From Actinobacteria bacterium Ga0077541 (GTDB lineage Bacteria > Actinomycetota > Thermoleophilia > Miltoncostaeales > Miltoncostaeaceae): a stretch of 43,772 bases of DNA. The notes under the pieces are model-generated. The model was given only the letters and a program-made list of their open reading frames with translations. It was not told where the DNA came from and did no database searches. Position 1 is the stretch's first letter. The number at the start of each line of letters is the position of its first letter. This document shows positions 1 to 43,772 of this stretch, piece by piece. The stretch covers positions 1 through 43,772 of the forward strand of contig LNEQ01000249.1 in NCBI GenBank assembly GCA_001464995.1, in the 5' to 3' direction. The position numbers and the translations under genes are program-made.

Positions 1-543
1 CTCGAACGCGGGCAGGCCGTCGATGCTGCGGGCGTTCTTCGTGGCGCGGTAGGCGCTGAGGCCCTCCGGCCCGCGGTTGGTCGCCCACCGCACGAGCTGG
101 TCGCGCTCGCTCGCGAACTCCATCCGCGGCACCGCGAAGCCGCACGAATCGGCGATCCGGGTGACGTCGACGCGCACGACCGACCGGGCCCCCGGGATGT
201 CGGCGAAGTGCGCCGCGAGCGCCGCGAAGCGCGGGTCGTCGAGCGTCACCGCCTCGCCCCGCCCGTGCAGGCGCACGATCCGCGGCGGTCCGTCGAAGGC
301 GCAGAACATCAGGCAGATGCGCCCGTTGTCGCGCAGGTGCGCGACGGTCTCGGCCGCGCTCCCGGTGAGGTCGAGGTAGGCCACCTCGTGCGGGCCGAGC
401 ACGGCGAACGATCCGTCGAGCCCCTTGGGCGAGACGTTGACCATGCCGTCCACCGAGGTCGGGGCGCTCGCGACGAAGAAGAGCCGCTGCGCGCGCAGGA
501 AGCCCGCGAGGGCGTCGTCGATCTCCTGGAGCACCTTCCCCAT
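1..543 (-). CDS. Pyridoxamine 5'-phosphate oxidase family protein, 3' part (runs off window start)
   Basis: Minus-strand frame from ATG at 543 open to the window edge: MGKVLQEIDDALAGFLRAQRLFFVASAPTSVDGMVNVSPKGLDGSFAVLGPHEVAYLDLTGSAAETVAHLRDNGRICLMFCAF..., typical PNPOx-like fold motif. Confidence 0.8.
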   Translation of the reverse strand, partial: MGKVLQEIDDALAGFLRAQRLFFVASAPTSVDGMVNVSPKGLDGSFAVLGPHEVAYLDLTGSAAETVAHLRDNGRICLMFCAFDGPPRIVRLHGRGEAVTLDDPRFAALAAHFADIPGARSVVRVDVTRIADSCGFAVPRMEFASERDQLVRWATNRGPEGLSAYRATKNARSIDGLPAFE

Positions 544-572
544 CGGGCGAGGATAGACGTAGGCTGCCCGCC

Positions 573-932
573 ATGGAGATCCGCTCGCGCGACGCCGCCA
601 TCCCCTTCACCACCGACGACGGCAGCACGATCCGGTCGCTGCTCGACCTCTCGAACGCCCCGGTGGCCAACCACAGCCTGGCCGAGGCGACCATCGAGGC
701 GGGCGAGGCGACCGTCCGCCACCACCACCGGGTGAGCGAGGAGATCTACTACCTCGTCGAGGGCACCGGGACGATGGAGCTGGACGGCGAGACCACGACG
801 GTCGCGGCCGGCGACGCCGTCCTGATCCCGCCGGGCGCCTGGCACCAGATCACCGCCTCGGCCGACGGCCCGGTGCGTCTCCTGTGCACCTGCTCGCCCC
901 CCTGGGCGTCGGACGACACCTACTTCTCCTAG
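573..932 (+). CDS. Cupin domain protein
   Basis: HHHRVSEEIYYLVEGTGTMELDGE...GDAVLIPPGAWHQI cupin motifs. Confidence 0.85.
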   Translation: MEIRSRDAAIPFTTDDGSTIRSLLDLSNAPVANHSLAEATIEAGEATVRHHHRVSEEIYYLVEGTGTMELDGETTTVAAGDAVLIPPGAWHQITASADGPVRLLCTCSPPWASDDTYFS

Positions 933-997
933 GGACGAGTGACCGGCCCGATGCGGGCTAGGATCCACGAGTACGTCCACCCGCCGGAGGAGCCCGA

Positions 998-1852
998 GTG
1001 CCCGACCGCCTGATCCGTCTGGGGCACAGCCCGGACCCCGATGACGCCTTCATGTTCCACGCCCTCGCCGACGAGCTGATCCCGACGGACGGCTTCCGGT
1101 TCGAGCACGTGCTGCGCGACATCGAGACGCTCAACGACTGGGCCAAGGAGGGGCGCCTCGAGGTGACGGCGGTGTCGATCCACGCCTACGCCTACCTCTC
1201 CGACACGTACCGGCTGCTGCCGCACGGCGCCTCGATGGGCGAGCAGTACGGCCCGATGGTCGTCGTGAGAGACGAGGCGAGGATCGAGCCCGCCGAGCTG
1301 CCGAACCTGAGGGTGGCGATCCCCGGCGTGCTGACGAGCGCCTTCCTCGAGCTCCAGCTCGCCGTCGGCCGCATCGCCGACCCGGTGATCGTGCCGTTCG
1401 ACAGGATCCTCGACGTCGTCGAGGCGGGAGAGGTGGACGCGGGCCTGGTGATCCACGAGGGCCAGCTCACCTACCAGACCCAGGGCCTGCGCTCGATCAT
1501 CGACCTCGGCGAGTGGTGGCACGAGCTGACCGGCGGCCTGCCGCTGCCGCTCGGCGGCAACGCGGTGCGACGCGATCTGGACGAGGGCGACACGATGCCC
1601 CGCCTGTCGCGCATCCTGCGCGACTCGATCGCGTACGGCCTCGAGCACCGCCAGGCGGCGCTCGCCTACGCCGAGGGCTTCGGCCGCGGCCTCGACCGCG
1701 GGCTGGCCGACCGCTTCGTGGGCATGTACGTCAACGACCGCACCCTCGACTACGGCGACGACGGCAAGGCCGCCGTGGCCGAGCTGCTGCGCCGCGGGCA
1801 CGAGGCGGGGCTGATCGACCGCGCGCCGGTCGTGGACTTCGTCGAGGATTGA
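998..1852 (+). CDS. mqnD: MqnA/MqnD-family protein, likely 1,4-dihydroxy-6-naphthoate synthase (futalosine menaquinone pathway)
   Basis: GTG start; LGHSPDPDDAFMFHAL N-terminus and overall family pattern. Confidence 0.8.
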   Translation: MPDRLIRLGHSPDPDDAFMFHALADELIPTDGFRFEHVLRDIETLNDWAKEGRLEVTAVSIHAYAYLSDTYRLLPHGASMGEQYGPMVVVRDEARIEPAELPNLRVAIPGVLTSAFLELQLAVGRIADPVIVPFDRILDVVEAGEVDAGLVIHEGQLTYQTQGLRSIIDLGEWWHELTGGLPLPLGGNAVRRDLDEGDTMPRLSRILRDSIAYGLEHRQAALAYAEGFGRGLDRGLADRFVGMYVNDRTLDYGDDGKAAVAELLRRGHEAGLIDRAPVVDFVED

Positions 1853-2271
1853 CGCGCGACTGGCAGGCGGAGATCGACGCCTGGACGGAGCGCTTCCGCT
1901 CCGTCCCGGACCCGCCCGAGCCGTTCGCGACCGCGCTGCGCGACGGCTGGACCGAGGAGGCGCGGGCGGCGCTCGCAGCCGGGGCCGAGGAGTACGCCGC
2001 CCGCCACGCGGCGTGGATCGGCCAGATCGGCGGCGCGGGCGAGGACCTGGTGCGGCTCGACTGCAGGAACGGCTCGTGCGGGGTGTGCGTGAAGTACTGC
2101 GGGAGCGCCTACACCCTCACCGGTGAGACCGAGGGGCTCCCTCCCCCGCCCCCGCTGCCGATCTGCCCCGCCTGCCGGCACACGCTCAACCTGCTGACGC
2201 CCTTCTTCATGCAGAGCCTCGGCGTGGACCTCGACGATCTGATCGCGGAGTCGCAGCCCTTCGTCGACTGA
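1849..2271 (+). CDS. Hypothetical protein with ferredoxin-like Cys cluster CRNGSCGVC...C...CPAC
   Basis: TTG start overlapping the mqnD TGA by 3 nt; 141 codons; Cys-rich motif. Confidence 0.65.
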   Translation: MTRDWQAEIDAWTERFRSVPDPPEPFATALRDGWTEEARAALAAGAEEYAARHAAWIGQIGGAGEDLVRLDCRNGSCGVCVKYCGSAYTLTGETEGLPPPPPLPICPACRHTLNLLTPFFMQSLGVDLDDLIAESQPFVD

Positions 2272-2281
2272 CCGCGCCGGG

Positions 2282-2947
2282 TCACTCCACGTGCACGGCG
2301 TGCGCGGCGGCCGGCGGCACGTCGACCACGCGCTCCCCGCCGACGCGCACGGAGATCGGGCCGCCGAAGGGCGAGTGCCCCAGCACCTCGACGCGGACGT
2401 CCGGCACCAGCCCGCGCTCGGCGAGGAACCGCAGCAGGGCGTCGTCGCGGTCGTCGACCCGCCCGACCACCGCGGCCGCGCCCTCGGCCAGCTCGGAGAG
2501 CCGCCGCGAGGGGGTGACGGCCACCTTCCCGGTGCTCGTCGGTATCGGGTGGCCGTGCGGATCGCGCTCGGGGTGCCCGAGGGCCTCGGCGATGCGGTCG
2601 GCGAGCGCGCCCGAGACGTGGTGCTCGAGCACCTCGGCCTCGCGGTGGACCTCGTCCCACGACATCCCGAGGCGTGTGGCGAGGTAGGTCTCGAGGAGCC
2701 GGTGGTGGCGGATCACCTCGAGGGCGGCCGTGCGGCCGGCCTCGGTCAGCTCCACGCCCTGGCGCTTCACCTGCACCGCGTAGCCGAGGGTGTCGAGCTT
2801 CTTGAGCATGTTGCTGGCCGACGCGGTGGTGACCGCGAGGGCCTCCGCCACCTGGGAGGTCGTCACCGGCCCCTGGACCTCGGCCATCTCGTCCAGCTGA
2901 TAGATCGCCTTCAGGTAGTCCTGAACGGCGGGGCTCGGCCGATCCAC
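2282..2947 (-). CDS. DtxR/MntR-family metal-dependent transcriptional regulator
   Basis: VQDYLKAIYQLDEM...VAEALAVTTASASNMLKKLDTLGYA...HHRLLETYL...EVLEHHVS; C-terminal FeoA/SH3-like domain. Confidence 0.9.
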   Translation of the reverse strand: MDRPSPAVQDYLKAIYQLDEMAEVQGPVTTSQVAEALAVTTASASNMLKKLDTLGYAVQVKRQGVELTEAGRTAALEVIRHHRLLETYLATRLGMSWDEVHREAEVLEHHVSGALADRIAEALGHPERDPHGHPIPTSTGKVAVTPSRRLSELAEGAAAVVGRVDDRDDALLRFLAERGLVPDVRVEVLGHSPFGGPISVRVGGERVVDVPPAAAHAVHVE

Positions 2948-3089
2948 TGACTCACTCCTCGCCGGGTCGCGCCCGATCGTACCTCGCGAGGGCACGGCGG
3001 GGGATTGAGGCCGCGCAGAGCGGGCATCACCGAGACATCTTGCATCCGTTCTTAGCGCCCCATAACAAACGGGTGCCAGAGTCCCCGCA

Positions 3090-3842
3090 ATGGCAACCGC
3101 CCTCTCAGAGCTCCGCCAGGACGGCCTTCGGGGCTCCGGCATCCGAGGCGGTGGTCGTATCGACCTGACCCGCATGGATCTGTTCGCCGGGCTGCCCGAG
3201 CGGGACCTGACGCTCCTCGACAGCCGCCTGCCCCTGGTGCGGTGGCCGCGCGGCGCGTCGATGCCCGAGCCGCTCAGCCGGCCGGACCACCTCTTCGTGG
3301 TGCGCGACGGCCGCCTGGCCCTCTTCGAGAGCACCGCCCCGGGTCACGAGATCATGATCTCGCTGCTCGATGCCGGCGCGATCTACTCGACCCTCGGCTC
3401 GGCGCCCGCCTCGAGCGTGTCGGCGCTCGAGGACTCGGCCGTCTCGCCCCTGTCGGGCCGCGCGGTGGAGGGCCTCATCGCCCGCTACCCGCGCCTCGGG
3501 CGCAACCTGGCCGAGCTGCTTTCGGATCGTGTGGCCATGCTGCGCGAGACCGTCGCCCTGGTCAGCGAGATGCGCGTCGAGGACCGGCTGCGCGCGCGCC
3601 TGCACCAGCTCGCCGACCGCTTCGGCGTGGCGACGCGCGCGGGCATCGAACTGCGGCTCGAGCTGACCCACGCGCAATGGGCATCATTGGTCGGTGCCTC
3701 CCGCGAAGCCGTCACAACCGCCTTCAGCAAGCTCCGGGCCAGCGGCTCGGTCGAGATGGAGGGTCGCTCCATCACCATTCCCTGGGAGGTCGTGCGCGCG
3801 CGCGAGGAGGCTCTCAGCCTCGCCGCCGCCCAGAACCTCTAG
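3090..3842 (+). CDS. Crp/Fnr-family transcriptional regulator
   Basis: cNMP-binding-like N-terminus and C-terminal HTH: RLELTHAQWASLVGASREAVTTAFSKLRASGSVEMEGRSITI. Confidence 0.9.
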   Translation: MATALSELRQDGLRGSGIRGGGRIDLTRMDLFAGLPERDLTLLDSRLPLVRWPRGASMPEPLSRPDHLFVVRDGRLALFESTAPGHEIMISLLDAGAIYSTLGSAPASSVSALEDSAVSPLSGRAVEGLIARYPRLGRNLAELLSDRVAMLRETVALVSEMRVEDRLRARLHQLADRFGVATRAGIELRLELTHAQWASLVGASREAVTTAFSKLRASGSVEMEGRSITIPWEVVRAREEALSLAAAQNL

Positions 3843-4611
3843 GGGGGCGCGTGCGGGGCTCGTCCTCGCGCTGCTCCTGCCGGCGCCCGCCGTGGGCGCC
3901 GTGCCCGAGGTCCACGACGCCGTCCTCGGCCGCTCGGCCGAGGGACGGCAGATCCACGTCACCCGGATCGGCGACCCCACCGCGGCGGTCCGCGTGCTGG
4001 TGGTCGGATCGATCCACGGCAACGAGCCGGCCGGCACGGCGGTGGTGGCCGAGCTGCGCCGGCGGCCGGGGAGCCTGCCCGCCGACACGGCGCTGTGGCT
4101 GATCCGCGACCTCAACCCCGACGGGGCGGCCGCCGGCACCCGCCAGAACGCGCGCGGGGTCGATCTCAACCGCAACTTCCCCCACGGCTGGGTGGCCCAG
4201 GGATCGCCGGGCGACACCTTCCACTCCGGGGCGCGACCGCTCTCGGAGCCCGAGTCGCGCCTCGCGGCGCGATTCACGGCGCGGCTGAGGCCGGCCGTGA
4301 CCATCTGGTACCACCAGGCCCTGCGCCTGGTGGATCTCGGCACCGTCGCCGACCGGCGCATCCCCTGGCGCTACGCCCGCGCGTCGGGCCTTCCGGCCGC
4401 GCGCCTCGGCTACCTGCCCGGCGTCGCGACGCGCTGGCAGAACCGCGTGTCCGCGCGCGGGGGGAGCGCCTTCGTGGTGGAGCTGCCGGCCGGGCCGCTC
4501 GACCGCACGTCCGTCCGCCGCCACGCGGGCGCCGTGCGGGCCGCCGCGCTGCAGGCGCGCGCCGGCCGATCCCCTGGTCCGGACCGCACGTCCGCGCGTA
4601 CTGTGAGGTGA
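3694..4611 (+). CDS. M14-family zinc carboxypeptidase / murein peptide amidase-like; start uncertain (true N-terminus probably near 3840-3890)
   Basis: SIHGNEPAG (HxxE), LNPDGAAAGTRQNARGVDLNRNFP, VVELPAG. Confidence 0.75.
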   Translation: MPPAKPSQPPSASSGPAARSRWRVAPSPFPGRSCARARRLSASPPPRTSRGARAGLVLALLLPAPAVGAVPEVHDAVLGRSAEGRQIHVTRIGDPTAAVRVLVVGSIHGNEPAGTAVVAELRRRPGSLPADTALWLIRDLNPDGAAAGTRQNARGVDLNRNFPHGWVAQGSPGDTFHSGARPLSEPESRLAARFTARLRPAVTIWYHQALRLVDLGTVADRRIPWRYARASGLPAARLGYLPGVATRWQNRVSARGGSAFVVELPAGPLDRTSVRRHAGAVRAAALQARAGRSPGPDRTSARTVR

Positions 4612-5258
4612 TGGCGATCCCACTCCCCCGCCGCTCCGGCGCCGCCCTCGCCCTGGCGGCCTGCAGCCTCGCGCTGGCCGGCTGCGGGGGCTCGGAGCCG
4701 GAGGGCACGGGCGCGGCCGCCGCCCCGGCCGCCGGGGTCGCCACGACGCCCGCGGCCGACCGGGGCCCGAGCCTGCTGCGCGGCCGGATCGAGATGATCG
4801 ACGGCTCCACCCTCCCGCTCGGGCGGCTGCGGGGCCGCGTGGTGCTCGCGGTCAACACCGCCAGCCGCTGCGGCTACACGCCGCAGTTCGAGGCGCTCGA
4901 GGCGCTGCACGAGAGCCGGGCCGGGGACGGCCTCGCCGTGATCGGCTTCCCCAGCAACGACTTCCGCCAGGAGCTGACGGCCGACGGGGAGATCGCCGAC
5001 TTCTGCCGGCTCAACTACGGGGTGAGCTTCCCCATGGCCGCGAGCTCGCGCGTGACCGGGCAGGGCGCCAACCCGCTGTTCGCCGCGATCGCGGCGCGCC
5101 CGGGGCCGGCGGGGGAACCGCCGGACTGGAACTTCGGGAAGTACCTGCTGGACCGCTCGGGACGGCTGGTGGCGCGGTTCCCGTCGTCCGTCGAGCCGGA
5201 CGATCCCGCGCTGCTGTCGGCGGTCGACGCGCTCCTCACGGAGGAGCGGGACCTCTGA
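4611..5258 (+). CDS. Glutathione peroxidase family lipoprotein
   Basis: Lipobox LALAGC; NTASRCGYTPQFEALE, FPSNDF, WNFGKYLLDRSG; ATGA overlap with upstream gene. Confidence 0.9.
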   Translation: MAIPLPRRSGAALALAACSLALAGCGGSEPEGTGAAAAPAAGVATTPAADRGPSLLRGRIEMIDGSTLPLGRLRGRVVLAVNTASRCGYTPQFEALEALHESRAGDGLAVIGFPSNDFRQELTADGEIADFCRLNYGVSFPMAASSRVTGQGANPLFAAIAARPGPAGEPPDWNFGKYLLDRSGRLVARFPSSVEPDDPALLSAVDALLTEERDL

Positions 5259-5289
5259 GGACCGGCCGCCGCGTGCCGGCGGCCGGTCC
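5259..5289. terminator. Strong hairpin GGACCGGCCGCC-GCGTGCC-GGCGGCCGGTCC between convergent genes
   Basis: 12-bp perfect stem directly after the glutathione peroxidase stop. Confidence 0.7.
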
Positions 5290-5301
5290 CCGGGGCTCGA
5301 G

Positions 5302-5400
5302 CTAGCGGCGGATCCAGGTCGCGGCGACGGCGCCGTTGGCGGCGACGAGCATGGCGAGAGCGGCACCGGCCACGTAGAGGGCGGTGAGGTTGCGACGCAT
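5302..5400 (-). CDS. Small (32 aa) single-TM-like protein MRRNLTALYVAGAALAMLVAANGAVAATWIRR
   Basis: ATG preceded by AAAGG 9 nt upstream; hydrophobic core; sigma-28-like promoter upstream; too short for the supplied ORF track. Confidence 0.6.
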   Translation of the reverse strand: MRRNLTALYVAGAALAMLVAANGAVAATWIRR

Positions 5401-5456
5401 GTGGTGTAACCTTTCGACGGAGGGGGACAGTCCGGTGTGAGGCCCGGCTTGCCCCC

Positions 5457-5485
5457 TCTATCGGTGTCCGGGATCGGTTCCTTAC
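5457..5485 (-). promoter_or_regulatory. Candidate sigma-28/WhiG-type promoter (GTAAGGAA-N12-ACCGATAG)
   Basis: Matches the spacing and sequence of the 31483-31510 motif. Confidence 0.5.
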
Positions 5486-5525
5486 GGATGCGGACGCGTA
5501 TGTACTGGCGCTTTCACCGCTCCGG

Positions 5526-6602
5526 ATGACGACACGGCTCACACAGGCGCTCGGTGTGCGCCACCCGATCGTGCTCGCGGGCATGGCGGGCGGGCCGACC
5601 ACGCCCGAGCTGGTCGCGGCCGTCTCCGACGCCGGGGGCCTCGGTACGTTCGGCCTCACGGGGATGAGCCTCGACGCCGTGCGCGAGGCCGTCGGGCGGG
5701 CGTGCGCGCTGACCTCCGCGCCGGTCGCGATCAACGTCCTGGTGGCCCCCGCGACTCCGCCCGATCCGTCCGCCCCCGACCCCCGCGCCGTGCTCGCCCC
5801 GTTGCGGGCGGAGCTCGGCATGCCCGAGGCCCCGTCCGCGCCGCCGCCGGCGGCCACGCCGCAGGAACTGGTGGCGGCGGGCCTCGAGGCCGGTGCGCGC
5901 GTCGTCAGCGTGGGCCTCGGCGACCCGGGGGTGGTGGCGCACCTCGCGCGCGGGGCCGGGGCGCCGCTGATGGCGATGGCCTCATCGGTGGAGGACGCGG
6001 TCCGGGCGGTGGACTCCGGCGCCGACGTGATCGTCGCCCAGGGCTCGGAGGCCGGCGGCCACCGCTCGACCTTCCATGTGCCCGAGGACGGGGTCGTGCC
6101 CCTGGTGGGGACGTTCGCGCTGGTGCCGCAGGTCGTGGCGGCGCTGGACGTCCCGGTGGTCGCGGCCGGGGCGGTGATGAACGGCCGGGGGCTGGCGGCC
6201 GCGCTGGCGCTCGGGGCCGACGGGGTCCAGATGGGCACCCGCTTCCTGGTCGCGACCGAGAGCGGCGCGCCCGAGGGCTACCGCCGCCGGGTGCGCACCG
6301 CGCGCGACACCGACACGGTGGTGACGCGGGCGGTCTCCGGGCGGCCGGCGAGGGGGATCCGGAACCGCCTGATCACGACGCTGGAGGCCGCCGGTCCGCC
6401 CGCGCTCGGCTACCCGGCCCAGGCCGGCGCGACGGCCGGCGTGCGCGCCGCCGCGGCGGCGGCCGACGACCCCGAGATGATCGCGCTCTGGGCCGGACAG
6501 GCGGCCGGGCTCTCGGGCTCCGGGCAATCGGCCCGCGAGATCATCGAGGAGGTCGTCGCGGAGGCCGAGGCCGTCATCCGGGGGCTCGCCCGGGGGCTCT
6601 GA
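5526..6602 (+). CDS. Nitronate monooxygenase (NPD/FMN-dependent) family
   Basis: HPIVLAGMAGG...VAAVSDAGGLGTFG...DVIVAQGSEAGGHRST...PVVAAGAVMNGRGLAAALALGADGVQMGTRFL. Confidence 0.92.
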   Translation: MTTRLTQALGVRHPIVLAGMAGGPTTPELVAAVSDAGGLGTFGLTGMSLDAVREAVGRACALTSAPVAINVLVAPATPPDPSAPDPRAVLAPLRAELGMPEAPSAPPPAATPQELVAAGLEAGARVVSVGLGDPGVVAHLARGAGAPLMAMASSVEDAVRAVDSGADVIVAQGSEAGGHRSTFHVPEDGVVPLVGTFALVPQVVAALDVPVVAAGAVMNGRGLAAALALGADGVQMGTRFLVATESGAPEGYRRRVRTARDTDTVVTRAVSGRPARGIRNRLITTLEAAGPPALGYPAQAGATAGVRAAAAAADDPEMIALWAGQAAGLSGSGQSAREIIEEVVAEAEAVIRGLARGL

Positions 6603-6628
6603 GCCCGGGCGCCGCCCGTTGCCTACGT

Positions 6629-6674
6629 CCGCGAGACGGTGGGGCCGGCCTCCCGACGGCCCCACCGTTCGCGG
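6629..6674. terminator. Long bidirectional hairpin between convergent genes
   Basis: CCGCGAGACGGTGGGGCCG / CGGCCCCACCGTTCGCGG stem. Confidence 0.75.
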
Positions 6675-6680
6675 GTCCCA

Positions 6681-6920
6681 TCACCCGCGCGGCAGCCCGG
6701 GTGCGGGCTCGTCCGCCGCCCCGTCGTGCGGGGAGGCGATCTTGGGGAGCGCGATCACCACGAGGGCGATCCCGCCGAGGACGCACGCGGCGGCGGTGAC
6801 CAGCCAGCCGTAGCGCCCGCCCTCATCGGTCAGGCTCATGAGCACGACCCTCACGAGCAGCGCGCCGCCGGCCAGCAGCAGGGCCAGGCCGGCCGGAGGG
6901 GCGAGGCGGCGCCGGATCAT
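6681..6920 (-). CDS. Small membrane protein (79 aa), two predicted TM segments
   Basis: MIRRRLAPPAGLALLLAGGALLVRVVLMSLTDEGGRYGWLVTAAACVLGGIALVVIALPK; ATGA overlap with the upstream regulator. Confidence 0.65.
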   Translation of the reverse strand: MIRRRLAPPAGLALLLAGGALLVRVVLMSLTDEGGRYGWLVTAAACVLGGIALVVIALPKIASPHDGAADEPAPGLPRG

Positions 6921-7477
6921 CCGGCCACCGGATGCCGGACGGCCGCCGCCTCCCACGTCTCGTCGCGCTCCAGGTCGCGCCGCGAGTGGACCCCGCGCTT
7001 GCGCAGGATCGACTGCGCGTGGGTGCGCACCGTGTGCCAGGAGACGCCGAGGCTCTGGGCGATCTCCTTGTAGGTGAGGTGCCGGCGCATCAGCCGGAGC
7101 ACCACCCGCTCCTGATCGGTCAGCAGGGCGTCGGCCTCGTCGCGGCGCCGGACGCTCTCGACGAGGGGCGCGAGGCCGCCGGCATCGTCGTCGGCGTCGC
7201 CCCGTAGCGCGTCGGCGAGCGCCTCCAGGGCCCCCTCCCCCGGCGGCGCCGGTCCGAGCCCGGCCGCCGCACCGGCGACCAGGGCGCGGGCGAGCCCCCG
7301 CTCGATGATCACCAGGTCGTGGTCCGCGGCCGCCAGGCCGGCGAGCGCCTCCTCGACGGTGCCCGCCAGATCGACGTCGAGCGACGGGTCCGGCAGGTAC
7401 GCCGCGATGCCCGCCGACAGGGCGGCGCTGCGACTGGCGATGAGCACCCGGACGGGAGCGTTGTGCACCGGCACCAT
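6917..7477 (-). CDS. LuxR-type HTH regulator with degenerate receiver domain
   Basis: C-terminal LTDQERVVLRLMRRHLTYKEIAQSLGVSWHTVRTHAQSILRKRGVHSRRDL; N-terminal receiver-like but without canonical acidic residues. Confidence 0.8.
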   Translation of the reverse strand: MVPVHNAPVRVLIASRSAALSAGIAAYLPDPSLDVDLAGTVEEALAGLAAADHDLVIIERGLARALVAGAAAGLGPAPPGEGALEALADALRGDADDDAGGLAPLVESVRRRDEADALLTDQERVVLRLMRRHLTYKEIAQSLGVSWHTVRTHAQSILRKRGVHSRRDLERDETWEAAAVRHPVAG

Positions 7478-7581
7478 CCTCGGCGTGGACCTCCTCACTG
7501 GCCCCGGAGGTCGCCCCCGGCGCGCACTGTTGGCATCGGCAGTTCCGCGCGGGAGCATGATGGCCACCGGGCGGCGGCCGG

Positions 7582-7749
7582 ACTCAGCCTGAATCCGTCG
7601 TATCTCGCGACGCGGATGCGCGAAATCGCACACGTGATGCGGGATTCGGCGCGACCGCAGGGATCACCCTTACGATGCGACGCCGAATCCCACCTGACGC
7701 GGCGCTTTCACGCCCCGCATCCGTGATCTCCAACGGACTCAGGCTCAGC
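7582..7749 (+). repeat. Copy 1 of a dispersed ~168-bp long-hairpin (imperfect palindrome) repeat
   Basis: Near-symmetric arms with TIR-like ends (ACTCAGCCTGAATCCGTCG / CAACGGACTCAGGCTCAGC); 11-bp perfect core stem GGGATTCGGCG...CGCCGAATCCC with 29-nt loop at 7641-7691; second copy at 35385-35551. Confidence 0.85.
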
Positions 7750-7783
7750 CCGGATCCGTCGATCTCCCGGCGCGAGCCAGGGT

Positions 7784-8260
7784 TCAGGGTGAGGCGGTGA
7801 GGCTCCGGAGGTCGCCGACGCTCGAGGCGTAACGGCCCGCGGCGCCGGCCATGCCGGCCGGGTCGCCCGCGGCCGCCGCGTCGGCGACGAGGCTCATCTC
7901 GGCGATGACGCCGTCCAGGGCGGCCGACGCGCGCTCGCGCTGGGCCTCGAGGCGGAGGTCCTCGAGGCGCTGCGCCTCGATGCGCCCCGCGATCGCCACC
8001 GTGCGGTCGAGGGCGTCCTCGAGCCGGGGGGCCAGGGCGAGCATCGCCGGACGGCGCGGGGTGGGGGCGAGCTCCGCGAGGACCTCCGAGAAGTCGTTCA
8101 CGGCGGAGACCGCGGCCGAGGTGTCGGCCAGGTAGCGCTGCGGCGAGACCTGCGCGCCCTCGGTGAGCGGCGTCGTGGAGGCGTCGAGCGAGCCGCCGCC
8201 GCATCCGGCGGCCGCGGCGGCCACGAGGGCCACGAGGCCGAGGGTCAGGAGGCGGCGGAT
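7784..8260 (-). CDS. Hypothetical lipoprotein (start uncertain: ATC at 8260 or GTG at 8233)
   Basis: RRLLTLGLVALVAAAAAGCGGGSLDAS lipobox; helical body similar in style to the upstream lipoprotein. Confidence 0.65.
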   Translation of the reverse strand: MRRLLTLGLVALVAAAAAGCGGGSLDASTTPLTEGAQVSPQRYLADTSAAVSAVNDFSEVLAELAPTPRRPAMLALAPRLEDALDRTVAIAGRIEAQRLEDLRLEAQRERASAALDGVIAEMSLVADAAAAGDPAGMAGAAGRYASSVGDLRSLTASP

Positions 8261-8691
8261 GGCAGCGCGCGGAGGGAGTCGAGGAATGGACCGACGGCCG
8301 CGGGCACCGCGTCCCGGTCGTCGGAGGCGAGCGCGTCCGCGGCGGTCTGCATGCGGGGGATCAGCCGCGCGTAGGCGCCCGCGAGGCGGTCGCGCTGGCG
8401 GCGCAGCCCGGCGTCCTCGATCCGCAGCGCCTGGAACCCCTCCAGCTGGTCGCGGGCCCGCGCGACGAGGTCGCGAAGGCGCGCACGCGAGGCGGCGGGG
8501 CCGGGAGTTCCGTCGACCGCCTCCGGGACGAGCGACGCCAGACGGCCCGGCGGATCGAGCAGATCCTGCACGGCGTCGATGTATCCGGAGGGCGTGACGG
8601 GGTCGGGCGCGGGCGCGGTTTCGTCGCAGCCCGCGAGGGCGGCGCACGCGACGGCACCGGCGGCGAGCACGACGGACAGACGGGGCGCCAT
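8245..8691 (-). CDS. Hypothetical lipoprotein
   Basis: MAPRLSVVLAAGAVACAALAGCDET lipobox. Confidence 0.7.
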   Translation of the reverse strand: MAPRLSVVLAAGAVACAALAGCDETAPAPDPVTPSGYIDAVQDLLDPPGRLASLVPEAVDGTPGPAASRARLRDLVARARDQLEGFQALRIEDAGLRRQRDRLAGAYARLIPRMQTAADALASDDRDAVPAAVGPFLDSLRALPSAAS

Positions 8692-8755
8692 CGGGCGATG
8701 GTACTTCACGGCCGCGAAACGTCGGGGCGGGGCGGTGGTGGGCTATTGTCGGCGG

Positions 8756-10207
8756 GTGAACTCGGCCGGCATCCCGCTCGCCCTGTCGTACGACGACGTC
8801 CTCCTGTCTCCGCGCCGCAGCGGCATCGGTTCGCGGTCCGACGTCGACGTGTCCACCCGGCTGACGACCCGTCTCCGCATGGCGGTCCCCGTGGTCTCGG
8901 CGAATATGGACACGGTCACCGAGGCGCCGATGGCGATCGCGATGGCGCGGGCCGGCGGCATCGGCATCGTGCACCGCTTCCTTACCGTCGAGCAGCAGGT
9001 GGCCGAGGTGTCGCGGGTCAAGCGCGCCGAGGCCCTCGTGATCCCCGACCCGCACACGATCGCGCCCGGGGCGACGCTCTCCGACGCCCGCGCGGAGATG
9101 GACCGCCGGGGCGTGACGAGCCTCGTGGTGGTGCACCCCGACGGGGCGCTCGCCGGCATCCTCACCCGGCGCGACGTGATGCTGCAGACCGACCCGCTGA
9201 TGCCGGTGGGCGATCTGATGACGCCGCGCGACCGGCTGGTGACGGGCGGGCCCGGCACGACAAGCGACGAGGCGGCCCGCCTGCTGCGCGACGGACGGGT
9301 GGAGAAGCTGCCCCTGGTGGGGGACGGGGACCGCCTCGTGGGTCTGATCACCCTGCGCGACCTGCTGCAGCGCTCCGAGCGGCCCGAGGCGACCAAGGAC
9401 GCCCGCGGGCGCCTCGCCGTGGGCGCCGCGATCGGGGTGCGCGGCGACTTCATCGAGCGGGCCCGGGCGCTGCAGGACGCGGGCGCCGACGTGGTGGTGC
9501 TCGACATCGCGCACGGGCACGCCGATCACAGCGTCCGCGCCGTGGGGCTCGTGCGCGAGGCCCTCGGGGACGGCACGGACATCATCGCCGGCAACGTCGC
9601 CACGCCGGAGGGCGCTCGCGAGCTGGCGGAGGCCGGCGCCAACGGTGTGAAGGTCGGCGTCGGCCCGGGGTCGGTCTGCACGACGCGGGTGGTGGCAGGC
9701 GTCGGCGTGCCGCAGCTGACCGCCGTGATGCAGTGCGCGGAGGCGTGCGCCCTGCTCGACGTGCCGGTGATCGCCGACGGCGGCATCCGGTTCGGGGGCG
9801 ATGTCGCCAAGGCGATCGCCGGCGGTGCCGAGACCGTGATGGTCGGCAACCTGCTGGCGGGCACGCCCGAGAGCCCGGGAGTCGTCGTCACGCGCAACGG
9901 GACGCGCGTGAAGGTCTTCCGGGGCATGGCCTCGAGCGCGGCGGCGGCGGCACGGCGAGCCGTCGAGAACGGCGGGGAGGACGAGGACGCCACCGAGTTC
10001 ACGCCCGTGGTCGCCGAGGGCGTCGAGGCCGTCGTGCCGCTGCGCGACGAAGCGGCGGTCATCGTCCACACGCTGGTGGGCGGCCTGAGGTCCGGCATGA
10101 GCTACTCCGACGCCCGCACCATCCCCCAGTTCCACCGCAACGCCAGCTTCGTGAGGATCACCCCCGGCGGTCTGCGCGAGAGCCACCCGCACGACGTCAG
10201 CTACTAA
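8756..10207 (+). CDS. guaB: IMP dehydrogenase
   Basis: [16 protein letters not shown] pair, [46 protein letters not shown]. Confidence 0.97.
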
Positions 10208-10216
10208 GGAGCTTCC

Positions 10217-12208
10217 GTGTCGACAACGCTCGCCTCGCCCGAGCTGGCGATCACCACCGTCCGCACCCTCGCCATCGACGGCGTGCAGGCGGCCAACAGC
10301 GGGCACCCGGGCGCGCCGATGGGCCTGGCGCCCGTCGGGTGGACGCTCTTCTCCCGGCACCTGAAGCACTCCCCGGCCGACCCCGAGTGGCCCGATCGCG
10401 ACCGCTTCGTGCTGTCGGCCGGCCACGCGTCGATGCTGCTCTACCCCCTGCTGCACCTCACCGGCTACGACCTCCCGATGGAGCAGCTCAAGAAGTTCCG
10501 CCAGCTGCACTCGTCGACCCCGGGGCACCCCGAGCGCGGGGACACCGCGGGCGTGGAGATCACGACGGGGCCACTCGGCCAGGGCTTCGCGAACGCCGTG
10601 GGCTTCGCGCTGGCCGAGGCGATGCTGGCGGCCCGCTACAACCGTCCCGGCCACGACGTCGTCGACCACCGGACCTGGTTCATCTGCTCCGACGGCGACC
10701 TGATGGAGGGCATCTCGCACGAGGCGGCCTCGATCGCCGGCTTCCTCGGGCTGGAGAAGCTGATCGGCATCTGGGACGACAACCACATCAGCCTCGACGG
10801 GCCGACCACGCTGTCGTTCGGCGAGGACGTCCCGGCGCGCTTCGCCGCCTACGGGTGGCGGGTGATCCGGGTCGAGGACGGCAACGACGTCGACGCGATC
10901 GACGCGGCCATGAGCGAGGCGAGCGTCCCGGACGGGCGCCCGACGCTGATCGCCTGCCGCACCCACATCGGCTTCGGCTCGCCCAACAAGCAGGACACCT
11001 CGAGCGCCCACGGATCGCCGCTCGGCCCCGACGAGGTCGCGGCCACCAAGCGCGCCTACGGATGGCCCGAGGACGCCCAGTTCCTCGTGCCCGACGAGGT
11101 CGCCCTCTGGGCACCGGAGCTGGTCGAGCGCGGCCGCGCGACGCAGGCCGGGTGGCAGGAGCGCGTCGCCGCCTACTCGGCGGAGTTCCCGGCCGAGGCG
11201 GCCGAGATGGCCCGCGTGGGCGAGGGGCGCCTGCCGGAGGGCTGGGAGTCGGCGGCGCCGCAGTTCACCGCGGGCGAGTCGATCGCGACCCGGGCGTCGG
11301 CCGGTAAGGCCCTCAACGCCTTCGCGGCCGTGGTGCCCGAGCTGATCCAGGGCGCGGCCGACCTCTCATCATCGACCAGCACCGACCTCAAGGGGCTCGG
11401 CACGGTCACACGCGACGACTTCTCGGGGCGCAACCTCTACTACGGCGTCCGCGAGCACGCGATGGGCGCGATCACCAACGGCATCGCCGCCCACGCCGGC
11501 CTACGGCCGGTCTGCTCGACGTTCTTCACCTTCTCGGACTACATGAAGAACACGATCCGCCTGGCGGCGCTGATGCGCCTGCCCTCCATCTTCGTCTTCA
11601 CACACGACTCGATCGCCCTGGGTGAGGACGGCCCGACCCACCAGCCGATCGAGCACCTGGCGGCGCTGCGGGCGATCCCGGACCTCGTGACCCTCCGGCC
11701 GGCCGACGCCACCGAGGCGACCGAGGCGTGGCGCATCGCGATCGCGCGCACCGACGGGCCGACGGCGCTGGTGCTGTCCCGTCAGGGCCTGACGACGCTC
11801 GAGGGCACGCCGGCCGTCGAGCGCGGCGCGTACGTGCTCGCCGACGGCGACGACTGCATCCTGATCGGCACCGGGTCCGAGGTGGGGATCGCGATGGCAG
11901 CGCGCGAGATCCTGGCCGGAGAGGGGATCGCGGCCCGCGTGGTCAGCATGCCGTCGTTCGAGCTGTTCCGGGTGCAGGATGCGGCCTACCGCGAGCAGGT
12001 GCTGCCGCGCAGCCGCACGGCCCGGGTCGCCGTCGAGGCTGCGAGCTCCTTCGGGTGGGCCGAGTGGACCGGGCTGGACGGCGCGATCGTGGCCGTGGAC
12101 CGGTTCGGGCTCTCCGCGCCGGCCGCCGAGGCGATGGCCGAGGTGGGCGTCACGCCGGAGGCGGTCGCCGCCGCCGCGCGTGCCCAGGTGCAGGGGGAAA
12201 GGTCGTAA
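10217..12208 (+). CDS. tkt: Transketolase
   Basis: [24 protein letters not shown]...[14 protein letters not shown]...[10 protein letters not shown]...[26 protein letters not shown]. Confidence 0.97.
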
Positions 12209-12245
12209 CCCTCACTCTCGACATGACGGTGAGACTGATCGTCGG

Positions 12246-13811
12246 ATGACCGGCGCGGGCACGACGGCGGTCACGGGGGGCACCGCCGCGATGGAGTCGG
12301 CGGCCGACGTGCGCCTCACCCGCGCCGCCCCGCCCGCGGTGATCGTGATCTTCGGGGCGACGGGCGATCTGACACAGCGCAAGCTGGTGCCCGGCCTCTA
12401 CAACCTGGCCACGCAGCAGCTGCTGCCGCCGGAGACGGCCATCATCGGCGTCGCCCGCCGGGACATCTCCGACGACGACTTCCGGGCGCACCTGCGCGCC
12501 GGCGTCGAGGCGCACGGGCGGTTCCCCATCGACGAGGACGTCTGGGAGGGGTTCGCCGGCCGCCTGCGCTACCTGTCGGCGCCCTTCGACGACCGGCACG
12601 GCTTCGAGCGCCTGCGGGAGATGATCGAGGAGGAGGACGCGCAGCGCGGGACCCGCGGCAACCGCCTCTTCTATCTGGCGACCTCGCCGGAGTTCTTCCC
12701 CGTCATCGCCGAGAGCATCGGGGCCGTCGGCCTCGCCGAGGAGGGCGACGACACCGGGCGGTTCGCGCGCCTGGTGGTGGAGAAGCCCTTCGGCCACGAT
12801 CTCGCCTCCGCGCGCGCGCTGAACACCCGTCTGGGAGCGGTGTTCCGCGAGCGGCAGGTCTACCGGATCGACCACTATCTCGGGAAGGAGACGGTCCAGA
12901 ACCTGCTCGTGCTGCGCTTCGGCAACGCGATCTTCGAGCCGATCTGGAACCGCCGCTACGTCGACCACGTGCAGATCACGGTCTCCGAGGAGCTCGGGGT
13001 CGGGACGCGCGGGGGGTACTACGACACGAGCGGGGCGCTTCTCGACATCGTCCAGAACCACATGCTGCAGGTGCTGTCGATCGTCGCCATGGAGCCGCCC
13101 GCGCGCTTCGAGAGCCGCGACGTCCGCGACGAGAAGGTGAAGGTCCTCCGGGCGATACCGGCGTTCGACGCCGCCTCGGTGGCGCGCGACGCGGTGCGCG
13201 GCCAGTACGGGCCCGGGTGGATCGCGGGCGACCGCGTGCCGGGCTACCGTGAGGAGAAGGGGGTGGACCCCGGGTCGAACACCGACACCTTCGTGGCGAT
13301 GCGCGTGATGATCGACAACTGGCGCTGGTCGGGCACCCCGTTCTATCTGCGGACGGGCAAGCGGCTTCCGCGGAGGGCGACCGAGGTGGCCATCCAGTTC
13401 AAGCAGGCGCCCCACCTCCCCTTCGCCACCTCCGCCGTGGAGAGCGGCGCGCCCAACCTCCTGATACTGCGGATCCAGCCCGATGAGGGTGCGTCCCTGC
13501 GGTTCCTGGCCAAGGTGCCGGGGCCGCAGATCGACCTGCGCGTGGTGAGCATGGACTTCACCTACGGCAACTCGTTCCTGCGCAGCTCGCCCGAGGCCTA
13601 CGAGCGCCTGCTCCTGGACGCCCTGCTGGGCGACTCGACGCTGTTCGCGCGCTGGGACGAGGTGGAGCGGGCATGGGAGATCATGCAGGGGCTGATCGAC
13701 GAGTGGTCGTCCCGGCCGGGGCCGTATCCCAACTACGAGGCGGGGTCGTGGGGTCCCGCGGAGGCCGATGAACTGATGAGCCGCGACGACCGCGGCTGGC
13801 GGCGACTGTGA
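12246..13811 (+). CDS. zwf: Glucose-6-phosphate 1-dehydrogenase
   Basis: IFGATGDLTQRKLVPGLYNL, RIDHYLGKETVQNLLVLRFGN. Confidence 0.97.
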   Translation: MTGAGTTAVTGGTAAMESAADVRLTRAAPPAVIVIFGATGDLTQRKLVPGLYNLATQQLLPPETAIIGVARRDISDDDFRAHLRAGVEAHGRFPIDEDVWEGFAGRLRYLSAPFDDRHGFERLREMIEEEDAQRGTRGNRLFYLATSPEFFPVIAESIGAVGLAEEGDDTGRFARLVVEKPFGHDLASARALNTRLGAVFRERQVYRIDHYLGKETVQNLLVLRFGNAIFEPIWNRRYVDHVQITVSEELGVGTRGGYYDTSGALLDIVQNHMLQVLSIVAMEPPARFESRDVRDEKVKVLRAIPAFDAASVARDAVRGQYGPGWIAGDRVPGYREEKGVDPGSNTDTFVAMRVMIDNWRWSGTPFYLRTGKRLPRRATEVAIQFKQAPHLPFATSAVESGAPNLLILRIQPDEGASLRFLAKVPGPQIDLRVVSMDFTYGNSFLRSSPEAYERLLLDALLGDSTLFARWDEVERAWEIMQGLIDEWSSRPGPYPNYEAGSWGPAEADELMSRDDRGWRRL

Positions 13812-14836
13812 GCACGGCGGTCGACGCCCCCGTCGCCCCCTGGGACGGGGTCGGCATCGGCATCCCCGAGGTACTGGAGCGGCTGGCCGACCAGCGCCGC
13901 CCGCCCGACGGCGGAGCGCCGCTGAACCTGGCCGGGATCCTCAACCTGGTGGCCTTCGTGCCGCGTGCGGACGATGTCGCGCCGATGACCGCCCTCGTGC
14001 ACGGGCTCGCCGGCCATCAGCCCGCGCGCGCCGTGCTGGTCGTCGAGCCTGCCGGTGGAGAGGGCATCGACGCGACGGTCAGCACCAGCTGCCGCCTGAG
14101 CGGGGGCCAGGTGAGCGTCGGCGTGGAGCTGGTCGTGCTGACGCTCCACGCCGACCGGCGCGCCGGCGACGCGAGCGCGGTGCAGGCCCTCCTGCGGTCG
14201 GACCTGCCCACGGTGCTCTGGTGGCCGGCGGCGCCCGACGCCGCCGCGGGCGGCCCGCTGGCGCGCCTCGCGCCGCTGGCGGCGCGGATCATCACCGAGA
14301 GCGGATGCGGCGCCGACGGCGCCGACGCGATCGCCCGCCTCGCAACCTGGGTGCCGGGCGTCACGGCCACCGTGACCGATCTCGCCTGGGCGGCCGTCAC
14401 GCCGTGGCGCCAGCTGATCGTCCAGATGATCGACGCCGCCGAGATCGCGCGGCCGGACTCCGGCCCGGTGCAGGCGTCGATCGCCCATCCGGAGGCCGGG
14501 CCCACCGCCGAGTCACTGCTCCTGGCCGGCTGGCTGCGCGACCTGGCGGGCGAGCGCCTCACGCTGTCGCTGCGCCCGCGCGCGGGTACGATGCCGGTGC
14601 TCGGGGTGGAGATCGCGATCCCCGCCCGCGACCGCCGTATCGCGATCGATCGCATGCAGGAGCGCCAGGCCGCGATGGTGTGCGTGACCGAGCCCGGCCG
14701 GGACGGCCGCGGCCGGGCCCTCGCCCTGCCCGCCTTCGACCGGGGCCGGCTCATCGCCGGCGAGCTGGAGCTGCAGCGCCGTGATCATGCGTTCGAGAGA
14801 GCGCTCCCCTACGCCGCGGAGGTGGCGCACCGATGA
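13808..14836 (+). CDS. opcA: Glucose-6-phosphate dehydrogenase assembly protein OpcA
   Basis: Position between zwf and pgl; DLPTVLWWPAAPD, RIITESG, LAWAAVTPWRQLIVQM. Confidence 0.92.
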   Translation: MSTAVDAPVAPWDGVGIGIPEVLERLADQRRPPDGGAPLNLAGILNLVAFVPRADDVAPMTALVHGLAGHQPARAVLVVEPAGGEGIDATVSTSCRLSGGQVSVGVELVVLTLHADRRAGDASAVQALLRSDLPTVLWWPAAPDAAAGGPLARLAPLAARIITESGCGADGADAIARLATWVPGVTATVTDLAWAAVTPWRQLIVQMIDAAEIARPDSGPVQASIAHPEAGPTAESLLLAGWLRDLAGERLTLSLRPRAGTMPVLGVEIAIPARDRRIAIDRMQERQAAMVCVTEPGRDGRGRALALPAFDRGRLIAGELELQRRDHAFERALPYAAEVAHR

Positions 14837-15561
14837 CCGACACGACCGAGATCGTCGTGGTGGCCGACCTCGCCGCCCTCGCCGACGAGGCGGCCGCCCG
14901 CATCGAGCGGGTCGTCCTCGACGCACGGGGCGGGGAGCCGGCCACGATCGCACTGGCCGGGGGCGGCACGCCCCGGGCCGCGTACCAGCAGCTCGCCGGC
15001 CGGTGCCCCCCGTGGGGCCGCGTGCGGTTCTTCTTCGGCGACGAGCGCTGCGTGCCCCCCGACGACGAGGCCTCGAACTACGGCATGGCCCGCGAGGCGC
15101 TGCTCGACCGCATCCCGCTGCGCCCCGAGCAGGTGCACCGGGTGCTCGGCGAGCTGCCGCCCGAGGAGGGGGCGCGGCGCGGCGAGGAGGACCTGCGGGC
15201 GTCGGTGCCCGGCTCGCCGTGGCCGGTCTTCGACATGGTGCTCCTCGGCATGGGGCCGGACGGCCACACCGCCTCGCTCTTCCCCGGCGCGCCCGAGCTG
15301 GACGAGCGCGAGCGCCTGATGGTGCCGGTGCACCGTCCCGAGATGCCCCAGCCGTGGCGGGTCACCATGACGATGCCCGTGATCAACGCGGCCCGCCAGG
15401 TGCTGATGGTCGTGTCGGGCAGCCAGAAGGCGCCGATGGTGCGGCGGGCGATCGCCGGCGACGCCGACATCCCCGCGGGACGCCTGCGCCCCGCCGGGCG
15501 TCTCACCTGGCTGGTCACCGAGGACGCCGCCGCCGAGCTCGAGCGGGAGGACGTCGGGTGA
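14833..15561 (+). CDS. pgl: 6-phosphogluconolactonase
   Basis: ALAGGGTPRAAYQQLA, FFFGDERCVPPDDEASNYGMA, GMGPDGHTASLFPGAPEL. Confidence 0.95.
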   Translation: MTDTTEIVVVADLAALADEAAARIERVVLDARGGEPATIALAGGGTPRAAYQQLAGRCPPWGRVRFFFGDERCVPPDDEASNYGMAREALLDRIPLRPEQVHRVLGELPPEEGARRGEEDLRASVPGSPWPVFDMVLLGMGPDGHTASLFPGAPELDERERLMVPVHRPEMPQPWRVTMTMPVINAARQVLMVVSGSQKAPMVRRAIAGDADIPAGRLRPAGRLTWLVTEDAAAELEREDVG

Positions 15562-16313
15562 CGTACTGCCTCGCGCTGCGCCTGGACGAGGGCCTGGTGT
15601 TCCTGGCCGACACGCGCACCAACGCCGGGGTCGACAACGTCAGCACCTACCGCAAGCTGCACGTCCTGCGGCCGGCGCCCGACCGCGTGTTCGTGCTCGA
15701 GTCGGCCGGCAACCTCGCCACCACCCAGGAGGTGCTCGACCGGATCCGGCTCGACCTGAGCGACCCCGGCCAGGGCGAGAGCCTCGCCACCGTCAGCCGG
15801 CTCTTCGAGGCGGCGCTCTACGTCGGGCGGGTGAGCCAGCAGGTCGCGGCACGCCACCGGGATGCGCTCCAGGCATCCGGCGCACACGGCAAGGCCACCT
15901 TCATCCTGGGCGGCCAGATCGCCGGGTCGCCGGCCGACATCCTGCTGGTCTACCCGGAGGGCAACTACATCCGCGCCTCCGACGACCGGCCCTTCCTGCA
16001 GATCGGCGAGAGCAAGTACGGCAAGTTCATGCTCGAGCTCGCCGTGACCGCGAACGCCGACCTGACGACCGCCACCAAGATCGCGCTCGGCTCGATGATG
16101 AGCACCGCCAAGGCGAACCTCTCGGTCGGCCCTCCCTACGACATCGGCGTCTACCGCAACGACTCGCTGGAGATCGAGGAGACCCGCATCCCGAGCGACT
16201 CGCCGGTGCTGGAGAGACTGCGCCTGCTCTGGGAGCGCCACCTCCTCGCCGCGATCGAGGAGCTGCCCGACTTCAGCGCCGAGGAGATGGTCGCGCCGGG
16301 CGCCTGGGACTGA
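15558..16313 (+). CDS. Anbu-type (proteasome-like beta subunit) peptidase
   Basis: GTG start giving (M)TYCLALRLDEGLVFLADTRTNAGVDNVSTYRKLHVL; ILGGQIAG; SESKYGKFMLELAV-like region; 4-nt overlap with pgl. Confidence 0.85.
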   Translation: MTYCLALRLDEGLVFLADTRTNAGVDNVSTYRKLHVLRPAPDRVFVLESAGNLATTQEVLDRIRLDLSDPGQGESLATVSRLFEAALYVGRVSQQVAARHRDALQASGAHGKATFILGGQIAGSPADILLVYPEGNYIRASDDRPFLQIGESKYGKFMLELAVTANADLTTATKIALGSMMSTAKANLSVGPPYDIGVYRNDSLEIEETRIPSDSPVLERLRLLWERHLLAAIEELPDFSAEEMVAPGAWD

Positions 16314-16319
16314 CAGGCG

Positions 16320-18182
<1,863 letters not shown>

Positions 18183-19148
18183 CGCACCCAGGCCTCGAGG
18201 CCCCTGTCGTCGCGCCCGGCCGCCACGGCGAACGTGTGGAGCCCGGGCCGGGCCGCGCGCAGGGCGCGGAGGGCGTGCTCGGTGTCCATCTCCCCCGCCT
18301 CGTCGGCCCGGGTCGCGACCACGGCGGCCACGCCGTCGAGGCGGGTGGGCGGGAGACCGGGGAGCCCGGCTGCGCGGACCGCGACGGCTCGCAGGTCCTC
18401 GCCGATGTCGCCCACCGACTCGTCCGGCTCGTCGCGGTCATCGATGAGGATCAGCTGGGCACCGGCCAGGCGGTCGATGGCCGCGCGGAGGCCGATGCGC
18501 CGGTCGATCCCCGGCGCGTCGAGGCCGCGGCCGGCCGCGAGCGAGGCCACCTCGCCGGCCGCGGCGGCGTTGCCCTGCACGACGGCGGCGTCGACGCGGT
18601 CGAACAGGCCGAGGGTGCGGCGCAGAAGGGTCGAGATGCCGCAGCCGGCCGGCCCCGAGACGCGGATCACGATGGCTCGCGGATGACGCAGCCCGAGTCC
18701 GTGGTCGAGAGCCGCCCGCACCAGGGCACGCAGGTCGGAGCGCGTCAGCACTCCTGCCGGGCGGCCCTCGTCCCAGACGAGCACCGCCTCGGCCCCGCCG
18801 ATCAGCGCGTCGAGGGCGTCGGCGGCGTCGGCCGCCGCGTCGGTCTCGTGGACCCGGTCCGGCGCGAGCATCACCAGCGGGCCGTCGCCGGTGGCGATCC
18901 AGAGGCCGGTCAGCCGCCCCTCCTCGACGACCGGCAGGTGGCGGACGTGGCCCGTCTCCATCAGGCGGCGGACGTCGCCGGACCGCTCGCCGACGACGAT
19001 CGGCCTGCCGCTCATGATGTCGCCGACGCGCACCGTTGCCTCCGTCCGACTGGGGGACCCCGGGCGGCCCGCGGGCGCTCCCGGGCACCGACCCTCGCAC
19101 GACGCCCCCGGCCCGGCATCCGTGAGGGCCCGCAGCCCCCCGCGGGGT

Positions 19149-20600
19149 TCACCCCAGGGATTCGAGCAGCCGCGCGTCCTCGGTGAGCTGGCGGATGATG
19201 AGCATGCGCGAGCGGACCCGCTCCCGGGCGGCCGCGCCGAGGGCGTCGGCCCGCGCGGGAGCGTCGAGCAGCCCCCTCAGGGCGCCGGCGAGCTCCGCGG
19301 GATCGGTCGGATCGCGCAGGAGGACGCCGTCGCGGCCGTCGTCGATCTGGTCGACGATCCCCCCGACGGCGCTCGCGACCACCGGCCGCCCCTTCCACAT
19401 GGCCTCGGCCACCGTCAGGCCGAAGCCCTCCTTGAGACTCTTCTGCACGACGACCGTCGCGTGGCGCTGGAGCGCGTTGACCATGGCGGCGTTCTCCTGG
19501 ACGTCGACGACGGGCAGCGAGGCGATCTGCACGTGGTGGCGGATCTCATGGGGAAGCGCGCGCCAGGCGGCCGTCAGCTCCGCGAGCACCTCCGGACCCT
19601 CGGGGTCGTCGGCGACGCCGGTGACCGAGGGCCCGGCCAGGACCAGCCGGGTCCCGTTCATCGGACCGAGACGTGCGAACCCCTGCATCACGCCCAGATG
19701 GTCCTTGAGGCGGTCCCAGCGCGAGACCTGCACGACCAGCGGCGTGTCCCAGCGGGGCGCCCGGCCGACATGGAGGATGTCGGCGCCGCGGTCGACGCGG
19801 CCGGGCGCGCCGTCCTCGCGGACGTAGACCGGCGGCTCGTCACCGGGGGGGCCCTCCACGAGCCCCGCGCGGGCGAGGATCGCCCGCGCGGCGGCGGGGG
19901 TCATGTCCTGGTTCTTGGGCGAGAAGGGGTCGATCGAGGGGGCGATGATGTGCACGGGGGCGCCCGAGCAGCAGTCGGGCACGTAGGCCGCACGCGAGAA
20001 CACCGTCGCGTCGGCCGCCCGGACGTACGGCGCGAGGAACTCCCAGCCGCGCACCACCCGCGGGTCGCGAAGGTCCTCGAACCCGATGTGACAGCGCCAC
20101 ACGAGCCGGGCGCCCCGGCGCCGGAGGAGCGGGATCAGCCCTGCCGTCTGGGGGTCGTGCAGCACCACCACGTCCCGGGGGCGCACGAGGGCCGACAGCT
20201 CGACGGCGTTGTCCCACATCACGTTCTCGTAGAGGGCCCGCTCGGCGGGGCCGAGGTCGCCGTCGTCGCCCGGATCGGCGTGGAGCAGATTGTGGATGCG
20301 CTTGGTGACCGTGAAGAACCCGGGCGTCCCCTGCACGACGATCCAGCGCAGGTCGGCGCCGCCGTCGCGGGCGTAGCCGATCAACGGTCCCATCATCTCG
20401 GCGACCCCGCCCCCACGTGCGGTGGAGTTGACGTGCCAGACGACCCGGCCGCGGAGTTGTTCCGCGGCCTCCCGCAGGGATGAGCGGCACCGCTCGAACT
20501 CGGCCGGATCGAGGACCTCGGCGAAGCGCGCGAGGGGCCGGCTCGGCACCCGCACCTCCACCGGGCGGAGCCCCCCGGGCATCCGGGCGTTCGCGATCAC
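19149..20600 (-). CDS. treT: Trehalose synthase, TreT-like GT4 glycosyltransferase
   Basis: VVWHVNSTARGGGVAEMM, NVMWDNAVELSALVRPRDVVVLHDPQTAGL, WRCHIGFEDLRDPRVVRGWEFLAPYV, SLKEGFGLTVAEAMWKGRPVVASAVGG. Confidence 0.88.
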   Translation of the reverse strand: MIANARMPGGLRPVEVRVPSRPLARFAEVLDPAEFERCRSSLREAAEQLRGRVVWHVNSTARGGGVAEMMGPLIGYARDGGADLRWIVVQGTPGFFTVTKRIHNLLHADPGDDGDLGPAERALYENVMWDNAVELSALVRPRDVVVLHDPQTAGLIPLLRRRGARLVWRCHIGFEDLRDPRVVRGWEFLAPYVRAADATVFSRAAYVPDCCSGAPVHIIAPSIDPFSPKNQDMTPAAARAILARAGLVEGPPGDEPPVYVREDGAPGRVDRGADILHVGRAPRWDTPLVVQVSRWDRLKDHLGVMQGFARLGPMNGTRLVLAGPSVTGVADDPEGPEVLAELTAAWRALPHEIRHHVQIASLPVVDVQENAAMVNALQRHATVVVQKSLKEGFGLTVAEAMWKGRPVVASAVGGIVDQIDDGRDGVLLRDPTDPAELAGALRGLLDAPARADALGAAARERVRSRMLIIRQLTEDARLLESLG

Positions 20601-20832
20601 GGTGCGGCGCGCGGCGCCGGGTCCCGCCTGCTGGTCGTGGTCATCACCTCACGAGGGTGGGCCACCACCGGCCGCAGGTCAACGGCGGACGCCCCGGTCG
20701 CGCCTACGGGGAACCCGCGCGCGCCGGCCGGGGCCGCCGTTGCGCACGGCCCGACCGACCCCGGTGGACGAGCGGGTGCGCTGACCGGCCCCTACGGTGC
20801 TCCGGCGCGGCCGAGATGACCATCCGGGGTCC

Positions 20833-23217
20833 TCAGGCCTCCCCGGACTCGACCCGGGCGAGCCACGGGATCCGCCGGACGGCCGCCAGCGTCGCGACGC
20901 CGGCCGCGAGGCAGGCGGCGACCACCGCCCACGTCGCCGGCGCGGGCTCGACGACGGCGAACCAGTCGCGCAACCAGGGCACCTGGATCCCCAGCACCAG
21001 CGCCGCGCCGAACGACGCGCACATCGCCACCACCCAGCGCCGCACGCGGCGTCCCTCCGGGCCGCGCTCGACCTCGAGCACGATGGCCAGGCCCATCCCC
21101 GTCGTCGCGAGGACGGCGGCGGTGCGCCCCTCGGCGATGCCCGCGTCGAGGGGCCCACGCACCAGCAGGTAGGCCGAGATCGTCGTGAGCGCACTGACGA
21201 CGCCGGCCGGCACGACGAAGGCGAGCAGGCCCCGGATGAAGCCCTCGCGGCGTACCGGCCCCTCCGATGGCGAGAGCGCCAGGAAGAAGGCGGGCACCCC
21301 GATCGTCAGCGTCGAGGCGACCGTGATCTGACGCGGCAGGAAGGGGTAGGCGATCGGCGCCATGCCGAGCGTCGCCAGGATCACGGCGGAGTAGACCGTC
21401 TTGGCCACGAAGAGCTTCGCGACGCGGTGGGTGTTGCGGATGATCCGGCGCCCCTCCTCGACCGCCCGCGGCACGGTGGCGAAGGAGCTGGTCAGCAGGA
21501 TCAGGTCGGCGACCCCCTTGGCCATCTGGCTGCCGTTCCCCATCGCGATCCCGAGGCGCGCCTCCTTCAGTGCGAGGACGTCGTTGACGCCGTCGCCGGT
21601 CATCGCCACGTAGCGGCCGCCGCGGGTCATCGCCCGCACGAGGTCGCGCTTCTGCTCGGGCGTGATGCGCCCGTAGACGACGCCCTCGGCGACGACGGCG
21701 TCGAGGCCCTCCTCGTCGGCGGGCAGGTCGGCCCCGCTCACCACCGCCCCGGCGCCCGGCACGCCGACCGCCTCCGCGACGGCGCCGACGGTGACGGGGT
21801 CGTCGCCGGAGATGACCCGGGTCGCGACCCCCTCGCGGGTGAGGTAGGCGATGGTGTCCGGCGCCTCCTCGCGCACGGCCTCGCTGAGCAGCACCAGCCC
21901 CAGGGGGCGCATGCCCACCGGCAGGTCCTCGCCCACCAGGGGCGCGGGCCCGCCCGCGAGGAGCACGACCCGCCTGCCGCGCGCGGCGTGCCGGGCGACC
22001 CGGGCGCGCAGATCCCCGCCGACGGGGACCCCCGCCCGCGCGAGCACGTCCGGGCCGCCGAGGACCAGGGTGCCCCGCCCGGCGAGGGTGGCGCCGCTCC
22101 ACTTGCGGGCGGACGAGAAGGGCACCTCGGCCTCCACCACCCCCGGCGCGCCGGGGGTGGCCTCGGCGATCGCCGCCATCGTCGCGTTGCGGGCCCCGGC
22201 GCTCGCGGCGAGCGCCCCGAGGTCGGCCCGCAGGGCGGCCTCGTCGCGGCCATCGACCGCTTCGAGCCCGCTCATGCGGATGCGGTTCTCGGTGAGCGTG
22301 CCCGTCTTGTCGAGGCAGAGGGTGTCGACCGAGGCGAGGCTCTCGACGGCGTTCAGGCGCTGCGCCAGCGTGCCGAGGCGCGCGAGGCGGACGGCAGCGA
22401 CCGCGAAGGTCAGGCTCGTCAGGAGCACCAGCCCCTCGGGGACGAGCGGCACGAGGCCCGCCACCACGGTGGCAGCGCTCTCCTCCACCCCGGCGCCGCG
22501 GATCATCAGCGAGGTGATCAGGAGCGCGGCCAGCGGCACCATCGCCGCCACGGTGATCCGCAGGATGCGGTTGATGTCGGCCTGGAGCGGGCTGAGCGGC
22601 GACCCGGTGCCGCGGGCCTCCGCGGCGAGACGCTCGGCGAAGCTCTCCGCGCCCACGGCGTCGACCCGGTAGTCGCCCGAGCCCGCGAGGCAGTAGGCAC
22701 CTGAGAGCACCGGCGCACCGGGCTCCTTGGCCACCGCCTCGCTCTCGCCGGTGAGGATCGACTCGTCGAGCGTCAGCCCGCGCGCCGCGACCACCTCGCC
22801 GTCGGCCACGATCTGATCTCCGGGCTCGACCCGGACGACGTCACCCGGCACCACGCCCTCGACCGGCAGCTCGACGCGGACGCCGTCGCGCCAGACGCGC
22901 GCACGTGGCGCCACCAGCAGCGCCAGGCGGTCGAGCACGCGCTTGGCCCGCACCTCCTGGACGATCCCGATCAGGGTGTTGGCGACGATCACCCCGCCGA
23001 AGAGGGCGTCCTTCGGATCGCCGAGGGCCAGCGTCAGCACCAGCAGCGCGCCGAGCACCAGGTTGAAGAGCGTCAGCGTGTTCGTCGCGACGATCTCGGC
23101 ATAGCCGCGACTGCCCCGGGGGCGCGGCCCCGGGGGCCGCGCGGCCAGCCTGGCGGACGCCTCCGCCGACGTGAGCCCGGAGGGCTCCGGCGGGGGCTCC
23201 GCCCCGTCGACGGTCAG
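20833..23217 (-). CDS. Cation-translocating P-type ATPase (CtpE-like); probable CTG start at 23217
   Basis: [73 protein letters not shown]; no ATG/GTG/TTG near the domain start. Confidence 0.88.
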
Positions 23218-25592
23218 CTCTCCCGCCCCCAGCGCCAGTCGGCGACGACGGGGTGGTCCTCTCCGGTCTCGCGGGTGTGGGCGCGCAGCCGCAGGCGCTG
23301 ATCGACCATGTGCTGGCGCAGCGTCGCCTCTCTCTCCGCCAGCCCCGGCACCCGGTCGATCACGTCCATCACCAGGTGGTACCGGTCGAGGTCGTTGAGC
23401 ATCAGCATGTCGAACGGCGTGGTGGTGGTGCCCTCCTCCTTGTAGCCGCGGACGTGGATGTTCTCGTGTCCGTTGCGCCGGTAGGTGAGCCGGTGGATCA
23501 GGAACGGGTAGCCGTGGAAGGCGAAGATCACCGGGCGCGTGGTGGTGAAGAGCGCGTCGAAGTCGCGGTCGCCGAGCCCGTGCGGGTGCTCGTCGCGCGG
23601 CTGCAGGCGCATGAGATCGACGACGTTGACGAAGCGGATGCGCAGGTCGGGCAGCTCGCGCCGCAGGATGTCGACCGCCGCCAGGGCCTCGATGGTCGGG
23701 ACGTCGCCGGCGCAGGCGATCACGACGTCCGGGTTCGCGCCGCGGTCGCTGCTGGCCCACTCCCAGATGCCGATGCCGCGCGTGCAGTGCTCGACCGCCT
23801 CCTCCATGCCCAGCCACTGCGGCGAGGGCTGCTTGCCCGCGACGATCACGTTGACGTAGTCGCGCGTGCGCAGGCAGTGGTCGGCCACCGACAGGAGGCA
23901 GTTCGCGTCCGGCGGCAGGTAGACGCGCACGATCTCGGACTTCTTGTTGACCACGTGGTCGATGAAGCCGGGGTCCTGGTGCGAGAAGCCGTTGTGGTCC
24001 TGGCGCCAGACGTGCGAGGTGAGCAGGTAGTTCAGCGAGGGGATCGGGCGCCGCCACGGGATCTCACGCGACACCTTCAGCCACTTGGCGTGCTGGTTGA
24101 ACATCGCGTCGATGATGTGGATGAACGCCTCGTAGCAGCTGAACAGGCCGTGGCGACCCGTGAGCAGGTAGCCCTCGAGCCAGCCCTGGCACAGGTGCTC
24201 GCTGAGCACCTCCATGACGCGGCCGTCGGTGGACAGGTGCTCGTCGGTCGGCAGCTGCTCGGCCTCCCACGTGCGGTTGGTGACGTCGAAGACGTCTCCG
24301 AGGCGGTTGGACGCCGTCTCGTCGGGGCCGAAGATGCGCAGGTTGCGATACTCCGCGTTGGCCCGCAGCGCGTCGGCCAGCAGCCGGCCGAGCACCCTGG
24401 TGGCCTCGGCGTCGACCGCCCCGGGCGACGGCACGTCCACCCCGAGCGTCCGGAAGTCGGGCAGGGTCAGGGGACGCGTCAGCTCGCCGCCGTTCGCGTG
24501 CGGGCTCGCGCTCATGCGCCGGTGGCCGCGGGGCGACAGCCCGGCGATCTCGGGCACGAGCGCGCCGTCGACGTCGAACAGCTCCTCCGGACGGTACGAG
24601 CGCAGCCACTCCTCGAGCTGGGCCAGGTGCTCCGGGCGCGTGGCCAGAGAGGACAGCGGCACCTGGTGCGAGCGCCAGCTCGCCTCGGTGGGCTTGCCAT
24701 CGACCTCCTCCGGCCCGGTCCAGCCCTTCGGCGACCGCAGGACGATCATCGGCCACAGGGGGCGCTCGCGGACGCCCCCCTCGCGGGCCGCGGCCTGGAT
24801 CCGGCCGATCTCGTCGAGGGCGTCGTCGAGGGCCGCGGCCATCGCGAGGTGCATCGGCTCGTGCGCGCTGCCCTCGACGAAGATCGGCCGGTGGCCGTAT
24901 CCGCGCATCAGGTCCGCCAGCTCCGTCCGCGGGATCCGCGCGAGGAAGGTGGGCCCGGCGATCTTGTAGCCGTTGAGGTGGAGGATCGGCAGCACCGCCC
25001 CGTCGCCGACGGGGTCGAGGAACTTGTTGGAGTGCCAGCTCGCGGCGAGCGGACCGGTCTCGGCCTCGCCGTCGCCGACGACGCAGCAGACCACCAGGTC
25101 CGGGTTGTCGAACGCGGCCCCGTACGCGTGGGCCAGCGCGTAGCCGAGCTCGCCGCCCTCGTGGATGGAGCCGGGCGTCTCGGGCGCCACGTGGCTCGGG
25201 ATGCCGCCGGGGAAGGAGAACTGGCGGAAGAGCCGCCGAAGGCCCTCGGCATCGCGCCCGATCTCGGGGTAGACCTCCGAGTAGGTCCCCTCGAGATAGG
25301 CGTTCGCCACCAGGGCCGGGCCGCCGTGCCCGGGACCCGTGACGTAGAGCGCCTCGAGGTCGCGGGCCACGATGGCGCGGTTCATGTGGGCGTAGATGAA
25401 GCTGAGGCCCGGCGACGTGCCCCAGTGGCCGAGGAGGCGCGGCTTGACGTGCTCGATGCGCAGGGGCTCGCGCAGGAGGGGGTTGTCGAGGAGGTAGATC
25501 TGCCCCACCGACAGGTAGTTGGCCGCGCGCCACCAGGCGTCGATGCGGGCGACCTCCTGGTCGGTGAGGGGCACGGAGGCGGTCGGGGTCAC
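23214..25592 (-). CDS. xfp: Xylulose-5-phosphate/fructose-6-phosphate phosphoketolase
   Basis: [87 protein letters not shown]. Confidence 0.96.
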
Positions 25593-26686
25593 GGCGCCAC
25601 CTCCCGGGCGGCGGCGGACGCGACCGCGCGGCGCGTGGCGCGCGCGATGGCCAGCTCCTCGCGCGCGTGCACCACCAGGGTGCGGACGGGGGCCTCGGAC
25701 GCCGAGACGTCGGCATCGCCCCGGGCGGCGGCGTTGCCCGCCGGATCGACCGCGAGCCCGAGGAAGGCGAGCCTGCGGGCGGCCTCCGCCCGCACCCGGG
25801 CCGAGCCCTCCCCGACGCCGCCGGTGAAGACGACCGCATCGAGGCCGCCGAGCGCCGCCGTCATACCGGCGATGCCGGCGGCCAGGCGGTGGTCGTGCAC
25901 CGCCAGCGCCAGCCGCGCGCGCGGATCGCCCGCCTCGGCCCTCCGCTCGGCCTCGCGCATGTCCGCCGTTCCCGCCAGCGCCGTCAGGCCGCTCTGCTCG
26001 CTCAGCATCCGCCTCACCTCCCGTGGGTCCATACCGCCGTGCAGGATCAGATGCAGGGGCACGTCCGGGTCGATGGTGCCCGCGCGCGTCGCCATCATCA
26101 GCCCCTCGAGGGGGCTGAACCCCATAGTTGTATCCACCGAGCGCCCTCCTGAAACCGCGGTCGCCGACGCCCCCCCGCCGAGATGGCAGACCACGAGCCG
26201 CAGGTCGGCGGGCGCGCGGGAGAGCATTCCCGCGGCCCGCTCCACCGCCCACTCCACCGAGAGGCCGTGGAAGCCGTTGCGACGAACCCCGTGGGACGTG
26301 CGCCACTCCTCCGGCACCGGGTAGACGGCCGCCTCGTCCGGCATCCCCGCATGGAAGGCCGTGTCGAAGACCGCGACCTGCGGGACGCCGGGGAACCGCT
26401 CCCGGGCGCTCCCGATCCACCGCAGAGCCGGCACGTTGTGCAACGGCGCCACCGCGCTCTGGCGCTCGAGGGCCTCCGTGACCCGGTCGTCGATCACCAC
26501 CGGCTCTGTGAACCCCTCGCCGCCGTAGACCACGCGGTGACCGACGGCGGCGAGGTCCGCCGGCGCGTCGTCGAGGCCGTCGATGGCCGTCGCCCCGCCG
26601 TCGTCCCCCACCACGCGCAGCTTCACGCCGGTCGAGCCGGCGTTGACGATCAGCACCGGCCCCGTGAGTGCGTCGCGATCTGCCAC
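25589..26686 (-). CDS. ackA: Acetate kinase
   Basis: [84 protein letters not shown] start overlap with xfp downstream. Confidence 0.95.
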
Positions 26687-26816
26687 GACATGAGCTTGGC
26701 CTGCCCCGGCGGCAGGGGCAATGGCGAGGTCCGTCACATAGGTGCGGGGGAACCGCAACACTCGGTCGAGACTCCCCGGATGTCGCGGCGGGCGGGCGCG
26801 TCGCACCATCCCGGGA

Positions 26817-27998
26817 GTGCAGGGGACCTCATCATCCGCGCAGGCCCAGGTCGTGATCGCCGGAGCCGGGATGGCCGGGATCGAGGCCGCCCTCGCGCTC
26901 CGCGAGTTCGCCGGGTCACGGGCCGCCGTGACGGTCGTCGACCCCGGGCGCCGCTTCGCGATCCCCGCGAGCGCGGCGGGGAGCGCGTTCGGCATCGCTC
27001 CGCCGGTCGACGTCGCGATGTCGCGGGTGGTCGGGCGGGCGGGCGGTGCGCTCCGCCGCTCGCACCTGGTCTGCGTCGACCCCCAGCGGCGCCTGGTGAT
27101 GCTCGCCGGCGGCGAGCTGCTGCGCTTCGACCACCTGGTCGTCGCCGTGGGGCCGCGCCAGGTGCCGCAGATCCCCGAGGCCCTCACCTTCCGCGGCCAC
27201 GCCGACGTGCCGGAGCTGCGGGCGATGGTGGACGGCATGGTCAAGCACGCCGAGCGCGGCGGCGACACCGACCTGGTGGTCGCCATCCCCAAGGACTGCG
27301 GATGGCCGCTGGCGGGCTACGAGATCGCGCTGATGACCCGCGAGCACGTGCTCGCGTCGGGGCTCGGCGAGGCCTGCCACGTGACGGTCGTCACGGCGGA
27401 GGACGTGCCCCTCGGCGCCTTCGGCCCGACGGCCGGGGAGACCGTGGTCGGCAAGCTGCGCAAGACCGGCATCGACATCGTCACCGGCACCTCGGTGAAG
27501 CGATTCCGGTGGGGGCGGCTCGAGATGGGCGACGGCTCCTCGCGCGGCGCCGACCGGGTCGTGGCCCTGCCGGTGGCCCGGGGCCCGGCGCTCTGCGGGC
27601 TGCCCCGGGACGCGGCGGGGTTCGTGCTCTGCGAGTCGGACGGGACGGTCCCGGAGGCCCCGGGCGTGCGCGTCATCGGCGACGCGGGCGCGTTCGCCGT
27701 CAAGCGCGGGGGCGTCGCCTGCCAGCAGGCCGACTCCGCGGCGGCCTCCATCGCACGCGACCTCGGCTCCGACGCCGAGGAGGTCCCCTTCATGCCCGCC
27801 ATGCCCGAGTGGGTCTGGGACGGCGCCGACGGATGGCTGTCGCGCGACGGAGAGCGGGTGCTGCCCGGAGACCAGGACCCGTCGCGCTGGTGGCCCGTGC
27901 CGAAGACGACGGGACGGTTCCTGGCGCCCTTCCTCCATGAGATCGCGCGCGCGCCCACGCCCGCGGCGCCGGCCGAGGCGGACATGCTCCGGTCGTGA
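26817..27998 (+). CDS. FAD-dependent NAD(P)/quinone oxidoreductase (SQR/NDH-2-like)
   Basis: [67 protein letters not shown]. Confidence 0.85.
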
Positions 27999-28011
27999 GA
28001 GGCGCCGGGCC

Positions 28012-28032
28012 GCCGGCTCAGGCTCAGCCGGC
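28012..28032. terminator. Hairpin GCCGGCT-CAGGCTC-AGCCGGC between convergent genes, overlapping the minus-strand stop codon
   Basis: Perfect 7-bp stem. Confidence 0.5.
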
Positions 28033-29802
28033 GATCACGACCCGGTCGCGGCCGTTCTCCTTGGCCTGGTAGAGCGCGGAGTCGGCCCGCCGGAAGAGGT
28101 GATCCGGATCCTGGTCGAGTTGGGTGCGCCGCGCGACGCCGATCGAGGCGGTCATTCCGAGGGGGCCGCCGATCGGCGCCGCCGCGATCGCACGTCGCAG
28201 GCGGTCGGCCGCCTCGAGGGCGCCGGCGGCGTCGGTCTCGGGCATCAGCCAGCCGAGCTCCTCGCCGCCGATGCGGCCGACGACGTCGGCCTGGCGGGCG
28301 TGATCGCGCAGCAGGGTGCCGACGGTCGCGAGCGCGGCGTCGCCCGCGCGGTGGCCGAAGGTGTCGTTGAGGGTCTTGAAGAGGTCCAGGTCGATCACGG
28401 CGAGGCTCAGTGGTCGCCCGTACCGGGAGGTCCGCGCGAACTCGTCGGCCAGGGCCGTGTGGAACGTGCCGTGGTTGGCGAGGCCGGTGAGCGCGTCCGT
28501 CGTGGCCTGCACCGTCAGCCGCGCCCGGGCGTCCGCGTTGGCGACGGCGAGCTCCACCAGCTTGGCGAACCGCTCCACGCGCATCGGCGTGCCCACGGGG
28601 GCGTCCCCGGGGTCGCCGAACGCCGCGGCCACGGCTCCCCAGACGCGGCCGCCGAGGCGCACGGGCGCGGCGATGCCCATGCGCAGGCCCGCGCCGGCCT
28701 GCGCGGCGTCGCCGGAGGAGAGCTCGGAGATCGAGGTCGTCCCGGTGGCCCGGACCTGGGCCACCGCCCATGTCGGGCTCATGGTGAGGAGCTCGCCCGA
28801 ACGCGTCGGGGGCAGCGACGCCCGACGCCAGGCGCCGAGCACCTCGAGGGTCGTGTCGTCGACGTAGCGCACCACCCGCCCGCCGTCGGCGTCGAGCAGG
28901 TTCGCCATCTCGGCCGCGACGAGAAGGTGCAGGTCGGCCGGGTCGATGCCCTCGGCGACGGCCTCCGACACCCGGTGCAGGGCGGCATGCTCGGCCTGGG
29001 AGAGCATGCGCTCTGTGACGTCGCGCGTCGCGACCTGGATCTCGGTGAGGGTGCCGTCGGCGTCGCGCACGCCACGGGACGTCGCCTCGAGCCACACCCA
29101 TCCGCCCGTCCCCCGGCGGACCCGGTAGGTGACCGGGCCCAGCTCGGGCCCCGACTCCAGCTGCCGCCGGCTCGCCGCCAGCGCGGGGAGGTCGGCCGGG
29201 TGGATGAACTCCTGGTCGAGCCGCCCGACGATCTCGTCGGGCCGGTGGCCGAGGATCTCCTCGCACGCGGGTGAGACGTAGGTCACGCGCCCCTGCGGGG
29301 TGACCCGGACGACCATGTCGCCGGCGTTCTCGGCCAGCAGCCGCAGGTCCTCCTCGGCCGCGGCACGCTCGCGCTCACGGGCCTTCTCGGCGGTGATGTC
29401 GCTGACGACGACGACGACGCCGTCGCCCGACGGCGCGGCCCTCAAGCGACGCCACACCCTGTCGCCGTCCGGGCCCGGGGCGCTGAACTCGAAGCTCTCC
29501 CGGCGGCCCGACTCGACGATCGCCGCGTATCGCTCGATGTGCCCGAGGCGCCGCGCCAAGGGCACCAGCTCGCCGAGGCGCTGTCCGCGGGCGGTCGCGA
29601 GGTCCAGGCCCGCGAGCTCGGCGGCGGTCCGGTTGAGGTCGGCGACCCGGAAGTCGGTGATCCGCCCCTCGGCGTCTCGCTCGGCATCGAGCAGCCACAG
29701 GGCCTCGCGCAGGGCGTCGAGCGCCTGGTGCAGGCGCGGGCCGTCCCGGAGGGCGGGGGACCTGGGCGGCGGACCGGCGACGCCGTGGGGATGTCGGGGC
29801 AT
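28024..29802 (-). CDS. PAS-PAS-GAF-GGDEF protein with GGEEL signature
   Basis: PAS EILGHRPDEIVGRLDQEFIHPAD; GAF region; DALTGLANHGTFHTAL...LDLDLFKTLNDTFGHRAGD...RIGGEELGWLMPE. Confidence 0.88.
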   Translation of the reverse strand: MPRHPHGVAGPPPRSPALRDGPRLHQALDALREALWLLDAERDAEGRITDFRVADLNRTAAELAGLDLATARGQRLGELVPLARRLGHIERYAAIVESGRRESFEFSAPGPDGDRVWRRLRAAPSGDGVVVVVSDITAEKARERERAAAEEDLRLLAENAGDMVVRVTPQGRVTYVSPACEEILGHRPDEIVGRLDQEFIHPADLPALAASRRQLESGPELGPVTYRVRRGTGGWVWLEATSRGVRDADGTLTEIQVATRDVTERMLSQAEHAALHRVSEAVAEGIDPADLHLLVAAEMANLLDADGGRVVRYVDDTTLEVLGAWRRASLPPTRSGELLTMSPTWAVAQVRATGTTSISELSSGDAAQAGAGLRMGIAAPVRLGGRVWGAVAAAFGDPGDAPVGTPMRVERFAKLVELAVANADARARLTVQATTDALTGLANHGTFHTALADEFARTSRYGRPLSLAVIDLDLFKTLNDTFGHRAGDAALATVGTLLRDHARQADVVGRIGGEELGWLMPETDAAGALEAADRLRRAIAAAPIGGPLGMTASIGVARRTQLDQDPDHLFRRADSALYQAKENGRDRVVIAG

Positions 29803-29900
29803 CCCTATGTGTCTCGACCCCCTGGGGCGCCGCTTGAGGCGTGGGCCGCGCCACGGTCGCGCACCCCGCCCCGAGGGGGCGGCGTGGCGGGCTAGTGGAG

Positions 29901-31472
29901 CTAGAGCTCGATCAGCTCGTCGTCGGGCTCGCCGGGGCGACCGGCGTAGGACAGCTTGGAGCCGCGGTCCATGGCGCGCTGGCCGAGCAGATAGAGGAGT
30001 GCGAGGGCGAGTAGCCCGAACGGCAGCCACGGTGACGTGCTCGCCTTCACGGCGGCCCGGGGTCCGAGCTGCGCGGTCAGGGAGGCGGCCGATGCGGCGG
30101 CCTTGGCGGTGCTGGTGACCTTCCCCGCGACCGTCGCCGCCCGCCCGGGGCGGTCGTCGCGTGTGCGGACGGCTGCGGCGATCACCTCGGCGGTGAAGCG
30201 CGTGGTGGCTGCGACGGGGATCGCGCGGACCGGCGCAGCGGGCGCGGGCTGCGCGAAGGGCGCCCCCGGCGGCAGGTCCGCGCGCCCGCGAACGGGCGGC
30301 AGGCTGTCCACCGGCAGGACGTCAGGGGCGAGCGCGGCAGAGCCGGGGAGTGTGGTGGGTGCGGCCGGGATGTCCAGGCCCGCGGTCGCGGCGTCGACCA
30401 CCGCCGGACCTGCGGCGGCGCCCGCGGCGGGATCGGCGGGGGCTGTGACCCCGGAGACGGCGCCGGTGCCCGGCGACCATGTGAGACGGGGGCCGTCGTA
30501 GTCGTCCCAGAAGCCGGGCGGGAACGCCGGGCCGTAGAGCTCCGAGGGGTCGACGCCCTCCGCGCCCTCGTCGTCGCCGGAGGGATCGGCCGGCAGCGGC
30601 AGCGGCACGATCACCGTGGGCGCCGGGGTCGTGGTGACCGGCGCCGGCAGGGTCGAGAAGGGCACCTCGACGGTCGACCCGTCGACGCCGCGGAGGATGA
30701 GGCGCGCGGGGGTGACGACGACCTCGGGCGGCCCCCCGGGCGCCACGACGACCGGGTCGGCGGGGTCGTCGCCCGGCGGGTCCCCGGCCCCTGCCGAGGG
30801 GTCGGACGGCGGGTGATCCTTGTCGTCCTCGGGTCCGGCGGAGGGCGGCACGCCGTCGGCCGCGGGGGCCTCCTCGGCACCGGCGGGCGGGACGTCGTCG
30901 TCGGGCGCCGCGGGCGGATCGGCGGGGGCACCGGCGGGCGGGACGTCGTCGTCCGACGCGGCGGGCGGGGCCGGCGGCGGCACGTCGGCGGGCGGGGCCT
31001 CCTCCGACGGATCCGCCGGCGGGGCCTCGACCGCGCCCGCCGGAGCGGGATCGACGGCGCCGGCCGGCGACTCCTCGGTGGAGGACGGCACGGGAAGGGA
31101 CTCGGGCGGCGCCGGGGTGGAGGGTGAGGTGGAGAGGTCCGTCGAGCCCTTCTCCGGCACGGCCTCGGGCCGGGGCTCCGGCACGGATGGCACGGGGGCC
31201 GGGGCGGGCGCTGCCTCCGGCTCGGTCGAGGCGACCTCCGCGGGGGCCGGATCGGGGGCGGCCGGCTCGTCCTTCGCCGTCGACAGCGCCGCCACATCCG
31301 GAGCGGCCGTCAGCGCGGAGGGGTCCGGGGCGTGATCGACGGCGGGTGCCTCGGGGCCCGACGCGAGTGCGGCCGTGGGCGCGCCGGCGACCGCGAGTGC
31401 GGTCACGGCCGCGACGAACGAGGCCGGGCGGCGGCGGGTGGATCGAGCGGTCCGATTCGAGGGGGGCGCCAT
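29901..31472 (-). CDS. Pro/Ala/Asp-rich secreted, C-terminally membrane-anchored surface protein
   Basis: N-terminal signal RRRPASFVAAVTALAVAGAPTAALA; low-complexity PA-rich stalk; C-terminal WLPFGLLALALLYLLGQRAMDR TM. Confidence 0.75.
   Translation of the reverse strand: MAPPSNRTARSTRRRPASFVAAVTALAVAGAPTAALASGPEAPAVDHAPDPSALTAAPDVAALSTAKDEPAAPDPAPAEVASTEPEAAPAPAPVPSVPEPRPEAVPEKGSTDLSTSPSTPAPPESLPVPSSTEESPAGAVDPAPAGAVEAPPADPSEEAPPADVPPPAPPAASDDDVPPAGAPADPPAAPDDDVPPAGAEEAPAADGVPPSAGPEDDKDHPPSDPSAGAGDPPGDDPADPVVVAPGGPPEVVVTPARLILRGVDGSTVEVPFSTLPAPVTTTPAPTVIVPLPLPADPSGDDEGAEGVDPSELYGPAFPPGFWDDYDGPRLTWSPGTGAVSGVTAPADPAAGAAAGPAVVDAATAGLDIPAAPTTLPGSAALAPDVLPVDSLPPVRGRADLPPGAPFAQPAPAAPVRAIPVAATTRFTAEVIAAAVRTRDDRPGRAATVAGKVTSTAKAAASAASLTAQLGPRAAVKASTSPWLPFGLLALALLYLLGQRAMDRGSKLSYAGRPGEPDDELIEL
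30878..30979. repeat. 51-bp (17-aa) tandem near-repeat inside the surface protein gene
   Basis: CACCGGCGGGCGGGACGTCGTCGTC at 30878 and again at 30929; encodes DDDVPPAGA twice. Confidence 0.7.
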
Positions 31473-31482
31473 GGCGCCCCCT

Positions 31483-31510
31483 GTATCGGCAGCAGGTGCC
31501 GATTCCTTTA
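31483..31510 (-). promoter_or_regulatory. Candidate sigma-28/WhiG-type promoter (TAAAGGAA-N12-GCCGATAC) immediately upstream of the surface protein ATG
   Basis: Similar to the sigma-28 consensus TAAA-N15-GCCGATAA; matching copy with identical spacing at 5457-5485. Confidence 0.55.
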
Positions 31511-31573
31511 GCCCCTTGCCGAAATCTTCTCGCAAGCAGCTAACGTGCGCTCGAAACCCCGTCAGGGAGGGCG

Positions 31574-32998
31574 ATGTCCACCACCTCCGGCGCGTCCGGG
31601 ACTGTACTCCAGAACGCACCCTCGCGTCGAGCCTGGTACCAACTCGAGGACCGGCACGCCGCGATGGCCCGCGGCCGGGTGGCCGTGCTGACGGTCCTGG
31701 CCGTGGTCGCGGCGGTGGCCCCCCTCGACATGTCGGGGTCGGAGCGCGCCCGGGCGGTCGCGGTGTGCGCGGGGGCCGTGGCGCTGCACGTGCTGCTCGC
31801 GTGGATCCCCACCCGATGGCCGAAGCGCCTCCTGGCCGCGGTCGACGTGGCCCTCGTGGTGGACGCGCTGACGATCGGGCTGCTCGCGCTGCTCTCGGGT
31901 GGAGTCGACAGCCGGGCCGTCTGGCTGCTGCCGGTCCTCTGCCTCGCGATGGCGCTCACGCTCGCGATCTGGTCCGGGGTCAAGGCGCTCATCCTCTCGG
32001 TGCTCGTCGCCGGCTTCCTGACGCTCGTCGAGGATCCGGCGGTCCCGCTGTCGGATTCGGCCGGCCCGATCGCGCTCGCGGTCGCCGTCGTCGTGGTGGC
32101 GGGCGTCGCCGCCCCGGTCAACGAGCGCAAGCTGCTCGAGAGCAAGGGACGCATGGAGGCCCTGCACGCCGCCTCGGTGGCGTTCACCGGGGCGGACGAC
32201 GAGGAGGCCCTGACGGCCATCGCCGAGGACGCGGCGCGCACCCTCCTGCCCGGCTGGGACGTGGTGGTGCGCCATGGGGGCGACGAGGCTCCCGTCACCG
32301 AGCGCCAGTGGCGGGCCGGCGGGCGGGCCTTCTTCGAGCTGCCGATCGTCGCGCGCCGGCAGGACGGCGGCGAGCAGGCGTCGGGGGCGATCATGGCCTC
32401 GCGCCCGGTGGGGCGTCTCGGGCGCACGTTCGTCCGCCGCGGCTGGGTCCTGGAGCTGCGGATGCTCGCCACCGCCCTCTCGGGCGCGCTGGTGCAGCGC
32501 GATCTGCTGCGGCGCCTGGAGCACCTGTCGATGTCGGATCCGCTCACCGGTCTCGGCAACCGGCGCGCATTCGACGAGGCTCTCGCCATCGAGACGGCCC
32601 GGGCGCGGCGCGCGGGCGGCTCGATGGGCGTCGTCATCCTCGACGTCGACCACTTCAAGCAGTTCAACGACCGCCACGGCCATCAGGCCGGCGACGACGC
32701 CCTCGTCACGGTCGCCGAGGTGCTCGCGAGGGAGGCCCGCGCCGAGGACCGGGCCTGCCGCATCGGCGGCGAGGAGTTCGCCCTGCTCCTGCCGGGGGCG
32801 GACACCGCCGCGGCGGCGGCGGTGGCCGAACGCGTGCGCCGGGCCGTCGAGGCCGCCGGCGCGGAGTCGGCGGGCGTCACCGTCAGCCTGGGCGTCGCTG
32901 CCTCCGGCGGCGATGATCCGCGGGCGCTGCTGCAGAGCGCCGACGCGCGCCTCTACGTGGCCAAGGAGGCGGGCCGCAACCGGGTGGTCGCAGCCTAG
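31574..32998 (+). CDS. Membrane-anchored GGDEF diguanylate cyclase (GGEEF)
   Basis: Several N-terminal TM segments; SDPLTGLGNRRAFDEAL, LDVDHFKQFNDRHGHQAGD, RIGGEEFALLLP. Confidence 0.92.
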   Translation: MSTTSGASGTVLQNAPSRRAWYQLEDRHAAMARGRVAVLTVLAVVAAVAPLDMSGSERARAVAVCAGAVALHVLLAWIPTRWPKRLLAAVDVALVVDALTIGLLALLSGGVDSRAVWLLPVLCLAMALTLAIWSGVKALILSVLVAGFLTLVEDPAVPLSDSAGPIALAVAVVVVAGVAAPVNERKLLESKGRMEALHAASVAFTGADDEEALTAIAEDAARTLLPGWDVVVRHGGDEAPVTERQWRAGGRAFFELPIVARRQDGGEQASGAIMASRPVGRLGRTFVRRGWVLELRMLATALSGALVQRDLLRRLEHLSMSDPLTGLGNRRAFDEALAIETARARRAGGSMGVVILDVDHFKQFNDRHGHQAGDDALVTVAEVLAREARAEDRACRIGGEEFALLLPGADTAAAAAVAERVRRAVEAAGAESAGVTVSLGVAASGGDDPRALLQSADARLYVAKEAGRNRVVAA

Positions 32999-33000
32999 GG

Positions 33001-33792
33001 CTACGGCCGCTCGGGCGCCGGCCGGCTCCGGTCGATGACCGCCAGCAGTCGCCCGCCCTCGCGGACCACGCGCACCGGGGCGTCGAAGCAGCGCGAGAGC
33101 GGGGCGTCGCAGAGCACCTCGGCGGCCGGGCCCGCGGCGACGACCCGGCCCGCCCGCAGCAGGAGCGCGTGGGTGACCGACGCGGCCAGCTCCTCCAGGT
33201 GGTGACTCACCTGGACCGTCGCCATCCCCGGCTCGGAGTCGGCCAGCGCGTGGAGGCGGTCGAGGAACATCTCGCGCCCCGGCAGGTCGAGTCCCGCGGT
33301 CGGCTCGTCGAGCAGCAGGAGCCGGGGCCGCGCCATCAGCGCCCGGGCGAGCAGGACGCGCTGCTGCTCGCCGCGCGAGAGGGTGCCGAAGCGCCGGCCC
33401 TGGAGGGCGCCGCACCCCATCCGGTCGAGCAGTTCCGGGGCCCGCGCACGATCGGCGGCGCTCAGCCGCTCCGGCCGGGGGACGATCGTCGCCGTCGCCC
33501 CCGTCAGGGCCACCTCGAGCGCCGTCGCCCGGGGGCGGAACGCGGACGCGACCGTCGCGTCCACATGGCCGATCCCACGGCGCAGCTCGCGGAGGTCGAC
33601 GGCGCCGAGCGGCGTACCCAGGACGCTCGCCGAGCCCTCGCTCGGATGGGCGACGGCGCCCGCGACGGCCATCAGCGTCGTCTTCCCGGCGCCGTTGGGC
33701 CCGATCACCGCCCACCGCTCCCCCGCGCCCACACGCCAATCGACGCCCTCCAGCAGCACCGCCCGCCCGCCGCCCGCACGCGCCCTCCACAC
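33001..33792 (-). CDS. ABC transporter ATP-binding protein (single ATPase domain)
   Basis: IGPNGAGKTTLM, LSRGEQQRVLLARALMARPRLLLLDEPTAGLD. Confidence 0.92.
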   Translation of the reverse strand: MWRARAGGGRAVLLEGVDWRVGAGERWAVIGPNGAGKTTLMAVAGAVAHPSEGSASVLGTPLGAVDLRELRRGIGHVDATVASAFRPRATALEVALTGATATIVPRPERLSAADRARAPELLDRMGCGALQGRRFGTLSRGEQQRVLLARALMARPRLLLLDEPTAGLDLPGREMFLDRLHALADSEPGMATVQVSHHLEELAASVTHALLLRAGRVVAAGPAAEVLCDAPLSRCFDAPVRVVREGGRLLAVIDRSRPAPERP

Positions 33793-33833
33793 CCCGAGAC
33801 CGGCGGTCTCGATGGCCGCGGGCGGCGGCGCGG

Positions 33834-34991
33834 TCAGCGCAGGAAGAGGGCCCGGGCCTCGTCGACCACCCGGTCGCCCTCCACGTCGGCCCTCATCCGC
33901 TCCTCGGCCGGCACCTCCGGCTCGGGATCATCGGACATGTGCCGGGGCAGCGGCACGCCCAGCATCTCCTCGCCGGGGCGCCACCAGGCCTCGGGGATCG
34001 CGTCGTCGAGCTCCACGCCGAGCATCTCGGCGAAGAGGAGCGTCCACGCGCGCGGCACCACCTGGAAGGTGTAGCCGCCGCCGCCCAGCGCCACCCAGCG
34101 CCCTCGGGCGGTGGACGACCGGGCCAGCTCGTGCAGCGCGGCGTACGCCCGGGGGAAGGTCGGCATCGTGACCTGGAGGTGCGCGAGGGGATCGGCGTGA
34201 TGGGGGTCGGCGCCGTCCTGGGTCACGATCACGTCGGGCTCGAAGTCGAGCACCGCGTGGCAGATGACGTCCTCGATGGCCCGCAGGTACGGCCGGTCGC
34301 CCGCGTAGGGGGGCAGCGGCACGTTCACCGCGGTCCCCTCGGCCACGCCGACGCCGCGCTCGGCGAGGCCGCCGGTGCCGGGGAACAGGTAGCGGCCGGT
34401 CTCGTGCACCGAGCACGTCAGCACGCGCGGGTCCTCGAAGAAGATCCATTGGGTGCCGTCGCCGTGGTGCACGTCGATGTCGATGTAGGCGACGCGCTCG
34501 GCCCCGGCGTCGAGGAGCGCCTGGATGGCGACCGCCGTGTCGTTGTAGATGCAGAAGCCCGCGGCGCGGTTGGCCATCGCGTGGTGCAGGCCGCCCCCGG
34601 CGACGAAGGCCTGATCGGCGCGCCCCTCCCAGACCGCCATGGCGCCGGCGACCGACGCGCCGCAGATGGCCGCGGCCGCCTCGTGCATCCCCGCGAACGC
34701 CGGCGTGTCGCCGCCTGCGGCCAGGCCCCACTGCCCGGCCTCCCACGCGGAGGCGAGCATCGGGCTGGCGCTGTACCGGCGCACCGCGGCGACGTAGGCC
34801 GGGGTGTGGACCCGCTCGATCTGCTCGACCGTCGCCGGCTCCGGCGCGACCGGCACGACGTCCGGGTGCTCGTGCAGGCCGTAGGCCCGGATCAGATCGA
34901 CCGCCAGCTGGCGACGCAGCGGCGTCATCGGGTGGTCGTCACCGAGGTTGTACGTCGGTCCGCCCTCGGCGTGGACGAATGCGGTCGTCAC
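33834..34991 (-). CDS. acuC: Histone deacetylase family / acetoin utilization AcuC-like protein
   Basis: AGGGLHHAMANRAAGFCIYNDTAVAI, YIDIDVHHGDGTQWIFFEDPRVLTCSVHETGRYLFPGTG. Confidence 0.9.
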   Translation of the reverse strand: MTTAFVHAEGGPTYNLGDDHPMTPLRRQLAVDLIRAYGLHEHPDVVPVAPEPATVEQIERVHTPAYVAAVRRYSASPMLASAWEAGQWGLAAGGDTPAFAGMHEAAAAICGASVAGAMAVWEGRADQAFVAGGGLHHAMANRAAGFCIYNDTAVAIQALLDAGAERVAYIDIDVHHGDGTQWIFFEDPRVLTCSVHETGRYLFPGTGGLAERGVGVAEGTAVNVPLPPYAGDRPYLRAIEDVICHAVLDFEPDVIVTQDGADPHHADPLAHLQVTMPTFPRAYAALHELARSSTARGRWVALGGGGYTFQVVPRAWTLLFAEMLGVELDDAIPEAWWRPGEEMLGVPLPRHMSDDPEPEVPAEERMRADVEGDRVVDEARALFLR

Positions 34992-35084
34992 ACGACGCAA
35001 CCTATCCCACCGGACGCCCCGCGAGCCTGCCCCGGCCCATGTCCTTCGACCCTTCCGGCACGTGCCGCGAGCGGCCGGCGCCGT

Positions 35085-35375
35085 TCAGTCCCGGGAGCGC
35101 ACGACCGTCCAGGGTTCGATCCGCCGCGCGGTGACCAGCCCCGCGGCGACGTAGGGGTCCCCGTCGGCGTAGCGGGCGATCTCGTCCTCGGCCACGTCGC
35201 CGAAGACGAAGAGCGCGCCGGTGGGCGGATCGCCGAGGGCGCCGGCCATCAGCATCGTCCCGGCGGCGATCCACTCGTCGATCCGGGCCAGGTGGGCCTC
35301 GCGGTACGCGCCCCGGCGCTCGAGGATGTCGGCCACGTAGTCGTAGACCAGGACGGAGCGGGGTCCGGTGGGCAT
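35085..35375 (-). CDS. YciI-like protein
   Basis: RGAYREAHLARIDEWIAAGTMLMAGALGDPPTGALFVF...ARYADGDPYVAAGLV. Confidence 0.85.
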   Translation of the reverse strand: MPTGPRSVLVYDYVADILERRGAYREAHLARIDEWIAAGTMLMAGALGDPPTGALFVFGDVAEDEIARYADGDPYVAAGLVTARRIEPWTVVRSRD

Positions 35376-35384
35376 CGCGCTCAG

Positions 35385-35551
35385 GCTCAGCCTCAACCCG
35401 TCGCAGATCGTGGATGTGGAGGACGAAAGCGCCGCGTGAGGGGGGATTCGGCGTCACACCCGCAGGGTGACCCCTCGGGGCGCGCCGAATCCCGCCTCAC
35501 GTATGCGATTTCGTTCATCCGCGCCCCGAGATCGACGGATTCAGGCTCAGC
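35385..35551 (-). repeat. Copy 2 of the dispersed ~168-bp long-hairpin repeat (inverted relative to copy 1)
   Basis: Minus strand AGCCTGAATCCGTCGATCTCGGGGCGCGGATGAACGAAATCGCATACGTGAGGCGGGATTCGGCG... matches copy 1 plus strand; core 35443-35493. Confidence 0.85.
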
Positions 35552-37319
35552 GCTGGCGGGTGAGCCGGAGGGTGTAGGGACCGCCGCCGCGGCGGGCGAA
35601 CACGTCGACGTAGTACACGCCCGACCGCTTCGCGCGGTGGACGATGACGCCGGTCGGACGGGTTCCGGGGCGGTAGTCGATCAGGTGCCGCTCGAGGTTG
35701 CCGTTCTCGGTGCCCACCGTGCGCGTACCCGGATCCCAGAGGTAGAGGTCGAGGCGCGGCCTGCCGTGCGTGAGGACCACGCGCAGGCGCTCGCCGCGCT
35801 TCAGCCGGACGGCGTAGACGTCCTCGGAGTCCTCGAACTGGTCGGCGGTCGCCCGTATCACCAGGGGCCGCCCGGCCTCGTTGAGGCGCGTGGTCCCGGC
35901 GAGCCACTTGATGTCGTCGTTCACCTCGCCGACGTCGTCCTCGGGGCCCTGCAGCGAGACGGCCGCCCGGGGGTTGACGACGCCGAAGCCGTTGGTGTTG
36001 TCGCGGCCGGTGGTGCCGATGTCGGTGGCCGTGTTCTTGAGGTGGCGCGCCAGCTGGTACGGGCTGAGGGCGCCCCCGTTGGCCGCCTGCACCAGGGCGG
36101 CGACACCCGAGACGTAGGGCGCCGCCATCGAGGTGCCGTCCTTCAGGGCGTACCCGGGCGCGACCACGCGCTCGTTCACCCTCCGCGGCACGCTCGAGAG
36201 GACGTTGACGCCCGGGGCGATGACGTCGACGGTGCGGTTGTGGTTGGAGAAGGTCGCGGCGGCGAACGGCCGCGGGCAGTCGAAGGTCACGATCCCGTCG
36301 CACTGCGCGCCCACGCCGAGGACGCGGCGGTAGCCGGCCGGGAAGTTGAGGGCGTTGACGTCCTGGCCCTGGTTGCCGACCGACGCGACGATCAGGGCCC
36401 CGCGCGCGGTGGCCCAGAAGACGGTGTCCTGGAACGCCTGGGAGTAGCCCGGGCCCCCGGCCGAGATGTTGATCACCTTGGCGCCGTTGAGGACCGCGTG
36501 GCGGATGCCCCGCATCATGGTCTCGTCGGTGCTGCTGCCGTCGCGGTCGGCGATCTGCACCGGGATGACGGACGCGGCCCCCTGCACGGCGGGCGCGACG
36601 CCGACCACCCCGACCCCGTTGGCCGGCGCGGCGGCGATCCCGGCCACGTGTGTGCCGTGCCCCGAGATCCCGTGGTCGCCGGCGTCGGCGTCGCCCCGGA
36701 GGGTGCTGCGCGGGGCGATGAGGGGGCTGGCCGGTCCGCCCCACTCCTCGTGGCCCGAGTCGATGCCGCTGTCGAGGACCGCGATCGCGGGCCGCGGCCC
36801 GAGGGTGATCAGATCGGCGCCCCAGGTGGACCCCGCGAGGAGCCCCCACTGCGACGACGGGGTGAAGAAGGGGTCCGTGACCGGCGGCGCGGCGCCGGGG
36901 GGTGAGGGCGGCGCGGGGCGGTCGGCGGTGCGCCGGGTCAGCGACCACTCGGCGCCCGCGACCTGTGCCCGGGCCAGGACGCGTGCGCGCGCGCCGGCCG
37001 GGGCTGACGGGGAGAGGCCCCAGACGCCGGCCTCGGGCACGACGGGGGCCAGCTCGCCGAGCCCCGCCAGACGCGCCTCGGCGGCCGCCCGCCGGGGCGC
37101 GTCGCTGAAGGTGACCAGCAGGCGCGAGGCCCCGGGGAGCGTGCGCGCGAACTCGACGCGCGGCGCGGCGCCGGCGGCGGACGGCGCCCCGGGAGCGGGC
37201 TTCTGGGCGCCGGGCGGCACGGTCGCGGTGGCGGTGGCGGTCGCGGCCGTGGCGCCCCCCAGGACGGCGAGGGTGACGGCGAGGGCCGCGGTGCGGTGGC
37301 TGGTGGGGTTCCTAGACAT
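35547..37319 (-). CDS. Secreted S8-family (subtilisin-like) serine peptidase
   Basis: Signal peptide; AVLDSGIDSGHEEWGG, GHGTHVAGIAAAPANG, KDGTSMAAPYVSGVAALV. Confidence 0.95.
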   Translation of the reverse strand: MSRNPTSHRTAALAVTLAVLGGATAATATATATVPPGAQKPAPGAPSAAGAAPRVEFARTLPGASRLLVTFSDAPRRAAAEARLAGLGELAPVVPEAGVWGLSPSAPAGARARVLARAQVAGAEWSLTRRTADRPAPPSPPGAAPPVTDPFFTPSSQWGLLAGSTWGADLITLGPRPAIAVLDSGIDSGHEEWGGPASPLIAPRSTLRGDADAGDHGISGHGTHVAGIAAAPANGVGVVGVAPAVQGAASVIPVQIADRDGSSTDETMMRGIRHAVLNGAKVINISAGGPGYSQAFQDTVFWATARGALIVASVGNQGQDVNALNFPAGYRRVLGVGAQCDGIVTFDCPRPFAAATFSNHNRTVDVIAPGVNVLSSVPRRVNERVVAPGYALKDGTSMAAPYVSGVAALVQAANGGALSPYQLARHLKNTATDIGTTGRDNTNGFGVVNPRAAVSLQGPEDDVGEVNDDIKWLAGTTRLNEAGRPLVIRATADQFEDSEDVYAVRLKRGERLRVVLTHGRPRLDLYLWDPGTRTVGTENGNLERHLIDYRPGTRPTGVIVHRAKRSGVYYVDVFARRGGGPYTLRLTRQR

Positions 37320-39186
37320 GCCGACTCGTGATCGGCATTCGACGGTCACGCCCGAATGCCCTTGGAGTGATCTTGATCCCGACCGGGCCCTGGCGCCGCT
37401 TGTACTCGGCCCGGTCGACCATCCGGATCACGTCGGAGACGACCCGCTCCGGATGCCCCTGGTCGACGATCTGCCCCGGCTCGAGCCCGCGCTCGACGTA
37501 TCCCTCGAGGATCGCATCCAACACGTCATACGGGGGAAGGCTGTCGGTGTCGAGCTGTCCGGGTCGCAGCTCGGCCGTGGGCGGGCGCTGGATCGTCTCC
37601 TCGGGGATGACCTCCCGGCCCTCCGACGCGTTGCGCCACCGGCTGAGCCGGTAGACCCAGGTCTTGGAGAGGTCGCGGAGCGGCGCGAAGCCCCCGACCA
37701 TGTCGCCGTACAGCGTGCTGTAGCCCACCGACATCTCGCTCTTGTTTCCGGTGGCCAGCACGAGGGGGCCGAGCTTGTTCGAGATCGCCATCAGGAGGGT
37801 GCCGCGGGCCCGCGCCTGCAGGTTCTCCTCCGTGATGTCCGGGGGCCGGCCGGCGAGCGGCCCGGCGAGGGCGGCCTCGAAGGCATCGACGACCGCGCCG
37901 ATGGGGACGGTGATCAGGCCGATGCCCAGCGACGCGGCGAGCGCCTCGGCGCCCGCGAGGCTGACCGGCGACGAGTGCGCGGACGGCAGCGCCACCCCCG
38001 TGACGCGGTCCGGGCCGAGGGCGTCGGCCGCAAGCGCGGCGGTGAGGGCCGAGTCGATGCCCCCCGAGAGGCCGATCAGGACGCCCGGGAAGCCGTTCTT
38101 GCCGACGTAGTCGCGGATGCCGACCACCAGCGCCGCCCACACCTCGGGCTCGTCGCGCAGCGGCTCGGCGCGTTCCGGCGTGGCGGTCGCGCCGCGGTCC
38201 GGGGCGCGGGCCACGATGCGCAGGATGCGCTCGGGGTGCGCGCCGGGGAGGCGGCGCGAGAGGGGCTCGCGCAGGCGCCGGCGCGCCGACATCCCGGGGT
38301 CGATGTCGGCGATCAGGAGATGGGGCGAGAACTGCGGCGCGCGCGCGACCACCTCTCCCGACGCGTCGAACACGGCCGAGCGACCGTCGAAGACCAGCTC
38401 GTCCTGCCCGCCGACCTGGTTGCAGAAGGCCAGGGCGGCCGCGCAGTCGTCGGCCCGCGTGGCGAGCATCGCCTCGCGGCGATCGCCCTTCCCCCGGTGG
38501 TAGGGCGACGCCGAGATGCAGCAGACGAGATCGACGCGGGCGGCGGCCAGATCGGCGGCGACCGGGCTCGGGTACCAGATGTCCTCGCAGACGGCGAGGC
38601 CGATGCGGGTGCCGTTGACCTCGAGCACCATCGGCTCGTCGCCGGCGCGGAAGTAGCGGGCCTCGTCGAACACGCCGTAGTTGGGCAGGAAGCGCTTGTG
38701 GTAGACGGCCTGGACGCGGCCGTCGGCCACCACGGCCGCGGCGTTGTGGCAGTCGCCGTTCCACTCGGGGAAGCCGATCACGGCGACCCCGGTGCGCACC
38801 GTCGCCGCGACGCGGTCGAGGGCCGCGCGCGCCGAGGCCGCGAAGGCGGGCCGGAGCAGGAGGTCCTCGGGCGGGTAGCCGGTGATGGCGAGCTCCGGCA
38901 CGAGCGTGACGTCCGCCCCGGCGCGGGCGGCGTCGGCGAGGGCCGCCATGATCATCTCGGCGTTGCCGTCGATGTCACCGACGACCGTGTTCAGCTGTGC
39001 CAGGGCGACTCGGATCGTTCTCGTGTCCCGCGGTGGTGGTTGGTCAACGGCTCCGAGCGGACCGCCGTGGCGCGGGGCGTTCTGCGTCCGGTGTTCCCGG
39101 CGACCTGCGACTCGGTCGCGGGGCCCGGGAGCGGTAAGCTCACGGGTGACAACGATACGCCTCGCGGGCGGGCGCGCGCTGCCCAC
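37312..39186 (-). CDS. nadE: Glutamine-dependent NAD+ synthetase (start uncertain: GTG at 39186 or ATC near 39015)
   Basis: Nitrilase domain VALAQLNTVVGDIDGNAEMI...AVCEDIWYP; synthetase domain GLSGGIDSALTAALAADALG, LLMAISNKLGPLVLATGNKSEMSVGYSTLYGDMVGGFAPL. Confidence 0.95.
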   Translation of the reverse strand: MGSARPPARRIVVTRELTAPGPRDRVAGRREHRTQNAPRHGGPLGAVDQPPPRDTRTIRVALAQLNTVVGDIDGNAEMIMAALADAARAGADVTLVPELAITGYPPEDLLLRPAFAASARAALDRVAATVRTGVAVIGFPEWNGDCHNAAAVVADGRVQAVYHKRFLPNYGVFDEARYFRAGDEPMVLEVNGTRIGLAVCEDIWYPSPVAADLAAARVDLVCCISASPYHRGKGDRREAMLATRADDCAAALAFCNQVGGQDELVFDGRSAVFDASGEVVARAPQFSPHLLIADIDPGMSARRRLREPLSRRLPGAHPERILRIVARAPDRGATATPERAEPLRDEPEVWAALVVGIRDYVGKNGFPGVLIGLSGGIDSALTAALAADALGPDRVTGVALPSAHSSPVSLAGAEALAASLGIGLITVPIGAVVDAFEAALAGPLAGRPPDITEENLQARARGTLLMAISNKLGPLVLATGNKSEMSVGYSTLYGDMVGGFAPLRDLSKTWVYRLSRWRNASEGREVIPEETIQRPPTAELRPGQLDTDSLPPYDVLDAILEGYVERGLEPGQIVDQGHPERVVSDVIRMVDRAEYKRRQGPVGIKITPRAFGRDRRMPITSRHV

Positions 39187-39214
39187 CCGGAACGGCGACG
39201 AGCGGGGAGTACGA

Positions 39215-39616
39215 ATGGGAAGTCTGCCACCTCAGCGTCGTCAGGCGGGTGGCCCCGGGGGTGGACCCGGCGGCCGGGCCGGACGGACCAACCTGAGCCC
39301 CAAGGAGGGCGCCGAGGAAGCCGAGCGCCGACTGGGCAAGCCCTGCTTCCACGCCGGGCAGAAGGTGCAGGGCACCTACGCCTGCGTCGCCTGCCAGTTC
39401 CAGATCCGCAACCGCGGCACGCTGCCGACCTGCCCGGATTGCGGGGAGATCGTGTGGGCCTACATGGAGAGCGGCCCGCGCCCCGTGCCCGAGGGCGAGC
39501 AGGCCGGCGCCCCGCGGCCCGCACCCGCCCAGGCCCCCACGGCGACCGTCGAGGAGGGCGTCTCCCTGCAGCCTCCGGGGGTCACCGTCACCGAGGGAGT
39601 GAAGCTCCAGCCCTGA
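39215..39616 (+). CDS. Zinc-ribbon protein
   Basis: GTYACVACQFQIRNRGTLPTCPDCGEIVWAYMESGPRPV (two CxxC pairs). Confidence 0.8.
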   Translation: MGSLPPQRRQAGGPGGGPGGRAGRTNLSPKEGAEEAERRLGKPCFHAGQKVQGTYACVACQFQIRNRGTLPTCPDCGEIVWAYMESGPRPVPEGEQAGAPRPAPAQAPTATVEEGVSLQPPGVTVTEGVKLQP

Positions 39617-39767
39617 CTCCCCGGGCGCCGGTGCGGCGCCTCCTTCACACATTGCGAACAGAGTGACGCAAACCTCTTACTCATCCACTGCCGCACCCAC
39701 ATTCGAGCGATGCACCATCCGCACCATCACGGCGCGCCCGTCGGGCCGCCGCCCACTCGGAGGTGGA

Positions 39768-40304
39768 GTGATACGCCGCGCGTTGACCCTCGTGGTCGCC
39801 CTGATGCTGCTCGTGCCGGCGTTGGCCGAGGCCAAGAACGCCCACACCAAGCGGACGGGCAACCGGGTCCCCTCGGCGCAGCTCGCCGCCACGGGCAGCG
39901 GGGCGATGACGGTGGTCGGCCGGATGTCGGTGTACGGGGCGATCCCCGAATGGGGATCGCTGGTCGTCCTCGACCGGGCCGGTGACGCCGAGGCGCACCT
40001 GGCCGGTCAGCCGCTGCAGTTCTCCCGGGGGCGCGTCCGCGTCGTCCGGGTGCGCCAGGCGGCGGGGCTGCTCTTCGTGAAGGGCTCGAACCTCACGGTG
40101 ACCGTCCTCGGGGTCGACCTCTCGTTCTCGATCGCCGGGAACGGGCGCGCGAAGCTCCTCGGAACCGGTGTCTACAGGCTCAACTCCGATCCGGAGAAGG
40201 CCTGGGCCCGCACCTGGTTCAACGTCGTTCCCTCCTCCTCCGCGAGACGAAGGAGTGCCGAACGGTGCGCACAATGCTCCCCACCGGCGGTTCCACGGCG
40301 CTGA
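39768..40304 (+). CDS. Hypothetical secreted protein
   Basis: GTG start with upstream GGAGG-like sequence; signal peptide RRALTLVVALMLLVPALAEA. Confidence 0.65.
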   Translation: MIRRALTLVVALMLLVPALAEAKNAHTKRTGNRVPSAQLAATGSGAMTVVGRMSVYGAIPEWGSLVVLDRAGDAEAHLAGQPLQFSRGRVRVVRVRQAAGLLFVKGSNLTVTVLGVDLSFSIAGNGRAKLLGTGVYRLNSDPEKAWARTWFNVVPSSSARRRSAERCAQCSPPAVPRR

Positions 40305-40446
40305 CCCCCCTCGTGACGCCCGCGGCCCGGGGCGGCTCATGAGCTCGGCCCTCTCCCCTCCGTCCCGGCTCGGCGCCGCGACGACACGGGCGCGCGGCGA
40401 GACGACGGTGGACCGCGCCGTGCCGCGCGACTACCATCGGGCGCCG

Positions 40447-41147
<701 letters not shown>

Positions 41148-41151
<4 letters not shown>

Positions 41152-42578
41152 CCCGGTCGCTCCCCCGGCCCTGGCGCACCCTGCGGGGGCGCCTCGTGCT
41201 GGCGGCGGCGGGGGGGCTGATCGTGGCCGCCGCGGTCTTCGCGGCGGTCGCCGGCGGCCTGATCCGCGCCCAGTCCGAGGAGGTGGCCCGCACCGAGCTC
41301 GACCGCCAGGCGGCGGCGCTGGCGCTCATCGTCAGCGAGCAGGCCGAGCGCCAGCTCGCGCGTGGCGTGGAGTTCACCTTCATCCGCCCGGGCAACCTCC
41401 AGGCGCTGGTCGGTCCCAACACCCAGCTCTACTACTCCGGCCTCCAGCTCACCCCCGGCGGCGAGCACCCCACCGGCGAGATCCCGTCCGTGGCGGGGCG
41501 CGAGATCGACTTCGGCGTGCTGGAGCGCGACGAGGTCCAGCGCATCGATTTCACGCTGCCCGGCGAGTCCCGGCCCACGGAGGCCTCGGCGGCGGCCGTC
41601 TACCTGGGGGACGAGGCGGTGGGCGCCATCCTGCTGACGCGCCCGCCGGGGGAGCTCGCGTCCGCGTGGCCCGACGTGGCCTCGCGGGTGTTCACCGCCG
41701 CGGGGCTCGGCCTCGGGGTCGCGCTGCTGCTGACGCTGCTGCTCACCAGCCGGATCACCCGCCCCCTGACCGCGATGCAGGCCGCGACCCACCGCGTCGC
41801 CGGAGGCGACCTGCGCACGGAGCTGGGGCCGACCGGCACCTCCGAGCTCGACGAGCTGGCGTCCGACTTCAACCTGATGGTGCGCCGGCTGGCCGAGCGC
41901 GAGGGCGAGACGCGCGAGTTCCTGATGCGCGTCACCCACGATCTGCGCACGCCACTGACGGCCATCCGCGGGCACGCCGCCGCCCTCGCCGACGGCGTGG
42001 TGCCGTCGGACGACGTGCCGCGCTCGCTCTCGGCGATCGAGGGCGAGGCGGCGCGCCTCGAGTCGCTCGTCGCCGACCTGCTCGACCTGGCGCGGCTCGA
42101 CGCGCAGCGCTTCGACCTCGACCTCAGCTCGGTGGAGCCCGCCGGCGTGCTCGACCGCGCGTTCGACGCCATGCAGGCCGAGGCGGTCAACCGGGGCGTC
42201 TCCTTCGAGCGCGGAATCGATGCGCTGCAGCCGATGGTCACCGACGAGTCGCGCGTGCAGCGCATCGTCAGCAACCTCCTCGACAACGCGATCCGCTGGA
42301 CCCCTGCCGGCGGGACGGTCCGCCTGGAGGGGCGCGCCCGGCCCGGCGGGGGCTTCCGCGCCTCGGTGAGCGACACCGGCCCCGGGATCCCCGTCGTCCA
42401 GCAGGAGAGGATCTTCGAGGCGTTCCAGTCGGAGGAGACCCCCGACGGCCGCCGCGGCAGCGGGCTCGGCCTCGCGATCAGCCGCCAGCTCGCCCGCGCC
42501 CTCGGGGGCGACGTCCACGTGGAGAGCCGCGAGGGCGTCGGCAGCCGCTTCGTCCTGGACGTCCCCGACCGGGGCTGA
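41148..42578 (+). CDS. Sensor histidine kinase (HAMP, HisKA, HATPase)
   Basis: RVTHDLRTPLTAIRGHAAALADG...IVSNLLDNAIRWTPAGG...DTGPGIPVVQQERIFEAFQ...GSGLGLAISRQLARALGG. Confidence 0.95.
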
Positions 42579-42656
42579 CGCGCCCGGGCGGGCGGCCGGC
42601 CGATCTGGACCATCGGGGAGGGGTGTCGAGTCCTCCTCCGGGCCTACGATCGCGGC

Positions 42657-43155
42657 ATGAAGGCGATCACGACGGCCCTCCTCGTCGCCGCCGCCACGGC
42701 GGCCGCCACCACGGTCGCCGTGGCGGAGCCCACCGGCACGCCCCCGTACGTCCCGCCCGCCGGCACCACCTGCGCGCCCTCGGGGGCGTGGGTCACGACC
42801 TCGCGCGGGAGGCAGCACCTGCGAGACGCTCCTGCCCGACGGCACCCACGCGTTCACGTTCGGCGCCGGCACGCGCATATCCGCGTCGACGCCCCGCCTC
42901 CTCCTGAAACGAGGCGAGACCGTCACCGTCACGTTCGTCGCACCGCCGCAGCGCGTGGTCGTGCTGACGACCTACGGGAACCCGCGAGCGACCTCCGGCC
43001 CCACGTACCGGCTCTCGCCGTTCACCACCACCTGGCGCGCGAGGCCCGGCAGCGGCCTCCTCGAGTTCACCACCACCCAGCGCTTCGCCAGCCCGACCGG
43101 CGCCGTCTACGACACCCTGGTCGGCTACAGCGCCGTCTACCGGACGGTCCGCTGA
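42657..43155 (+). pseudogene. Secreted hypothetical protein split by an apparent 1-nt frameshift near 42808-42815
   Basis: Frame 0 has a signal peptide MKAITTALLVAAATAAATTVAVAEPTG...SGAWVTTSR; frame +1 continues GGSTCETLLPDGTHAFTFGAGTRISASTPRLLLKRGETVTVTFVAPPQRVVVLTTYGNPR...VYRTVR*. Confidence 0.7.
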
Positions 43156-43255
43156 GAGCAGGTGGCGCCACGTGATCGTTCAGTGCGGTCGGACGGTTCC
43201 GTGCTCGGGACGTGCGTCGACGCACTGATCTCCCACTTGCGGGGAGATCAGGGCG

Positions 43256-43283
43256 GCAAATCACCCTTAGCAGGGCGATTTGC
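43256..43283. terminator. Hairpin GCAAATCACCCT-TAGC-AGGGCGATTTGC
   Basis: 12-bp stem with one mismatch, beside the left inverted arm; T-rich side supports minus-strand termination. Confidence 0.5.
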
Positions 43284-43618
43284 ACCCAGCAGGCACCGGC
43301 TTGCGCCGGGGATGGCCTCTGGAACACCCAGACGCAAGCGCACCCAGGGACGGCCACTCGGGACGATCACGTCCGCGAGAGCGGACGGTTGGTGGGCGCA
43401 GCGCCTGCCTCCGTCCCCTGCCGACCCCTGCGCGATGGCAGACGATCCGAAGGGCAAGGGCGCCCTGTCGGGTCTCATGGCTCGCAGCGTGCGCTACCGG
43501 GGCTGTGCCCGGAGCTGCGTTGGTGAAGGGTGAGGCCTGAGACCTGGGTTTCGTCTGCGGACCACCGTGATTGGTGTACCGCGACGTATCCCGGGCGACA
43601 GCCCGGAGGAGCGGAATC

Positions 43619-43645
43619 AAAAGGGCCCCGACGAGGGGCCCTTTT
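43619..43645. terminator. Intrinsic terminator hairpin AAAAGGGCCCC-GACGA-GGGGCCCTTTT
   Basis: Perfect 11-bp stem with A/T tracts on both sides, beside the right inverted arm. Confidence 0.8.
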
Positions 43646-43772
43646 GTCGCCCTGATCTCCCCGGTAGTGGGAGATCAGTGCGTCGACGCACGTCCTGCGC
43701 ACGGGACCGTCCGACCGCGCAGACGATCACGTGGCGCCAACCGCTCTGGAGAAGCGCTCCGTGGGACGCCCT

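Follow-up and report, generated by a model that had tools for sequence, protein, structure and literature searches.

A dispersed palindromic repeat of 158 bp, found in one bacterial genus, is probably a non-autonomous DNA transposon (MITE) that targets the sequence CTNAG and would be mobilized in trans by a transposase of the IS5 type. Its assignment as a MITE, one of the readings in the original prediction, rests on its copy number, its terminal inverted repeats, the direct duplication of its target and the existence of empty sites. Judged from sequence, the family is new but ordinary in kind; its target is IS5/IS1031-like, and its distribution as far as searched is one genus. The window, a stretch of 43,772 nucleotides with a GC content of 75%, belongs as contig C249 to a draft genome of 3.16 Mb in 307 contigs (termed G000). 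Both palindromes that had been predicted in it are present, flanked by CTCAG on either side at 7583–7748 (copy 1) and 35386–35550 (copy 2). Each is a palindrome of ∼165 bp; the two share 80% identity and lie in opposite orientations.

Table 1. Positions in the window of the two repeat copies, their target-site duplications and the adjoining features.
Feature	Position	Strand	Basis or remark
Copy 1, element proper (158 bp), ends GCCTGAATCC...GGACTCAGGC	7587..7744	+	Sequence, alignment of copies
Copy 1, left target-site duplication TCA	7584..7586	.	Within CTCAG 7583-7587
Copy 1, right target-site duplication TCA	7745..7747	.	Within CTCAG 7744-7748; common to copy 1 and the small tandem element
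Second element, tandem, internally deleted, decayed	7748..7783	+	Left end GCCCGGATCCGTCGATCTC matches family; right end eroded
Outer TNA (TCA) of the small element; also the TGA stop codon of a gene that ends at 7784	7784..7786	-	
Copy 2, element proper (157 bp)	35390..35546	-	Opposite orientation to copy 1
Copy 2, left target-site duplication TCA	35387..35389	.	CTCAG 35386-35390
Copy 2, right target-site duplication TCA, serving as the TGA stop of the subtilase (S8) gene	35547..35549	-	CTCAG 35546-35550
Subtilase-family protease gene, stop codon is the duplicated target	35547..37319	-	Pfam PF00082
YciI-like gene, downstream of the protease	35085..35375	-	PF03795

The repeat belongs to a dispersed family, as had been predicted, with many further copies in the same genome and some in congeners. 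A search of G000 with copy 1 reveals nine long copies as well as fragments. When as many as two mismatches are allowed, the end motif CTNAGCCTGAATCCG occurs at 49 places compared with six for the reversed control, and pairing of these places gives 14 closed pairs of 43–166 bp. With truncated or diverged copies counted, the total in G000 is ∼18. Among the congeners, G001 has three full copies, G002 has short copies and G003 has none. Over 399 genomes across the class (128 genera), with at most two candidates scored per genome, matches are found in the window's own genus only. A degenerate end-pattern scan of a wider genome contig collection, which near genomes may fall outside of, yielded no loci.

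The full element of 158 bp has no capacity to encode a transposase. In an oriented alignment, nearly all copies have the ends GCCTGAATCC...GGATTCAGGC, and the predicted asymmetry between arms and fixed polarity are retained. Internal deletions have shortened many copies, to as little as 43 bp, with both ends kept, and these shorter derivatives may have arisen by progressive internal deletion of the palindrome. The derivatives of 43–60 bp do not contain the conserved centre, and so argue that mobility depends on the ends. A minimal hairpin of ∼31 bp with family-like ends (CTCAGCGTGAATCC...) is present in G000 (C89:1574–1604) and in G002 (C93:1461–1491), apparently at one site in both species, and represents an insertion that predates their split or a remnant. 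A diverged relative in G000 (C43:9115–9268), 71% identical, has other palindromic ends (GAGCCCGGGCGCG) and is perhaps a separate subfamily.

Elements are flanked by direct repeats that vary from site to site (CTGAG/CTGAG, CTCAG/CTCAG and CTACG/CTACG), with TNA duplications of TGA/TGA, TCA/TCA and TAC/TAC. Of 16 pairs, 12 have identical 5-mers as flanks, 14 have the inner TNA as a direct repeat and one has it inverted. Because G is the first and C the last base of the element, the duplication can be read as 3 bp (TNA within C-TNA-G) or as up to 5 bp; the sequence of one G001 copy, G001a, which has A instead of the left C, favours 3 bp. The ends had been described as 19-bp terminal repeats. Terminal inverted repeats are indeed present, but their length was overstated because the target duplication had been counted in. 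Judged from sequence, the ∼158-bp non-coding palindrome inserts into C-TNA-G and duplicates the 3-bp TNA.

Empty sites are present in the sister species G002, the comparison with relatives that the original prediction had looked to. At the copy 2 site, G002 is ∼90% identical on both flanks and has no element; G001 and G003 also have none. The joined flanks of six further loci (C246, C281, C290, C244, C153 and C236) match insertion-free loci of G002, and conversely a site occupied in G002 (C195) is empty in G000. A single clean CTNAG is found at the empty C246, C281 and G002 C195 sites, and these cleanest cases support insertion rather than deletion. Copy 1, together with the adjoining 36-bp element, is absent from G001 and G003. 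The GTCAGG sequence around the stop codon at 7784..7786 is conserved in both of these genomes, and copy 1 lies ∼40 bp from that stop because the smaller, decayed element occupies it. In G002 the start of the YciI-like gene overlaps the stop codon of the protease gene (TGATG) and in G000 the two are ∼170 bp apart; thus, the insertion of copy 2 split a tight gene pair. Beside copy 2, at 35377–35389, CTCAGGCTCAG has an additional CTCAG-like unit that is missing in G002 and may be a trace left by a previous insertion.

Ten of 17 copies, among them copy 2, have a duplicated TNA that is the exact stop codon of an adjacent called gene, and in these ten the gene is on the strand that the TNA predicts; the genes were called by a simple codon-usage caller on element-removed loci, and the calls are approximate, as is the null that inherits them. 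Outside elements, 301 kb of G000 contain CTNAG 162 times in coding sequence, 38 times as a stop codon and 31 times in non-coding sequence, i.e. 38 of the 69 non-disruptive sites (55%) are stop codons. There is no excess of stop-codon insertions over this neutral expectation (10/17, p 0.48). The frequent location at stop codons is thus explained by CTNAG targeting and the loss of insertions that break genes. In this GC-rich genome the non-disruptive CTNAG sites are mostly stop codons (CTGAG) or intergenic, so survivors are often found exactly on stops. With the stop codon present on both sides, the protein remains unchanged and the large hairpin forms the start of the 3′ untranslated region. 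One copy (C145) lies inside a gene, within its final ten codons, and the gene gains a new stop from the element end (TAC GCC TGA). A precedent for MITEs or insertion sequences that target stop codons was not found in the literature searched, mostly outside subscription journals.

This raises the question of whether the element family and the similar IS5 group described below are adapted to stop codons, with the hairpin as a portable 3′ untranslated region that changes expression. C-TNA-G would be a safe target, since the stop is restored by the 3-bp duplication; a further stop in frame would come from the consensus end GCCTGA (TNA GCC TGA), and the hairpin, which is conserved and covaries, would alter expression of the host gene. 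Such an adaptation is unlikely.

At the structural level, each copy folds as one long hairpin that is much more stable than dinucleotide shuffles, −85.8 versus −60.2 kcal/mol for copy 1 (z −6.5) and −115.4 versus −72.5 kcal/mol for copy 2 (z −9.2). The palindromes are real, as the original prediction had it. The 29-nt loop that had been reported is itself palindromic and pairs further, down to a loop of 4 nt. The central hairpin is well conserved. In an alignment of ten long copies, two-sided changes occur at 12 of 50 stem pairs. The covariation score is 0.145 compared with 0.075 for shuffled alignments, none of 500 shuffles reaches 0.145 and slid partners give at most 0.075, in a test where the structure was derived from the same alignment and where related sequences can surpass such shuffles without any structure. 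The paired stem changes are a hint of constraint on structure beyond mobility. The covariation could be selection on the hairpin, as RNA or DNA, or repair between the arms of the palindrome.

Perhaps, then, the hairpin is kept as a transcript stabilizer or terminator, a portable 3′ untranslated RNA element whose mobility is incidental. The ten copies that start directly at a stop codon, the very stable fold, the conserved central hairpin and the compensatory changes all agree with this. However, the share of stop codons is that of the neutral expectation, sites are empty in the sister species, and the 43–60 bp derivatives dispense with the conserved centre while both ends are kept. Rfam also gives no match above the gathering threshold, and at a permissive threshold matches are at chance level only; the original prediction depended on there being no known Rfam family. 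On balance this explanation is improbable. The original suggestion of a conserved 3′ untranslated RNA holds as to location, with ∼60% of copies starting at a stop codon, a consequence of the target site; that the RNA has a conserved function is doubtful.

As for the means by which the MITE is mobilized, movement in trans would depend on a DDE transposase of the IS5 family (IS1031/ISL2-like), of the type present in congeners and in Chloroflexi. The IS1031 subgroup of IS5 reportedly prefers TNA targets and makes 3-bp repeats (PMC12016507). G001 and G003 have IS5-family transposases (NCBIfam NF033580; Pfam PF13340 and PF01609), and the elements have the ends GGGCCTGTGTATGAACT / CGGTCTGTGTATGAACT. 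In G003 they are situated in C-TNA-G, and the four copies analysed there lie on a TGA that closes a frame whose third-position GC, at 96–100%, resembles that of coding sequence; the G001 copy lacks a clean duplication. Six cases with TNA duplications occur among Chloroflexi relatives of 55–64% identity, their ends being for instance GAGCCTGTGAATGAAC or GGCCCTGTGAACGAAA; at least two of the six are on stop codons (L177 and L180). The IS5 ends in the genus and in Chloroflexi read GRGCCTGTG, and the likeness to the MITE is confined to the G(..)CCTG start.

The original prediction had envisaged a transposase with matching ends. None of the four genomes G000–G003, two of which are fragmented drafts, yielded an autonomous element that has the MITE ends. 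The IS5 elements of G001 and G003 do not match the MITE ends, the G000 draft yielded no IS5 transposase, and end pairing up to 4 kb, aimed at an autonomous element, gave short pairs only. With a likeness limited to the start of the ends, and no element that has the exact ends, IS5-type mobilization is inferred. The absent partner and the partial match of the ends are also what would be expected if a different DDE transposase family mobilizes the element and the IS5 likeness is a coincidence. This is unlikely, as C-TNA-G with a 3-bp TNA duplication is common to the congeneric and Chloroflexi IS5 elements, and IS1031-type IS5 elements are likewise reported to use TNA and to give 3-bp repeats (PMC12016507).

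Two of the IS5 elements have a further property. The element at L184 2035–4380 in G003 and that at L183 in G001 are 2.34-kb IS5-family DDE elements that also carry a TnpB gene; the best NCBIfam match of the L183 TnpB is IS607-type TnpB, and L184 has TGA/TGA in C-TNA-G as flanks. The combination of an IS5 element and an RNA-guided nuclease gene seemed unusual, and a brief literature search gave no match for it. G003 also has internally deleted derivatives of the TnpB-bearing element, at L116 1207–2295, where the N-terminal part of the transposase is fused in frame to the C-terminal part of TnpB, and at L186 2635–3128 (∼490 bp).

Dispersed extragenic palindromes close to gene 3′ ends are typical of REPs, and a REP/BIME-like unit, moved by a RAYT (Y1) transposase, had been suggested. 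The repeat shares this location, but its flanks are direct 3-bp duplications that vary by site (TGA, TCA, TAC) and not a fixed one-sided tetranucleotide, and together with the terminal inverted repeats they point to a DDE mechanism, which makes a REP origin highly improbable. The dispersed family, the direct TNA repeats and the empty sister sites speak against a chance palindrome or a terminator.

Among known elements, the MITE resembles the IS1031/ISL2-like IS5 elements (e.g. ISLrh, PMC12016507; transpos_IS5_3 of G001/G003 and Chloroflexi) in the TNA target and 3-bp duplication. With those of G001/G003 and Chloroflexi it also shares the C-TNA-G context, ends starting with G..CCTG and copies on stop codons. 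The IS5 elements encode a transposase and are about 1.2–2.3 kb, some with an added TnpB, whereas the MITE is 158 bp, non-coding and has an end sequence of its own. RUP, NEMIS/Correia and ERIC elements (PMC2229807) are likewise <200 bp, palindromic and intergenic, with terminal inverted repeats, target duplications and long stem-loops, and are presumably mobilized in trans. Most of these have TA ends and are AT-rich (PMC2229807); the present MITE is GC-rich and uses TNA in CTNAG, a distinction drawn from descriptions only. The YPAL/RU-2 repeat of Yersinia (∼168 bp; PMC2229807) is also an intergenic palindrome of similar length and is not AT-rich, but is described as having internal inverted repeats, whereas the MITE has terminal repeats and clear target duplications.

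The family provides a clear, countable case in which a five-letter transposase target leaves the stop codon as the most frequent harmless insertion site in a genome that is compact and GC-rich. Insertions put large hairpins on the 3′ ends of genes and can split overlapping stop/start pairs, as with copy 2. Before a hairpin directly after a stop codon is read as a terminator or a conserved 3′ untranslated RNA, relatives should be checked for empty sites. The target signature and end sequence are now at hand for tracing the missing IS5-type partner.

The window has a second dispersed repeat, at 43175–43285 and 43643–43727, in inverted orientation and 90% complementary over 81 nt. It has no above-threshold Rfam match. 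A terminator-like hairpin follows each copy. There are 11 matches in G000 and seven in G002, several at contig ends, and some span only query positions 34–86 or 1–54.
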